Below are positions 1 to 64,000 of a stretch of 64,000 nucleotides of DNA, one piece after another. Source of the DNA: Lactobacillus sp. CBA3606. Lineage in GTDB: Bacteria; Bacillota; Bacilli; Lactobacillales; Lactobacillaceae. The translations under genes were made by a program, and so were the position numbers. Numbering within the stretch: position 1 is the stretch's first letter; each line of letters starts with the position of its first letter. Below the pieces are notes generated by a model. The model was not told where the DNA came from, did not search any database, and worked only from the letters and a program-made list of their open reading frames with translations. The stretch covers positions 1,116,001 through 1,180,000 of the forward strand of contig NZ_CP027194.1 in NCBI RefSeq assembly GCF_002970935.1. Direction: 5' to 3'.

Positions 1-1256
1 ACCTGCTGATTTGGCTGTGGATACTGTAACAACTGCAAGTTAGTCTTGTAGATATAGTCTTTTAAGCTTAGCTCACGCTTGAACAACGCCAAAATCGGTT
101 GCGTTAATGGATAATTCATCACCGCATCAAATTGCCCCTGATTCACTAACGCTTGGCTACTGTGCCACGCTTCACCCAACAAATAAATATCGGGCTTAAC
201 CTGACGCAACGCCGTACATAGACGGCGCCAAAACCCATGGTCAACTTCATCCGCCACATCAAATCGCCATGCATCAATGTTAAATTGTTCGACCCAATAT
301 TTGGTAACGGCAATCAAGTAATCCTGTACCGCTGGATTCTGGGTATTTAATTTAGGCATTGCGGCTCCAGTTGCAAAAGTTTCATAGTTTAAGGTCCCCG
401 TACGCGTATCACGTCCAACCGGCCAGCCGTGAATGTGGAACCAATCGGCAAACCGTGAGGCCGGCCCATTTTTAACCACATCCAGCCATTGCGGTGCTTG
501 ATCGCCAAAGTGATTGAAGACAGCGTCTAACATAACTTTCATGCCACGCGCATGGACGGCATCCACTAAGGCTTGAAAGTCTTTTTTAGTGCCAAAGTGG
601 GGGTCAATTTCGAAATGATCAATCGTATCATATTTATGATTTGACGGTGCAGTAAAGAGCGGACATAGATATAACCCATTAATGCCCAAATCAGCCAAAT
701 CATCTAAATGATCAATAATTCCTTGCAAATCACCGCCATAAAAAGACGTTCTTTTAACCGGATCAACGCCCCACGGTGTCACGTTTTGTGGATCATTAGT
801 GGCATCGCCATTGGCAAACCGTTCCGGAAAAATCTGATACCAGACCGTCTTTTTTACCCAGGCTGGTGGTAATTGGGCGTCACTAACGTGTAGATAAGGC
901 AGATGAAAATAGTGACTCGTCGTTTGCCAATTAGTCGCGGTATCCGCAAAAAAGCCATCATCACCGTAGCCTAACGTCTGCCCGGTTAAATCTGTCAATT
1001 TAAACGCATAAATCAACCGGTTCGTCGGCAACGTCAACGGACAAGTCCAGACTTGCTGGGCTGCAGTAACCAGTCCTGGCTGGAGCACCGTCTGCTGGAA
1101 AGGCGCCCCCGCTTGCCATAAATACATATCGGCAAACACGACTTCAACTTTTTGAATATCTTGCCGCGCTGTCTTTAACCGTAATAATAAGTGGTGATCG
1201 GCTAGAATCGCCGTATCTTCACTCTCCGGTCGGTGCAAAATTCCTGCTAATTGCAT
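1..1256 (-). CDS. GH13 alpha-glycosidase (neopullulanase / maltogenic amylase type), 3' end missing
   Basis: The reading frame is open to the left window edge, so the C-terminus is missing; about 418 residues are visible. Roughly the first 130 residues look like the N-terminal carbohydrate-binding (CBM34-like) domain of cyclomaltodextrinases and neopullulanases. The (beta/alpha)8 domain follows with the classic GH13 signatures: DAVFNHFG (region I), WRFDVADEVDH with the nucleophile Asp (region II) and LLGEAWH with the acid/base Glu (region III). No signal peptide is seen, so it probably hydrolyses imported maltodextrins in the cytoplasm. The ATG at 1256 sits behind an AGAGGA site, and a cre-like palindrome lies just upstream. 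Family is firm; exact substrate is not. Confidence 0.9.
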   Translation of the reverse strand, partial: MQLAGILHRPESEDTAILADHHLLLRLKTARQDIQKVEVVFADMYLWQAGAPFQQTVLQPGLVTAAQQVWTCPLTLPTNRLIYAFKLTDLTGQTLGYGDDGFFADTATNWQTTSHYFHLPYLHVSDAQLPPAWVKKTVWYQIFPERFANGDATNDPQNVTPWGVDPVKRTSFYGGDLQGIIDHLDDLADLGINGLYLCPLFTAPSNHKYDTIDHFEIDPHFGTKKDFQALVDAVHARGMKVMLDAVFNHFGDQAPQWLDVVKNGPASRFADWFHIHGWPVGRDTRTGTLNYETFATGAAMPKLNTQNPAVQDYLIAVTKYWVEQFNIDAWRFDVADEVDHGFWRRLCTALRQVKPDIYLLGEAWHSSQALVNQGQFDAVMNYPLTQPILALFKRELSLKDYIYKTNLQLLQYPQPNQQ

Positions 1257-1275
1257 GCCTAGTCATCCTCTTTTT

Positions 1276-1289
1276 AGTAACCGGTTACA
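1276..1289 (-). promoter_or_regulatory. cre-like operator upstream of the GH13 gene
   Basis: The minus strand reads TGTAACCGGTTACT, matching 13 of 14 positions of the CcpA consensus TGWAANCGNTNWCA, with a perfect 12-bp palindrome at 1277-1288. It lies about 20 bp before the start codon. CcpA control is the simplest reading; LacI-family maltose regulators bind similar palindromes. Confidence 0.65.
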
Positions 1290-1409
1290 TTTTAACCGGC
1301 TTTAAATTTTTTATCAGCAGTATTAACCGTTGATTTTTGTGTAAATCCCCCCACACAAACGTAATTTAGTGTATCATTTATACCAAATCAACTGAAAGGA
1401 CGTGCATCC

Positions 1410-2903
1410 ATGGAAACACTTTATCGCAGTACCCGCGAAACTGCAAGTCAGACAATGACCAGCTCACAAGCCGTTTTACAGGGACTGACCCCCGACGGCG
1501 GCTTATTTGTCCCCGTTCAACTACCGACCGCCAACTTTGACTTTGATTACTTGGCAACTTTATCTTATCAAGCAGTCGCTTATGAGGTTTTGAAGCTCTT
1601 CTTTACCGATTACACTGAAGCCGAACTCAAAGCCTGTCTCAAAGCAGCTTATGGTGACCAGTTTGATGATCCAGCAATCGCCCCCGTCACGAAACATGGG
1701 CAACAATACTACTTGGAACTCTTTCATGGACCAACGATTGCCTTCAAGGACCTCGCGCTCCAACTATTGCCCCAGCTAATGCTGACAGCGGCTAAAAAGA
1801 ATCACTTAGAATCCGAGGTGGTTATTCTAACCGCTACCTCTGGTGATACTGGTAAAGCGGCCATGGCTGGTTTTGCTGATGTCAATCAAACTAAAATCAT
1901 CGTCTTTTATCCTAAAGACGGCGTTAGCGCCATTCAAAAACAACAGATGGTGACGCAAGCCGGGGCCAATACCTACGTGGTCGCGCTTAATGGGAATTTT
2001 GATGATGCTCAGACTAAGGTCAAGGCGCTACTTAATGACCCCCAATTGCACGCCGAACTGGCTCAAAATAACTTACAATTTTCGAGTGCCAATTCAATTA
2101 ATATTGGTCGGCTCTTTCCCCAAGTCGCCTATTACGTCTATACTTATGCCCAATTAATTAAACAAGGGCGCATTAAAAATGGCGATGAAATAAACTTTAG
2201 TGTCCCAACGGGTAACTTCGGTGATATTTTAGCAGGATACTACGCCAAGCAATTGGGCACCCCCATTCATAAATTAATTTGTGCGTCGAATCGTAACAAT
2301 GTCTTGACCGACTTTTTCAATACTGGCATTTACAATAAACAACGGGACTTTTTCTTAACCAGCTCGCCATCAATGGATATCCTAGTTTCTAGCAATCTAG
2401 AACGCTTGGTCTTTTATCTGACCGGTGCCAATCCTGTGAAAACCGCTGGCTTAATGCAAGACTTACAAACTAAGGGCGCTTACCAGTTGACCCCAACCAT
2501 GCGCCAAGCCATTACCGATTTTTGGGCAGGGTTTGTGACTGAGGACCAAGACCAACACGAAATTAATCATCTGTATGTGCATCATCACTACACGATTGAT
2601 CCTCATACTGCCGTCGCTTCCGCGGTTGCGAAACAATATTGTGCCGCCACTAAAGATCAACGCCCCATGGTAATCGTTGCCACTGCTAGTCCGTATAAGT
2701 TTCCACAAGCGGTCTTAACCGCAATTACGGGGGCGCCCGTAACGGTTGATGGCTTGAGTGCGGTCGATCAACTCCATGATCGCATCAAAACGCCAATTCC
2801 AGCGACGGTGACTCAGCTACGGACCGCCACCGTCAAGCATGACCGTGTCAGCGACCCCGAACAAATGGCCACAACGATTCGTCAAATTTTGCATTTAACG
2901 TAA
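1410..2903 (+). CDS. thrC: Threonine synthase
   Basis: A PLP-dependent enzyme that converts O-phosphohomoserine to threonine and phosphate, the last step of threonine synthesis, in the cytoplasm. The 497-residue length fits the longer threonine synthase class. The N-terminus carries the STRET..S and LTPDGGLFVP elements of that class. The PLP lysine is K113 in IAFKDLALQ, and the phosphate-binding loop is TSGDTGKAA. AAAGGA precedes the ATG. The next gene follows after about 20 bp and is probably co-transcribed. No homoserine kinase or dehydrogenase gene is adjacent. Confidence 0.96.
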   Translation: METLYRSTRETASQTMTSSQAVLQGLTPDGGLFVPVQLPTANFDFDYLATLSYQAVAYEVLKLFFTDYTEAELKACLKAAYGDQFDDPAIAPVTKHGQQYYLELFHGPTIAFKDLALQLLPQLMLTAAKKNHLESEVVILTATSGDTGKAAMAGFADVNQTKIIVFYPKDGVSAIQKQQMVTQAGANTYVVALNGNFDDAQTKVKALLNDPQLHAELAQNNLQFSSANSINIGRLFPQVAYYVYTYAQLIKQGRIKNGDEINFSVPTGNFGDILAGYYAKQLGTPIHKLICASNRNNVLTDFFNTGIYNKQRDFFLTSSPSMDILVSSNLERLVFYLTGANPVKTAGLMQDLQTKGAYQLTPTMRQAITDFWAGFVTEDQDQHEINHLYVHHHYTIDPHTAVASAVAKQYCAATKDQRPMVIVATASPYKFPQAVLTAITGAPVTVDGLSAVDQLHDRIKTPIPATVTQLRTATVKHDRVSDPEQMATTIRQILHLT

Positions 2904-2922
2904 TTTGGAAAGGACTTATCAC

Positions 2923-3720
2923 ATGATTACAACGATTGCACTCGACTTGGATAATACTTTGTTAACTTCCGCAAAGACGATTTCACCCCGGACGGAACGG
3001 GTCCTAAAACAGCTACACACTGCGGGTAAACGCATCGTGCTCTGTACTGGTCGTCCCATTAAAGCCATTCAGCCGTTACTCAAGCAACTGGCGTTAACCC
3101 AACCAACTGATTACTCGATTACTTTTAATGGGGGGTTAGTGCAACAAAATACGACGGCCGCAATTTTGGCACGGACCAGCTTAACCAAGGCAGATTTAGA
3201 ACCGCTATACGCTTTTGCAAAAAAGTTCGGCTTTCCGTTAGACGTGATTGACCTTACTCAGGTGTATTCGCTCATCGAGCTTGGCAAATCACCCTATGAA
3301 GACTTTCTACAAGGACTCATGCCATTTACGGACTTAACTTTTGCGACCTTACCAGCCGATGATTTATTCGGTAAAGTCGTCAGTGCTTCCGACCAAGTAC
3401 CGGCTATTCAGGCCAACTTACCGGCAACCATCGCCGCCAACTTTCACGTCGTGCCCTCACGGCGAAACCTATTAGAATTTTTACCGAACCACACGGATAA
3501 AGCGAGCGGACTTACCCAACTACTCGCCCACTTTAACGAACAGGCCACTAATTTAATGGCCTTCGGTGATGAAGAAAATGATTTAGGCATGCTCAAGCTT
3601 GCTCAGGTGGGCGTCGCCATGGACAATGCCATTCCCGCCGTTAAAGCCGTGGCAACGGCAACAACGCTCAGTAATGATGATGATGGCGTTGCCGTTTTCT
3701 TAGAAAATTATTTTAGTTAA
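2923..3720 (+). CDS. Cof-type HAD-superfamily phosphatase
   Basis: 265 residues. HAD motif I is DLDNTLL near the N-terminus, motif II is CTGRP, and the C-terminal motif GDEENDLGML supplies the magnesium-binding acidic residues. This is the Cof/YidA type (class IIB cap), acting on small phosphorylated metabolites in the cytoplasm; the substrate cannot be read from sequence. A TTG 18 bp upstream is in frame, but it lies inside the GGAAAGG ribosome binding site, so the ATG at 2923 is the start. It follows thrC closely and ends in a strong terminator. Confidence 0.9.
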   Translation: MITTIALDLDNTLLTSAKTISPRTERVLKQLHTAGKRIVLCTGRPIKAIQPLLKQLALTQPTDYSITFNGGLVQQNTTAAILARTSLTKADLEPLYAFAKKFGFPLDVIDLTQVYSLIELGKSPYEDFLQGLMPFTDLTFATLPADDLFGKVVSASDQVPAIQANLPATIAANFHVVPSRRNLLEFLPNHTDKASGLTQLLAHFNEQATNLMAFGDEENDLGMLKLAQVGVAMDNAIPAVKAVATATTLSNDDDGVAVFLENYFS

Positions 3721-3724
3721 CCGC

Positions 3725-3765
3725 AAAAACAGCTAACGCACTTCAATCATGCGTTAGCTGTTTTT
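3725..3765. terminator. Bidirectional intrinsic terminator
   Basis: Perfect 16-bp arms (3725-3740 and 3750-3765) with A/T runs at both ends. It separates the thrC-HAD transcript from the convergent Nudix operon. Confidence 0.9.
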
Positions 3766-3792
3766 GTATGATTAGGCGTTAAAAAAACCAAC

Positions 3793-4350
3793 TTAGCGTA
3801 TAAAAGTCAAATACCACGTCAATGCACAAACCGCTTGCGCTGAATGTAATTGACCAGTTCGTAACAACTCAATCACTTTAGCCAATGGGACTAACTGCGT
3901 ATTCACGTATTCGTCCGCATCAAAATGCCGTTCAACACGTTCACTAGGATCAATATGCGTCAAAATCAAGCTCACCGTTTCATTCGTGAATCCCTCCGAT
4001 GAGCTAATCGTCGTCATCACTTGACTGTCATGGGCAACGTAGCCCGCTTCTTCTTGCAGTTCACGAACAGCCGCCGTTAAAGGCGCCTCACCAGGGTTGA
4101 TCAATCCCGCCGGTAAACTAATCGTTTCGGCATTGCGACCCACCCGATATTCTGAACCTAATACGACTTGGTCATCCGCCGTCAGTGCTAAGATTGTCAC
4201 GGCATCACCATGATCAATCAAATCACGTTCAACGGTTAACCCATCGGGAGTTTGAATCGTTTCTTTTAACAAATTAAAAATCGGTCCCGTATAGACCTGT
4301 TGCTTACGCAGCACTTGGCCGGGACGCCCAACATTATCCATTACTGCCAT
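3793..4350 (-). CDS. Nudix hydrolase, ADP-ribose pyrophosphatase-like
   Basis: 185 residues with an intact Nudix box: G-x5-E at GLINPGE, then REL and QEEAGY. The layout, with an N-terminal beta domain (VERDLIDHGDAV) and a late DADEYV acidic segment, is that of the NudF/ADP-ribose pyrophosphatase group, which cleaves ADP-ribose to AMP and ribose 5-phosphate. It is the last gene of a three-gene minus-strand unit (DUF2829 protein, SDR, Nudix), 15 bp after the SDR. An AAGGGA site precedes the ATG. Substrate is inferred from family only. Confidence 0.88.
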   Translation of the reverse strand: MAVMDNVGRPGQVLRKQQVYTGPIFNLLKETIQTPDGLTVERDLIDHGDAVTILALTADDQVVLGSEYRVGRNAETISLPAGLINPGEAPLTAAVRELQEEAGYVAHDSQVMTTISSSEGFTNETVSLILTHIDPSERVERHFDADEYVNTQLVPLAKVIELLRTGQLHSAQAVCALTWYLTFIR

Positions 4351-4365
4351 TGCGTTATTCCCTTC

Positions 4366-5112
4366 TTACTTCTCTAACCAACCACCATCAATCGGAACCA
4401 CCGTGCCATGAATATAGTCAGCATGGCGACTCGCCAAAAATAACGTTAAATCAGCCACCTCTTGTGGTTGCGCCCAGCGTTTAGCAGGGGTCTCTTGGGC
4501 AACCCATTGCGCCATCTTACCGGCCCCGGCAAAATCAGCCGCATTCATTGGTGTGTCAATTGCACCAGGAGCCAGACAATTAGCCCGAATCCCCTGGCTT
4601 GCATAGTCTAAGTCGACTTGCTTGGTATAACCAATTACGGCATGTTTGGCCGCCGTGTAAGCTGCCCCACCACCACCGGCGACTAAGCCCGCGATTGAGG
4701 CCATGTTAACGAAAACCCCATGTTGCTGGGCTAACATGGCCGGCAAAACCGCATTCGTTACGATGAACTGACTAGTTAGGTCAGTCGCTAAGATCTGTTG
4801 CCATTGGTCTAAGCCAAGCGCCAAAGTCGGTTGATAGCCATCGAGCTTGCCAGCCGTATTACACACAATTTGGGGCTGTCCCAGCACCGCACTGCCAGCC
4901 TTAATTGCTTGCGTTAACGCTGTGGCATCACAAACATCGGCGCGCTGATAGCTTAGTTGCGCCTGCGGCAAGAGACTAGCTGGTTGCGGTTGCCGGTCAA
5001 TCGCAATCACTTGGGCGTGTTGGGCTAAAAAAGCCTGCGTTTGGGCCTGACCAATCCCAGAGGCCGCCCCCGTCACTAATACTGTCTGCCCAGCAAATTC
5101 ACTGAATTGCAT
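4366..5112 (-). CDS. Short-chain dehydrogenase/reductase (SDR)
   Basis: 248 residues, a classical SDR. The cofactor loop is TGAASGIG, the NNAG-type motif reads NTAG, the catalytic Ser/Tyr/Lys lie in MASIAG and YTAAK, and the C-terminal LAPGAIDTPM is typical. An acidic residue after the second strand (AIDRQ) suggests NAD(H) preference. It acts on an unknown carbonyl or alcohol in the cytoplasm. The ATG shares its A with the TAA stop of the preceding DUF2829 gene, so the two are translationally coupled. Confidence 0.9.
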   Translation of the reverse strand: MQFSEFAGQTVLVTGAASGIGQAQTQAFLAQHAQVIAIDRQPQPASLLPQAQLSYQRADVCDATALTQAIKAGSAVLGQPQIVCNTAGKLDGYQPTLALGLDQWQQILATDLTSQFIVTNAVLPAMLAQQHGVFVNMASIAGLVAGGGGAAYTAAKHAVIGYTKQVDLDYASQGIRANCLAPGAIDTPMNAADFAGAGKMAQWVAQETPAKRWAQPQEVADLTLFLASRHADYIHGTVVPIDGGWLEK

Positions 5113-5333
5113 TAGGCGACCAGTTGCCAGTCTTCAGCCAAAATATCACAATCCGTTGGTGACCATAAACTATAGGCTTCATCAGCAGTTTTAATCAAAA
5201 AGTAAGGGTTCAACACATCACCTTGAAAAGTTGACGTCGGTTGTAGCACTACAAAGAGTTCGGTCCCTTCCCAACCAGTCCGAACGGCGCGCTTGCCAGC
5301 CTTTAAGGCCGGTAAAATTGCTTCAAATGTCAT
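5112..5333 (-). CDS. DUF2829 (Tad2-like) small protein
   Basis: About 73 residues. The pattern, with TFEAILPALKAGKRAVRTGW at the start, a central aromatic strand (ELFVVLQ), the SLWSPTDCDILAEDW block and a short tail, is that of DUF2829 (PF11195). As I recall, phage members of this family are the Tad2 anti-Thoeris proteins, which sequester cyclic ADP-ribose-type signals. A longer frame starts at 5375, but GGAGG lies inside it and points to the paired ATGs at 5336 and 5333. It heads the operon with an SDR and a Nudix gene. Function in this bacterium is unknown. Confidence 0.75.
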   Translation of the reverse strand: MTFEAILPALKAGKRAVRTGWEGTELFVVLQPTSTFQGDVLNPYFLIKTADEAYSLWSPTDCDILAEDWQLVA

Positions 5334-5396
5334 CATAAATCCTCCATTAATTAAGTCATACTCAAATCGTAGCATAATCGTCCTGATAAAAACAGC

Positions 5397-5424
5397 GCCT
5401 AAATTTGTACCAACAAATTTAGGC
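5397..5424. promoter_or_regulatory. 11-bp perfect inverted repeat between divergent units
   Basis: GCCTAAATTTG and CAAATTTAGGC are separated by 6 bp. The repeat lies between the minus DUF2829 operon (candidate -10 TACGAT at 5366-5371) and the plus DUF871 unit (candidate -10 TACAAT at 5454-5459). No upstream transcript needs termination here, so an operator is more likely than a terminator. Confidence 0.5.
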
Positions 5425-5500
5425 TTTTGCTGGTATGGACCAATTAATCATGCTACAATGAAAGCGAATACAACTACCAATTATGGAGGAATTAATTATA

Positions 5501-6592
5501 ATGAGTAAACTTGGTGTGTCCGTCTATCCAGAACGGTCAACGTTTGAAAAAGATGCGGCTTATTTAGATTTAGCAGCAAAATACGGCTATCAACGGGTTT
5601 TCACGTCCCTACTTGAAATCAAAGGTAACCAAGATGAAGTCGTCGCTAACTTTAAAAAAGTCATCACTTATGCCAACCAGCTTGGCTTACAGGTGATGGT
5701 CGATGTGAATCCTGGGTTATTCAAACAACTCGGTGTTTCCTATGACGACCTCTCATTCTTCCACAAGTTGGGCGCTTGGGGCGTCCGCCTAGACCTCGGC
5801 TTTACCGGGCAAGAAGAAGCACGCATGACTCACAATGAATATGGCATCAAAATTGAAGTCAACATGTCCAAAGGGACCCATTACGTTGACACCATCATGG
5901 ATTATTATCCTGAAAAAGATAACCTATTGGGATCACATAACTTCTATCCACAAGAATACACCGGCTTAGGTTACGACTATTTTGTCGCTACTTCAAAGCA
6001 ATACCGGCAATACGGCATTAATACTGCCGCCTTCGTCTCATCTAATGACGCAACTTATGGTCCTTGGCCGATGCAAGATGGCCTTTGCACGTTAGAACAA
6101 CATCGTGGGCTCCCCATTGCGACCCAAGTGCAACATCTTAAGATGACCGGCTTAATCGATGATGTCTTAATCGGGAATGCTTACGCCAGTGAAGCGGAAT
6201 TAAAGGCGACCGCTGACATCTTCTTCAGCCCATATCCTTTATTACACCTCACAACGCCCAACGACTTGTCCACTGCTGAAAAAGCGGTGCTCTTTAATCA
6301 AGCGCAAACTTATCGTGGCGACTGTTCCGACTATGTTTTGCGGTCATCACAAACCCGGGTCATCTATAAAGATGATGCTTTCCCAGCCAAGCATACGGAT
6401 GATATCCACGTTGGTGACGTCTTAATTGATAACGATCAATATGGTCAATACAAAGGTGAACTGCAAATTGCATTACGGGACTTTAAGAATACTGGGCGCA
6501 TTAACGTCGTCGGTAAACTCGTCGCCGCCGATCACCAAATTCTAGCTTTATTAGTCCCATGGATGGACTTTAAGTTAGTCGCTGCGAAATAA
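5501..6592 (+). CDS. DUF871 / MupG-family TIM-barrel protein
   Basis: 363 residues of the DUF871 family: an N-terminal TIM barrel (LGVSVYPERST start, then LLEIKGNQDEV and GVRLDLGF) and a C-terminal cyclophilin-like domain from about residue 240. Characterised members in Staphylococcus and Bacillus are MupG, a 6-phospho-N-acetylmuramidase that splits MurNAc-6P-GlcNAc during wall recycling. No murQ or MurNAc PTS gene is adjacent, so the substrate may differ. The ATG at 5501 follows GGAGG by about 11 bp; an ATG at 5483 overlaps that site. The acetyltransferase gene follows after 12 bp. Confidence 0.85.
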   Translation: MSKLGVSVYPERSTFEKDAAYLDLAAKYGYQRVFTSLLEIKGNQDEVVANFKKVITYANQLGLQVMVDVNPGLFKQLGVSYDDLSFFHKLGAWGVRLDLGFTGQEEARMTHNEYGIKIEVNMSKGTHYVDTIMDYYPEKDNLLGSHNFYPQEYTGLGYDYFVATSKQYRQYGINTAAFVSSNDATYGPWPMQDGLCTLEQHRGLPIATQVQHLKMTGLIDDVLIGNAYASEAELKATADIFFSPYPLLHLTTPNDLSTAEKAVLFNQAQTYRGDCSDYVLRSSQTRVIYKDDAFPAKHTDDIHVGDVLIDNDQYGQYKGELQIALRDFKNTGRINVVGKLVAADHQILALLVPWMDFKLVAAK

Positions 6593-6604
6593 AGGAGCTA
6601 AACG

Positions 6605-7789
6605 ATGACTGAAAATTTACGGTTAACAACTGATGCGGACCGCGAAGCCTTTTATCAGTTATATCAATACGCTTTTAACAATCATGACAGTCCGCAACGC
6701 CGCCAATTCTTCATGGCACGTTACCAACATGGTTGGATTTACGGTCGCCATGAGCAGCAACAATTAGTGAGCGGCTTATATAGTCTGCCAATGCAAGTCA
6801 ACTTTCACGGTGTCACCTATCCGATGCATGGGATTGGCGATGTGATGAGTGCCCCCGAGTATTCTGGCCGTGGTGGCGCTGGCAAATTATTAACGGCGGC
6901 GTTACATGACATGGCCGCGCAACAAGTGCCGTTGTCCTATCTGGCCCCGTTTTCGTATGGCTACTATCGCCAATTTGGTTATGAACAGACTTTTACTCAT
7001 ACCGAACAAGTGTTACCCGCCGCCAACTTGCCGCGGCTTAAACCCACGGATCTTTCAGGGACAATTACTCGGTATGGCAACGATGGTATTGCACGCATTA
7101 ACGACTTTTATGCGGCCCAGCCGATTAATCAACGTGGTGGCTTGATTCGGTCAACCTGGTGGTGTCATTATCTCACCTTAAAGCACGACTGGTCCGTTGC
7201 GATTTATCGGAATGCCACCAATCAGATCGAAGGTTATCTCATCTACGAGCGCCAAGCGACCAACTTCGCCATTCAGGAATGGACGACCAGTACACCAGTC
7301 GCCTTTGAGCGGTTGGCGGCTTTCATCACCAAGCATGGGACAACATTTGATACCTTTAGTTATACGGCCCCTAGTGATGATAATAATTTGGCCGACTTAG
7401 CCGCACCTGAAGCCTTAAAAATCCAAACAACGCCCTATATGATGGCAAGAATTGTCGATTTGCCGGCCTTTTTAAAACGGTATCCCTTTACAACAACCGA
7501 CTTAGCGCCACTTCGCTTGGCGATAACTGATCCAGTCTTAACCCAAAACCAAGGTATCTGGACGCTCAGCATCACCGCTGGAACCGTCACCTTGAATCGG
7601 GTGACACCAACGCTTGACGGTGCCGCTGCGGTGCGCTTATCTATTCAACGGCTAACCCAAGCACTCTTTGGCACCCGCACCTTAACTCAAGCTTGGCAGC
7701 ACGGACAAGTTACCGGGGACATGGCGGCGATTAAACGCTTAGATGCCAGTTTGGTTACCACTAAGCCCGCCCTAATTGATTATTTCTAA
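6605..7789 (+). CDS. Eis-like GNAT acetyltransferase with SCP2 C-terminal domain
   Basis: 394 residues. The N-terminal GNAT fold shows the acetyl-CoA loop SGRGGAGKLL and the YGYYRQFGYE segment typical of Eis-like proteins. A second, degenerate GNAT half follows, and then an SCP2-like beta/alpha domain (about 300-394). Family members acetylate amines, including aminoglycosides and other substrates, with acetyl-CoA. It is co-oriented with and 12 bp behind the DUF871 gene, with AAAGGAG before the ATG. The true substrate is not known. Confidence 0.85.
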   Translation: MTENLRLTTDADREAFYQLYQYAFNNHDSPQRRQFFMARYQHGWIYGRHEQQQLVSGLYSLPMQVNFHGVTYPMHGIGDVMSAPEYSGRGGAGKLLTAALHDMAAQQVPLSYLAPFSYGYYRQFGYEQTFTHTEQVLPAANLPRLKPTDLSGTITRYGNDGIARINDFYAAQPINQRGGLIRSTWWCHYLTLKHDWSVAIYRNATNQIEGYLIYERQATNFAIQEWTTSTPVAFERLAAFITKHGTTFDTFSYTAPSDDNNLADLAAPEALKIQTTPYMMARIVDLPAFLKRYPFTTTDLAPLRLAITDPVLTQNQGIWTLSITAGTVTLNRVTPTLDGAAAVRLSIQRLTQALFGTRTLTQAWQHGQVTGDMAAIKRLDASLVTTKPALIDYF

Positions 7790-7792
7790 CCT

Positions 7793-7847
7793 AAAAAGTT
7801 GTTTAGCCTGGTAACCGGATAATCCGGTTCAGCTAAACAACTTTTTT
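7793..7847. terminator. Bidirectional intrinsic terminator
   Basis: A long hairpin with outer arms AAAAAGTTGTTTAGC and GCTAAACAACTTTTTT and an inner stem around AACCGGA/TCCGGTT. It serves the acetyltransferase on the plus strand and the GH1 operon on the minus strand. Confidence 0.88.
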
Positions 7848-7869
7848 GTATTACGCTAATTTAGGCCAA

Positions 7870-9330
<1,461 letters not shown>

Positions 9331-9333
9331 TCA

Positions 9334-10794
<1,461 letters not shown>

Positions 10795-10823
10795 CTATAT
10801 TTTTAACGTATTTTGATAAATAA

Positions 10824-10863
10824 GGGACCCGACCAATACCCTTAAGGCATTCGTCTGGGTCCC
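10824..10863 (-). other. Intercistronic hairpin between PTS IIA and GH1 genes
   Basis: Arms GGGACCC (10824-10830) and GGGTCCC (10857-10863), with an inner near-palindrome around CCTTAAGG. On the minus strand it is followed by a short T-rich stretch (TTATTTATC). It could be a leaky terminator or an RNA processing/stability element that sets different levels of IIA and the enzymes. Confidence 0.55.
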
Positions 10864-10873
10864 CCACTATGAC

Positions 10874-11224
10874 CTATTTTGCTTCAGCAGCTAACCGCCG
10901 ATATAAATCAACAATTTCTCCTGCTAAATCGCGGAAGGTAATGGCATTCATAATATGATCTTGTGAATGAACCAACAACAATGAAACGTGGGTATGTTCC
11001 CCATTAGCTTCATCAGTTAACATTGAAGTTTGTGAATTGTGTGCTTCAGTTAAGAAGTTATCAGCTTCCTTTAACTTAGCATCCGCTGTTGTAAAATCGT
11101 TCTCTTTAGCGGCTCTAATTGCTTCAAAAGCGGAACTTTTGGCGTTACCACCATTCACAATTAACCCCATAATTGTTTCTAGACTTGCTTCTGTTTCAGG
11201 TGTTGCTTGCTTTTCTTCTGCCAT
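10874..11224 (-). CDS. PTS lactose/cellobiose-family IIA component
   Basis: 116 residues, the usual length for a stand-alone IIA of the Lac family. The phosphorylated His is in LLVHSQDHIM; the all-helical trimer pattern with the LETIMGLIVNGG N-terminus is clear. It takes phosphate from HPr and passes it to the IIB cysteine. It lies between the IIB gene and the two phospho-beta-glucosidase genes. No IIC gene is present in the operon, so the membrane partner must be encoded elsewhere. Confidence 0.94.
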   Translation of the reverse strand: MAEEKQATPETEASLETIMGLIVNGGNAKSSAFEAIRAAKENDFTTADAKLKEADNFLTEAHNSQTSMLTDEANGEHTHVSLLLVHSQDHIMNAITFRDLAGEIVDLYRRLAAEAK

Positions 11225-11273
11225 TGACCCTCATCCTTTTTAACTTATTTTTCATCATCCGCATGCCACTAAA

Positions 11274-11307
11274 ATACTGCCCACCGACACACGTTGTTAG
11301 GCAGTAT
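11274..11307 (-). other. Intercistronic hairpin between PTS IIB and IIA genes
   Basis: Perfect 8-bp arms ATACTGCC (11274-11281) and GGCAGTAT (11300-11307) in the gap between IIB and IIA. Only a short T-run follows on the minus strand. A partial terminator or mRNA-stabilising element is plausible. Confidence 0.5.
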
Positions 11308-11322
11308 CTCAACTCTTTTAAC

Positions 11323-11637
11323 CTACTTTTTAGCCATTGATGATTCAGCTTCGCGTAATACTTTTTCGCCATTCATCATGCCGTAGTCTTGCATGTTGAT
11401 GACTTCAACCGGAATATCAACCCGTTTTTGGAAGTCACTTAACATATAACGAACTTGTGGTCCAAGCATTAAAATATCTGGATTCTTTTCGCTTAACTTA
11501 GCATCCGCATCACTGGCAGCGGTTGCAAAAATTTCTGCGTCAATACCATCAGCTTCAGCAGCCTTTTGCATTTTTGAAACTAATAGTGACGTTGACATTC
11601 CTGCAGCACATACCAACATAATTGTTTTTTCAGCCAT
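11323..11637 (-). CDS. PTS cellobiose-family IIB component
   Basis: 104 residues. The phospho-cysteine loop is LVCAAGMSTSLLV near the N-terminus, with the NPDILMLGPQVRYML strand typical of IIB of the Lac/Cel family. It transfers phosphate from IIA to the incoming sugar bound by IIC. A GTG three codons upstream (11646) is in frame, but AGGAG spacing favours the ATG at 11637. It is the first gene of the beta-glucoside operon, divergent from a GntR-family regulator. Confidence 0.94.
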   Translation of the reverse strand: MAEKTIMLVCAAGMSTSLLVSKMQKAAEADGIDAEIFATAASDADAKLSEKNPDILMLGPQVRYMLSDFQKRVDIPVEVINMQDYGMMNGEKVLREAESSMAKK

Positions 11638-11692
11638 AATAAACACGCTCCTAGTATAGTTTATAAATTAATTTTCTTCAGCGGTTGCTTTA

Positions 11693-11706
11693 GTAAACCG
11701 CTTTCA
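11693..11706 (-). promoter_or_regulatory. Candidate cre site upstream of the PTS operon
   Basis: The minus strand reads TGAAAGCGGTTTAC, with 12 of 14 matches to the CcpA consensus including the AAGCG core. It sits about 60 bp before the IIB start. Carbon catabolite repression of this operon would be expected. Confidence 0.55.
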
Positions 11707-11728
11707 TTACAATTAGAATTATAAGTCA

Positions 11729-11787
11729 TGGGTACAAATTTAACAAGTCCTAATCATTAAAAAACGGGAATTTATTAAATTGGTACC
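11729..11787. promoter_or_regulatory. Paired GGTAC boxes in the divergent intergenic region
   Basis: Two boxes, GGGTACAAATTTAA near 11729 and TTAAATTGGTACC ending at 11787, form an imperfect inverted repeat about 45 bp apart between the PTS operon and the gntR-type gene. They are the best candidate operators for the divergent GntR/HutC regulator. This is inference from symmetry and position only. Confidence 0.4.
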
Positions 11788-11830
11788 TACAAATTATTAC
11801 TTAATCTAAAAATTGAAAGAAGTGGTTCCA

Positions 11831-12538
11831 ATGTATCGTGATATTGCGACTAAACTCGTTAACGCCATTCAAGACGGGCAATTTGAAGTTAAACTGCCAA
11901 CTGAAGCACAGTTAATGGCCCATTATCATGCCAGCCGTAATACCATCCGCAAGGCCATCGACCTCGTTTACCAACAAGGGCTATTACGGCGGGTTCAAGG
12001 TAGCGGTTATTTCATTACAACTATTCAATTACAACACAAAACAGTGGTCAACCTCTCGGCGCGCGCAATGCCTAGCAGTAATTTACACCCCCGTGAATTA
12101 GTTTCTAAAATTCTAACCTTTGATACGATTCATAGCGATCCGGAACTGGCCAAACAGATGGGAATTCCAGTTGATCAGGAACTCTATCGGGTCATTCGAC
12201 TTAGGTATTGGCATAATCAGCTCTATTGCCTGGAAAAAGCTTATTATCTCCGGTCAGTCGTCCCCTATCTCTCAACTGAAGCTATTAATCAATCGATTTG
12301 GGACTTCATTTACGAAGCTTACGGGATTGGCGTTGCCAATAGTGATGATTACTTATCACTCACTAACCTAACCGAAGAAGAGGCCCAATTAATGCAATTA
12401 GGGCATGGTGATACCTACTTAGCCTTAGATTCTTGCAACTATTATAAAAATAATAGCTTATTGGATTTTTCGCATACGGTCTTCGCTTATCCCGACTTAG
12501 CCTTGTATTTTCATACGACTAACTTATCAAATCCTTAA
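11831..12538 (+). CDS. GntR-family (HutC/UTRA) transcriptional regulator
   Basis: 235 residues. An N-terminal winged helix (KLPTEAQLMAHYHASRNTIR, then LVYQQGLLRRVQGSGYF) and a C-terminal UTRA effector domain from about residue 75, ending in the DFSHTVFAYPD block. It is divergent from the PTS/GH1 operon and so most likely its regulator, responding to a phosphorylated beta-glucoside. A TTG at 11813 is in frame, but GAAAGAAGTGG supports the ATG at 11831. Confidence 0.9.
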   Translation: MYRDIATKLVNAIQDGQFEVKLPTEAQLMAHYHASRNTIRKAIDLVYQQGLLRRVQGSGYFITTIQLQHKTVVNLSARAMPSSNLHPRELVSKILTFDTIHSDPELAKQMGIPVDQELYRVIRLRYWHNQLYCLEKAYYLRSVVPYLSTEAINQSIWDFIYEAYGIGVANSDDYLSLTNLTEEEAQLMQLGHGDTYLALDSCNYYKNNSLLDFSHTVFAYPDLALYFHTTNLSNP

Positions 12539-12631
12539 ATTATCGACAATTTAAGGCAAATCACTACATTTTCATCACAATTTACGGCTATAATAGAAGA
12601 TAGTATACGAAATTATGATGGAGGAATTAGC

Positions 12632-13366
12632 GTGTCTGCACCCCTTTTTTCAGTGGTTGTACCAGCGTACAATCAACATAAATTTATCAATAGTTGCTTA
12701 ACCAGTCTCCGGCATCAGACAATGACAGACTTTGAAGTCATTGTGGTGAATGATTGTTCAACCGATGATACGGCCCAACAGATTCAAGCAGTGATCGAAA
12801 CGGACGACCGCTTTAAAGTCGTTACCCATGCTCAGAATCGCGGGGTTTCTGCCGCACGTAATTCCGGGATGGCCGTTGCTCAAGGTCAATACTTGTGTTT
12901 CGTCGATGGGGACGACTGGGTAGAACCAAACTTTTTAGCAACCTTTTTGGCCGCCTATCAAGCTGCACCCCAAAGTCAGTTAGTCGTTTGTGGGCATTTT
13001 GGCTATTTAGCGGTGCCTAGTCCGGCCAAGACCTATGCTAAAAAAGAACTAGTGGCTAATATCAACTTTGGCACCGTGGGTGGTTTTTCGTGGAATAAAT
13101 GTTTCCTACGCACAATTATTACGACCCACCACTTAAAGTTCAACGAAGAGATCAATTTTCTCGAAGACCAACTGTTTGCATTCCGTTATGCGGATTATGT
13201 GCAATCAGCCGAATATCTCCCCGCCAAAACTTATCATTATCGTTGGCGCTTCCGGAGCAATCTAGCCCATTTAGGCCTACCTTTCTTTGCAGCACGGCGC
13301 AAAATGATCAAGATTTTAAAGCAAGAAAGTAAGCAAGCTTTGAGTGAAGATTGGAATAACCAATAA
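12632..13366 (+). CDS. Family 2 glycosyltransferase
   Basis: 244 residues, single GT-A domain. The start FSVVVPAYNQHKFI, then NDCSTDDT, NRGVSAARN and the metal-binding FVDGDDWVEP are standard GT2 motifs. No C-terminal membrane segments are seen, so it is a soluble or peripheral enzyme that adds a sugar to a glycolipid or wall polymer; donor and acceptor are unknown. The start is GTG at 12632 behind GGAGG. A TATAAT at 12589-12594 is the likely -10. It is a single-gene unit. Confidence 0.9.
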   Translation: MSAPLFSVVVPAYNQHKFINSCLTSLRHQTMTDFEVIVVNDCSTDDTAQQIQAVIETDDRFKVVTHAQNRGVSAARNSGMAVAQGQYLCFVDGDDWVEPNFLATFLAAYQAAPQSQLVVCGHFGYLAVPSPAKTYAKKELVANINFGTVGGFSWNKCFLRTIITTHHLKFNEEINFLEDQLFAFRYADYVQSAEYLPAKTYHYRWRFRSNLAHLGLPFFAARRKMIKILKQESKQALSEDWNNQ

Positions 13367-13381
13367 TACTCAAGCTAATCA

Positions 13382-13427
13382 AAAATGGCTTCAACCGCCC
13401 ACTTAAGGGTAGTTGAAGTCATTTTTT
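13382..13427. terminator. Bidirectional intrinsic terminator
   Basis: Arms AATGGCTTCAAC and GTTGAAGTCATT with an inner CCC/GGG stem and T-runs on both sides. It separates the glycosyltransferase from the convergent WxL genes. Confidence 0.85.
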
Positions 13428-13437
13428 ATCGTTTAAC

Positions 13438-14796
13438 TTAACCGGGCGCATCTTCTAAAGTCCACGTAATGGTCCCAGTATACTTACCAGGAAGGGCATC
13501 GCCCCGTACTTCCATCAAGACCCCCGTTCGATCCGACCAAGTCGTCGCCGTGTCAAATGACGTGTTCGTTGCCGTCGTTGTGCCTTGGGCGACCACAGTA
13601 CCAGTCGTTGTCAGCATCACCCGGTTTTGACCCGCTGCTTGATACACGACCCACCCCGCTAAGTCGCGGCCTTGATCCGTTTTAAAAGCGGTCGCCGCAG
13701 CAATTAAGCGCCAGTGGGCACCAGCGGGCCGTTCATCACTAATCTGCAAGTGCCAATCATCAGCACGACCAACGACTTGTGACCGACCAGTTAAGGTCAC
13801 ATCCGTAAATGCGGCATGCTCAGGCACGGCTTTAAAGCTCAAATCACCGCGGACATTCACGGTCCACAATACCGAATCTGATCGTAACTCATGTTCATCA
13901 ACCGCATAGATTTCCAGGTCATTGGTCCCCGTTGTCAATTCAGTCGCCGCCAACTCATAGGTAAAAGCACCGGGCGCTGCCGCTGGGTCCAATTTGAATT
14001 GGGCTAAGGTTTGGTCACCCTTTTGAATGTAAATCGTGATGTCTTCATTCTTAAATCCGCCTTGACGATGAAGTTGACCACTAAGCTGCACCTTACCATT
14101 TTTAACAACGTCAAACTGGCTCTCATCCAAGCTTAGGATTAAGGGTGGCACCGGTAAAATCTGATAGTTCGGCAGCTCAAACGTCGTTCTAGCAGTATCA
14201 ATGGTCGTAAATGCACTCCCACCTTCAACTGAGGATAAATGTTTGACCCAACTAGCCGCGGCCACCACCGTGATTTCAATCCACGGATTATCGGCATTAA
14301 GTGGGGTCATAATCGTCGTGCGCACCTTGCTACTACTCGCATGGGCCGCCGTTGTTTTACCGGTAGCGGTCGTCACCGTTGCCGACTTAAAGGTCATATT
14401 TTTCGGGCGGTTAAAGGCAAAGTGTAGTTGCTCATTGCTGGGCGTTCCCGGTCGATACATCAGTCGAAATTGGTAAGTGACTTGGTCACCACTCGCCACC
14501 TGGGTGTCTTTATCGACGGGGGCACCATGGGCATCTGTCACCGTGAGACTATGATCCACTTGACTAACTGCTGGGGGCTTAGGTGCTGTGGGGACTACCG
14601 GCTCAATTACTGGTGCCACCGTCGCTGGGGGCTGCTGCTCACTTGGCGGCTCAGTAACCGCACTACTGGCATCAGCTGGCTCCAGTGTCACTGGCTGATT
14701 AGCATCCACTTCAGCCGACACCGGTTCCGCTTGAACACGGGGACTCCCCAAACTACCCCATAGTGCCACTATCATTATCAATTGCCATCCCCGCAT
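13438..14796 (-). CDS. Large WxL-domain surface protein
   Basis: 452 residues. A signal peptide (cleavage after about SPRVQA) is followed by a Pro/Glu/Ala-rich spacer to about residue 75, a beta-rich adhesin-like region, an Ig-like segment (about 235-320), and a C-terminal WxL domain with WHLQIS and the terminal ITWTLEDAPG. WxL domains bind peptidoglycan non-covalently, so the protein is displayed on the cell wall. It is the second gene of a two-gene unit with a shorter WxL protein. No DUF916 or LPXTG partner, common in WxL clusters, is present. Confidence 0.82.
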   Translation of the reverse strand: MRGWQLIMIVALWGSLGSPRVQAEPVSAEVDANQPVTLEPADASSAVTEPPSEQQPPATVAPVIEPVVPTAPKPPAVSQVDHSLTVTDAHGAPVDKDTQVASGDQVTYQFRLMYRPGTPSNEQLHFAFNRPKNMTFKSATVTTATGKTTAAHASSSKVRTTIMTPLNADNPWIEITVVAAASWVKHLSSVEGGSAFTTIDTARTTFELPNYQILPVPPLILSLDESQFDVVKNGKVQLSGQLHRQGGFKNEDITIYIQKGDQTLAQFKLDPAAAPGAFTYELAATELTTGTNDLEIYAVDEHELRSDSVLWTVNVRGDLSFKAVPEHAAFTDVTLTGRSQVVGRADDWHLQISDERPAGAHWRLIAAATAFKTDQGRDLAGWVVYQAAGQNRVMLTTTGTVVAQGTTTATNTSFDTATTWSDRTGVLMEVRGDALPGKYTGTITWTLEDAPG

Positions 14797-14881
14797 TATT
14801 TCAATCCTTTCTTAATGACCTGCTATGTATATGGGGCGATCAGTTGGACCGCCCCACAACCTGCTGTTTCAACGATTAACA

Positions 14882-15502
14882 TTAAGCACCCGTTGGCGCA
14901 TTACCTAACGTCCAAGTAATCTTTGCTTGGTAGGCACCGGTGCGATTACCACCAGGAACGCTTAACTTAATTTGTGAGTTAACATGTTCCAATTGATAAG
15001 TTCCTAACCCCGCCCCTTTGGCCGCAGTCATAATGGCTTGGTCTTGATCACTTAAAACAATGTTATTGGTTGTCACCGGGCGAACTGACGGATTATCATC
15101 CTCAGTTGGCGCTACCATCCCACTCATCAAGGTCAACTGGGCCCCAACTAACTGATTGGCACCGTCTGGCTGCCGATTGCTAAGCCGTTTAAAATCTGAA
15201 ATCTTAGCAGTGACTTGCCAACCACTTTCAACCCCTGGATTGCGAACAACCAAGTGATCATTAACTGCGGTCGCCGTGTAATCCCGTCGACTAGCCGATA
15301 ATTCTAAATCCTTAAACTGATATGTTGGGGCTTGATCCAATGTGATACTGTTATCGGTGGCTGATTGTTTTAAATTAACATCCGCCGTTGTTTCAGCAGC
15401 CGTTTTATCGACGCTACCCGCCATTGCCGGGATTGTACTTAACAAACTACCCAAACCCAAAATTGTGCTCATCAATGCAAGTTGTTGTGTGACTTTTTTC
15501 AT
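14882..15502 (-). CDS. Short WxL-domain surface protein
   Basis: 206 residues: signal peptide MKKVTQQLALMS.. with cleavage near PAMAG, then essentially one WxL domain with GWQVTAKISDF and the terminal ITWTLGNAPTGA. It is expected on the cell wall. A longer frame starts at 15568, but AGGAG and the signal peptide fix the ATG at 15502, and a consensus-like promoter (-10 at 15559-15564) lies inside that upstream stretch. It is first in the unit with the larger WxL protein, 85 bp apart. Confidence 0.88.
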   Translation of the reverse strand: MKKVTQQLALMSTILGLGSLLSTIPAMAGSVDKTAAETTADVNLKQSATDNSITLDQAPTYQFKDLELSASRRDYTATAVNDHLVVRNPGVESGWQVTAKISDFKRLSNRQPDGANQLVGAQLTLMSGMVAPTEDDNPSVRPVTTNNIVLSDQDQAIMTAAKGAGLGTYQLEHVNSQIKLSVPGGNRTGAYQAKITWTLGNAPTGA

Positions 15503-15558
15503 AATGTTACTCCTAACTGGTGGATAGTTATTTACTGCGCGCAATTTATCCAAGTAAT

Positions 15559-15587
15559 ATCCTAGCAAGTTTTAGGTCCACTGTCAA
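15559..15587 (-). promoter_or_regulatory. Sigma-A promoter of the WxL operon
   Basis: TTGACA (15582-15587) and TAGGAT (15559-15564) on the minus strand with exactly 17 bp between them. The predicted leader is about 50 nt. Confidence 0.8.
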
Positions 15588-15745
15588 ACCTTTTTCTTAT
15601 GATAATCATACACGGAAACTTATGATTATTTTAACTAGTCCAATCACTAATATCGGTATTATTAAAATTATGGTCAACCTATTTTGACCTTAGATGTACC
15701 TGATCCGTGGCTAAGTTTTTATTTTTCATGGTCTGATTAAAAAGC

Positions 15746-15774
15746 TTGTTCTATCCTAGGCCACGCCGTACAAT
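15746..15774 (+). promoter_or_regulatory. Sigma-A promoter of the histidine phosphatase gene
   Basis: TTGTTC and TACAAT with a 17-bp spacer, followed by GAGGAGG and the ATG at 15809. The roughly 300-bp gap between the divergent WxL operon and this gene otherwise holds only AT-rich sequence with a short repeated CTTATGAT motif. Confidence 0.7.
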
Positions 15775-15808
15775 TAAAGTATGTTAATTCATCTGAGGAG
15801 GCCTTTAA

Positions 15809-16483
15809 ATGGCAACAATTCATCTTTATCTGGTTCGACATGGTCAGACCAACTTAAATGCCGCTAACCGTTTACAGGGCATTTATGACTCAAAGTTAAC
15901 CGCAAATGGCGTCCGTTCAGCACAACAATTGGCCCGAATGTTGGCTAGTGTGCCTTTTGATGCGGCTTATACCAGTGACCTAGGTCGCGCCCAACAGACG
16001 ACTCGGATTATCACCGCTTTACATCCTGAACTAAAAAAACCGACGATTGACGTCGGTTTACGAGAATTTAACTTTGGCGGCCTTGAAGGCACTAAAAACA
16101 CTTGGGTGGTTCAACAGGTCCGCAAACAATTAGGGATTGGGACCTTCTTGAAATTGATGCTAAGTAAAGAACGCTTTGCAACCCTTTTATGGGTCTTCAA
16201 CTCCTTAGACCAGACGCGCACCGCTGAAACACTAGTTGGCGTTACTGACCGAATTAACCGAACTTTGCGGCGTATCAGTCTGTTTGAATCCCAAACAGCT
16301 ACCCAAGATCGCAATATCTTGATTGTCTCACACGGCTTAGTTTTAAGCGCTTTCCTCTATCAACTTAGCCCCCACAAATTGCCAACCCGGTTATTAAAGA
16401 ATACCAGTGTCACCCGTGTCGACTATACCGATCGTCAATTTGACTTAATCGATATTAACGTTACGCCGAAGACGCGCTCTTAA
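15809..16483 (+). CDS. Histidine phosphatase family protein (phosphoglycerate mutase-like)
   Basis: 224 residues. The catalytic signature LVRHGQTNLNAANRLQG is at the N-terminus, with ELKK..VGLREFNFGGLEG in the middle and the second His in IVSHGLVLSAF. The shape fits cofactor-dependent phosphatases of broad specificity (PhoE/GpmB type) rather than glycolytic mutase. Strong AGGAGG precedes the ATG. Its last 23 bp overlap the end of the convergent gene at 16461. Confidence 0.9.
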   Translation: MATIHLYLVRHGQTNLNAANRLQGIYDSKLTANGVRSAQQLARMLASVPFDAAYTSDLGRAQQTTRIITALHPELKKPTIDVGLREFNFGGLEGTKNTWVVQQVRKQLGIGTFLKLMLSKERFATLLWVFNSLDQTRTAETLVGVTDRINRTLRRISLFESQTATQDRNILIVSHGLVLSAFLYQLSPHKLPTRLLKNTSVTRVDYTDRQFDLIDINVTPKTRS

Positions 16484-16952
16484 CCGTATCTAAAAGCTGT
16501 ACCGTGGCCGAACTAGTTCGAAATTGCAAGCGCGCTTGGATGCCAAAAAAAGCCTTCAGTTTTCGTTGTAATTCTTGACCAGTGGCATGAACCGTTTCAC
16601 TGCTAGCTGTTGGATCACCGATAACAATTAGGACCTGACTACTCTTAGTTGTCAGATTAACCGCAACCGGTGGCTCATCTGCAGCTTGTAGGTGCACCGC
16701 TGAATCAGTCGTGACCAATTGCCCCGTCACTGCCGGTAACATTGCCATATCCCAAGCCTGCATGACCACGCAATGCCGTTGCCCAATCAATTGCAATAAA
16801 TCCGCTAACGCATTTTGCGGTTGCGCCGGCTGAATTTGGCGCATCGCCAGTTGTTTTTCGATGGCCGGATTCAATTCTCGATTATCTAACCCCGTCATTG
16901 ATAGGATTGCTAGGGGCACCGCCGTCGTGGCCGGTAAAATTTCTATTTTCAA
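16461..16952 (-). CDS. Unrecognised 163-residue protein
   Basis: I do not recognise the family. The protein is cytoplasmic by composition, with no signal peptide or membrane segment. A central region (ALADLLQLIGQRHCVVMQAWDMAMLPAV by position about 45-75) and a beta-rich half (VLIVIGDPTAS) suggest an alpha/beta fold. The frame opens with GTG at 16961, but that GTG is part of AGGAAG; the TTG at 16952, 8 bp after it, is the better start. It overlaps the 3' end of the histidine phosphatase gene tail-to-tail by 23 bp, with no terminator between. Confidence 0.65.
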   Translation of the reverse strand: MKIEILPATTAVPLAILSMTGLDNRELNPAIEKQLAMRQIQPAQPQNALADLLQLIGQRHCVVMQAWDMAMLPAVTGQLVTTDSAVHLQAADEPPVAVNLTTKSSQVLIVIGDPTASSETVHATGQELQRKLKAFFGIQARLQFRTSSATVQLLDTVKSASSA

Positions 16953-17113
16953 CCAAATCACTTCCTAAAACCCATTTCCTCTTTAAGTGTGCCAAATTTG
17001 ACGAAAAAGTCAATTATTCATCGCAGCTAATACCAAAATTTTAATAATCAAAGCTACTCGTTGGGGCCTAATCCAGTTAGTTACTAAGGTTAACCAAGTT
17101 AGGTTGTTTAACT

Positions 17114-17145
17114 AAAAAAGAGTTCGAGATAATCACCTCAAACTC
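17114..17145 (-). terminator. Intrinsic terminator of the HAD gene
   Basis: On the minus strand GAGTTTGAG pairs with CTCGAACTC (one G-T pair) and is followed by a run of six T. Confidence 0.8.
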
Positions 17146-17180
17146 GCCATAATCACCATAACTGCCCGGTACACCTGGCG

Positions 17181-18002
17181 TTATCGTGGTTTCTTTTCAA
17201 AATACTGATCTAAGAAGAGCGCTAGACCATCATTATAATTTGTATCGGTTTCATAATTAGCCGCTGTCTTAACTTGGGGCAACGCATTCCCCATCGCAAC
17301 CGAGAGATCAGCTGCGGCCATCATGCCAACATCATTCAAGCCATCACCAAAAACAAAGGTATGAGCTGCATCAACATTTTGTTCTTGTTGAATCTGTTTG
17401 ACAGCAGTTCCTTTATCCGTATGCAATGGAATCATTTCAATATTATTCGGATTAGATGACGATAACCGTAATAATTTGCTACTGGTTAACTTTTCACGGG
17501 CTGAGTCTAAGCGTGACATATCCTCACGACTTAAAATAACGCCATTCGTAATTTGGTCCTCAATTGCAGCTAACTGTGAGAAGCTCTTAACTTCAGCATA
17601 GCCAATTGACGTTTCATCCGCATCAAAGTTAGCCGCATTCCGTGCCACAAAGCGCGGAATCTGTTCCGTATAATAAGCCATGGTGGGTGTAAATAACATC
17701 ATTGGTAAATTATCACGCCGCGCAATTAAATAAGCTAATTCGACTGCGGCGCCACCTAACTTCGTAATTTCACGACCCTGGGCACCATCAAAGACGGCCC
17801 CATTTGACGTGACTAAGCGAACGTCTGGATTCAACTTTCCACGGACAATCTTAGCTAATTCATACATCCGGCCAGTGGCAATATAAAACATGACATCCTG
17901 TTTTTGTAATCGTTCGATGGTGGCCTTGGTATGATCAGAAATGTACTGATGATCGGTTAACAAGGTGCCATCAATGTCCATAAAGACTAGATATTTTGGC
18001 AT
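17181..18002 (-). CDS. Cof-type HAD-superfamily phosphatase
   Basis: 273 residues. Motif I FMDIDGTLLTD, motif II ATGRM, and the magnesium motif FGDGLNDVGMM place it in the Cof/YidA class IIB HAD group of cytoplasmic sugar-phosphate or nucleotide-like phosphatases. It is distinct from the other Cof-type gene at 2923. It is a single-gene unit with its own terminator, divergent from the DMT transporter gene. The physiological substrate is unknown. Confidence 0.92.
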   Translation of the reverse strand: MPKYLVFMDIDGTLLTDHQYISDHTKATIERLQKQDVMFYIATGRMYELAKIVRGKLNPDVRLVTSNGAVFDGAQGREITKLGGAAVELAYLIARRDNLPMMLFTPTMAYYTEQIPRFVARNAANFDADETSIGYAEVKSFSQLAAIEDQITNGVILSREDMSRLDSAREKLTSSKLLRLSSSNPNNIEMIPLHTDKGTAVKQIQQEQNVDAAHTFVFGDGLNDVGMMAAADLSVAMGNALPQVKTAANYETDTNYNDGLALFLDQYFEKKPR

Positions 18003-18058
18003 GCGCTACCCCTCCTACATTTTTACACTTACAATTGTACGCTATTCTCACCAATAAT

Positions 18059-18072
18059 GGAAATCGCTTTCA
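18059..18072. promoter_or_regulatory. Candidate cre site between HAD and DMT genes
   Basis: GGAAATCGCTTTCA matches 13 of 14 positions of the CcpA consensus. It lies in a divergent intergenic region, 57 bp from the HAD start and 96 bp from the DMT transporter start, so either gene could be the target. Confidence 0.45.
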
Positions 18073-18167
18073 AAAAGGGGGCAAATTTTCAAAACAACGA
18101 TGCTGCCACTACTCAGCAAACTAAGTTACAATAGATAGTAATGTTTATTAACCGGGAGGACGTCCGC

Positions 18168-19112
18168 ATGCAAACCAATCATGAACTCAAAGGTCTCTTT
18201 TTAGCCAGTATCAGTGCCACCTTTTGGGGTGTTTCGGGTGCGATTGCCCAAACTTTATTTGATACCACCAATATTAACTCACTCTGGTTAACGGGCATTC
18301 GGATGCTAGGAGCTGGCATCGGTCTGCTCATCATTAGCTTGATAACTAAAGTTGACTTGTGGTCAATCTGGCACCAGCCACAAGATTTATTGCAAGTGGC
18401 GGCCTACACCCTATTAGGGCTAATGCCCGTTCAATTCACTTATTTTCTCGCAGTTGAGGCAAGTAATGCCGCAACGGCCACGATTTTGCAATTTATGGGT
18501 CCTGTATTTATCGCAATCTGGCTGGTCTTAGCCCATCATCAACTGCCAACCCGACCAGAAGGTCTCGCCATTGGCCTCGCCCTGATTGGGTCATTTTTAC
18601 TGGTCACGCATGGCAATCCTGCAACGTTAGTTATTTCAGTGGCGGCCCTTGGTTGGGGGTTACTTTCAGGTGTCACTTCGGCAACCAACACCTTACTGCC
18701 GACCCGCTTACTCACTAAATACAGTCCAATGATCGTTAATACTTGGTCAATGTTACTAGGTGGACTTTTATTCAACCTAGTTCAACCTGTTTGGCAGATT
18801 CAAATTCCATTGACCCTCGCCAACATTAGCAAGCTGGGCTTCGTTATTATTTTTGGGACATTGTTAGCCTTTCTCTTCTTTTTGCAAAGCCTCAATTATA
18901 TTCGGCCGACTGTCGTTAGCCTACTGGATGCCTTCGAACCATTATCTGCCACGATTATCGCAGTCGTCTTACTAGGGGTCAGCTTTCAATGGCTAGATAT
19001 CTTGGGTAGTCTTTTAATTATCAGTACCGTCTTTGTCTTGGCACTTGGTCAACGCCACAATGACGTCGCCGCAGTGAATTTTCACCAAGGGCAACGTGAA
19101 GATGACCTTTAA
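18168..19112 (+). CDS. EamA/DMT-superfamily transporter
   Basis: 314 residues with about ten hydrophobic segments in two EamA repeats; the first starts LFLASISATFWGVSGAIAQTL and the second around LGWGLLSGVTSATNTL. These inner-membrane exporters and importers move metabolites or amino acids; the substrate cannot be assigned. An upstream in-frame ATG at 18141 lacks a site, while GGGAGG points to the ATG at 18168. It is a single-gene unit facing a convergent dehydrogenase gene. Confidence 0.9.
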   Translation: MQTNHELKGLFLASISATFWGVSGAIAQTLFDTTNINSLWLTGIRMLGAGIGLLIISLITKVDLWSIWHQPQDLLQVAAYTLLGLMPVQFTYFLAVEASNAATATILQFMGPVFIAIWLVLAHHQLPTRPEGLAIGLALIGSFLLVTHGNPATLVISVAALGWGLLSGVTSATNTLLPTRLLTKYSPMIVNTWSMLLGGLLFNLVQPVWQIQIPLTLANISKLGFVIIFGTLLAFLFFLQSLNYIRPTVVSLLDAFEPLSATIIAVVLLGVSFQWLDILGSLLIISTVFVLALGQRHNDVAAVNFHQGQREDDL

Positions 19113-19149
19113 TCAATCCATTCAGCGACCGCAAACTCGGTTGGTCTAA

Positions 19150-19195
19150 AAAGCTGGCCCTTAATTTTCAAGGTTGAAAATTAAGGGCCAGCTTT
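19150..19195. terminator. Long perfect hairpin terminator
   Basis: 22-bp perfect arms (19150-19171 and 19174-19195). A run of five T follows on the minus strand, so it suits the dehydrogenase side best but can serve both converging genes. Confidence 0.85.
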
Positions 19196-19198
19196 CGA

Positions 19199-20149
19199 CT
19201 AATAACCACGTGCTAAATCAACTTGATTACGACACAACGTGCCTTGAGCGTTGAATTGATCAAAATTAGCTTTAAAGATTGGAAAAACGACTGCCCTAAA
19301 ATGTGCAATCTGGCCTGAAATATGTGGCGTAATCAAAACATCGGGGCGTTGCCACAATGGATGGGCCGCTGGTAATGGTTCTGGATCAGTCACGTCTAAG
19401 GCCGCCCAACTCAATTGCTGCTGGTCTAACGCAGCCATTAAATCCGCCGTAACCACGGATGGGCCACGACCAATGTTAATGAACATTGGGTGCTGGCCTA
19501 ATTGTTGAAACCACTGGGCATTAAAAAAGTGGGCTGTCGTTGGCGTTAATGGCAGGGCGTTAACAATAAAGTTAGCCGTTGCTAAAACCGCCGCCGTAGC
19601 CGGCAATGCGACCGTTTGTGCGAAATGCGGTGCAGGATGCCCAGTTGTATTGACCCCAACAACTTGTAGCCCTAAAGCAGCTGCTTTAACCGCTAAAGAC
19701 TGACCAATCTGACCGGTCCCATAAATCAACAGCTGTTGTCCCGTCAGCGTACTCGTCGTTGTTGGTAAGTCCCACTGGTGTGCGCCAATTTGATTTTGCC
19801 AAGCAGCGTGATAGCCACGGACCACCGTGAGCATCGCTGCTAGCGCCGATTCACTGATTGCATCCGCATGAATCCCACTTGTATTAGCAACCAGTACCTC
19901 CGCCGCTTTTAGCTGTGCGAGTGGTAAATAATCAACCCCCGCTGAAATCACCTGTAAAAATTTCAAATGGACTGGTGTTTGAGCCAATAACTGTTGCAAA
20001 ATCGGATGATTGCCATACATCACTTCAACTTGCGCATATTCGGTTGGCTTTAACGTCGTGACTGTTTTAAATTGCCAAGCCGGATAAGCCTGCTGTAACT
20101 GTTCCAGTTGTGCTGTTTTAGTTGCTTGTACCATTAATGCAATTGGCAT
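19199..20149 (-). CDS. D-isomer 2-hydroxyacid dehydrogenase (NAD-binding)
   Basis: About 316 residues. The Rossmann loop is YGTGQIGQSLA, the mid-domain signature NIGRGPSVV carries the substrate Arg, the Glu is in DVTDPEPLP, and the catalytic His is in ITPHISG. It interconverts 2-oxoacids and D-2-hydroxyacids with NAD(P)H in the cytoplasm; the sequence looks closer to the glyoxylate/hydroxypyruvate reductase-like branch than to D-lactate dehydrogenase. An ATG at 20164 is in frame, but GGGGG spacing and the family N-terminus favour 20149. Confidence 0.88.
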   Translation of the reverse strand: MPIALMVQATKTAQLEQLQQAYPAWQFKTVTTLKPTEYAQVEVMYGNHPILQQLLAQTPVHLKFLQVISAGVDYLPLAQLKAAEVLVANTSGIHADAISESALAAMLTVVRGYHAAWQNQIGAHQWDLPTTTSTLTGQQLLIYGTGQIGQSLAVKAAALGLQVVGVNTTGHPAPHFAQTVALPATAAVLATANFIVNALPLTPTTAHFFNAQWFQQLGQHPMFINIGRGPSVVTADLMAALDQQQLSWAALDVTDPEPLPAAHPLWQRPDVLITPHISGQIAHFRAVVFPIFKANFDQFNAQGTLCRNQVDLARGY

Positions 20150-20180
20150 CTCTAAGGCCCCCATTTCTAAGTTTTAGAAA

Positions 20181-20208
20181 AGCACAACGTCGATAATGAC
20201 GTTGCGCT
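20181..20208 (-). terminator. Intrinsic terminator of the MapZ-like gene
   Basis: AGCGCAACGTC and GACGTTGTGCT (one G-T pair) with a 6-nt loop, followed by TTTTCT on the minus strand. Confidence 0.75.
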
Positions 20209-20225
20209 AATTGACTTAACTTTAA

Positions 20226-21860
20226 TTAATAAGTGGTTGAGTAACTATAGCCATCCGTGGTGGTACTAGTGGTATCACTACTACTTGAATTATCGCTAGA
20301 TGCATTGCTGCTACTGCTGTCAGCACTGTAGTAACTGCTGCTATCCGCAGAACTCGTCGCCGTATCATTATCACTCGTCGTGGTGTTATCCGTGGTACTT
20401 GAATACGTCGAATAACTCGAACTCGTATCTGATGAGCTTGACGATTCTGAACTTGATTCCTCACTTGATGAGCTTGAGGATGGTTCACTATAACTTGATG
20501 AACTACTTTCATTCGCAATCGATGTTTGGCGTGAGCTTTCAGCAGCGGCTGCGGCAGCTTCTGACTTCGCTAACTTCTTGCGATCAGTCTTCAACCGTGC
20601 ATAGTCGTTACGTGCTAATTGCGCTTTCGACTGATAAGCTTTCAAGTGTTTCATAACTTTATCAGCGCGACTCGTTGAAACTGAAGCCTTTAACTTATCT
20701 TTCTTATTATACAAGGCTTTAAAATCGCGATGATAACCTTGAACTGCCTTGACCGTTTTGCCTGTCGCTGATAACTTCTCTTGATACTTAGTCGTAAAAT
20801 CAGCTTTACTAGTCGCTAAATCAGTCGCCTTCAGTTGATTGTTAGCTGTCGTGATTGTTGCTGTCGTAACACCAACTTTAATGAGCTTAGCTTCATTATA
20901 CAACCCTTGATACGTGGTCCGCACTTTTAACATCTTAACTGCCGTATCATGTTGCTTTTGCAGACTAGTTTTTTCACTTGACGCTTTCAGATCATCAATC
21001 GCTGTTTGAAGTTGTGCCAACTTCGTCGTTGATGCGCTGGCGCGTAAATCACTTTGATCAGCCGTATAAATCTTTTTGACCTGCGCTTCAGCATTACTTT
21101 TAGCTTGCGATTGCATGGTTTTAGCATTGGTCCACATATACATAGACCCCACTGCGGCCACAATTAAAATAACGACCCCTAACAACATCAAGCGCCGATT
21201 ACGTCGCCGCCGTTGTGGTTTTTGATGGGGCCTGTTCGAGTTAGGCTTGGCCTTCTTCTTCAAATGCGGATTTTCATCATTAGTTGCCGCCGCACTAACT
21301 GGCGTTTCACCATGGCGGGCCATCCGTGACATCGTTTCTGAATCATCAGTCGTGCGGTCCGTGCGTGGGGCAGCACTGCCGGCATTTGGCTGTTGATCAC
21401 CATATAACGCTTCACGTGACAATGGCAACTCAGGCTGGGCGTCGTTATTCGTCCGCGCCTTTTCAATCGCTTGAACCGAAATAACTGGTTGGTCATGCGG
21501 TGTGGCTGCGCTAGTTGCCGTTGATTGCGGTTGTTGCGCCGTAGCACTCGTCACTGTAGTCGTGGCTGAACTTGGCGTCGTGTCATCAACGGCCGTAGCT
21601 GATTGTGGCTGCCGATCCAAGTCAGGATCAATAACTGATTTGGAGACGGGCGCTGCCGCCGTTGAAGTTTCAGGCTGCGCTTGATCGACATCAATAGTTG
21701 CTGCCGACTTGGCAGTCGCAGATTTCGCCGCTGCACTATCCTTTAAATCATAAGCCAACGGAATTTGTTCATTAGCCTGACTATCATCATCTGGTAGTGG
21801 CTCTGTAATTGAGTTCCATAGTCGTTTCCCAAGTCGACCTTTATTTTCTTTCTTTGCCAT
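20226..21860 (-). CDS. Single-pass membrane protein with MapZ-like extracellular region
   Basis: 544 residues. A long, low-complexity Ala/Thr/Gln/Asp-rich cytoplasmic part (to about 215) leads to a basic stretch RRRRNRR and one membrane segment (about 225-245). An extracellular helical region (about 250-440) follows, with two repeats of the pattern KIYTADQSDLRAS..T..LAQLQTAI, and a Ser-rich tail (about 455-544). This plan, and the resemblance to MapZ extracellular repeats, suggests a MapZ/LocZ-type cell-division site protein that binds FtsZ inside and the wall outside. Resemblance is by eye, so the role is tentative. Single-gene unit. Confidence 0.6.
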   Translation of the reverse strand: MAKKENKGRLGKRLWNSITEPLPDDDSQANEQIPLAYDLKDSAAAKSATAKSAATIDVDQAQPETSTAAAPVSKSVIDPDLDRQPQSATAVDDTTPSSATTTVTSATAQQPQSTATSAATPHDQPVISVQAIEKARTNNDAQPELPLSREALYGDQQPNAGSAAPRTDRTTDDSETMSRMARHGETPVSAAATNDENPHLKKKAKPNSNRPHQKPQRRRRNRRLMLLGVVILIVAAVGSMYMWTNAKTMQSQAKSNAEAQVKKIYTADQSDLRASASTTKLAQLQTAIDDLKASSEKTSLQKQHDTAVKMLKVRTTYQGLYNEAKLIKVGVTTATITTANNQLKATDLATSKADFTTKYQEKLSATGKTVKAVQGYHRDFKALYNKKDKLKASVSTSRADKVMKHLKAYQSKAQLARNDYARLKTDRKKLAKSEAAAAAAESSRQTSIANESSSSSYSEPSSSSSSEESSSESSSSSDTSSSYSTYSSTTDNTTTSDNDTATSSADSSSYYSADSSSSNASSDNSSSSDTTSTTTDGYSYSTTY

Positions 21861-22082
21861 TTAATTACCCCTAGCTTGCTTCATTTTTAGTTTATGATTA
21901 AAATTCTGATTAATACGTGTTGATTGGAATCAACCGCCGTTTAATAATTAAATTATAGCATGGAATTAGCTTGCGAGAAACCGCTCTCGCAACGGTTTTG
22001 AGAATAATCCAGCCGTGACTTAATTTTAGATTAAAATTCTGTTATAATCGCCTTATTAACATTTTGAAAGCGAGGGATTCCG

Positions 22083-22535
22083 ATGGCAACTGCTAAAGTC
22101 ATTTTTGCAACGATTACCGGTAACAATGAAGATGTTGCCGACGTCATTACTGAAAAGTTCGAAAACTTAGGCGTCACGGTCACGAAAGAAGAAATCTCAC
22201 AGGCCGATGCCAGTGAATTTGAGTCCGTTGATATTGCCGTAGTTGTACCTTACACCTATGATGAGGGCGCACTTCCTGAAGAAGGACTTGATTTTTACGA
22301 TGACCTGCAAGCCCTAGACCTAACTGGCAAAATCTACGGTTGTGCGGGTTCTGGAGATACTTTTTATGAAGACGACTATTGCCGGGCTGTCACTGACTTT
22401 AGTCATGCCTTTAAGTCAACTGGGGCAACTCAAGGCGCCGCTGACGTTTTCGTCAATCTAGCACCGGCGGGCGAAGATTTAACTCATTTAGACGCCTTTG
22501 TTGAACAGCTCGTCCAAACGCAACAAAAAAACTAG
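22083..22535 (+). CDS. Flavodoxin
   Basis: 150 residues, a short-chain flavodoxin. The FMN phosphate loop is ATITGNNEDVA at the N-terminus, with the isoalloxazine-flanking segments PYTYDEGALPE and CAGSGDTFYEDDYC. It is a cytoplasmic low-potential electron carrier; the acidic composition fits. A GAGGG site precedes the ATG. It is a single-gene unit ending at a shared terminator. Confidence 0.93.
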   Translation: MATAKVIFATITGNNEDVADVITEKFENLGVTVTKEEISQADASEFESVDIAVVVPYTYDEGALPEEGLDFYDDLQALDLTGKIYGCAGSGDTFYEDDYCRAVTDFSHAFKSTGATQGAADVFVNLAPAGEDLTHLDAFVEQLVQTQQKN

Positions 22536-22556
22536 ACCACTGGCCTAGTTTTTTTT
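22525..22556. terminator. Bidirectional intrinsic terminator
   Basis: A/T-flanked hairpin with AAACTAG and CTAGTTT arms between the flavodoxin and the convergent small membrane protein. It overlaps the 3' ends of both genes. Confidence 0.8.
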
Positions 22557-22769
22557 ATGCCGTTTTAACAACCGTTGTCGAAAATAGTTATAACCAACTT
22601 CGACTAAGAAGAATAACCCAGTAATGCCTACAATATTAATTAGATACTCGCCAAGCTGGTAGCCGAGCTTAGCTCCCCAGACGTCATAGGGACCTTGAAT
22701 TAATAAGAAGTAAATTGCTAAAGTTTGAATAATATAACTGGTATGTCGCCAGATTGACTGCCATTTCAT
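22545..22769 (-). CDS. Small two-helix membrane protein
   Basis: 74 residues with two hydrophobic segments (about residues 10-22 and 38-58) and a basic end (RQRLLKRHKKN). I do not recognise the family. A textbook GGAGGGCAAACG before the ATG and the placement 12 bp after the AroD-like gene make it a real gene, likely co-transcribed with that gene. Function unknown. Confidence 0.7.
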   Translation of the reverse strand: MKWQSIWRHTSYIIQTLAIYFLLIQGPYDVWGAKLGYQLGEYLINIVGITGLFFLVEVGYNYFRQRLLKRHKKN

Positions 22770-22781
22770 CGTTTGCCCTCC

Positions 22782-23522
22782 TTAAACGGTCGCTAATGTT
22801 TGTAAAGTTTGCTTTAACTGACTGACTGATAATTGACCATGTTCACCCACATGACCCACGCGTCCAAAAGTAACCGCTGACCCCATCAATTGACCACAGA
22901 CGCCACTATAACGACCTAAGCTACCGCTAGCCGTTGCAATTAAAGGCACGTCTAGGAGTTGATTGGCTTGCGTCGTCGCTGCCATTAAGGTCACCACATC
23001 GAGCGCCTGCGTTGGTTGGATCACCAATCGAATGACATCAGCACCCGCCACCGCCATGGTCTGATAACTAGCCACTAGTTCAGCTAGTGATGGTAGCGGA
23101 CCAGTGATCGTTTGACTTAAAATCAACCGAATCTGATGTGTCCGCATTTGGGTAACTAATGGCCCAAATTGTGGCGCTTGCAAATAGCGGCTTTCAACGT
23201 CAATTGCCGCGACTGCTCGGTTATTAACTAAAGTCTGATAAAGCTGATAATACGCAGTCGGCGTTAGTGCCGACCCTCGTAAAGTGGCAATTACTGGAAT
23301 TGTACCCAATAGTTGCTGCAACTGCACCGCTGTATTAATTAGTTCAGCTCGATTATCTAATTCCTGATAGGTATCTAAGCGCCATTCAACGATTTGCGCT
23401 GCTGAACTTAAGACCTGCGCAGCTTGACCCAATAACGTTTGCCGCTTTGCCCCCGTCAGTGTCACACCAATCTTGGGCATGCCTGGCGCTAACACTACAC
23501 TACCAATCGCTACATTCTTCAA
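22782..23522 (-). CDS. aroD: Type I 3-dehydroquinate dehydratase homologue lacking catalytic His and Lys
   Basis: 246 residues with the type I dehydroquinase frame: PKIGVTLTG, the substrate-binding VEWRLD (R48), an Arg at 82, LGRYSGVCGQLMGSAVTFG, and a late GQLSVSQL. Where the family has the catalytic His (SNHDF in the Salmonella enzyme) this protein has SQTIT (Thr138), and where it has the Schiff-base Lys (ADIPKIAVMP) it has ADVIRLVIQP (Arg165). Dehydration of 3-dehydroquinate by the normal mechanism is therefore unlikely; binding may persist. A true AroD should exist elsewhere if the shikimate pathway is complete. It is followed by a small membrane protein gene. Confidence 0.8.
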   Translation of the reverse strand: MKNVAIGSVVLAPGMPKIGVTLTGAKRQTLLGQAAQVLSSAAQIVEWRLDTYQELDNRAELINTAVQLQQLLGTIPVIATLRGSALTPTAYYQLYQTLVNNRAVAAIDVESRYLQAPQFGPLVTQMRTHQIRLILSQTITGPLPSLAELVASYQTMAVAGADVIRLVIQPTQALDVVTLMAATTQANQLLDVPLIATASGSLGRYSGVCGQLMGSAVTFGRVGHVGEHGQLSVSQLKQTLQTLATV

Positions 23523-23761
23523 TCCCTTTACCCCACCTTCGCCATCGTCAGTTCAAATGGCTCTATCACTAATTATTATACACTTTCCATTTAGGTCCAA
23601 CCGTCCCGCTTAATAATAGCAAAATTTCGCTAAGCTAACAGCTAATCTTCATTTTTAAAATCAAATTATCAACTACTTTTAATATTAAAAAAATAAAGTT
23701 GTCAACGCTTCCATTTCCATCATATAATTAGTCGTATTCAGACTAAAAAAGGAGCCCAACT

Positions 23762-25195
23762 ATGAAAACAGAGAAACAACTGCGCTGGTCCAATATTGCA
23801 CTAATTGCATTCGTGGCCGTATGGGGCTTAGGTAACGTAGTTAATAACTTTGCGTTACAAGGCTTATCGGTCGTCACATCTTGGATTTTAATTATGATTA
23901 TTTACTTCGTTCCCTACACCTTAATCGTTGGTCAATTAGGATCAACTTTTAAAGAAGCCGAAGGTGGGGTGTCCTCCTGGATTCGAGCAACTAGTACTAA
24001 GCGCCTTGCTTACTACGCAGCTTGGACCTATTGGATCGTTCACATTCCTTATTTGGCCCAAAAACCACAGGGGATTTTGATTGCCTTTAGTTGGTTATTC
24101 AGAGGAAACGGTAATTTTGTTAACAGCACCCCGGCGATTGTCGTCCAAAGTATTTGTTTAGTGCTATTCTTATTCTTCCTTTGGATTGCCTCCCTCGGTT
24201 TAACAACCCTTAAACGCATTGGTAGTGTGGCTGGGACTGGGATGTTCATCATGTCAATCTTGTTCATTATTCTTGCGGTCTCAGCACCATTGATGACTAA
24301 GTCAACAGTTCAAACACCGGACATGTTATCTTTCAAGTCTTATCTACCGAAATTTGATTTTGCTTATTTCACAACTGTCTCAATGTTAGTCTTTGCGGTT
24401 GGTGGTTCCGAAAAAATTTCGCCATACGTTAATAAGACTAAAAATCCAGGCCGCGAATTTCCACTTGGCATGTTAGTGCTAGCTGGAATGGTTGCCGTTT
24501 GTGCCCTACTAGGATCATTTGCGATGGGGATTCTCTTCAACGCTAAACATATTCCTTCAGATTTGATGGCCAATGGTGCTTACTACGCGTTCCAACGGCT
24601 TGGTTCCTTCTACCATGTTGGCAATCTCTTTATGATTCTATATGCCATTGCCAATGTCTTGGCTCAAGTTTCGGCGTTAGCCTTCTCAATTGATGCGCCT
24701 TTAAAGATTTTATTAGGTGACGCTGATCCTGAATTCATTCCGAAAAAATTAAGTAAAATGAATAAGAAAGATGTGCCGGTAAACGGCTACATCATGACTG
24801 GTGTTTTAGTTAGTATTTTAATTATCATTCCTGCTTTAGGGATTGGTAATATGAATGAGTTATATAACTGGTTACTAAACCTAAATTCCGTCGTCATGCC
24901 AATGCGTTACCTCTGGGTCTTCTTAGCTTATATCTTATTAAATCAACATTTAAAAGAGTTTAAGAGTGATTACATGTTCTTAAAGAATCCAATGGTTGGT
25001 AAGCTAGTTGGGGCTTGGTGCTTCTTATTCACCGCCTTCGCTTGTATCTTAGGGATGGTGCCTAAGACAACCTCACTAGCTGACAATCCTAGTAGCTGGT
25101 GGTTCCAATTATCCTTAAACATTGCAACTCCGATTATCTTTGTCGCCTTAGGCATGATTCTCCCAATGATTGCCCGTCGTCATCGGACTGCTTAA
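23762..25195 (+). CDS. APC-family amino acid permease
   Basis: 477 residues with about twelve hydrophobic segments. The N-terminal part (FVAVWGLGNVVNNFALQGL, then EGGVSSWIRA) is that of the glutamate:GABA-antiporter-like/YjeM branch of APC permeases. It imports or exchanges an amino acid across the membrane; the substrate is not readable. AAAGGAG precedes the ATG. A weak cre-like sequence lies at 23700-23713. A terminator follows, and then a MarR gene in the same direction. Confidence 0.9.
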   Translation: MKTEKQLRWSNIALIAFVAVWGLGNVVNNFALQGLSVVTSWILIMIIYFVPYTLIVGQLGSTFKEAEGGVSSWIRATSTKRLAYYAAWTYWIVHIPYLAQKPQGILIAFSWLFRGNGNFVNSTPAIVVQSICLVLFLFFLWIASLGLTTLKRIGSVAGTGMFIMSILFIILAVSAPLMTKSTVQTPDMLSFKSYLPKFDFAYFTTVSMLVFAVGGSEKISPYVNKTKNPGREFPLGMLVLAGMVAVCALLGSFAMGILFNAKHIPSDLMANGAYYAFQRLGSFYHVGNLFMILYAIANVLAQVSALAFSIDAPLKILLGDADPEFIPKKLSKMNKKDVPVNGYIMTGVLVSILIIIPALGIGNMNELYNWLLNLNSVVMPMRYLWVFLAYILLNQHLKEFKSDYMFLKNPMVGKLVGAWCFLFTAFACILGMVPKTTSLADNPSSWWFQLSLNIATPIIFVALGMILPMIARRHRTA

Positions 25196-25207
25196 TATCG
25201 AGCACCC

Positions 25208-25243
25208 AAAAGACTGAGTCATTAACTGGCTCAGCCTTTTTTT
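25208..25243 (+). terminator. Intrinsic terminator of the permease gene
   Basis: CTGAG and CTCAG arms extended by neighbouring pairs, with a run of seven T. Confidence 0.75.
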
Positions 25244-25414
25244 ATCCCTTTATTACTCCTCAATAGTGGTCAAAGACGATTAAAAGTTCAATTTTTATAC
25301 TTTAATTCGATTTAGGTTTATTATCTTTATGTAGATATAGATTGACTAATGCTATAATTAATTTCATACAATTAATTACTTAACCAAGGACTTCGACTAT
25401 AGGGAGGATACAGA

Positions 25415-25867
25415 ATGAACGGATCGCCTAAAATGCTAGATGATTTTCTAAAATATTATGCTACCGTCTTCAATTATATGGATGACTACATCGCTGAACC
25501 AATCAATCGCTATCATCTCACGTTTGACGCTTTTTTAATTATGCATGAAATAGGCACTAGCACAACGCCCTTATTACTCATGGACATTGCGGAAAGCCAC
25601 CACGTCTCTCGTAGTGCCATTTCACGTCAAATTAGCATTCTATTGAAATACAACTATGTTTATCAGGTTGCTAAACCAACTGACCGTCGTAAAAAGATTT
25701 TATTACTAACTGAACAAGGCCAGCGTATTGATCAGCAGCTGATTGATGATCTCCAAGATATCTTTGATGTCTGGGTCAATCGGTTAGGTGCTGAGCGCGT
25801 TGTTTCAATGCTGGCGCTCCTACACGACTTTAATCAAGAAGTTATTCAGCCACAACACAAACGTTAG
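25415..25867 (+). CDS. MarR-family transcriptional regulator
   Basis: 150 residues, a winged-helix dimer: a recognition helix in HHVSRSAISRQISILLKYNYV, the wing at KPTDRRKKILLLT, and flanking dimerisation helices. The ATG follows GGGAGG, and a TGC-extended TATAAT lies upstream. No divergent partner exists; the target may be the permease before it, or distant genes. Confidence 0.9.
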   Translation: MNGSPKMLDDFLKYYATVFNYMDDYIAEPINRYHLTFDAFLIMHEIGTSTTPLLLMDIAESHHVSRSAISRQISILLKYNYVYQVAKPTDRRKKILLLTEQGQRIDQQLIDDLQDIFDVWVNRLGAERVVSMLALLHDFNQEVIQPQHKR

Positions 25868-25910
25868 GACAACGTGCTAACTGCCCATTGTCGTTGACGC
25901 TAACACTTTC

Positions 25911-26011
25911 AAAAAAATAAGCGAGTCACAATCGTGAACACCGCCAGTAATCCTTTCCTGATGTTACTGGCTAGGATACCGTACAAGTCACGATTAAGAC
26001 CCGCTTATTTT
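25911..26011 (-). other. Large structured terminator downstream of tRNA-Thr
   Basis: Three nested complementary segments: AAAATAAGCG/CGCTTATTTT (25914-25923, 26002-26011), AATCGTGA/TCACGATT (25930-25937, 25988-25995) and GCCAGTAA/TTACTGGC (25943-25950, 25964-25971). On the minus strand it ends in a run of seven T, so it terminates the tRNA transcript. It is far larger than an ordinary terminator and might itself be a stable RNA. Confidence 0.6.
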
Positions 26012-26040
26012 ATTGTCTCGTTGGCAATGGCGCCATTAAC

Positions 26041-26113
26041 AGCCGTTTAGCAGATTTGAACTGCCGACCTCTTCCTTACCATGGAAGTGCTCTACCTGCT
26101 GAGCTAAAACGGC
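26041..26113 (-). tRNA. tRNA-Thr (GGT)
   Basis: 73 nt. Acceptor arms GCCGTTT/AAACGGC with discriminator T, D-arm AGCTC..GAGC, anticodon stem CTTCC/GGAAG with loop ATGGTAA (anticodon GGT), and a T-arm with GTTCAAATC. CCA is not encoded. It lies downstream of the 5S gene, beyond the rRNA terminator, and has its own promoter. Confidence 0.93.
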
Positions 26114-26129
26114 AAAATCCCTCTTGAAT

Positions 26130-26158
26130 AGTATACCAAAGCTTAAATTCAATTGTAA
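26130..26158 (-). promoter_or_regulatory. Promoter of tRNA-Thr
   Basis: TTACAA (26153-26158) and an extended TGG-TATACT (26130-26135) on the minus strand with a 17-bp spacer, about 17 bp before the tRNA. Confidence 0.7.
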
Positions 26159-26168
26159 TCCTAAGCAT

Positions 26169-26199
26169 AAAAAAAGGAACCGAATTAATCGATTCCTTC
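26169..26199 (-). terminator. rRNA operon terminator
   Basis: GGAATCGA and TCGGTTCC (one G-T pair) with a short loop and a run of seven T on the minus strand, directly after the 5S gene. Confidence 0.85.
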
Positions 26200-26201
26200 G
26201 T

Positions 26202-26320
26202 TTGCATGGCAACGTCCTACCCTCGCAGGGAGCGATCCCCCAACTACTCTCGGCGCTAAGAAGCTTAACTTCTGTGTTCGACATGGGAACAGGTGTATCC
26301 TTCTTGCCATCGTCGCCACA
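26202..26320 (-). rRNA. rrf: 5S ribosomal RNA
   Basis: About 119 nt. Conserved 5S segments are visible on the minus strand: GGATACACCTGTTCCCAT, CCGAACACAGAAGTTAAGC-type (here with TCGAACACAG), and GCGAGGGTAGGACGTTGCC near the 3' end. It is the last gene of the rRNA operon. Confidence 0.93.
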
Positions 26321-26346
26321 CTATTGAGAAACTTGTGCTCTCAAAA

Positions 26347-29430
<3,084 letters not shown>

Positions 29431-29433
<3 letters not shown>

Positions 29434-29449
29434 TTTTCAAAGAACAAGT
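29431..29449 (-). promoter_or_regulatory. boxA-like antitermination element before 23S
   Basis: The minus strand reads GTTCTTTGAAAACTAGA. A related TTTGAAAACTGAAC lies in the 16S leader (31224-31242). Such boxA elements recruit NusB/S10 during rRNA transcription. Confidence 0.5.
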
Positions 29450-29467
29450 TTGAGAGTTAGACCTCTC

Positions 29468-31233
<1,766 letters not shown>

Positions 31234-31277
31234 CAAAGGTCTAATTTGTTGGTTGATTACCTCAACGCAACTTAATT

Positions 31278-31306
31278 ATCTTAACATCTTGATTTCTTTT
31301 TGTCAA
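31278..31306 (-). promoter_or_regulatory. rRNA promoter P1 (nearest 16S)
   Basis: TTGACA and TAAGAT on the minus strand with a 17-bp spacer. Confidence 0.85.
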
Positions 31307-31368
31307 CTTCTTTTTTTAATAGAATTAACAATCTCAAGCTGTTTGTTGCCGTTGTGACAACAGGAATA

Positions 31369-31397
31369 ATCATATCAATTACTGAAGCAGTTGTCAA
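31369..31397 (-). promoter_or_regulatory. rRNA promoter P2
   Basis: TTGACA and TATGAT on the minus strand with a 17-bp spacer, 91 bp upstream of P1. Confidence 0.87.
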
Positions 31398-31452
31398 CAA
31401 CTAATTTCAATATTTTTTTGTATTCCTTGTCGCCGTAGCAGCAACGTGTACT

Positions 31453-31481
31453 AATATACCAACCACAGCTGAAACTGTCAA
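31453..31481 (-). promoter_or_regulatory. rRNA promoter P3
   Basis: TTGACA and TATATT on the minus strand with a 17-bp spacer, 84 bp upstream of P2. Confidence 0.82.
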
Positions 31482-31618
31482 CAACTTTTTACTTCTTTTT
31501 TCAAAAAGGTGAAAAAAGCAGACAACATGGTCATCTATTTTCATGACATTGGCCAGCGTCATCGCCTTTTTTCACGCTGCCGTTCACCAACTAATCGCTA
31601 AAGCTTCTATATAAAGAC

Positions 31619-31651
31619 ATAAAAAACGACTACCATTTAACTGATAGTCGT
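31619..31651 (-). terminator. Intrinsic terminator of the ECF S-component gene
   Basis: ACGACTATCA and TGGTAGTCGT arms followed by six T on the minus strand. Confidence 0.85.
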
Positions 31652-31668
31652 GACCCGCTCTGATGACT

Positions 31669-32181
31669 TTAATTAAATTGCGTTTTAACGCGGTCCTTAA
31701 GCCGTAACACAATCGGATAGGCAATTGCACCACCAACCACCGCTTGAATCGCATTGGTCGGCACGCCGGCTAAACCGGTTGGCAACGCATATAAAATAGT
31801 ATCGGAAATAAAATACCCGATGACCATGACGACACCACCAATCGCAATCGCCATGAATTGACGCCCCTTGGATTGATCAGCCCCAAACTGACCAACTAAA
31901 AAGCCCTCTAACCCATGCACGATGAGCGAAAATAGCATGTATTGCGAATAACCAGACAACAAGTCTAATAAGAACCCGCTGGCACCGCCAACAATTGCAC
32001 CGCCGCGACGACCGAACAATAAGGCCGCAATGAAAATTCCAGCATCACATAAGTTGATGTTACCATGCGTCATTGGTACTGGAATAATAAACCACATCGA
32101 AATGACAACTGTTACCGCAATCAGCAAGCCCAACATTGCAACTAAACGTGTCGAAAACTTAGTTTGCTTCTTCCCTGACAT
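31669..32181 (-). CDS. ECF transporter S component (PF07155-like)
   Basis: 170 residues with about five or six hydrophobic segments. The block NINLCDAGIFIAALLFGRRGG followed by VGGASGFLLDLLSGY and HGLEGFLVG is typical of one S-component group that includes predicted thiamine-precursor (HmpT-like) transporters. It would bind a vitamin-type substrate and share the EcfAA'T energising module encoded elsewhere. The substrate is not readable. It is a single-gene unit with its own terminator. Confidence 0.85.
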   Translation of the reverse strand: MSGKKQTKFSTRLVAMLGLLIAVTVVISMWFIIPVPMTHGNINLCDAGIFIAALLFGRRGGAIVGGASGFLLDLLSGYSQYMLFSLIVHGLEGFLVGQFGADQSKGRQFMAIAIGGVVMVIGYFISDTILYALPTGLAGVPTNAIQAVVGGAIAYPIVLRLKDRVKTQFN

Positions 32182-32293
32182 CTCTAAACCATCCCCTCTA
32201 GTAGCCGTACTTAACCTAACAATGTGTATTCTCTAATCTAGCTCTCATTTTACTACAATTATTTGAAAATGCTACTACGGGTGCGACTGACAA

Positions 32294-32330
32294 ACAAAAA
32301 TCTGGCTACCAACTAGTGGCGTCAGATTTT
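32294..32330 (-). terminator. Intrinsic terminator of tyrS
   Basis: AAAATCTG and CAGATTTT arms with an inner GCCAC/GTAGC-like stem and a T-rich tail on the minus strand. Confidence 0.8.
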
Positions 32331-32347
32331 CATCAGTCTTACTATTA

Positions 32348-33604
32348 TTATTTAACGCGTGCTAAGAAGTACCGCTTCTTCCCTCGACGTACAATCACGA
32401 ATTTGCCATCAAAAGCAGTCGCTGGATCAATCACAGCATCAACATCCGTAATTTTCTCACCATTAATGCGAATTGCGCCATTTTTTAAATCTTCACGAGC
32501 TTGACGTCGCGAAGGTTCAAACTTGGTTGCATCAACTAGCCATAGCACAATATTCTGCTTTTCGACTGACACTTCAGCTGAAGGTACGCCTTTAAATCCT
32601 TGTTCAATCTCAGCCACATTCAAGTTTTGAACATCACCAGTGAATAAGGCGTTGGTGATATTTTGTGCTTCTGCAACGGCCGCTTTCCCATGCACAAATT
32701 CAGTGACACATTCTGCTAACCGCCGTTGGGCTTCCCGCTTACCAGGTGCCAACTTGACCTTTTCAGCTAAATCATCAATTTCAGCATGACTTAAGAATGT
32801 GAAATACTTCAAATATTTAACGACATCCCGGTCATCTTGGTTAATCCAAAATTGGTAAAATTCATAAGGTGACGTGCGTTCTGGATCTAGCCAAACGGCC
32901 CCACCCGCAGTCTTACCGAATTTTGTCCCATCTGCTTTGAGCAATAGTGGAATCGTCAAGCCATAGACTTTGGTTTCATTGCCTTCTAACCGATGAATCA
33001 GATCCGTTCCGGCCGTGATATTCCCCCATTGATCAGCACCACCAATTTGTAATTGGACGTGGGCTTCACGGTATAAATGTAAGAAATCAACCGATTGTAG
33101 GATTTGGTAGGTAAATTCGGTATACGAAATTCCAACTTCTAGCCGACTAGCAACGACTTCTTTATTCAGCATCGTATTCACACTAAATAACTTGCCGTAA
33201 TCCCGCAAAAAGTCGAGCAATGAGATTTTAGATAACCAGTCATAATTATTTACAATCGTAAAGTTATCATCATTACCAAACAACTTGTGCATTTGCGCAC
33301 TCAAAGCCGCTTCATTATGGTTAACTTGCGCCATCGTTTGTAAAACCCGTTCTGAATTCTTACCGGATGGGTCCCCAATGGCACCCGTCCCACCACCAAC
33401 TAACACATAAGGATGATGACCAGCTAACTGGAACCGTTTCAAAATCATAAACGGAATCAAATGGCCGATATGCATGCTATCACCAGTTGGATCAATCCCA
33501 CAATATAACGCCACAGCTTCATTAGTTGCGAGTTCTTTTAATCCAGCTTCATCCGTTTGCTGATTAATCGCACCACGCCATTTTAAATCATCAATAATAT
33601 TCAT
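32348..33604 (-). CDS. tyrS: Tyrosyl-tRNA synthetase
   Basis: 418 residues, class I synthetase that charges tRNA-Tyr. HIGHLIPF is the HIGH motif, KFGKT the KMSKS-equivalent, and the tyrosine-binding GGADQWGNI is intact. A C-terminal S4-like RNA-binding domain lies at about 350-418. GGAGG precedes the ATG. A full T-box leader with a Tyr codon specifier lies upstream, so expression responds to uncharged tRNA-Tyr. Confidence 0.97.
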   Translation of the reverse strand: MNIIDDLKWRGAINQQTDEAGLKELATNEAVALYCGIDPTGDSMHIGHLIPFMILKRFQLAGHHPYVLVGGGTGAIGDPSGKNSERVLQTMAQVNHNEAALSAQMHKLFGNDDNFTIVNNYDWLSKISLLDFLRDYGKLFSVNTMLNKEVVASRLEVGISYTEFTYQILQSVDFLHLYREAHVQLQIGGADQWGNITAGTDLIHRLEGNETKVYGLTIPLLLKADGTKFGKTAGGAVWLDPERTSPYEFYQFWINQDDRDVVKYLKYFTFLSHAEIDDLAEKVKLAPGKREAQRRLAECVTEFVHGKAAVAEAQNITNALFTGDVQNLNVAEIEQGFKGVPSAEVSVEKQNIVLWLVDATKFEPSRRQAREDLKNGAIRINGEKITDVDAVIDPATAFDGKFVIVRRGKKRYFLARVK

Positions 33605-33640
33605 TTGTATTCCTCCTAAAGTATGGTCCGAAAAACAAAA

Positions 33641-33859
33641 AAACTCGTCCTGTTATTAAACAGGGACGAGTTTTTCCGCGTTACCACCCAAGTTATCACT
33701 AAAAAGTGATCGCTCATTTATTGATAACGAAATAATCCGGCCGATTGGCAACTCACTCTATGTAATTCATCATTAACCACAGCTCGGTTCACACCACCCA
33801 CCGAGTCGCTTAACTGTTGGATCAATGACTACTTATTAGAGATCACCGCTTTTTATATT
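33641..33859 (-). promoter_or_regulatory. T-box riboswitch (tRNA-Tyr) of tyrS
   Basis: The T-box core AACTTGGGTGGTAACGCGG lies at 33676-33694, followed by the terminator hairpin (ACTCGTCC..GGACGAGT) and a T-run ending near 33633. In the 5' stem I region a UAC (Tyr) codon at 33762-33764 sits in a GAATTACATAG loop, the expected specifier. Uncharged tRNA-Tyr would pair with it and favour the antiterminator. Confidence 0.92.
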
Positions 33860-33865
33860 ACTCAT

Positions 33866-33894
33866 ATCATAAGCACTCCGTTACCAAATGTCAA
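33866..33894 (-). promoter_or_regulatory. Promoter of tyrS
   Basis: TTGACA (33889-33894) and TATGAT (33866-33871) on the minus strand with a 17-bp spacer. The TGA stop of the MFS gene lies inside the -35 hexamer. Confidence 0.85.
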
Positions 33895-35279
33895 TCATGG
33901 TGACGTTGCCGCATGGCGAGGCTCAGTGCCCCTAAATTCACAATAATCAAAACTAATAAGAAAACTAAGGCCACCGTAGACCCCAAAGCTGTCCGCCGAG
34001 CTAGCGACCCACTAGTCTGAGTTTGAACTAACGTGATAATCGCCGAAACGACTGACGTTCCCGTGGCGCCGGCAAATTGTTGTAAGGTATTAAACATCGC
34101 ATTCCCATCCGCTTGTAAATCGAAACTCAATTGCCCTAACCCACTCGTCATTGTATTACCCATGGTTAATCCCATGCCAATCATTAATAAAATATAAAGT
34201 ACAGCAATTAAGGGACCGTTAAGTTGTAACCCTAGCCCAGTAAACAACGCCACAGCAATTACTAAAATCGTCGCCCCCGTTAAGATGGGTTTAGCCGCCC
34301 CAAACCGATCCAACAACCGACCGCCTAAAGGGGCAAAACCGGCCCCAATCGCGGCACCGGGTAACACAAACAACCCGGCCAACAAAGCACTCTTCCCATT
34401 AACCAACTGGATATAGTTCGGTAAGATAAAGGCTAATCCGAGCGCATTCATCTGCACTAAAAAGAACCCTAATAAGTGCCAATTAAAAGCGGTCACTTTA
34501 AAAATCTGCAACCTAATTAGCGGCTGGGCCGACTGCTTAGTCCGCTTGATAAACCCAACTACGCCTAAAATCCCGACTAATAAGAGACCACTGACCATCA
34601 ATGGTTGCTCACTAAAATTCTGTAAATTACTAAAAGCTAACGTGAATCCAACAAAAATGACCATCACCAATCCCCAAGCTAAGCCATCAAAGCTGGCCTT
34701 GGTAGTCGGCTGGGCTTGGCGAATAGACCCTAACCCTAAGATGAGTGACAACACTAGCAATGGCAACAATAAAATAAAAATCCAGTGCCAATTCAAACTG
34801 CTAACGACCAGCCCACCAAAAGTCGGTCCTAACGCCGGCGCAATCGCAGTAATTAACGTCCCAATTCCCATCAAAGTCCCACGTTGTTCATCCGGCACCC
34901 AATCCAAAATAATATTAAACATCAGTGGTAATGCAATCCCAGTCCCAAGGCCTTGTACAAGTCGACCGCTGACCAAGACGCCAAAGTTCGGCGCCAGCGC
35001 ATCAATCACTAGTCCCGCCATAAAAAGTAAGTTGGCCGTTACAAATAACGTCTTAGTTTTAAAGCGTCGTTTTAAAAACGACGAAATCGGCACAATAATG
35101 GCAACCACTAATAAATAAGCCGTCGTTAACCATTGAACCGTTGCGGTATTAATCGAAAACTCGCGCATTAAAACTGGGAACGTAATATTCATCGCCGTTT
35201 CCACCACGACCCCACAAAACGACAATAACCCAGCCGCAATCACGGCCATAATCAATCTTGCATCACATTTTTTAGTCAT
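33891..35279 (-). CDS. DHA2-type MFS multidrug exporter
   Basis: 462 residues, about 12-14 membrane segments. Motif A variant RRFKTK after the second segment, WLTTAYLL in the first, and motif C-type GTLITAIAPALGPTFGG mark a drug:proton antiporter (EmrB/QacA group). It is divergent from a MarR gene, and two matching palindromes lie between them, so it is likely MarR-repressed and drug-inducible. No terminator separates it from the tyrS leader, so its transcript may run into the T-box. Confidence 0.9.
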   Translation of the reverse strand: MTKKCDARLIMAVIAAGLLSFCGVVVETAMNITFPVLMREFSINTATVQWLTTAYLLVVAIIVPISSFLKRRFKTKTLFVTANLLFMAGLVIDALAPNFGVLVSGRLVQGLGTGIALPLMFNIILDWVPDEQRGTLMGIGTLITAIAPALGPTFGGLVVSSLNWHWIFILLLPLLVLSLILGLGSIRQAQPTTKASFDGLAWGLVMVIFVGFTLAFSNLQNFSEQPLMVSGLLLVGILGVVGFIKRTKQSAQPLIRLQIFKVTAFNWHLLGFFLVQMNALGLAFILPNYIQLVNGKSALLAGLFVLPGAAIGAGFAPLGGRLLDRFGAAKPILTGATILVIAVALFTGLGLQLNGPLIAVLYILLMIGMGLTMGNTMTSGLGQLSFDLQADGNAMFNTLQQFAGATGTSVVSAIITLVQTQTSGSLARRTALGSTVALVFLLVLIIVNLGALSLAMRQRHHD

Positions 35280-35300
35280 CTTATCAACTCCACTTAATAG

Positions 35301-35318
35301 TAGTTCGTGTTCGAACTA
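35301..35318. promoter_or_regulatory. MarR operator 1 (MFS side)
   Basis: TAGTTCG-N4-CGAACTA, a perfect 7-bp inverted repeat, 22 bp before the MFS start and downstream of its likely -10 (TGC-TAAAAT on the minus strand). Confidence 0.75.
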
Positions 35319-35367
35319 ATTGTTTATTTTAGCACAATTAAGCGATAAAACCAGCATTAATTAACAA

Positions 35368-35396
35368 TTGACTTCTGGATTTTACTGCCTTACAAT
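35368..35396 (+). promoter_or_regulatory. Promoter of the marR-type gene
   Basis: TTGACT and TACAAT with a 17-bp spacer; operator 2 begins 7 bp after the -10. Confidence 0.8.
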
Positions 35397-35402
35397 GCCA
35401 AT

Positions 35403-35420
35403 TAGTACGTAATCGAACTA
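35403..35420. promoter_or_regulatory. MarR operator 2 (marR side)
   Basis: TAGTACG-N4-CGAACTA, the same palindrome as at 35301 with one mismatch and identical spacing. It covers the expected transcription start of the marR-type gene, so autorepression is likely. Confidence 0.72.
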
Positions 35421-35437
35421 CCAATGGAGATGACCGC

Positions 35438-35911
35438 ATGCAACATTCAATCGGGATTGCAATCAAAAAAGCCAATAACGCACTAGCCCGTGATTCAGAC
35501 CATTTTGCAAAAAAAATAGGCCTGACCGGTATGCAAATCAGTACCATCAACTATATTGCCGACCACGAAAACACCCAAGATATTTTCCAACAAGATTTAG
35601 AACACGAATTCAATATCCGTAAAGCAACCGCCTCCAGTCTGGTCACCACCATGGTCGCTAACGAATTATTGATTCGCGTACCGGCTACCGAAGATGCCCG
35701 ATACAAGCGCTTGCTCCTAACGCCCAAAGCCCGTCAGTTAGCCACAGTTATCGCTGCTTTTTTTGCTGAAAGTGAACAGCGCATTAAGACCTTATTGGGC
35801 GCTAGTACCGCGACAACCTACACTGATTTAACTAAGCTTAGCCAGGCTTTTACCACTGCCCCAACGCCAAAAAAAGGCCCCCAACAAACACATGAGCCAA
35901 CCGTTAGCTAG
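35438..35911 (+). CDS. MarR-family transcriptional regulator
   Basis: 157 residues: dimerisation helix at the N-terminus, then a winged helix with a recognition helix in EFNIRKATASSLVTTMVAN and the wing at PATEDARYKRLLLTPKA. It is divergent from the MFS exporter. The two shared palindromes make it the probable repressor of both itself and the exporter. The ATG follows a TGGAGATG stretch. The C-terminal tail is Lys/Pro-rich and probably disordered. Confidence 0.92.
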   Translation: MQHSIGIAIKKANNALARDSDHFAKKIGLTGMQISTINYIADHENTQDIFQQDLEHEFNIRKATASSLVTTMVANELLIRVPATEDARYKRLLLTPKARQLATVIAAFFAESEQRIKTLLGASTATTYTDLTKLSQAFTTAPTPKKGPQQTHEPTVS

Positions 35912-35936
35912 TTTGACATCCGTAGATCATCGCTTT

Positions 35937-35993
35937 AGACCAAAAAGATTGCAACCAGAATTCACAAAATTCTGGTTGCAATCTTTTTGGTCT
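35937..35993. terminator. Long bidirectional terminator
   Basis: Nearly perfect 26-bp arms (AGACCAAAAAGATTGC.. and its complement) around a short loop, between the marR-type gene and the convergent secreted-protein gene. Confidence 0.88.
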
Positions 35994-35997
35994 AATC

Positions 35998-36663
35998 CTA
36001 TTTTTGAGCTGTTGCGGCGATTTTTAGAACCGTATTAGCTTGTTGGCCCTGAACTTGTGAAACTTGATCTGAGTTCTGCCATTTAACACTATTGGCTTCA
36101 CCAGATTGTGGTTGGTTATAAACAGTCACGGAACCAGAAGTAGCACCTTGAGTCGTTAAACTTTGTTGTTTAATTTGCGAATTAACTTTATTCGCAAATT
36201 TAGTTGGGTTTTGTACGACATCTTGGGTATTAGCAACCGTGGTGACGGACCAATTGCCGGTATTCCAGTGCACATATAACCGGCCCATTGTGCCTTGCAC
36301 CGTCGCTGTCGTTCCAGAATTCAACTTAACCGTATCACCTTGCGTATTTGCTAAATAATCTACTTTATTTTGCGCAACACTACTATTATCGTAGTCAGTT
36401 TGCTTATATGTAGCCGTTTTAGAACTCGTCCCCGCTTTAACATAGCTAACGCTATAGTTAGATTTGGTTCCGCTTGCTGCGGTGGCTTTAACGGTTTGGT
36501 CAGTCGCCTTAACAGTCGTTGGCGCTGTTGTGTCACTAACCGTCGTCACATTATTTGAAGCTGCATGTAACACATGGTCAACGGATGGTGCGGCCACTAA
36601 TCCAATGACTAACGCCCCGGTGGCCGTAAAAATTCCTGATTTAACTTTTTGCTTAAAATCCAT
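35998..36663 (-). CDS. Putative secreted protein of unknown family
   Basis: 221 residues. A signal peptide (MDFKQKVKSGIFTATGALVIG, cleavage near LHAAS) leads to a Thr/Ser/Ala-rich stretch and then a beta-rich region with SYSVSYVKAG-like and GRLYVHWNTGNWS segments. I do not recognise the domain. GTG at 36693 is in frame, but GGAGG and the signal peptide support the ATG at 36663. It is a single-gene unit, probably exported to the cell surface or medium. Confidence 0.72.
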   Translation of the reverse strand: MDFKQKVKSGIFTATGALVIGLVAAPSVDHVLHAASNNVTTVSDTTAPTTVKATDQTVKATAASGTKSNYSVSYVKAGTSSKTATYKQTDYDNSSVAQNKVDYLANTQGDTVKLNSGTTATVQGTMGRLYVHWNTGNWSVTTVANTQDVVQNPTKFANKVNSQIKQQSLTTQGATSGSVTVYNQPQSGEANSVKWQNSDQVSQVQGQQANTVLKIAATAQK

Positions 36664-36879
36664 GAAGAAACTTCCTCCTTGTTTTGTTCCCACTCGCTAA
36701 CTGTCTCCGTCCTAAGCAACCTTTTAACTTAATCACCATAGGCCGAAACACTTAACGTTTATTTTACCATTTTTATATTCTAAAATAATAATTTTTTTAA
36801 CTTTCCCTATCATAGGCCTATTTTTCTTTAAAAAGGCGTCATTTAGTTTTCATTTAAGTTACAGATATTTCAAGAAATT

Positions 36880-36909
36880 AAAAAAGTCCACGATAGTCAG
36901 TCGCGAACT
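36880..36909 (-). terminator. Intrinsic terminator of the XRE gene
   Basis: AGTTCGCGA and TCGTGGACT pair over 9 bp (with G-T pairs) and are followed by T residues on the minus strand. The stretch 36694-36992 otherwise holds AT-rich sequence and an 11-bp direct repeat TAGTCAGTCGC (36894 and 36961). Confidence 0.65.
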
Positions 36910-36992
36910 CTCCTTTTGATGGTGCTTGATTTACTTGGTCGTCCAATTACTAGCATCCGGTAGTCAGTCGCATGCCGTTAGACGTTTAGCGC

Positions 36993-37193
36993 TTAATCAT
37001 GGAAGAAATACTGCGTGGGCACTTTAAAATCATCATGTAATTTTTGAACTTCCACAATGCTCCAATTTGAACGCCCATGTAATTTATTCCAAACCGTATT
37101 GACACTACGATCAATCGAGTCGGCTAAATCTTGTTGCGTAATATGGTTCTGCTTAAAGTAAGCCAATAATAAGACATCATTGTCGGGTTTCAT
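36993..37193 (-). CDS. Small XRE-like helix-turn-helix protein
   Basis: 66 residues, almost all helix-turn-helix: ITQQDLADSIDRSVNTVWNK is the HTH pair, followed by a KLHDDFKVPTQYFF tail seen in single-domain XRE regulators. GGAGGAG precedes the ATG. A perfect inverted repeat (37261-37278) upstream may be its operator. Target genes are unknown. Confidence 0.8.
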   Translation of the reverse strand: MKPDNDVLLLAYFKQNHITQQDLADSIDRSVNTVWNKLHGRSNWSIVEVQKLHDDFKVPTQYFFHD

Positions 37194-37260
37194 TTGAACT
37201 CCTCCTTTATTTCCCCCATATAGGGATATTACACCATTTTATCGCTTTCATCAATATATA

Positions 37261-37278
37261 ACTGTGAAAAATCACAGT
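37261..37278. promoter_or_regulatory. Inverted repeat upstream of the XRE gene
   Basis: ACTGTGA-AAAA-TCACAGT, perfect 7-bp arms, followed by a further TTTGTGATT. Position and symmetry suggest autoregulation by the small XRE protein. Confidence 0.5.
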
Positions 37279-37293
37279 AATTTGTGATTACAA

Positions 37294-37334
37294 CTAAAAA
37301 AACACCCAGAAATCTTTTTTCCCGGGCGTTTTTT
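37294..37334 (-). terminator. Intrinsic terminator of the C39-like peptidase gene
   Basis: AAAAACGCCC and GGGTGTTTTT arms (one G-T pair) with a long T-run on the minus strand. Confidence 0.8.
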
Positions 37335-37354
37335 GCGCAATAGTTACTATTAAA

Positions 37355-38149
37355 TTAATGGGTTGACGTTAATACAACGGCTTGTTTACCCATTTGCTTA
37401 TACGCCGCTGCAAAATCAGTCCAACTAACGGCTTGTTGTTTCTGTCCATATGGATTATTAATATAAATTAATTTTTTTGTCCGATTAAAGCCCACAATCA
37501 CAACACTATGCATGTCATAAGTGATCTTTACTGGCCCCTGTGGGGTTTGCCACGTTTGCATGCTAGTCACCGGCGCAAAAGTCACCGTTGTAATCGTCCA
37601 AACCGGGCGTCCAGCTTCAAGCTGTTGAATGATGGCCGCAAAACTTGAGCCAGTCAAATCTTTAACTTTACTTGTCTGCGTCTTCGCTAGCTTATAGATA
37701 GGGCCATGGTAAACCCCTAATCCCGGATTATCGCCAGAAATATCGCCGACAAAACCCGCATTCGGATTACCGTGATCACCATTATCATAAGTCAACGGCA
37801 CACTCGGTAGTTGTGCCGCCAATTGGTTTTTAGTGATATTGAGATGATTATAATTCAACATCATAGTCAATGATGTGACTTCACAACCATTATATAACCG
37901 GGGCGCCGTCATTTGATTAATCAAAGGCACATTGAGTTTCACTTGATTAACCGTTTTGGGTGCCTTAGTAGCCGGCTTAGTTTTAGACTTCGTCGTTTGA
38001 CTAGTCGTGAAAGAGGCATCAATCCAATCAGAAGCTTGAGTCACGGAAAAACCAACAACCCCCACTACTAACACCACAATAACCCCAACCGACCAACTTC
38101 GACGTCGATTCATATGTCTTGGCATTTTATTTTCATCCATTTCTGTCAT
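37355..38149 (-). CDS. Membrane-anchored C39-like cysteine peptidase
   Basis: 264 residues. One N-terminal membrane segment (about 19-38) leads to an outward-facing peptidase_C39_2-like domain: NVPLINQ with the oxyanion Gln, NGCEVTSLTMML with the catalytic Cys, HSVVIVGFN with the His, and NNPYG with the Asn/Asp. Such proteins are probably surface proteases or bacteriocin-leader-like peptidases without the ABC part. Substrate unknown. A weak AAGGA lies 12 bp before the ATG. It is followed by its own terminator. Confidence 0.85.
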   Translation of the reverse strand: MTEMDENKMPRHMNRRRSWSVGVIVVLVVGVVGFSVTQASDWIDASFTTSQTTKSKTKPATKAPKTVNQVKLNVPLINQMTAPRLYNGCEVTSLTMMLNYNHLNITKNQLAAQLPSVPLTYDNGDHGNPNAGFVGDISGDNPGLGVYHGPIYKLAKTQTSKVKDLTGSSFAAIIQQLEAGRPVWTITTVTFAPVTSMQTWQTPQGPVKITYDMHSVVIVGFNRTKKLIYINNPYGQKQQAVSWTDFAAAYKQMGKQAVVLTSTH

Positions 38150-38219
38150 TTAACTTGCTTATCCTTAGCCATGATACCATTAAATAATTGAGAAAAGAAT
38201 TAAATTAACCAGTAATTAT

Positions 38220-38792
38220 TTAAGCGGTTAGTGACCAAGTTGCCCCCGTCGTTAAATAATCCTTCAATGGCAGTGATCGCCGGGTTGGCATCGCGGTTGC
38301 CCAGCTAGCACTCATCTGCTGTGTATAGATTGCGGTATCCATCGCCTGCGTACCTTCGACCAAAGTAAAATCCAGCTGACTTTGCTGTAATAGTTGTTCG
38401 ACTAAGTGCAAGGCCCGTAGTTGTTGGCGTTGCTGATGCGTCTGATACCATTTAATGGGTTGTTGCACTAAGGATAAGACACTCTGCGGACTAGTCAAAA
38501 CAATTTGTTTAATTCCCCGTGCGTGCATTGCCGTGATTAATGCCCGGGTTTGTGGCACTAATTGTTGCGGCGTTAATTGGGCTAAGACTAACGGTTGCCC
38601 CGCCATCGCTTGGCTCAAACTGGCCACATCCGTTAATTCTCCTGCGATAAAGTGCGTCGTGCTAGGCCAATTTGACCGCGTCGTTGCTGGTGCATAGACG
38701 GTCAACTGTGCCATTGATAAGTGACGAACCGTCGTCAAAATGGCTTGGGCTTGCTGGGCATCCAAAGCCCCCACTGCTAAAATAGATTGCAT
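38220..38792 (-). CDS. NAD(P)-binding NmrA-like protein
   Basis: 190 residues resembling the atypical SDR/NmrA group: an N-terminal Rossmann strand (SILAVGALDAQQAQ), a mid-region LVLAQLTPQQ, and IVLTSPQSVL. The glycine loop is poorly conserved, so cofactor binding is uncertain. An in-frame ATG at 38810 lacks a site; AGAGGAAG supports 38792. No terminator is obvious. Role unknown, possibly a redox sensor or an isomerase-like reductase. Confidence 0.7.
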   Translation of the reverse strand: MQSILAVGALDAQQAQAILTTVRHLSMAQLTVYAPATTRSNWPSTTHFIAGELTDVASLSQAMAGQPLVLAQLTPQQLVPQTRALITAMHARGIKQIVLTSPQSVLSLVQQPIKWYQTHQQRQQLRALHLVEQLLQQSQLDFTLVEGTQAMDTAIYTQQMSASWATAMPTRRSLPLKDYLTTGATWSLTA

Positions 38793-38970
38793 CTGCCAAC
38801 TTCCTCTCATTAAGTTAATGTTATGAGTTTACTAGCTTCTAGTAGGTCGAAGGCAAGCCCGTTACGTCATTTTTTATAAAATTTTGGTGGCATCGGTTGC
38901 AATTTGATTTATGATAATAATGTCAACTAACTTTCAGACTCGTTTTAAAACTAATTAATGAGGTGTCGCC

Positions 38971-40320
38971 ATGGCGTTGTTGTTTTATTCCCTATCTTTA
39001 ATTTCTGGTTATTACGAAATGATTATTTTATCACTGACTTTTCGTGAATATTTCACCTGGAAACTGGGACTGACTTGGGCTGGGTTAATTACCCTTTGCA
39101 ATTTGTTCGGTCAAGTTGCGACTGCCCAGTGGCCGCAAGTCCCCTTAGTCTTCTTTTGGATTTTACCAATCACACTTGCCAATATGATTATGAGTGCCCG
39201 CCTACTCTACACGAAATGGATTTTAATGTTACCGATTGTCTTATTTTTAAATGCTTTCAAGCGCTTAATCGGTGGCTTATCCGGTAGCTTTTTGAAATGG
39301 CTAACGTCATCCGATGTTCAAATGCGACTCCGGCAAATTGTTGATTTAAACTTAACCGCCAATTTAAATATTTTCGGCGCCATGCTCATCGGGCTACCTA
39401 TCGTGATTATTATCGGCTTCATTGCTCACCACTGGGTCATCAAAATGGCGGCAACTGACTTTTTCCAACATGCGCAGATCGATCGAAATGATTATCTCTT
39501 GGTCTTATTATTCTACGCCCTCTATATCCTAGCGTATGACTATGCTTTAAATCTTTCCGTTGTCTTGCAAACCTATGTGGCCGTGGCCTCCAGCATTATT
39601 TTCGGCATTATTAGTTTTTATCTAGTTAGCAGTAAAAATAGTCGTTTAACTGATGCACAGCTCCTAAGTGAAGTGTCTAACTATAATCAATTATTAAGCA
39701 ATCGCAATCAACAATTACATTTATTCAAACACGATTATCAAAACATCCTGCTGAGCCTATCGCAATATATTCAAAGTGACGACATGACTGGGTTAAAAAC
39801 TTATTTTGAAGCTGAAGTTTTACATGGTGATCAGAGTCTCCCCGTCGATGGTGGCCCTGAACAATTACGACGCCTGCATATTCCAGCACTCAGTGGCTTA
39901 ATTTATGCCAAATATGAACTGGCGGCTAGTCGCCACGTGACCTTGCAACTCACGATATTACAAACCATCCAAGCACCTGAATTCGAACAAGTTCGCTTGG
40001 TTCGTATCCTTGGTAACTTGCTAGATAATGCCATTGACGCTGCTACCCACGTTGATGGTCAAGTGCAAGTCACTATTGAACGCACAACTCAAGGTGACCT
40101 TCAGTTCAATATTCAAAATAAAATTCCAGCTGGTGATACGATTAACTTGCATCGGATTAAGAAAAGTCGCTTTACAACCAAACCAGGTCATCTCGGTTAT
40201 GGCCTTAGCAGTATCGAACAACTTGCTGGTAAACAGGTCAACGTTACCTATCAAATTAACGATGCTCATTTTTTAGCACAACTCACCGTTCAGCCGGCCA
40301 CGGCCTTAAGAAAATCTTAA
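38971..40320 (+). CDS. AgrC-like sensor histidine kinase (GHKL), orphan
   Basis: 449 residues. Six or seven N-terminal membrane segments (to about 230) precede a short coiled stretch, the H-box LFKHDYQNILLSLSQYI, and a GHKL ATPase domain with N-box GNLLDNAIDAA and G-box GHLGYGLSSI. This is the AgrC/ComD plan for sensing peptides. No response regulator or peptide gene is adjacent in the window, so its partner is elsewhere. GAGGTG precedes the ATG. Confidence 0.88.
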   Translation: MALLFYSLSLISGYYEMIILSLTFREYFTWKLGLTWAGLITLCNLFGQVATAQWPQVPLVFFWILPITLANMIMSARLLYTKWILMLPIVLFLNAFKRLIGGLSGSFLKWLTSSDVQMRLRQIVDLNLTANLNIFGAMLIGLPIVIIIGFIAHHWVIKMAATDFFQHAQIDRNDYLLVLLFYALYILAYDYALNLSVVLQTYVAVASSIIFGIISFYLVSSKNSRLTDAQLLSEVSNYNQLLSNRNQQLHLFKHDYQNILLSLSQYIQSDDMTGLKTYFEAEVLHGDQSLPVDGGPEQLRRLHIPALSGLIYAKYELAASRHVTLQLTILQTIQAPEFEQVRLVRILGNLLDNAIDAATHVDGQVQVTIERTTQGDLQFNIQNKIPAGDTINLHRIKKSRFTTKPGHLGYGLSSIEQLAGKQVNVTYQINDAHFLAQLTVQPATALRKS

Positions 40321-40404
40321 AGACTTAACCCTAGTCGTTTGCATGCCGTTAATTCTATACTAAAACCTGTCAGTTCAGTTCACCTCAGAAAGGACCTAAC
40401 CGCT

Positions 40405-40905
40405 ATGTCACAATCGGAAACGCAACTTGATAAACATCTTCAGTCAGCCATTTTTGGCACACCAGTCCTTCATCCGGATGAACAGCACCGTAACTTAGGG
40501 ACTTTTCATGAACGCCTTGACTTAGGAATCACCTTTACTCAGGCATTAACCCGCGACTATACCGCCGCCCTACAAACAGAGCTCCAAGCACATCCAGATT
40601 ATCAACTGCTCTTGCACGGCTTATTGGATCAAGACATTTTAGACCACTACATTCACTTGGTGAATCAAGCAAATGTCAAGTTCGCTATTCGCAACGATTT
40701 GCTTTATCAACATACACCAGACAGTCTGGCTATCGCACTAGCGGCGCCAACTGCCATTAATCCTGAAACAATTGATATTGATATTCGGTTTCCGTTAGCC
40801 ACTGCCCCAGCAGCAACTGTGCCAAAACAAGTATTGTTCAATCGCATCCACCAACACTTAGCTCATAATCGTCAAATTTTGCGTCAGAAACATCATTTAA
40901 ACTAG
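40405..40905 (+). CDS. DUF1694 / YueI-family protein
   Basis: 166 residues. The blocks GTPVLHPDEQHRNLGTFHER and VKFAIRNDLLYQHTPDSLAI match the YueI family of Firmicutes, which has no assigned function. A longer frame starts at 40339, but AAAGGA supports the ATG at 40405. It is cytoplasmic. It lies 85 bp after the kinase gene, perhaps co-transcribed, though no functional link is known. Confidence 0.85.
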   Translation: MSQSETQLDKHLQSAIFGTPVLHPDEQHRNLGTFHERLDLGITFTQALTRDYTAALQTELQAHPDYQLLLHGLLDQDILDHYIHLVNQANVKFAIRNDLLYQHTPDSLAIALAAPTAINPETIDIDIRFPLATAPAATVPKQVLFNRIHQHLAHNRQILRQKHHLN

Positions 40906-41002
40906 TTAGCGTGCTACAACAACGCTTCGTTTAACGCTAGGCTTTTACAAAGTTACGCCAAAATTAACCTCATCGCATTTCAAGTCGCCACAATAAAACA
41001 CA

Positions 41003-41044
41003 AAACGACCGCCTTCCAGTAACATTACCGGAAGGCGGTCGTTT
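41003..41044. terminator. Bidirectional hairpin terminator
   Basis: Perfect 15-bp arms AAACGACCGCCTTCC and its complement with a 12-nt loop, between the YueI-family gene and the convergent DUF554 gene. Confidence 0.82.
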
Positions 41045-41114
41045 CACAATAATCTAAAATTCAATCAGCCGCCTGCTAGCAACCATCATAAGCGACTAAC
41101 TGAAACAAGCCCTT

Positions 41115-41792
41115 TTAAAATAAATTCAATAAGCCAATCACAATTGGTGGCACAATCAGTGCTGGTAGCAGATTCAGCGTATTAATTTTTTTAATATTTA
41201 ACAACCCTAATCCTGACCCCAAAATTAAAATTCCCCCGACAATTGTAATTTCATTCAGCATGACCGTACTCAACGCGCCTTTTAACACCAACGCCAGTAC
41301 ATACAATGAGCCTTGCCAGGCAAATAACACGCCCGCCGCAATGGCAATGCCAAAACCAAAAGTCGAAGCCAACACAATTGAGGTAATGCCATCTAAAATC
41401 CCGTTCGTAAACAAAAACGTATAGTCATGTTTCAAAGCGGCTTCAATCGGACCAAGAATTGATAACGACCCAATACAATAAAGTAAAATGGCTGTCGCCA
41501 GGCCCTCCGCTAAGTTACCGCCAGAAAAGCGTCCCACTAACCGGTTAAAGTGCCCTTGTAAATCGAGTGCCTGACCAACTAAGCCCCCAACAGCTAAACT
41601 CACAATGAATAAAACCGGGTACTTACTTTGTGGCATCCGTTGCACAACCGCATTAATCCCAATCAACATGGCCGCTAAGCCCAGCGCTTGCATCAAAATA
41701 TCATGATACGCCGGCTTAATCCCACGTTTGAAAAGACTTCCCACCAAACAACCAATGAGAATCATACTAACATTAAAAATGGTTCCAATCAT
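41115..41792 (-). CDS. DUF554 family membrane protein
   Basis: 225 residues with about six or seven hydrophobic segments. The start IGTIFNVSMILIGCLVGSL and the FTNGILDGITSIVLAS block are typical of DUF554 proteins, thought to be transporters without a known substrate. GGAGTG precedes the ATG. It lies 33 bp after the YagU-like gene and is probably co-transcribed with it. Confidence 0.88.
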   Translation of the reverse strand: MIGTIFNVSMILIGCLVGSLFKRGIKPAYHDILMQALGLAAMLIGINAVVQRMPQSKYPVLFIVSLAVGGLVGQALDLQGHFNRLVGRFSGGNLAEGLATAILLYCIGSLSILGPIEAALKHDYTFLFTNGILDGITSIVLASTFGFGIAIAAGVLFAWQGSLYVLALVLKGALSTVMLNEITIVGGILILGSGLGLLNIKKINTLNLLPALIVPPIVIGLLNLF

Positions 41793-41825
41793 GACGATTC
41801 ACTCCAAGGTTGTTTTTTAACAAAA

Positions 41826-42329
41826 TTATGACCGCTTCGTTAAGCGATCATAGACCGTCGCACTCACCCAATCAGCCGTCCACATCCACAAAACATGGCC
41901 AATCGCTTCTGACAAGTGCTCTTCAACTGGCTGGTCTTTTGCGGCTGGTACTGTTCCTAAAGCTGGTAAAATCAAATGGTGAAAAGCGGTCCAAACCCCT
42001 AAACCATACAGGGCACTACTACCAGCTTGGGCCTTAGGATGTTGCCGCGCCCACAGACTGTATGCCACTGCAAATGTTGTCGAAAACCCAAAATGCATGA
42101 CATAACTGACACCAGGTAATTGGTGACCAGCATACGTATAAGTCGCATGCGTGATGCTGGCGGGTACCCCTACTTGTTGTAATAACCGTTGCGGTGGATT
42201 GGTTTGATCACGCGCCGCAGTTCGGGGTGGTAACACATTTTCCCAACCCAACTTTACTAATCCAGAAATCACACCACCAGTAATTCCAGCAACCATCGCT
42301 GCTTGGTGATTAAAACCTTTTTTTGTCAT
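41826..42329 (-). CDS. YagU / DUF1440 family membrane protein
   Basis: 167 residues. GITGGVISGLVKLGWENVLPPR at the N-terminus and the EHLSEAIGHVLWMW block near the end are YagU (DUF1440) hallmarks; three or four membrane segments are seen. E. coli YagU was linked to acid resistance, but function is unproven. It is upstream of the DUF554 gene. Confidence 0.85.
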   Translation of the reverse strand: MTKKGFNHQAAMVAGITGGVISGLVKLGWENVLPPRTAARDQTNPPQRLLQQVGVPASITHATYTYAGHQLPGVSYVMHFGFSTTFAVAYSLWARQHPKAQAGSSALYGLGVWTAFHHLILPALGTVPAAKDQPVEEHLSEAIGHVLWMWTADWVSATVYDRLTKRS

Positions 42330-42498
42330 TTCAAGAACCTACCTCTCTATTGAATAGTTTCATCATACCAGCCTTTTAACGAGAATCGTACTTATTTATC
42401 TAATTTCAATCAGCAAAAATCTTGCGCTAATTCGCAATCAATGCTAATATTTGGTTATTCGCTTATCACTTGATAAACAAAAAGGAGGGCATTATGAA

Positions 42499-43566
42499 AT
42501 GTATTTAGGTCTAAAAGAAATGCAGCACGACAAATTACGTTATGCGTTACTCAGTGGCGTGCTCTTATTAATCGCACTCGTTGTTTTCATGTTAGCCGGC
42601 TTAGCAAATGGCCTTTCTAACGGGAACCGCCAAGCTATTGATACTTGGCAAGCGACGGATGTTTACTTAAATAAGAATGCCAATCAGACACTGTCTGCCT
42701 CACAACTCACACTGGCGGATCAAAAACACGTGCAAGGAAAATCAGTGGCGCCATTAGCGACATTATCGGGCACTTTACGAACAACCAATAATCAGCTAAA
42801 AACAACCACCAGTGTCTTAGCCACTAATCGACACAGCTTTTTAATGCCAAAATTAGTTAGTGGTCATCATATTACTGGCAAACGTCAACTATTGATTTCA
42901 GCAGATCTAAAAACAGCTGGCTTTAAACTCGGACAAAAAGTGCGCTTGGGGACAACTAAACGCACCGTCACCATTGTCGGGACTTACGCCCCTAGCACCT
43001 ATATGATTGCTCCCACAGTATATACCGATATTGCCACCTTGAACTATTTACAAAAAGCGCCCATCACTAGCGGTAACCAACAGACCGTGAATGGCTTCAT
43101 CGCTAAAAAGGGCAACTTTAAAACGACGACGCACGGCAATCTCCAACATCTTACGATGGCCACTTTTATTAATAAATTACCTGGTTATAGTGCCGAACAG
43201 TTGACGTTAAATACCATGATTTACTTCTTATTTGTGATTGCCTTAGCCATTATCGGCATCTTTATGTTTGTCCTAACCCTACAAAAGCAAGCCCTCTTTG
43301 GGGTTTTAAAGATTCAAGGAATCGGCTCCAAACATATTTTAGCAACCTTATTAACGCAAAGTATCGTCATGGCGCTAATCGGGATTGTCGTTGGCCTCGG
43401 GATTACCGTTGGCCTGGCTCAAATTATGCCGGCTGGATTACCCTTTGTGATTAACTGGTTACAATTTAGTGGTTATAGCTTAGCCTTACTCGCCGCCGCC
43501 ATCATTGGTGCGCTATTATCATGGCGAACCGTTGCTAAAATTGACCCAGCCGTCGCCATTGGATAG
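42499..43566 (+). CDS. ABC transporter permease, FtsX/HrtB-like
   Basis: 355 residues. One membrane segment after LGLKEMQHDKLRYALLS, a large outward domain (about 45-245), then three segments at the C-terminus: the MacB/FtsX layout. The first 50 residues closely resemble HrtB, the haem or toxic-compound efflux permease of lactic acid bacteria. The frame opens at a TTG (42451), but GGAGGG at 42484-42489 points to the ATG at 42499. It pairs with the ATPase gene 12 bp downstream. Substrate is inferred from likeness only. Confidence 0.87.
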   Translation: MYLGLKEMQHDKLRYALLSGVLLLIALVVFMLAGLANGLSNGNRQAIDTWQATDVYLNKNANQTLSASQLTLADQKHVQGKSVAPLATLSGTLRTTNNQLKTTTSVLATNRHSFLMPKLVSGHHITGKRQLLISADLKTAGFKLGQKVRLGTTKRTVTIVGTYAPSTYMIAPTVYTDIATLNYLQKAPITSGNQQTVNGFIAKKGNFKTTTHGNLQHLTMATFINKLPGYSAEQLTLNTMIYFLFVIALAIIGIFMFVLTLQKQALFGVLKIQGIGSKHILATLLTQSIVMALIGIVVGLGITVGLAQIMPAGLPFVINWLQFSGYSLALLAAAIIGALLSWRTVAKIDPAVAIG

Positions 43567-43578
43567 GAGGAACGAACC

Positions 43579-44253
43579 ATGTCACAACCCATTTTACAAT
43601 TACAACAAATCACTAAACAATTTGGTCAGGGTCATACCGCCATTACAGCGCTCAAAGACGCTAATTTTGAAGTTAATGCCGGTCAATTCGTTGCCATTAT
43701 CGGCCCATCTGGTTCTGGCAAAAGCACCTTTTTAACCATTGCCGCCGGACTCCAAACCCCGACTAACGGCCATGTTATCTTAAATGGCACCGAACTGGCC
43801 TCCCAATCTGAAAAACAACGGTTAGCTTATCGTTTTGACGAGATTGGCTTCATTTTGCAAAGTTCCAATTTGATTCCTTTTTTAACTGTCACTGAACAAC
43901 TAAAACTCGTCGACAAAATGGCTAAGCGACCGTTCCAAAAACAACGGGCCACTGCCCTATTAGCAGAATTAGCATTAAGCGAGGTCGCCAAAGCCTACCC
44001 CAATGAATTATCCGGTGGTGAACGACAACGGGTCGCCATTGTCCGGGCTCTTTATAATGATCCCAGTGTTATCTTAGCCGATGAACCCACGGCCAGCTTA
44101 GATACACCACGGTCAATTGATGTGGTCCAACGATTAGCCAAAGAAGCCCATCAGCATCAAAAAGCGATTGTCATGGTAACTCATGACCAACGCCTGATTA
44201 AGGATTGCGACGTCGTCTATAAAATCGAAGATGGTTTGATGACCCGTCAATAA
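43579..44253 (+). CDS. ABC transporter ATP-binding protein, HrtA/LolD-like
   Basis: 224 residues, a complete ATPase: Walker A GPSGSGKST, Q-loop FILQSSN, signature LSGGERQRV, Walker B VILADEP, and switch MVTHD. This size and the MacB-type subfamily fit export of haem, antimicrobial peptides or lipids with the neighbouring permease. AGGAGG before the ATG and the 12-bp spacing show a two-gene operon. Confidence 0.93.
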   Translation: MSQPILQLQQITKQFGQGHTAITALKDANFEVNAGQFVAIIGPSGSGKSTFLTIAAGLQTPTNGHVILNGTELASQSEKQRLAYRFDEIGFILQSSNLIPFLTVTEQLKLVDKMAKRPFQKQRATALLAELALSEVAKAYPNELSGGERQRVAIVRALYNDPSVILADEPTASLDTPRSIDVVQRLAKEAHQHQKAIVMVTHDQRLIKDCDVVYKIEDGLMTRQ

Positions 44254-44268
44254 CAAAACGAGAGACCA

Positions 44269-44305
44269 AAAAAAGTCACTGCAAGTCGTTGCGGTGACTT
44301 TTTTG
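44269..44305. terminator. Bidirectional intrinsic terminator
   Basis: AAAAAAGTCAC and GTGACTTTTTT arms between the ABC ATPase gene and the convergent S-component gene. Confidence 0.85.
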
Positions 44306-44336
44306 CATCGATCATCAAATGACCAAAACGAAGTGC

Positions 44337-44888
44337 TTAATTTGCCTGTGGTAACCGATAATGTAGTGCTTGATAGACGAGTGCTACGATGTAAACCGTT
44401 AAAAAACGATCTAAATAATCAGTACTAATTTGTATTAAAAAGACCGCCAATGGTTTACTTAGTCCGGTTCCTAACAATAGTTGCACCAACAAACTTGAAC
44501 CGGACGATGTAATTCCATGAAATAGAATCACCGTGATACCAGTACTGAGCAACGTTCCTGGTAATGAAATCGCTAACGCTAACCACCAATTATGCCGAAA
44601 CTGATTGGGTTTAATCCGCCGATAAAGGGCACCGGCAACCAAACCCGTTAACAATTGTACCGGCAGAAAGAACAACGCATATAAATCCGTCGTGGTGCCA
44701 ACAATCACGCCAGTTGCGCCCCCTACTAGCATCCCACCGAGTGGGCCAAAAACAGCTGCCGCTAAGACGGTCCCAATCGAATCTAAATAAATCGGTAATT
44801 TCAACATTAATGCCAGGTTACTGCCGACAATATTTAAGGCAATCAGTAACGCTAATAAAGCTAGGGTCTTGGGCTTTAACTTTTTCAT
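44337..44888 (-). CDS. ECF S component, candidate queuosine/precursor importer (QrtT-like)
   Basis: 183 residues with about six hydrophobic segments. YLDSIGTVLAAAVFGPLGGML and the following GGATGVIVGTTTD are typical of one S-component group. The start overlaps the nucleoside hydrolase stop as ATGA, so the two are translationally coupled behind a preQ1-I-like riboswitch. In other Firmicutes, as I recall, the S component QrtT occurs with a queuosine nucleoside hydrolase. It would capture queuosine, queuine or preQ1 and use the shared EcfAA'T module. An in-frame start at 44972 lies inside the upstream gene and is not used. Confidence 0.82.
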   Translation of the reverse strand: MKKLKPKTLALLALLIALNIVGSNLALMLKLPIYLDSIGTVLAAAVFGPLGGMLVGGATGVIVGTTTDLYALFFLPVQLLTGLVAGALYRRIKPNQFRHNWWLALAISLPGTLLSTGITVILFHGITSSGSSLLVQLLLGTGLSKPLAVFLIQISTDYLDRFLTVYIVALVYQALHYRLPQAN

Positions 44889-45874
44889 GCGCCCACCACC
44901 TTTAATTGGTGCAAGGTCGCTGATAAGTCCGGTTCCGTTGCGCCAGCAACTCGTGTTAAGAATAAACGCCAAAAAGCAGCGACATCGACGTGTGTCTCAA
45001 CCAAGCTGTTATGTGGTCGCTGCCAAAATTCATGGTCATCGACAATTGATTGCCCCCGGGCCACGTCATCGGTGGCAACCACCGCCGTATATGCTGAAAA
45101 ACCGGTTAAGATTGTCGGCTCAAGCATTACAGCCACCGCTAGCGGATCATTAATGACACACCCGATGACCCGTTCTTGTTGCCAATGAAAATCAAAATAA
45201 AAACGCGTAATTTTTTTAATAAACTGTCCCATCACTGGATTAATCGCTTGGATATATTCTAGCAAGCTCGGCGTCAACACAATCTGGCGCGTCACATCTA
45301 AACCAACCATCTGAATTGGGACTGGTAACTGGTCAAAAACCAGTTGAGCTGCATCCGGATCACACCAGAAGTTATACTCGGCCACCGGCGAACAATTCCC
45401 ATGACTACGGTAATTACCACCCATTAACGTAAACTGGGCAACCTGCTTAAAGACCGCTGGTTGCTGTTGTAAGACTTGAGCGATGTTGGTCAGTGGTCCC
45501 AATGCCAAGATTGACGTCGTCGGCGCCGCAGTTAACGTTGCGATGATAAATGCCACCGCATCAGTACCCACCGTCACCGTTGTAATCGCTGGCAATTGAC
45601 TATTACCTAACCCATCATCCCCATGCGTATCTTGAGCACTCGTATAAGGCACCCGCAACGGGGCTTTCGCACCAACGTGGACAGGAATATCCAAGCGTCC
45701 CGCTAATGCTAAGACTTTTAATACATTTTGTGCGCCCAACTCAGCGGGGACATTCCCACTGACAGTAGTAATTCCAACCACCTTTAGTTCTGGCGATTTT
45801 AACGCCAATAACAAGGCCAAACTATCATCAATGCCGGGATCACAGTCGATGATTACTGATTTTATTGCATCCAT
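44885..45874 (-). CDS. Nucleoside hydrolase, candidate queuosine hydrolase (QueK-like)
   Basis: 329 residues of the inosine-uridine nucleoside hydrolase fold. The calcium site DCDPGIDDSLAL is at the N-terminus, with VGITTVSGN, the ALGPLTNIA helix, and LMGGNY. It hydrolyses an N-ribosyl bond in the cytoplasm. The preQ1-I-like riboswitch and the coupled ECF S component suggest that the substrate is queuosine, releasing queuine, as for QueK of Clostridioides difficile. GGAGGTAGG supports the ATG at 45874 rather than 45895. Confidence 0.88.
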   Translation of the reverse strand: MDAIKSVIIDCDPGIDDSLALLLALKSPELKVVGITTVSGNVPAELGAQNVLKVLALAGRLDIPVHVGAKAPLRVPYTSAQDTHGDDGLGNSQLPAITTVTVGTDAVAFIIATLTAAPTTSILALGPLTNIAQVLQQQPAVFKQVAQFTLMGGNYRSHGNCSPVAEYNFWCDPDAAQLVFDQLPVPIQMVGLDVTRQIVLTPSLLEYIQAINPVMGQFIKKITRFYFDFHWQQERVIGCVINDPLAVAVMLEPTILTGFSAYTAVVATDDVARGQSIVDDHEFWQRPHNSLVETHVDVAAFWRLFLTRVAGATEPDLSATLHQLKVVGA

Positions 45875-45900
45875 TTTCCTACCTCCGATTAACATGAAGT

Positions 45901-45936
45901 TCTTGGTTTTTTATCCTGGGAAGTTTACGAACCAGG
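45901..45936 (-). promoter_or_regulatory. preQ1-I riboswitch (predicted)
   Basis: On the minus strand: stem CCTGG, loop TTCGTAAACTTC, stem CCAGG, then the A-rich tail ATAAAAAACCAAG. This matches the class I preQ1 aptamer (in B. subtilis queC: GAGG, TTCTAGCTACA, CCTC, ATAAAAAACTAA). The tail ends about 15 nt before GGAGG, so translational control is likely; no terminator is seen. A second hairpin (CAGTGG..CCACTG) lies just upstream in the leader. Confidence 0.8.
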
Positions 45937-45984
45937 CCAGTGGCCGCCATGTTAGGCACCACTGATTGCATAAATGCACTTCTA

Positions 45985-45990
45985 AGTATA
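45985..45990 (-). promoter_or_regulatory. -10 element of the nucleoside hydrolase operon
   Basis: TATACT on the minus strand. Transcription would start near 45978, giving a leader of about 104 nt that contains the riboswitch. The -35 is weak. Confidence 0.5.
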
Positions 45991-46176
45991 CGGGATACGG
46001 ACTGAAAAAAGAATCACTTTTCACGACTACCACCGACATTGGGCTTAATTTTGACACCAGTTGCTGGAATTCAAAAAAATTAACCCATTTTAAACTTAAC
46101 TAATTAACTTGGACTGCTGAACCGTCAATTCAAGTCAATCTTTAAACTTAATTGGGGTTTCTTGGATTATTTTGGT

Positions 46177-46238
46177 AAAAAAAGCGTTAATTAGTTCGCC
46201 ATTCCAACATTCATGGTTAACTAATTAACGCTTTTTTT
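46177..46238. terminator. Bidirectional terminator without an obvious client gene
   Basis: Perfect 20-bp arms (46177-46196 and 46219-46238), both bordered by seven-base A/T runs. It lies in a 480-bp non-coding gap between the divergent nucleoside hydrolase and RibD-like genes, so no coding transcript clearly needs it. An unrecognised small RNA is possible. Confidence 0.8.
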
Positions 46239-46352
46239 CGGCGATTTGCCTGTTCTGCCACCATCACCCCACGTTTTTCCGGATTTGTTGCTTAGTTAGC
46301 AGATAAAACATGTTACAATATGGTTACAAAACTAAAAGTAGGTGTCCAATTT

Positions 46353-46889
46353 ATGCGCAAAGTTCAATTTTATGGCGCCGTTTCGATGGATGGTTATCTA
46401 GCCACCAAAGACAACCGGCTCGATTGGTTGTTCAAGACTACTGGCGCCGAGGACGCGCCCACCGCTGAGTTCATGCAACAAGTCGATACCGCTATCATGG
46501 GGCGGCACACTTATGATTATACGATGGAACAGACCACCGATCAGCTCATTAATCCTTACAATCCGTTAACTCAAAACATTGTCATGACGTCAAACCCACA
46601 TCCGGGCGATGACCGGACCACGTTCACCAATACCGATGTCACGACTTTAGTCGACCAATTACGACAAGCCGATGGCGCCAATATTTGGATTGTCGGTGGT
46701 GCGGGCGTCTTGATGCCTTTATTGACCGCCAATTTAGTTGACGATCTATTCATCCAAATTGCGCCCGTTTTACTAGGGACAGGAATTACACTATTCACAC
46801 CAACTAGCGACTATCACCAACGATTTGAACTTGTTGCGACTAATCAATATGGTCAATTAGCAGAAGTTCATTATCGCCGCTTATCTTAA
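46353..46889 (+). CDS. Dihydrofolate reductase / RibD-C family protein
   Basis: 178 residues. VQFYGAVSMDGYLATKDNRL, MGRHTYDY and NIWIVGGAGVLMPLL are the RibD C-terminal (YyaP/YwjB-like) reductase motifs, using NADPH. It is not the housekeeping FolA. The frame could start at 46320, but the -10 TACAAT occupies 46314-46319, so transcription begins after that ATG; the ATG at 46353 behind TAGGTG is the start. Substrate unknown. Confidence 0.87.
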   Translation: MRKVQFYGAVSMDGYLATKDNRLDWLFKTTGAEDAPTAEFMQQVDTAIMGRHTYDYTMEQTTDQLINPYNPLTQNIVMTSNPHPGDDRTTFTNTDVTTLVDQLRQADGANIWIVGGAGVLMPLLTANLVDDLFIQIAPVLLGTGITLFTPTSDYHQRFELVATNQYGQLAEVHYRRLS

Positions 46890-46898
46890 TGGACAACA

Positions 46899-46945
46899 AA
46901 AAAAATTGCGCCAAGAATTTTATGAATTCTTGGCGCAATTTTTTA
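46899..46945. terminator. Bidirectional intrinsic terminator
   Basis: AAAAATTGCGCCAAGAATT and its complement around a short loop, with A/T runs on both sides, between convergent genes. Confidence 0.88.
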
Positions 46946-46949
46946 TAAC

Positions 46950-48122
46950 CTATACTTTATCTAACTGGGCTTGATGATGAATTGATTGTCGCAATAATAA
47001 CGGTGCAATCAGCGTCGTTAAAATAATGGCCGTGATTACCGCCGAATAACGATCGGCTGATAATAACTTACCTTGATACCCAATTTGAGCAATGATTAGG
47101 GCCATTTCACCACGTGAAACCATCCCGGCGCCAATCTCATAGCCACTGGTCCAACTAAAGCCCGCTATTTTAGCACCAATACCAGCCCCAAGTAACTTCG
47201 TGACCACCGCAGCGACTGTAATGACAACGATGAACCAAAAATCATTTGCGAATCCTTTAAAGGACATGTTCAACCCGATACTAACAAAGAATACGGGAAT
47301 AAATACGGCATTTCCAATGGGCTGAATATGTTCATCAATCACCGTGTGATAGTCGGTCTGTCCAACCGCAATACCAGCAAAGAATGCGCCAATAACCGCA
47401 CTCAAGCCAATAAAATCAGCAAAATAAGCTAACCCAAAGCAAATCACTAATGACATTAAAGTAACCGAAGTTGGCACTAACAACGCATCGCCAATCTTCA
47501 TCAGCCGTGGCACAATCCACTTCACCACCACATATAACCCCACAAAGAAGGCGGCTTGAATACCTAACGACAATCCTAAGTTCGTCGAACTACTACCGCT
47601 AGAGCCCACTTCACTACCGAATAGACTCACCATCAGGCTTAAAATCAAAACAGCCAAAACGTCATCAACTACCGCGGCGCCTAAAATCGTCGTCCCTTCC
47701 TTGCCATCTAAAGCATTGAGTTCCTTTAAAACTGCGACCGAAATTGACACTGAAGTTGCCGCAAAAGTTACGCCAAGAAACAAACTTTCAACACTGCCTA
47801 AGTGGAATAACTGACTACACCAGTCAATCACGCCCACTGGCAAAATCACGCCCAATACGGCCACTAATAAACTTGGCTTCCAATACTTTTTCAGTAACCC
47901 GAGATCACTCTCCAGTCCGGCCATAAACATCAAAATAATGACCCCAAGTTCGGCAAAATCCGTGATGAAACTGGTTGCTGAAACCCAGCCAAGTAACGCT
48001 GGCCCTAACACAATACCACTTAATAGTTGTCCAATAACGGCGGGTAACCCCATCCGTACACTCAAATGACCGGCAATCGCGGTCACAATTAAAATTAAAC
48101 TTAATGTTCCAATATAGCCCAT
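46950..48122 (-). CDS. CPA2-family monovalent cation:proton antiporter
   Basis: 390 residues with about twelve hydrophobic segments and no C-terminal TrkA-N domain. GLPAVIGQLLSGIVLGP, MAGLESDL and AVVDDVLAVLILS (paired acidic residues in the ion pathway) are CPA2/NapA-KefB hallmarks. It exchanges Na+ or K+ for protons across the membrane. AGGAGG fixes the ATG at 48122; an ATG at 48158 lies within the leader hairpin. A terminator-like hairpin directly before the ribosome binding site suggests attenuation. Confidence 0.9.
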   Translation of the reverse strand: MGYIGTLSLILIVTAIAGHLSVRMGLPAVIGQLLSGIVLGPALLGWVSATSFITDFAELGVIILMFMAGLESDLGLLKKYWKPSLLVAVLGVILPVGVIDWCSQLFHLGSVESLFLGVTFAATSVSISVAVLKELNALDGKEGTTILGAAVVDDVLAVLILSLMVSLFGSEVGSSGSSSTNLGLSLGIQAAFFVGLYVVVKWIVPRLMKIGDALLVPTSVTLMSLVICFGLAYFADFIGLSAVIGAFFAGIAVGQTDYHTVIDEHIQPIGNAVFIPVFFVSIGLNMSFKGFANDFWFIVVITVAAVVTKLLGAGIGAKIAGFSWTSGYEIGAGMVSRGEMALIIAQIGYQGKLLSADRYSAVITAIILTTLIAPLLLRQSIHHQAQLDKV

Positions 48123-48132
48123 AGTGCCTCCT

Positions 48133-48202
48133 AAAAAAAAGAACACACCAAGAAACAACTGCCCAACCCAAAAGCAGTTCGAATTCTTGAAGTGTTCTTC
48201 AA
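48133..48202 (-). promoter_or_regulatory. Leader attenuator of the antiporter gene
   Basis: On the minus strand a long imperfect hairpin (GAACACTTCAAGAA..TTCTTGGTGTGTTC) ends in eight T at 48133-48140, just before AGGAGG. An alternative 6-bp hairpin TTGAAG-AACA-CTTCAA (48187-48202) uses the same 5' arm and would prevent it. The transcript likely starts after an extended TGC-TATACT near 48230. The effector is unknown. Confidence 0.6.
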
Positions 48203-48417
48203 CCGAATGTAACTATTCAATGAAACTAAGTATAGCATATTTTCATGACCATCGTGGCGACCATTTCCTAATTAGTCAGTTTAGATGGGCAACTTAGCTT
48301 TCAAGCAAGCCGGCTTCAAGTTAATCACCTCGCGACGACCACAACGCTAAATATTTTATCCTAAGCTCACCAAAAAGACGCTATAATAGCACTATACCTC
48401 GGTAAAGGGATGATCAT

Positions 48418-49101
48418 GTGTCACACATTGTTGATTTTCGACAACGCTTTATTTTTCTCGTTTTTTCCATTTTATTAAACTCGGCCGCTAATGCGTTAAC
48501 GATTGCGACTAACTTGGGCAGCGCCGTTTGGACCGGTTCAAGTGTGAATCTGTCTGACTGGATTCACATTTCATTGGGCACCACCTTGCTCTTATACGGG
48601 CTCGCCGTCACCCTTTTAAACCAACTCATGCTTGGTCATTTTGATCAGCGCCGGTTTATTTCTAATCTACTTTATATTCTACCGTTTAGTTATCTAGTTG
48701 AATTCATTGGTTACTTTTGGCGTTGGTTAGGGGTGCCAAGTTTCGCTTGGCCACTGCGCCTAGTCCTTAATCTCTGTGGCTTATTAGGCGTTGCCATGGC
48801 CGTCTCTATCTATCAACGCTGCAACCTCATCCAACATCCCAATGATGACCTTTCTTATATTTTACGGTTTCGTTTCTTACATGGCTCCGCAATTATTGCC
48901 CAATGGACCAGTTATTTGCCGCCATTGACGATTACAGTGGTAGCCTTTTTAGCCACTGGTCAATTACGCGCAATCGGCATTGGGACGCTCTTTGCCCTAA
49001 CCGCTCAGGGCGCTATCATGGGCTGGTCTGATACGCACGTCTTCCCCGGTCTCAAACACCATGTGGACGTTCCCACGGCAACGCCCCATCATCCCGCCTA
49101 A
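48418..49101 (+). CDS. YczE/YitT-like membrane protein
   Basis: 227 residues with about five or six hydrophobic segments. RFIFLVFSILLNSAANALTIAT and the GSAVWTGSSVNLS block are typical of YczE/YyaS/YitT proteins, which lack a proven function. The start is GTG at 48418 with AAAGGGA upstream; an ATG 2 bp earlier is out of frame. A TATAAT precedes it. The C-terminus is a short His/Pro-rich tail. Confidence 0.82.
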   Translation: MSHIVDFRQRFIFLVFSILLNSAANALTIATNLGSAVWTGSSVNLSDWIHISLGTTLLLYGLAVTLLNQLMLGHFDQRRFISNLLYILPFSYLVEFIGYFWRWLGVPSFAWPLRLVLNLCGLLGVAMAVSIYQRCNLIQHPNDDLSYILRFRFLHGSAIIAQWTSYLPPLTITVVAFLATGQLRAIGIGTLFALTAQGAIMGWSDTHVFPGLKHHVDVPTATPHHPA

Positions 49102-49165
49102 CATTGACAAAATTAGCCGTTAACCGGGATAATGGATTTATTCTTAATTATTGGATGGCAATTAT

Positions 49166-50089
49166 ATGAATCTTACACAACTAACAAGTCAAATCGGCTT
49201 AATGTTTATTTTGATGTTGATTGGCTTAATGGCTAACAAGCTAGGTTTTATGCACGGTCAAACATCGACCGATTTAACCAATATCTTACTGTACATCGTT
49301 TCACCTTGTCTGATTATCAAGGCCTTTGAACAACCATTTTCGGTGAATCGTCTCCAAACGCTAGGCCGCGTAATTGTGGGCATTATCCTGATTTACGGGT
49401 TAATGATTCTGATTACGCAACTGGTTTTTAAACCTGTTAAGGACCTCAATTTACAGCGTACCATGCGTTACGGCGCCGTTTATTCAAACGCTGGTTTTAT
49501 GGGGATTCCCTTAACCAGCGCCCTTTTTGGGAGTACTGGCGTCTTTTTTGCCGTCGCTTCATTAGCCGCTTTTAATATCTTTAGTTGGACTCACGGGATT
49601 ACCTTATTCACCGGTAAACAGGGCAACCGGCGCGACAACTTTAAACAAATTATTTTGAATCCAAATATTATTGCCATTATGCTCGGCTTGATTTTATTCG
49701 TGACTGCGGTTCCCTTACCGAATTTGATTAACCGGACGATTACCACTGTCAGTTCGGTTAATACCCCGCTGTCCATGATTGTGATTGGTAATAGTCTGGC
49801 GGCCGTCCGTTTCAATCGGCAAACCCTTGATAAACGCTTAGGTTGGGTTTTATTGTTACGCAACTTTATCTTTCCCTATCTCACGATGGTCGTTTTGGAA
49901 CTCATGGGGATTACTGGCGTTCCACTCTACACAACCGTCTTAATGGCCGCTTGTCCCGTTGCCGGCATCGTGGTCTTATTTACCTTAAAAGTCCATGGAC
50001 AACCAGGACCAGCTGTCACGTTAATGAGTCTCTCAACTTTATTAAGTGTCGTCAGCATTCCGCTGGTATTCAGTCTAGTTCAACTCTAA
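49166..50089 (+). CDS. AEC-family transporter (auxin efflux carrier type)
   Basis: 307 residues with about ten hydrophobic segments in two halves. FILMLIGLMANKLGFM at the start, LLYIVSPCLIIKAF, and the central NAGFMGIPLTSALFG motif identify the AEC family, whose bacterial members export organic acids (for example malate) or amino acids. A TTG 15 bp upstream is in frame, but GGATGG supports the ATG at 49166. Substrate unknown. Confidence 0.9.
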   Translation: MNLTQLTSQIGLMFILMLIGLMANKLGFMHGQTSTDLTNILLYIVSPCLIIKAFEQPFSVNRLQTLGRVIVGIILIYGLMILITQLVFKPVKDLNLQRTMRYGAVYSNAGFMGIPLTSALFGSTGVFFAVASLAAFNIFSWTHGITLFTGKQGNRRDNFKQIILNPNIIAIMLGLILFVTAVPLPNLINRTITTVSSVNTPLSMIVIGNSLAAVRFNRQTLDKRLGWVLLLRNFIFPYLTMVVLELMGITGVPLYTTVLMAACPVAGIVVLFTLKVHGQPGPAVTLMSLSTLLSVVSIPLVFSLVQL

Positions 50090-50104
50090 ATTTTGCGTCG
50101 ACTC

Positions 50105-50147
50105 AAACTCGCTGTCAGTGTTTTACTGCTGACGGCGAGTTTTTTTG
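50105..50147 (+). terminator. Intrinsic terminator of the AEC gene
   Basis: AAACTCGC/GCGAGTTT outer and GTCAG/CTGAC inner stems with a run of seven T. Confidence 0.85.
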
Positions 50148-50281
50148 CCATACTTTTTTACGTTCTCTGGTGACAAACCGTCGACCTAAGCCCAACAATG
50201 GGAGGCCTTTACCTAAAGTGCTATACTTATTAGTTATGTGTGTTATTAAATATATTATTTTGAAAGGACTGTTTTTAACTC

Positions 50282-51768
50282 ATGTCAACCGCCAATTCAG
50301 ATTTGCCATTAGATGCCAACGGCCGCCCCTATCACCGTACTTGGCTCGTATTAACTTTGCTTGTCGGCACTTTTAGTACTTTTATTACCCAGACCTTACT
50401 CACAACGGCTTTTCCAACTTTAATGGCTTATTTTCATATTTCAGCCAATGCCGTTCAATGGTTAACCACTGGTTTCATGTTAATTATGGGAATCATGATT
50501 CCCGTCAGTGCCTGGATGTTAACTCGAATTAATTCGAAGATTCTCTACTTAGCGGCCATGATTATCTTCGGTTTAGGTACCTTACTCGCTTATTTTTCAG
50601 TTAACTTTCAGATGTTACTCGTTGCCCGCATGATTCAAGCAATGGGGGTCGGAATTTCAGCCCCGGTCTTCCAAACCATTATGTCTTCCGTCTACCCACC
50701 GGAAAAACGTGGCGCTGCTATGGGAACTGCCGGCATCGTCATTGGGCTAGCCCCGGCCATCGGTCCCACCTTATCTGGTTGGATTATTGATAACCACTCT
50801 TGGCGGGCCTTGTTTTTGTTCATCATGCCCATTAACTTAGCCGTCATTGTTATTTCATTATTTACTTTACGCAAAGTTTTACCGACCTCTAAGCAACCCA
50901 TTGATTGGTGGTCCGTTTTGATTTCTACCATCGGTTTCGGGAGCATGCTATATGGATTTTCTTCCGTTGGTGAAAGTGGCTGGGGCGATCCAGTCGTATT
51001 AGTGACCTTAATCATCGGGATTATTTTTATCATTTTATTTGTTTGGCGCCAATTACATATGGATCAGCCATTATTGGAACTGCGCGTGTTTAAAATCCCC
51101 GCCTTTACCCTTTCTGCCGTTTTAACGGCCTTGTCTTACATGGCAATGATGGGGGTTGAAATGATTTTACCGTTGTATATTCAAACTGTTTTAGGCCGTT
51201 CACCAATGGATTCCGGACTAATTTTGTTGCCAGGCGCCATTATGATGGCATTATGAGCCCCATCACTGGTCGAATCTTCGATCATATTGGTGCTCGCCGC
51301 CTTGCAATGACCGGGATGTTACTTTTAACGATTGGGACGGCCTTCTTCTTATCGATTAGTGCAACGACGCCCATTCTCTGGATTATTGTGGTCTACGCCA
51401 TCCGGATGTTTGGCTTGACGATGGTCACAATGCCAGTCACTACAACTGGGATTAACGCCCTACCATTTAATCTGATTGCCCATGGAACAGCCGCCAACAA
51501 TACGTTACGGCAAGTCGCTGCTTCAATGGGAACCGCCGTTTTAATTAGTGTCTATTCAAGTGTGGCCAAGTGGCAAATGCCAAGCCAACACTTACTCACA
51601 ACGGCACCGTTAAAATACAAATCAGCGGCCGTCACCGCCACCTTATCTGGCTATCATATGGCTTTCGTTGTTTCATTAGTCTTTTGTGCCCTTGGCTTTG
51701 GCCTCACCTTCTTCTTAAAGTCCGGCCATCATTCCGTATCAGTTAAAAAGGAGGATCAAGCGGCATGA
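50282..51768 (+). pseudogene. DHA2-type MFS exporter split by a frameshift
   Basis: Two adjacent frames together make one 14-segment EmrB/QacA-type drug exporter. The first (50282-51256, 324 residues) ends LILLPGAIMMAL; the second (51253-51768, 171 residues) begins MSPITGRIFDHIGARR, which normally continues directly. Loss of one base near GCATTATGAGC would explain it. The break falls on an ATGA overlap, so both halves might still be made by termination-reinitiation; a sequencing error is also possible. GAAAGGA precedes the first ATG. The DUF4811 gene follows, a common partner of such exporters in lactobacilli. Confidence 0.8.
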
Positions 51769-52268
51769 TTATCATTGGCTTAATTTTATTTGTCTTTATC
51801 TTTTCCGGCTTGATGATTTTTAGGCCCAATAGTCTGGGTCGTACAATTGGGATTACCCTCAGCTTTCTGATTATTGCCGGTAGTTTGATTGCCTTAATCC
51901 TAAATGACAATTACCACTGGGGCATGGTTAAAGTCAAAACAACTCAAACTGTTACTTTAAAACCGCTCCGTACTAAGCGTCTTGCGGTTGGCATTCACCA
52001 GCTCGGCCATGGTTCCGAACGTGTCCTAGTTTATCGGACCACGTTAAAGCCCAACCAAATTCAAACCACCACCACTAATGCGACGACCACGCTAACAACC
52101 GGGGCCACGCCGCACGTTCAAATTGCCACAACGCGTTGGCAGTATCGTAACGCTTGGACACGTCATTTATTTGAACTTGGTAAATCAAAACAGCCATTAG
52201 CCAGCAAGCAGTATACGTTTAACTTGCCGACCAATTGGCACTCATTTACCTTGACTAACACTAAATAA
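51765..52268 (+). CDS. DUF4811 family membrane protein
   Basis: 167 residues: two hydrophobic segments at the N-terminus (about 2-18 and 26-45), then an outward, Thr-rich beta domain containing LNDNYHWGMVKVKTT. This matches DUF4811, found next to DHA2 MFS exporters in Lactobacillaceae. The ATG overlaps the MFS stop as ATGA, with AAGGAGG upstream, so translation is coupled. The role may be assembly or regulation of the exporter; this is inference from context. Confidence 0.82.
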   Translation: MIIIGLILFVFIFSGLMIFRPNSLGRTIGITLSFLIIAGSLIALILNDNYHWGMVKVKTTQTVTLKPLRTKRLAVGIHQLGHGSERVLVYRTTLKPNQIQTTTTNATTTLTTGATPHVQIATTRWQYRNAWTRHLFELGKSKQPLASKQYTFNLPTNWHSFTLTNTK

Positions 52269-52313
52269 CTAAGAACCAGATCCCAAAAGTTGGGGCATTT
52301 GTGAACATTAATC

Positions 52314-52404
52314 TAAAATCGGCGGTCATTCTGTTCTTGGGAATGACCGCCGATTTTAAGCTAAGCAGATTGAGATTAGTCATTTTGTCTCAATCTCTTT
52401 TTTG
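52314..52404 (+). terminator. Double hairpin terminator after the DUF4811 gene
   Basis: A 17-bp perfect hairpin (52314-52330 and 52342-52358), then a second one (AGATTGAGA/TCTCAATCT, 52367-52396) followed by a run of six T. Confidence 0.8.
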
Positions 52405-52499
52405 ATGCTGGATGAATTATCAAAAAAATCTCGGTGGCCGCACACTTTTAATTGACCAACACACTTTCAATTATGTATGCTTACTATTGACTTAGTCGC

Positions 52500-52598
52500 A
52501 TGGTGACTCAGCTACCGATTAAACCTGAACAGGCTACTAAGTTGCTGCAGTGAAATGGCTTGATTGAAAACTTCTTAAAATTCAATTTTCAGACTTAG
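52500..52598 (+). pseudogene. hicA-like toxin gene remnant
   Basis: Starting at the ATG at 52500, the frame reads MVTQLPIKPEQATKLLQ, stop, NGLIENF. This resembles a HicA N-terminus (KP.E..KLL..NGF), interrupted by TGA at 52551-52553. The rest of the toxin, including the catalytic His strand, is missing, and the hicB-type gene begins at 52613. The match is short, so this is a tentative call. Confidence 0.4.
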
Positions 52599-52612
52599 AC
52601 GGAGGGTTAGTT

Positions 52613-52996
52613 GTGAAAAAAGACGTGGTAATTTATCCAACAATTTTTAGTAAAGACGGTGACAATATCTTTGTACGTGTTCCAGATTTAAAAAATGGCT
52701 TTACTCAAGGAAACAATATCATTGATGCGGTTACTATGAGTGAAGACTTAATTGGAAATTTACTAGAAAATCAAACAAGTTATCCAGAACCATCAGATAT
52801 TGATCCGGCATCTCTAAAAACCGATGAGAAATTAGTTTACATTACTGTGGATTTAAATGCTTTTCGTAGAGAATTTTCACAGACCGTTCAGAAGAGCATT
52901 TCTATTCCTGTGTATCTAAATGACATGGCTAAAAGTCAAAAGCTAGACCTTTCTCAGGTCTTAACAAATGCACTAAAGACTAAACTAGAGGCTTAA
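52613..52996 (+). CDS. HicB-family antitoxin, apparently orphan
   Basis: 127 residues. The N-terminal degenerate RNase H-like HicB domain (VVIYPTIFSKDGDNIFVRVP, then DAVTMSEDLIGNLL) is followed by a C-terminal ribbon-helix-helix (KSISIPVYLNDMAKSQ, then LSQVLTNALKTKL). HicB neutralises the HicA mRNase and represses its operon. No intact hicA is adjacent; only a remnant lies upstream. The start is GTG at 52613 behind GGAGGG. Base composition is more AT-rich than the neighbours, suggesting transfer. Confidence 0.85.
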   Translation: MKKDVVIYPTIFSKDGDNIFVRVPDLKNGFTQGNNIIDAVTMSEDLIGNLLENQTSYPEPSDIDPASLKTDEKLVYITVDLNAFRREFSQTVQKSISIPVYLNDMAKSQKLDLSQVLTNALKTKLEA

Positions 52997-53166
52997 TTTC
53001 ATTAAAAAACCAACATAACTTTGTGCCGGCTCATTTAAATAACCTACGCTTTAATCAAGCTTAGGCTATCAATTGGTAGTACGGCAGATAAGTTCAGTCG
53101 TCAAAATCAGCTTGAACAACGGCATTATTGGCATACTGGGTCATAACCGTAGTATCCTTAAGACAC

Positions 53167-53194
53167 AAAAAAGACTAGTGCTATAACACTAGTC
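53167..53194 (-). terminator. Intrinsic terminator, minus strand
   Basis: GACTAGTG and CACTAGTC with a 6-nt loop, followed by six T on the minus strand. It probably ends the YeiH transcript. The 320-bp gap 52997-53318 has no convincing gene. Confidence 0.75.
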
Positions 53195-53246
53195 CGATGC
53201 CAACCGTTTCAAAGGCGATGGCCTATTTACAAAACGATATTATTGT

Positions 53247-53285
53247 CGCCCTGCAACCTTCAAAGTTAAGCAGGGCGGCTTTTTT
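53247..53285 (+). terminator. Intrinsic terminator, plus strand
   Basis: CGCCCTGC and GCAGGGCG with a T-run on the plus strand. Its client is either the hicB-type gene or an unseen transcript in the gap. Confidence 0.7.
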
Positions 53286-53318
53286 GTTGTGCTTGTTGCG
53301 CTCATTTAGCACTAAACC

Positions 53319-54329
53319 TTAGTGTCGCAATAATAAGCTAATTAAAATCAAAGCACTCACAACCTGTAATGTTCCAACCCCTAGTCCATAAAGTGCTAAT
53401 CGTTTACCCGCCTTCAAGAAATTCATCAAGTTCAAGCGTAAACCAATCGCAGCTAGCGCAATGATTTCAAACCAACTACTAATCGTATGCGCCGTTACTG
53501 CAATAACAGTAGGTAACGTTATCAAACTGTTAATACCACACAGAATCAGGAAACCAGCAACATACCATGGCAGCCAATGCCCGTTACCATTTCCACTCAC
53601 CACCGCATCCGTCGCAACGGTCTTGGCTAATGAACGCTGATGTAGCCGACCAAAAATCAAGACGACCACAACCAGCATCATAATCCGCATAATCTTAAAA
53701 ATCGTTGCAAACTGCACAGTCGCTTGATTAATCATACTAGCTGAAGCCACGACTTGTCCTACCGATTGTAAAGTTCCCCCGATCAGGGCCCCTTTTAGAA
53801 TCACTTGGCTACCAAAAACACTCAGTCCCAACCATGGCAACGTTAGCATTAGGACCGTTCCCATCAAGTTAACTAACGTAATTACAGTCCCTTTTGCCTC
53901 ATCATCCGCCTCAATTACTGGTGCAATCGACGCAATCGCTGATGACCCACAAACGGCATTCCCACCAGCCATCAATAGTCGGATGGATTGATTAAACCCT
54001 AGCTTTTGGCCTAACCATAACGCCCCGATAATCGTAATCGTCATTTGTAACACAATGAAACCGACACCCCAACCACCCACTCGCCCGATAGTTTGCACCG
54101 TCATCGTTGCGCCCAACAACATCACTGAATATTCGAGTAATTTACTTTCTGAAAACTTAGTTCCTGGTGCTAATTGTGGCTGCCGTAAAAAGGTATTCCC
54201 ACCAACAATCCCTAATAAAATCGCAATCGTAGCGGCCCCTAATGCCGGTACGACTTGTGCTAATAACTGACTAATAATGGCAATTCCTAAACTGGTCACC
54301 AATCCCGGCAAAATAGCTTTAATTCTCAA
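53319..54329 (-). CDS. YeiH family putative exporter (UPF0324)
   Basis: About 336 residues with nine or ten hydrophobic segments. [29 protein letters not shown], and [15 protein letters not shown] are hallmarks of YeiH proteins, sometimes called sulfate exporters, without proof. All upstream start options are TTG; the TTG at 54329, 9 bp after AGGGG, fits best (54338 is the longer alternative). It is divergent from a LysR regulator, as is usual for yeiH. Confidence 0.88.
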
Positions 54330-54397
54330 TCCTTTCAACCCCTGTCCCTTTTAATAAGTCTAAGTATACGGAATTGATTTACATTTGAGAAATAAAT

Positions 54398-54418
54398 TAT
54401 TATGATAGTTACTATTAA
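54398..54418. promoter_or_regulatory. LysR-box candidate between yeiH-type and lysR-type genes
   Basis: ATAGT-T-ACTAT (54405-54415) within a wider imperfect palindrome, in the divergent intergenic region. It fits the T-N11-A LysR pattern. A second palindrome ATTATTAATAAT lies at 54420-54431. Confidence 0.45.
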
Positions 54419-54444
54419 GATTATTAATAATAAGGAGCGCGGCA

Positions 54445-55269
54445 ATGTTAAAACAACTACAGACCTTCAAAACCGTTTTTGAAACCCGTAACTTTTCTCA
54501 AGCAGCCGCTCAATTATTCATTTCACAACCCACCGTCTCAACACAGATCAAACAGTTAGAAACTGAATTAGACACCGTCCTATTCACGCGCAACGGTCGC
54601 CAAGAAATCAGTCCAACCACTAGTGGCAGCTTGCTTTACCGCCAAGCCCAGAAATTATTAGAGACCTGGTCAGCTACAAAAACTGCCGTTCAAGCCACCG
54701 GGCCGCTAACCAAGATCACGGCCCGGATTGGGGCTTCTCATACCACGGCTAGCTTAGTCATGCCCAGCTTACTGCAAGCACTTGCACCATTAAGTGACCA
54801 ATTCGATTTTGAAGTCACCTTAGCTAACTCCGCCGAAATTTTAACGCAAATGTCACAACATCAATTAGACTTTGGTCTCGTTGAAAAACCGCTGGTAACC
54901 GATCAACTCAATCGGCTGGCCTTTGGTCAAGACAAGCTCGTCCATGCGGGGCACTTTGACAGTCCAATATGGCTCTTACGCGAGCCTAATTCTGGTGTCC
55001 GCCATTACACGAACGCCTTTTTAAAGGCGCAGAATATCCAACCTGCGCAAACCATGATTATTCATAGTAACCAGTTAATCGCTGATTTGCTGGCACAAGG
55101 CGTTGGTCAGTCGATTATTTCGCAACAAGTGCTAGCGGCCAACGTCCCGTTACGCCCGTTAAGCCAAAACTATCAACGGCGATTCTATCTCTTGACCCCG
55201 GCCGCAATCCGGCCCCAACTAAAGCCCGCCCAGTCAGTCATTACGACTTGCTTGCAGCAGTGGTCTTAA
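54445..55269 (+). CDS. LysR-family transcriptional regulator
   Basis: 274 residues. The N-terminal winged helix has FETRNFSQAAAQLFISQPTVS and TQIKQLETELDTVLFTR; the C-terminal part is a periplasmic-binding-like effector domain (ARIGASHTT onward). It is divergent from the YeiH gene, and in this arrangement usually activates it. AAGGAG precedes the ATG. The effector is unknown. Confidence 0.92.
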   Translation: MLKQLQTFKTVFETRNFSQAAAQLFISQPTVSTQIKQLETELDTVLFTRNGRQEISPTTSGSLLYRQAQKLLETWSATKTAVQATGPLTKITARIGASHTTASLVMPSLLQALAPLSDQFDFEVTLANSAEILTQMSQHQLDFGLVEKPLVTDQLNRLAFGQDKLVHAGHFDSPIWLLREPNSGVRHYTNAFLKAQNIQPAQTMIIHSNQLIADLLAQGVGQSIISQQVLAANVPLRPLSQNYQRRFYLLTPAAIRPQLKPAQSVITTCLQQWS

Positions 55270-55272
55270 CCT

Positions 55273-55315
55273 GAAAACGGCAGTCATTCTCAAATTTAGA
55301 ATGACTGCCGTTTTC
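55273..55315 (+). terminator. Intrinsic terminator of the lysR-type gene
   Basis: Perfect 18-bp arms GAAAACGGCAGTCATTCT and its complement with a 7-nt loop and a T-rich 3' side. Confidence 0.82.
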
Positions 55316-55339
55316 AATTTTTGAAATTAGGCGAGGAAA

Positions 55340-55359
55340 CACGTTCTTTTAAGGACGTG
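55340..55359. repeat. Candidate left-end hairpin of an IS200/IS605-type element
   Basis: CACGTTC-TTTTAA-GGACGTG (one G-T pair) lies before the tnpA remnant. Y1-transposase elements carry such subterminal hairpins at their ends. Boundaries cannot be fixed from one copy. Confidence 0.35.
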
Positions 55360-55402
55360 ATGAATCGCTTTTTAGTTTGTAAGTAGCGTCTATTTAATAG
55401 AA

Positions 55403-55581
55403 ATCGGTTCAAAATGCGGATTTAGTATTGAACAGATGGAAATTAGTCACGACGATTATAGCCACTTATTAGTTAGGGTACCGCCAAAGTTATTGGTATC
55501 ACTAACCAGCGAGCCGCTGCTAAATATAGCGATGACCAACGAATAGAAGAGGTGCTTATAGATGACGCTGCGGGCGATTAA
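55403..55581 (+). pseudogene. tnpA (Y1 HUH transposase) remnant
   Basis: One frame reads CGFSIEQMEISHDDYSHLLV then RVPPK, resembling the IS200 TnpA core (DHVHLLV..PPK), with one His of the HUH pair replaced. A second frame continues AKVIGITNQRAAAKYSDD, as in the next TnpA segment. Both are short, the tyrosine region is gone, and the second frame runs into the tnpB start. The transposase is dead. Confidence 0.5.
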
Positions 55582-56701
55582 AACCAGGATCTATCCCCAA
55601 ATTGACCAACAAGCCAAAATTATTAACAACTTTGGCTGCTGTCGTTTCGTCTGGAACCAGTTATTAAGTATGCAGCTTGAGCGGCATAACAACGGTGGAT
55701 CCTACGTCAATGAATTTGGCATGAATTATCTGATCAAGTGTCTCAAACAGGAATACCCGTTTCTCAAGCAAGCGGAATCAACCAGTCTTTTACACGTTAG
55801 CCGTGATTTACATCATGCTTTTCAGAAGTTATTTAAGGAGCATGTCGGTTTTCCGAAGTTCAAATCACGTAAGTTCCCCAAACAGAGCTATCAATCTAAT
55901 GCCGTAAATCACAACGTTATTCAGATCAATCAATATCAAATCAAATTGCCAAAATTAGGCCGTATCGCCTTTAAATCCGGCCGACAACTCACTGGTAAAA
56001 TCAAGAATGTCACAATCCGACTATCCGCTACCGGCAAATATTACGCCATTGTGTTAGTCGATAATGACGTGCAAAAACTTCCTAAAACTAAGCAAGCGGT
56101 GGGAATTGATATGGGGGTGGCGGATTTAATGATTACCAGTGATGGTGTCAAATATCCGACTATTCGCTTTGATAAGGCCTTATCGCAGAAAAAACACTAT
56201 TGGGAAAAACGGTTAGCCCGTCGAAGACTACAAGCTCAAAAAGAAGTTGCGTGGGATAAACATAATCAAGTCTTAGAACCACGTGAACTGAATGACTTCA
56301 GTAATTATCGTAAGGCGCGTCTCATGGTTGCCAAATATAACGAAAAAATCGCTAACCAGCGAAATAACTATTTGCATCAGCTTACCAAGAGACTAGTAAC
56401 ATTGTACGATGTGATTAAAATTGAAGATTTGAAAACCAAAAATCTTCTCAGCAATCATCGGCTCGCTCGAGCAATTGCCAATCAAGCTTGGCGGGAACTA
56501 CGCACTCAGCTTGAATATAAATGTGCTTGGTATGGTAAACAGCTGGTCACTGTGAACCCTAGAAAAACTAGCCAAATTTGTGCTGACTGTGGTTACGATG
56601 ACGGTAAGCATGGGCTAGCTATCCGGCAATGGACATGTCCAAAATGTGGCGTTAACCATGATCGTGACATTAACGCCGCTAAGAACATATTGAATGCTTA
56701 A
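55562..56701 (+). CDS. tnpB: TnpB, IS200/IS605-type RNA-guided nuclease
   Basis: 379 residues and apparently intact. An N-terminal helix-turn region (TLRAIKTRIYPQ) leads to RuvC-like motifs with D183 in VGIDMGVAD, E288 in KIEDLKTKNL, and D369 in HDRDINAAKNIL. The zinc finger has C-x2-C pairs (ICADCGY and CPKCG). TnpB proteins cut DNA guided by an omegaRNA made from the element's 3' end. The partner tnpA is degraded, so the element probably no longer moves by itself. GAGGTG precedes the ATG. Confidence 0.93.
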   Translation: MTLRAIKTRIYPQIDQQAKIINNFGCCRFVWNQLLSMQLERHNNGGSYVNEFGMNYLIKCLKQEYPFLKQAESTSLLHVSRDLHHAFQKLFKEHVGFPKFKSRKFPKQSYQSNAVNHNVIQINQYQIKLPKLGRIAFKSGRQLTGKIKNVTIRLSATGKYYAIVLVDNDVQKLPKTKQAVGIDMGVADLMITSDGVKYPTIRFDKALSQKKHYWEKRLARRRLQAQKEVAWDKHNQVLEPRELNDFSNYRKARLMVAKYNEKIANQRNNYLHQLTKRLVTLYDVIKIEDLKTKNLLSNHRLARAIANQAWRELRTQLEYKCAWYGKQLVTVNPRKTSQICADCGYDDGKHGLAIRQWTCPKCGVNHDRDINAAKNILNA

Positions 56702-56840
56702 AGAAAAGAAAAGACTAACTAGGCTCGGAACGAGCCGTGATAAATAGCTGTAACCGCTGTGCATAGTGCTCGCACTATTGTGTAAGTTGGCAGTGTTCTC
56801 AGAAGCGCGGTCATTCATGGCCGAGTAGTTCACGTGAAAC
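56702..56840 (+). ncRNA. Candidate omegaRNA scaffold / right end
   Basis: The non-coding stretch right after tnpB is rich in hairpins: GGCTCG-GAA-CGAGCC (56722-56736), ATAGTGC-TC-GCACTAT (about 56763-56778), and CGGTC-ATTCAT-GGCCG (56808-56823), the last a possible right-end hairpin. In related elements the omegaRNA begins inside tnpB and ends at the right end, with the guide just beyond. The exact ends are unknown. Confidence 0.45.
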
Positions 56841-56872
56841 TAACTCACTTTGTGGCTGACTTAAACATGGCC

Positions 56873-58381
56873 TTATTTGAGTAACGCCTGCCACTGCGCC
56901 CAAACCGTCGCATCGCTATACTGCTGACTACTGTGATAAGCGCCTTTACTTAAACGTTGCTGCCGCTTGGGGTTCTCTAACGTTTTAATAAGCGCCGACG
57001 CTAATTGCGCAACATCACCGTCTTCAACTAAATAACCATTTTTACCGGCTTTGATAATATCTCGCGGACCATAGTTAATATCATAGGCAACCACGGGCAA
57101 GCCATGGCTCAACGCTTCAACTATTGATAGTGGCTGTGTATCGCTAGCCCCCGTATACACGGCGGCTCCCGCCTGATCATACACCGCCGTTAAGTCGGGC
57201 TGATAGCCCGCAAAAGTGACGACCTGAGCGAGCTGTTGTTGCTCGACTTGCACTTTCAAGTCCGCCAAGGCACTGCCGTAACCATGAATAACCAAGGTCG
57301 CATCCGCCAGCACTTGGTGCACCCGGGCAAAGGCCGTTATTAACTGATCAACCTGCCGTTCTGGATCTAGGCGACCTGTATAAACCAGCTGATGTGCTTG
57401 GCGTGCGGCCATTGTAATGGCCGGGCGCGTGGCTTGTTCCACCGAAACCACTGCTGCTGAAATCGTATAAATCGGTCGACTAGGTTGCCCGCCTAACCAC
57501 CGCGTTAAGTCAGCTCGTTGCTGATCAGTACTCGTAATCAAGCCATCTAACGCCGTTAAATGCTCATGAATTCCATAAACATAGGCATTATTTAAGTTAG
57601 CGAAGACTTGATCTTTAGGATCAACAGTATGCGGTGTCGGTAGCCATAAATACTTACGAGCGGGGGTTTGCATATTGATCACCGGCCATTGTGCTGCCAG
57701 TGGTCGATCGGCAATAAAGGTATTATTGGTCCCATTTTGCCGATTAAGTTCATCTAAAAAGAACCGATACCAAGCCTGCTCACCATTAAAATAATAATCT
57801 TGACCTTGGTAGTCGATCAGCTTACACAATGAGACCTCATTCACACCAGCCGCATTATGCGCATAATATTGTTCCGCAAAACGTGTTTGATCGGGTCGAT
57901 AAAAAATCGCGGTCACCGGTTCTTGATTCGGCGCGTAAAAAGTATCGCACGCTTTAAATCCCCGTTCATCATAATCAGTCCGCTGAGCCAAATTGCCAAA
58001 AGTATCAAAGAGTTCGACAAAATAAACGTGACCAACCGTGCCCGGTACAAAATGGACTTTCGCAACTAAGCGATCACCATCAACGACCTGACTAACATTC
58101 GGACTTGGTTGCACATTATAATCCCGTGGAAAATCTAAATCTTCTAGCTTAAGTACTTGGGCTGGATACGTGGTGGTCTGTCGAAAGAAATCAAATAAGT
58201 TAACCATTTGATCATCAGCGAGCTTAAAGCGCCGCATATTTTGATGTAATAACCCATCAAAGTGGCGGGTCACTAATTTAGCTGGCATCTGATGTTGTTT
58301 GAATAATTGCAAGCGTTTAAATTCGGCATGTTCAACCCCAGAATTTAACGCCATCAAATATTGATTGACAAAAAAGATCAT
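56873..58381 (-). CDS. TagE-like family 4 glycosyltransferase (second of pair)
   Basis: 502 residues. An unusual N-terminal beta-rich half (to about 280) is followed by a GT-B C-terminal half with LVYTGRLDPERQVDQLI, the acidic pair in PLSIVEALSHGLPVVAYD, and YGPRDIIKAGKNG. This is the layout of poly(glycerol-phosphate) alpha-glucosyltransferases (TagE), which glucosylate wall teichoic acid, and of the related GtfA of accessory Sec systems. GGAGG fixes the ATG at 58381, overlapping the upstream stop as ATGA. Its partner is a paralogue. Acceptor not proven. Confidence 0.88.
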   Translation of the reverse strand: MIFFVNQYLMALNSGVEHAEFKRLQLFKQHQMPAKLVTRHFDGLLHQNMRRFKLADDQMVNLFDFFRQTTTYPAQVLKLEDLDFPRDYNVQPSPNVSQVVDGDRLVAKVHFVPGTVGHVYFVELFDTFGNLAQRTDYDERGFKACDTFYAPNQEPVTAIFYRPDQTRFAEQYYAHNAAGVNEVSLCKLIDYQGQDYYFNGEQAWYRFFLDELNRQNGTNNTFIADRPLAAQWPVINMQTPARKYLWLPTPHTVDPKDQVFANLNNAYVYGIHEHLTALDGLITSTDQQRADLTRWLGGQPSRPIYTISAAVVSVEQATRPAITMAARQAHQLVYTGRLDPERQVDQLITAFARVHQVLADATLVIHGYGSALADLKVQVEQQQLAQVVTFAGYQPDLTAVYDQAGAAVYTGASDTQPLSIVEALSHGLPVVAYDINYGPRDIIKAGKNGYLVEDGDVAQLASALIKTLENPKRQQRLSKGAYHSSQQYSDATVWAQWQALLK

Positions 58382-59922
58382 TTTGACGCCTCCTGATTCG
58401 GTTGATAGAAAGCCTGCGCTGCTTGCATCAGTGGTTGCCATTGTTGCCAAACCACATCCGGACTATAACGCTTCGCATCAATATAAGCTTGCTGACTAAA
58501 CGCCTGCATTTTAGCGGGATCTTGCAAAAGCTTGATCATCGCCGTCGCCAAAGCCTCAATATCATTAACCGGCACCAACTGGCCATCAACCCCATCACGA
58601 ATAATATCGCGGGGACCATACTTCACGTCATACGCAATCTGCGGTAGACCGTGGGATTGCCCTTCCAATAAAGCCAAGGCGAACCCTTCCGCGCGTGAGG
58701 TTAACATCGCCAATTGCGCTTGATCGTACACCGCCGCTAGATTAGCCGTGTAATCATTAAACTTAACGACCGCTGTCAACTTTAACTTCGCTACTAATTG
58801 TCGCAGTTGCTTCCCAGTATCGCCGTTGGCATAGCCCCAAAAATCAAGAGTTGCTTCGGGTAGTGCTGCATGCACTGTTTTAAAAGCTTCAATAACATGG
58901 CGCTGTTGTTTTTCTTCGGATAGCCGCGCCACAAAAATAACTTTACCAGGAATTCGACTCGCCCACTTAGGCTGCGGTGCAGCCAAAGTTTTCGGTGACA
59001 CAATGCCAACTGGAATCGTATAAACTGGCGGCTGGGTCCCATATCGCGCTGTAAAATCTTCGGTTTGCTGGGGGGTGGCCGCAATGACCCCATTCCAAGC
59101 CGCTAAGTTATTTAAGGCATAGGCATAGTTATAATTCAGTGTCGCTGTTTTGGGATGGGCTGGATCATTCAAATGATTACTGTGTAAATGCATGACTTTA
59201 AACGCCTTAGTCCGCATCCGGAGGGCCGAATAGGCGAGCTCATACGTCCGATCAATAATAAAGACGGACTTGGGGTTTTGCCGATTGAGTTCATCTAAAA
59301 AGAACCGGGTCATCGCCTGCTCACCCGTAAAAGACCAATCTTGACCGTGATAGTTAATGAAGCGATATAACGAATTCTGCGTTTCATTTTGTCGATTAGG
59401 TAAATGGAACGTCTGATAAACGACCTGCCCGGTTGGATCAAAAACCTGTTCACTAGCCACCTGACCGTCAAACGTATAAAACTGTTCTAATCCCTTAAAC
59501 CCGCGGGTATCATACCAATCAGTTTTCACGAGCTTTCCATTGACATCAAAAAATTGCACATTATTAACTTGTTGATAATCTGGAGCAAAGGTGTGGACAC
59601 GCATTAATAGTTGATTCTGTTGATAGACTTGATAATGGTGCCCATCTGGTTGCACTCGCAAGGTGGCGGCCAGATGTAAATCATCAATCGTCAATTTAAC
59701 TGGTTTAAACGCTGTTGACTTTTGGATAAAATCAAACAAATTAATTTGATTCTTTTCCGCAATGCCAGCACGTTTTAACGTCTGATGTAAATTTAAGGCA
59801 AAGAATCGCGTGACCAGTTGCGCTGGAACTTGATGTTGATTAAATAGTGCTAGCCGCTTCATTTCAGCATGTTCAATGCCGGATTTTTTAGGATTAATAC
59901 TGGTATTCACAAAATAATACAT
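58378..59922 (-). CDS. TagE-like family 4 glycosyltransferase (first of pair)
   Basis: 514 residues, same plan as the downstream paralogue. The start YYFVNTSINPKKSGIEHAEM is shared in form, the GT-B half has VIFVARLSEEKQ, and the donor motif is EGFALALLEGQSHGLPQIAYD. It likely glucosylates wall teichoic acid, or a similar polymer, at the inner face of the membrane. The pair is translationally coupled, suggesting a hetero-complex as in GtfA/GtfB-like systems, though both halves here look catalytic. A purine-rich GGGAGCGAAC lies before the ATG. Confidence 0.88.
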   Translation of the reverse strand: MYYFVNTSINPKKSGIEHAEMKRLALFNQHQVPAQLVTRFFALNLHQTLKRAGIAEKNQINLFDFIQKSTAFKPVKLTIDDLHLAATLRVQPDGHHYQVYQQNQLLMRVHTFAPDYQQVNNVQFFDVNGKLVKTDWYDTRGFKGLEQFYTFDGQVASEQVFDPTGQVVYQTFHLPNRQNETQNSLYRFINYHGQDWSFTGEQAMTRFFLDELNRQNPKSVFIIDRTYELAYSALRMRTKAFKVMHLHSNHLNDPAHPKTATLNYNYAYALNNLAAWNGVIAATPQQTEDFTARYGTQPPVYTIPVGIVSPKTLAAPQPKWASRIPGKVIFVARLSEEKQQRHVIEAFKTVHAALPEATLDFWGYANGDTGKQLRQLVAKLKLTAVVKFNDYTANLAAVYDQAQLAMLTSRAEGFALALLEGQSHGLPQIAYDVKYGPRDIIRDGVDGQLVPVNDIEALATAMIKLLQDPAKMQAFSQQAYIDAKRYSPDVVWQQWQPLMQAAQAFYQPNQEASK

Positions 59923-60186
59923 ATGTTCGCTCCCTCATTGAAACATAATCGTTAGCGTTGTCGATTATAGCAAACTTCACTCGTTTTTTAGCCGCTAACG
60001 AACTGATTTAACCTTTTTCTAGCTTTCATCACTGACTATTAACTAAGTTAAGCCTTTTAACCAGCAGTTGATAATCATTCTAGACGAAAATGTTATCAAA
60101 GTTTGACGAAATTGTTAAGATATTACAATACGTTACAATTAGCAGCCTATATTACAAAAACCGGCCAAACTGTAACTTGCCATTTA

Positions 60187-60214
60187 TTGTGCTGCAACAC
60201 TCACCGGCTATACT
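60187..60214 (+). promoter_or_regulatory. Candidate promoter of the LysM/Apf gene
   Basis: TTGTGC and TATACT with a 16-bp spacer. The 390-bp divergent gap (59923-60312) also has a TTGACG/TACAAT pair (60103-60129, 15-bp spacer) and repeated TTACA boxes (60123, 60133, 60154), which may be regulatory. Confidence 0.5.
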
Positions 60215-60312
60215 AGGCACTGTTGTTAATTAACGAGCGCTTCACAAAGCTCAGTTATCTATCGAGAATGATTAGTTATCCAATCAACCAAATACAGGAG
60301 TGAATTAATTTA

Positions 60313-61179
60313 ATGAAAATCAAAAGTCTATTATTATCATCCGTTGCTGCCACTGGTTTGTTTGCCATTGGAACGACCATCGCTAACGCCGATACTGTCA
60401 CAGTTAAATCCGGTGACACGGTCAGCGCCATTGCTGCTTCACACAAAACGACCATCGCAGCGATTAAAAAAGCTAACGATTTAAAAAATGTTAATTTAAT
60501 TTTTATTGGTGATAAATTAGAAGTTAACGGTACAGCAATGACGGTCCATGCCACGGTTCCTGCAACCAGTGCGGCTAGTCAAAGTACCAGCACCGCTAGT
60601 TCAGCTAGCCAAAGTAGCGCAACTAGTGCCAGCTCAGTTGCAACTTCAACGGCCACTAGTGCGGCTAGTCAAAGCACCAGCACCGCTAGTTCAGCTAGCT
60701 CAAGTCAAGCTTCAGTTGCTTCAAGTACTAGCTCAAGCTCAGCTAGTCAAACTAGTGCCAGCTCAGCTTCATCTTCAACGGCCACTAGTGCCAGTTCAGT
60801 TGCAACTTCAAGTGCGGCGCAAAGCAGTGCCAGTCAAGCTTCAACGACTTTAAGAACTACTGCTAGCTCAGCTGCTAGTCAAAGTACAACAACTAGCACC
60901 ACCGCAACGGCAACTTCTGCTTCAACGACTAACGTTAGCACCACCACAGCAACGACTTCTGATTCAGCTGCCAAAGCTTGGATTGCCAACAAAGAATCTG
61001 GTGGTTCATACACCGCTTCTAACGGTAACTACTATGGTAAGTATCAATTAAGTAAGTCATTATTAAACGGCGACTTATCTGCTGCTAACCAAGAATCCGT
61101 TGCTAATGCTTATGTTAGCTCACGTTATGGGTCATGGAGTGCTGCTAAGACATTCTGGTTATCTAACGGTTACTACTAA
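60313..61179 (+). CDS. LysM protein with Apf-like C-terminal domain
   Basis: 288 residues. A signal peptide (MKIKSLLLSSVAATGLFAIG, cleavage near ANA) precedes one LysM module (TVTVKSGDTVSAIAASHKTT, about 28-75), a Ser/Ala/Thr linker (about 85-215), and a C-terminal domain AWIANKESGGSYTASNG.. ending SYGSW-type KTFWLSNGYY, as in aggregation-promoting factors. LysM binds peptidoglycan; the C-terminal domain resembles a lysozyme-like fold. It is a secreted, wall-bound protein. AGGAG precedes the ATG. Confidence 0.9.
   Translation: MKIKSLLLSSVAATGLFAIGTTIANADTVTVKSGDTVSAIAASHKTTIAAIKKANDLKNVNLIFIGDKLEVNGTAMTVHATVPATSAASQSTSTASSASQSSATSASSVATSTATSAASQSTSTASSASSSQASVASSTSSSSASQTSASSASSSTATSASSVATSSAAQSSASQASTTLRTTASSAASQSTTTSTTATATSASTTNVSTTTATTSDSAAKAWIANKESGGSYTASNGNYYGKYQLSKSLLNGDLSAANQESVANAYVSSRYGSWSAAKTFWLSNGYY
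60568..60698 (+). repeat. 41-bp direct repeat in the LysM linker
   Basis: Two copies (60568-60608 and 60658-60698) differ by one base and encode part of the Ser/Ala/Thr-rich linker. Such repeats allow linker length to change by recombination. Confidence 0.8.
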
Positions 61180-61206
61180 ACCAAAATTCACTTTAATGAT
61201 TAAAGT

Positions 61207-61241
61207 AACAGGTTCACAACTTCGGTTGCGGACCTGTTTTT
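61207..61241. terminator. Hairpin terminator between LysM and adaA genes
   Basis: ACAGGT and ACCTGT arms with extra pairs and a T-run on the plus strand. It overlaps the adaA stop. Confidence 0.65.
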
Positions 61242-61783
61242 GTTTGCAACCGAAATTGGCGCGGTGTTTGCTGAAATGCCTTTTTGAACGTCGTACTAAA
61301 ATACGCAGCGGATTGAAACCCACAGGCTTGGGCCACAGCACTAATGGGTAACGGCGAGGTCATCAATAAGCGGCGCGCCTGTTGTAGCCGGATTTGCTGC
61401 AAGTAAGCCAGCGGCGTCTGCCCAGTTTGTTGCCGATAGACATGATGCAAATAATCGGGCGCCCCATGTGCGCGTTTGGCTAATTCAGTTAAGGTCAGCG
61501 GTTCCGCATAATGGTGCGCCATAATTCGATTAATGGTGATCACCCAGTCGGCCGCCGAAACCACGCGCCCGGTTGGTCGACAACGCTTACAGGGTCGAAA
61601 GCCGGCTTGACTGGCCGCTGCCGTCGTTTTAAACACTTGTACATGTTCCCGTTTCGGTAAGCGTGAGGGACAACTTGGTCGACAAAAGATGCCCGTACTC
61701 GTGACACCATAGTAAAAGTCGCCGTCTTTAGTGACATCGTTAGTTTGAATCGCCTGCCATCGAGCTGCTGTTAACCGTAGCAT
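61214..61783 (-). CDS. adaA: AdaA-type methylphosphotriester-DNA methyltransferase / activator
   Basis: 189 residues. The N-terminal Ada zinc domain has the four Cys in GIFCRPSCPS and RPCKRCRP; the first is expected to accept methyl from DNA phosphotriesters. A C-terminal AraC helix-turn-helix pair follows (LTELAKRAHGAPDYLHHVYR and ISAVAQACGFQSAAYFSTTF). Once methylated it activates the alkylation-repair genes. It is divergent from ogt with a 146-bp gap. AAGGGAG supports the ATG at 61783; a TTG three codons earlier is within the site spacing. Confidence 0.93.
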   Translation of the reverse strand: MLRLTAARWQAIQTNDVTKDGDFYYGVTSTGIFCRPSCPSRLPKREHVQVFKTTAAASQAGFRPCKRCRPTGRVVSAADWVITINRIMAHHYAEPLTLTELAKRAHGAPDYLHHVYRQQTGQTPLAYLQQIRLQQARRLLMTSPLPISAVAQACGFQSAAYFSTTFKKAFQQTPRQFRLQTKTGPQPKL

Positions 61784-61929
61784 TTTAATCAACTCCCTTA
61801 GGCCTTAATTATACCGGTTATCCGGCCAAATAATCACGTTTAGGCAGATTAAAAAGCAAGATAACGAAACTTTTTTGGCGTGACTTCTGCTATACTGACG
61901 CTACGTTATCAAAATCAGGAGGCTCTACC

Positions 61930-62424
61930 ATGCAATTAACGCTAACTGTCGCAACCATTACGTCACACCACTACCTAGTTGGCAGTACCCCCATTGGCGT
62001 TGCCTTCATCGGTCGCGCCGATGGTCCTGCCAATGAATGGCAAACTTTCTTTCCGGCTGCCACAGCCCGAGTTGTGCCAACCGCCAATCAAGCAGCAATC
62101 CGGGCCCTAACGGCTTACTTAACTGGTAAACAGACCACCTTTACTTGTCCCTTAGATGTTAGCTACGGCACCCCTTTTCAACAGCAAGTCTGGCAAGCGC
62201 TGCGCACCATTCCTTATGGTCAGACTTGGAGCTACACCCAACTTGCACATAGCTTAAACCGCCCCACCGCCGTCCGGGCCATTGCCTCAGCGGTTGGGCG
62301 TAACCCGTTGCTAATCTTTGTGCCTTGTCACCGAGTCATTCGCCAAGACGGTCAACTTGGTGGTTACCGTGGTGGCTTACCCATGAAACGCGCCTTATTA
62401 GCCTTAGAAAAAAGACCGTCTTGA
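61930..62424 (+). CDS. ogt: Methylated-DNA-protein-cysteine methyltransferase
   Basis: 164 residues. The catalytic Cys is in FVPCHRVI, with YGQTWSYTQLA (helix-turn-helix) and the C-terminal GGYRGGLPMKRALL. It removes methyl from O6-methylguanine by transfer to its own Cys. Divergent from adaA, whose product should activate it. AGGAGG precedes the ATG, and a TGC-TATACT lies upstream. Confidence 0.95.
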   Translation: MQLTLTVATITSHHYLVGSTPIGVAFIGRADGPANEWQTFFPAATARVVPTANQAAIRALTAYLTGKQTTFTCPLDVSYGTPFQQQVWQALRTIPYGQTWSYTQLAHSLNRPTAVRAIASAVGRNPLLIFVPCHRVIRQDGQLGGYRGGLPMKRALLALEKRPS

Positions 62425-62490
62425 TTCTAATTGCAACCCGTTATAAACTATGCCATGATTAATGTATTCAAACTTATTGGGGGCAACAGC

Positions 62491-63390
62491 ATGCTATCGG
62501 TCGCACATATTAGTAAGCAGTTCGGTACCGTTAAGGCCTTAACCGACGTTTCATTTACAGTTCATGACGGGGAAATCATGGGCTTAATTGGACAAAATGG
62601 CGCTGGTAAATCAACTACTTTTCATAGTATCTTAAACTTTCTCAAATTTGACGGTCAAATTACTTGGAATGGACGGCCGTTAAATACCAGTGACTATGAT
62701 CACATCGGTTATTTACCAGAAGAACGGAGTCTGATGCCCAAGCTAACAATTACTCAGCAACTGGTTTATTTGGCACGCTTAAAAAGCCAACCTGCTAAAG
62801 TGACCAAAGCCCAAATTGCCCCTTGGATGACCCGGTTTGCCGTTAAAGGGCAGCCAACTGATAAAATTAGTCGGCTCTCCAAAGGTAATCAACAGAAAGT
62901 CCAATTAATCAGTACCTTGATTCATAATCCCCAGTTAATTATTCTCGATGAACCCTTTAGTGGCTTAGATCCAGTTAATGCCGACTTATTAAAACAAGCC
63001 ATCATTACGGCCAAGCAAAACGGCGCCACTATTATTTTCTCCAGTCATGACATGACCAACGTCGAGGAAATCTGTGATACCTTAGTCATGTTGCGTGACG
63101 GACAAGTCGTTTTAAAGGGCTCGGTTGCTGCAATCCGCAATCAATTCGGTCGGACGCGGTTATTTGTCACCACAGATTGGTCCGCAACCCAATTAGCCAC
63201 CCTAACTGGTGTTGACACTGTTACTCCCTTAACGCCTGGGCGTTACCGGCTACAATTAGCAAGCGCAGCCGCTGGACCGGCTATTTTTGACGCCCTGACT
63301 GCCGGCCATTATATGCCGGAATTCAGTCAGCAACCACCAACACTAGATGAAATTTTCCGAACAGAAGCAGGCGAGGTCACTCATGAATAA
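62491..63390 (+). CDS. ABC transporter ATP-binding protein (NatA-like)
   Basis: 299 residues. Walker A GQNGAGKST, signature RLSKGNQQKVQ, Walker B LIILDEPF, and switch FSSHD are intact; a C-terminal DUF4162-type extension fits the NatA/YhaQ export group. Together with the permease that starts before its stop it forms an ABC-2 exporter, possibly of sodium or a drug. An in-frame ATG at 62431 lies before the likely -10 (CATGAT, -35 TTGCAA at 62431); GGGGG supports the ATG at 62491. Confidence 0.9.
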   Translation: MLSVAHISKQFGTVKALTDVSFTVHDGEIMGLIGQNGAGKSTTFHSILNFLKFDGQITWNGRPLNTSDYDHIGYLPEERSLMPKLTITQQLVYLARLKSQPAKVTKAQIAPWMTRFAVKGQPTDKISRLSKGNQQKVQLISTLIHNPQLIILDEPFSGLDPVNADLLKQAIITAKQNGATIIFSSHDMTNVEEICDTLVMLRDGQVVLKGSVAAIRNQFGRTRLFVTTDWSATQLATLTGVDTVTPLTPGRYRLQLASAAAGPAIFDALTAGHYMPEFSQQPPTLDEIFRTEAGEVTHE

Positions 63391-64000
63391 AACTTGGATT
63401 GTCACCAGTGAAACTTTTCTCCGCCAAACCAAATCGTGGAGTTTTTTAATGTTAATTTTGATGCCGTTCTTATTTATGGGCCTAACCTTTGGGATTACCT
63501 ACGTTTCGGCACCTAATCGTGGTAGTCACGAAATTGCCGTCATCAGTTCAAATCCAACGCTTCGGACGGCTCTTTTAAAAACTAATCAAGTCACGACAAC
63601 GGCCCATTACGCCACCATTAAAGCCGCTCAAACGGCCACTTATAAAAATGACATCAGTGGTTATCTCGTATTGCAACAAACTGCTCAACACCAATTAGTC
63701 GCCACTTTTCACGGTCCGAGCGCCTTAGCCAGTTCCAATCAGGCGCAACTGCAACGTTGGTTAAGCAGGCAACAAGCCCTTTTGAATCAACAACAGGCGC
63801 ACTTAACCACCCAACAAAGGCGAGCTTTAGCACTGCAACCACAATTGAAACAGCATCTTCAAAAAAAGACGGCCGCTGACAAGACCGCCAAAACAATTTC
63901 ATTTTATCTCTTAGTGTTCTTTGTTTACTTAATTTTGACAACCTATTCGTCAATTACGGCTCAAGAAATTGCGGCTGAAAAAGGCACTAAAATCATGGAA
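63383..64000 (+). CDS. ABC-2 transporter permease (NatB-like), 3' end missing
   Basis: The frame is open to the right edge (about 206 residues visible). An N-terminal membrane segment (FLMLILMPFLFMGLTFGITY) precedes an outward domain of about 150 residues with a Gln-rich coiled stretch, then a second segment (FYLLVFFVYLILTTY) and SSITAQEIAAEKGTKIME, a NatB hallmark. The start overlaps the ATPase stop by 8 bp. Confidence 0.88.
   Translation, partial: MNKTWIVTSETFLRQTKSWSFLMLILMPFLFMGLTFGITYVSAPNRGSHEIAVISSNPTLRTALLKTNQVTTTAHYATIKAAQTATYKNDISGYLVLQQTAQHQLVATFHGPSALASSNQAQLQRWLSRQQALLNQQQAHLTTQQRRALALQPQLKQHLQKKTAADKTAKTISFYLLVFFVYLILTTYSSITAQEIAAEKGTKIME

Follow-up and report, generated by a model that had tools for sequence, protein, structure and literature searches.

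The AroD-like gene at positions 22782-23522 of the window (the whole stretch of 64,000 nucleotides analysed here) encodes a protein that is homologous in fold to the type I dehydroquinases (DHQases) and has lost both of their catalytic residues. The catalytic pair is absent from all 21 orthologues in the Lactiplantibacillus genomes searched, the gene is under purifying selection, the pattern of conservation seen in canonical AroD is inverted, and a gene for a small membrane protein adjoins it in every one of these genomes. The combination of catalytic loss, selection and a membrane-protein neighbour suggests that an enzyme fold has been recycled for a new, probably protein-binding, job. In the specific form favoured here, which we hold at slightly less than even confidence, the fold serves as a protein-binding scaffold that is probably docked to the adjoining membrane protein; the main rival of this reading is a pseudoenzyme that senses a new ligand. 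The features on which the analysis rests are the following.

22782..23522, minus strand: gene for the AroD-like protein, a probable pseudoenzyme (246 aa, TTG start at 23522)
22545..22769, minus strand: gene for a 74-aa membrane protein, starting 12 bases past the AroD-like stop codon
22525..22555, minus strand: terminator-like hairpin of 14 pairs with a T-run, directly after the 74-aa gene
23612..23623, minus strand: extended -10-like motif TTTGCTATTATT, upstream of the AroD-like gene
23762..25195, plus strand: divergent amino acid permease gene (AA_permease_2), adjoining the pair in 20/21 genomes; context, and a candidate only

The initial annotation had described a type I dehydroquinase frame with the catalytic residues replaced, and the frame is borne out, with correct coordinates; the gene lies, however, on the minus strand. 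PF01487 matches the 246-aa open frame over nearly its full length (residues 20-240) at 138.5 bits, against a cut-off of 22.2 (E 4.9e-40), and the AF2 model (pLDDT 81.8, pTM 0.81), which is weak in the lid and at the C-terminus (pLDDT <50 at 223-237 and 243-246), is a TIM barrel whose top Foldseek matches in the PDB are type I DHQases (4h3d_B, TMq 0.86, E 1.8e-20; 1qfe_A, TMq 0.84). The window protein thus belongs to the family by sequence and fold, and shares the fold of AroD (PF01487, TIGR01093; 1QFE, 4H3D) over its full length; it differs from AroD in having lost His143, Lys170, Arg213 and Glu86, in scoring below the cut-off of the curated aroD equivalog model TIGR01093 (110.5 bits against 139.3), and in having an adjoining membrane-protein gene. 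A second, intact aroD, a search for which had been proposed as a check, is present in the same genome: it scores 233.9 bits, compared with 138.4 for the window gene, has His143, Lys170 and Arg213, and encodes a protein 33% identical to the window protein. This canonical aroD is flanked by genes for an MFS transporter and an ApbE-like FMN transferase (L001:487-3448), away from aro genes, surroundings that may point to the uptake and use of quinate or shikimate. No aro genes were found among the neighbours of the AroD-like gene that were examined, and a search of positions 20000-33000 for RNA elements at gathering scores returned nothing beyond rRNA genes and one tRNA. The AroD1 named in a transcriptome paper on L. 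plantarum (PMC4895336), as far as the part of that source consulted allows, may be either of the two AroD copies.

The pocket was compared at 13 active-site positions in Salmonella numbering, with S. Typhi AroD as the alignment reference and with a canonical set of 20 AroD sequences from 19 genomes of Lactiplantibacillus, in all 20 of which the 13 positions are invariant. In the window protein Thr138 stands at the position of the catalytic His143 and Arg165 at that of the Schiff-base Lys170, as had been proposed, and Gly207 stands at Arg213; Glu86 is replaced by Leu (a gap in another alignment), Ser232 by Gly and Ala233 by Glu, and Met203 and Met205 are likewise gone. What a type I DHQase requires as an enzyme is therefore missing from the catalytic pair through Arg213, Glu86 and the lid residues Ser232 and Ala233 to the TIGR01093 cut-off. 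The loss of the catalytic pair is common to relatives: His143 and Lys170 are absent from 21/21 orthologues, with Thr and Arg standing there in 18 each, and the Arg213 position is occupied by Ser, Ala or Gly in all 21. Nowhere in the active site do the 21 orthologues share a conserved replacement Lys or His, a point on which the pseudoenzyme claim had been made to depend; there is no conserved His column, and the Lys columns shared by at least 11 of the 21 are K2 (17/21), K17, which starts strand 1 and is invariant also in canonical AroD, and K237, which lies in helix 8.

The further claim that the binding residues are kept holds only for part of the pocket of the window protein, which does have EWR at 46-48, Arg82 and Gln230 (equivalent to Gln236), and has lost Arg213, Glu86, Ser232, Ala233, Met203 and Met205. 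Arg204, which had been counted among the retained residues, is not Arg213: it aligns with Val210, at a position that is Lys in 20/20 canonical AroDs and Arg in 20/21 paralogues. Across the 21 orthologues Arg82 is retained in 3, Glu46 in 11, Glu86 in 1, Arg48 in 19 and Gln236 in 20, and the low counts for Arg82, Glu46 and Glu86 mean that the apparent retention of binding residues is partly a coincidence of the window species.

In canonical AroD the strands and the catalytic loops are conserved and helix 2 is variable, while in the paralogue the reverse is the case, and an element that has gained in conservation is the following.

23307..23351, minus strand: helix alpha-2, newly conserved outer element (residues 58-72, RAELINTAVQLQQLL)

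The mean entropy of this helix is 0.39 in the paralogue and 1.01 in canonical AroD, and the 15-residue segment starting at residue 58 has conservation rank 5/232 in the paralogue as against 208/232 in canonical AroD, ranks which describe the inversion and do not test it, because helix 2 was selected after the data had been viewed. The 13 active-site positions, on the other hand, average 1.41 bits in the paralogue compared with 1.08 over all columns, and 91% of random sets of 13 positions are at least as conserved.

The gene is present with an open frame in 21/21 genomes, and its dN/dS is 0.018-0.098 in eight species pairs; in wider pairs dS is near saturation, and pairs with saturated dS carry no ratio (G009 was also excluded from the set used for the membrane protein). 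Mean pairwise identity is 60% among the paralogues as against 76% among the canonical copies, which together with the low dN/dS implies that the paralogue evolves faster but under constraint. Taken with the loss of the catalytic pair throughout the genus and the lack of a conserved replacement, this strongly supports, at the level of sequence, the reading of the protein as a pseudoenzyme. Outside the genus, the best score of the paralogue profile in 376 genomes of the family is 179.9 bits, compared with at least 370.7 inside it. In a tree of 50 rows (from which L073 was omitted) the paralogues cluster together (100/100), separate from the remaining rows, which fits a single origin; the place at which they join the AroD tree is unsafe because their stem is long (1.02). 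Descent from the genus's own canonical AroD was considered and set aside, with the same caution as to the joining place. Plasmid spread was likewise discarded: 57 plasmid records match the gene, all at <60% identity, and the 20 listed are named aroD. Beyond the genus, 170 family genomes have AroD matches, and of 49 loci read among the matches listed, 47 keep both catalytic residues. The remaining two, L119 (G302), with Glu for Lys170, and L125 (G076), with Tyr for His143, resemble the window protein in being degenerate AroD copies, each in a genome that has more than one AroD match, and in showing a few other changes in the pocket; they differ from it in belonging to other genera of the Lactobacillaceae and in keeping the other catalytic residue and Arg213.

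The small membrane-protein gene that had been noticed after the AroD-like gene is real, and so is its constancy as a neighbour: a gene for a protein of 71-80 aa adjoins the 3' end of the AroD-like gene in 21/21 genomes, at a spacing of -11 to +12 bases, and the pair stays together in L074-L076, where the flavodoxin gene is 4-7 kb distant, and in G008, which lacks the permease gene. In the window a Shine-Dalgarno-like AGGAGGG before the 74-aa gene runs out of the AroD-like stop codon, so that it overlaps the gene end. A promoter-like TTTG[AC]TATT[AG]T is found upstream of the AroD-like gene in 21/21 genomes, as a motif picked from the alignment afterwards. The region contains 2 terminator-like sites, compared with 1.9 expected from shuffles, the one after the pair being the hairpin of 14 pairs; in only 7/21 genomes does a crude rule recognize such a hairpin after the pair. 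Two long helices are predicted for the 74-aa protein, with modest confidence (pLDDT 72.7, pTM 0.41), and no family for it was found in Pfam, NCBIfam, PHROGs or PADLOC; nine Pfam families that match one or two of the 21 orthologues each (best E 0.0019) were discarded as chance. The profile of the membrane protein reaches at best 23.6 bits in the 376 family genomes outside the genus, as against at least 109.6 for the orthologues inside it. Searches of plasmids and viral contigs gave one plasmid match at E 4 and no confirmed viral-contig match. Another profile match in the window's genome, at 22.7 bits, was rejected because a 242-aa frame resembling, by eye, a member of an aldolase family runs opposite to it. 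The partnership that had been suggested for the two proteins is supported by the two-gene unit in 21/21 genomes, and the products may be in physical contact.

According to the scaffold reading, a dead type I DHQase fold would have been recycled, most simply once, before the radiation of the sampled Lactiplantibacillus species. Its new working surface would be the outer face around helix alpha-2 (N57-R58-A59-E60..N63-T64..Q67-L68..Q70), perhaps extending to the ends of helices 3 and 4 (T97, N100-N101-R102; L122, Q125, R127), so that the helix is a candidate contact surface. The most likely partner would be the membrane hairpin from the adjoining downstream gene. It has a short conserved segment (SIWRHT) at its N-terminus and a basic tail, both of which would lie on the cytoplasmic side; the two proteins would form a small membrane-docked complex independent of aromatic biosynthesis, and any output of this complex, such as control of the divergent permease, is a guess. 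A precedent is provided by the DHQase domain of C. albicans Aro1, which, according to the part of the source consulted (PMC9074039), is inactive through active-site substitutions and mediates homodimerization. Several observations fit the scaffold reading less well. Helix 2 could be a homodimer face, and the adjacency of the pair may have been inherited in common within a single genus. The AF2 model has low confidence in the lid and at the C-terminus, and a terminator follows the pair, by the crude rule, in a minority of genomes. Moreover, six positions of the pocket are close to fixed, and the Ser232 position is Gly in 17/21 orthologues, a degree of conservation that would be superfluous for a pure scaffold.

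These six positions provide the main argument for the chief rival, in which the mouth of the barrel has been re-cut (Thr143, Arg170 and Thr203 beside the retained Arg48, Phe225 and Gln236) so as to hold another anion, the bound state being signalled to the membrane protein. R48, T143, R170, T203, F225 and Q236 are each the same residue in 18-20 of the 21 orthologues (the counts being 19, 18, 18, 19, 18 and 20, respectively), and all six occur together in 14/21, so the pocket may have been re-cut. There is also a precedent for binding without catalysis, since the DHQase-like domain of QutR has been proposed, in the portion of the source consulted (PMC6528562), to bind dehydroquinate without turnover. 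Against this, the 13 active-site positions as a set are less conserved than the average column, and the six are not uniform across the genus: G007, G008 and G015 deviate at three or four of them, and G003, G009, G010 and G019 at one. A sensor of a new ligand is accordingly regarded as possible, with a probability clearly below that of the scaffold.

TIM barrels often change reaction, and a new activity in the old barrel, which the initial annotation had offered as an alternative, would fit the several polar residues that do not vary within the genus. A conserved catalytic set is not apparent, however: there is no His column to serve it, the conserved Lys residues are K17, which canonical AroD shares, K237 in helix 8 and the 17/21 K2, and the best-conserved stretch of the protein is an outer helix. 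New chemistry is therefore judged unlikely.

The other reading offered by the initial annotation, a sensor or regulator responding to dehydroquinate, quinate or shikimate, has to be weighed against the state of the shikimate pathway in the genus as well as that of the pocket. It draws on the family fold and on the presence of Glu46, Arg48, Arg82 and Gln236 in the window species, but Arg213, Glu86, Ser232 and Ala233 are lost in the window protein, Arg82 and Glu86 persist in 3 and 1 of the 21 orthologues, and the pocket is no more conserved than random columns. Among the 21 genomes a match to DHQ synthase is found in 8, chorismate synthase in 17, canonical AroD in 19 and the paralogue in 21, while type II DHQase is found in 0/21, which disposes of it as a replacement. 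The paralogue is thus present in 13 genomes in which a DHQ synthase match is missing (the window's own genome being one in which none was found), in 4 without chorismate synthase and in 2 without canonical AroD; several assemblies are drafts, so that single absences could be gaps. That 13 of the 21 genomes (G000-G020) give no DHQ synthase match when chorismate synthase is found in 17 is an observation in its own right, and the standard route to dehydroquinate may be closed to several of them. In G002 none of DHQ synthase, chorismate synthase, canonical AroD and type II DHQase was matched, and the gene pair is kept. The AroD-like protein is the only type I DHQase homologue found in G002 and G008; a takeover of the DHQase step by the paralogue was considered for both and rejected, G008 having Ala at His143 and Thr at Lys170, and G002 having no detected DHQ synthase or chorismate synthase. 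Retention of the pair where the pathway is not found, together with the losses in the pocket, makes a role tied to dehydroquinate unlikely, and a sensor of this kind is considered improbable.

An equally doubtful proposal is that the pair is a unit related to bacteriocin immunity, in which an immunity-like protein has been domesticated as the membrane protein and the dead AroD serves as its adaptor. It rests on the sole convincing non-orthologous relative of the membrane protein, a remotely related 75-aa membrane ORF in G016, inside the genus (29.6 bits to the membrane-protein profile). This ORF and a bacteriocin-like gene of the EntV family (E 2.1e-17) are divergently arranged at L105:1138-1983, and its hhalign score is 42.2, where 182 membrane-protein and other pieces gave no more than 19.5 and 100 shuffles no more than 23.2. 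However, the EntV-like gene, at 63.6 bits, falls short of the family cut-off (130), and the immunity function of the 75-aa ORF is itself putative; no similarity is seen in the small ORFs next to two EntV genes from other genera; and the window's membrane protein does not lie beside an EntV-family bacteriocin gene, there being no EntV match in the window's genome (G000) and matches in 6/397 family genomes, 2 of them over the cut-off. A counterpart of the G016 pair is found in G011 (L107, ~1830-2674), where the small ORF is seemingly frameshifted. The boldest combination of these elements would make the pair a receptor or immunity-type switch, present across the genus and unrelated to aromatic metabolism: the dead metabolic TIM barrel, with helix 2 as its remade surface, would dock on a two-helix membrane protein that has a bacteriocin-neighbour protein as a relative. 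This combination is quite unlikely. That the gene is a decaying, functionless duplicate is scarcely credible, for although many catalytic positions drift, the frame is open in 21/21 genomes, the gene pair is conserved, and decay is strongly disfavoured by dN/dS values of 0.018-0.098.

The general idea behind the scaffold reading, that a dead DHQase can take on another job, is known from fungi; the free-standing bacterial lineage with a membrane-protein neighbour is a new form of it. The DHQase of Aro1 is one domain of a five-domain polypeptide of the shikimate pathway, while the window protein is a separate bacterial polypeptide and the loss extends to 21/21 genomes of a genus. The fungal repressors QutR, Qa-1S and GaaX, as described in the part of the source consulted (PMC6528562), resemble the shikimate kinase, DHQase and shikimate dehydrogenase domains of AROM, and their enzyme function is presumed lost. 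These repressors are multidomain proteins that act on a Zn2Cys6 activator, whereas the window protein is a single domain of 246 aa with no such neighbour and has nothing of the multidomain AROM-type architecture (SK + DHQase + SDH). No bacterial precedent for a dead DHQase with another job was found among the titles and abstracts listed from the open-licence literature. The lineage offers a clean natural case of an enzyme fold in which catalysis has gone, purifying selection has been kept and the conserved surface has moved to an outer helix, and the constant membrane-protein neighbour makes the new role directly testable in a host that is safe to work with. It also has a practical side, since annotation based on Pfam may call the gene a second dehydroquinate dehydratase in a genus of food and probiotic bacteria, and such a misannotation would distort metabolic models, for example those of G002 and G008.

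Two minor observations concern the surroundings of the pair. In G016 (L075:8574-12201) a surface-protein-like gene, apparently split into two frames and with an LPQTG end recognized by eye, lies between the pair and the flavodoxin gene. In the window, positions 20226-21860 on the minus strand encode a 544-aa protein with no confident Pfam family and, by eye, what looks like a single membrane segment and a long tail rich in Ser; the aligned parts of its orthologues are 42-54% identical to it, and 93% in G019.
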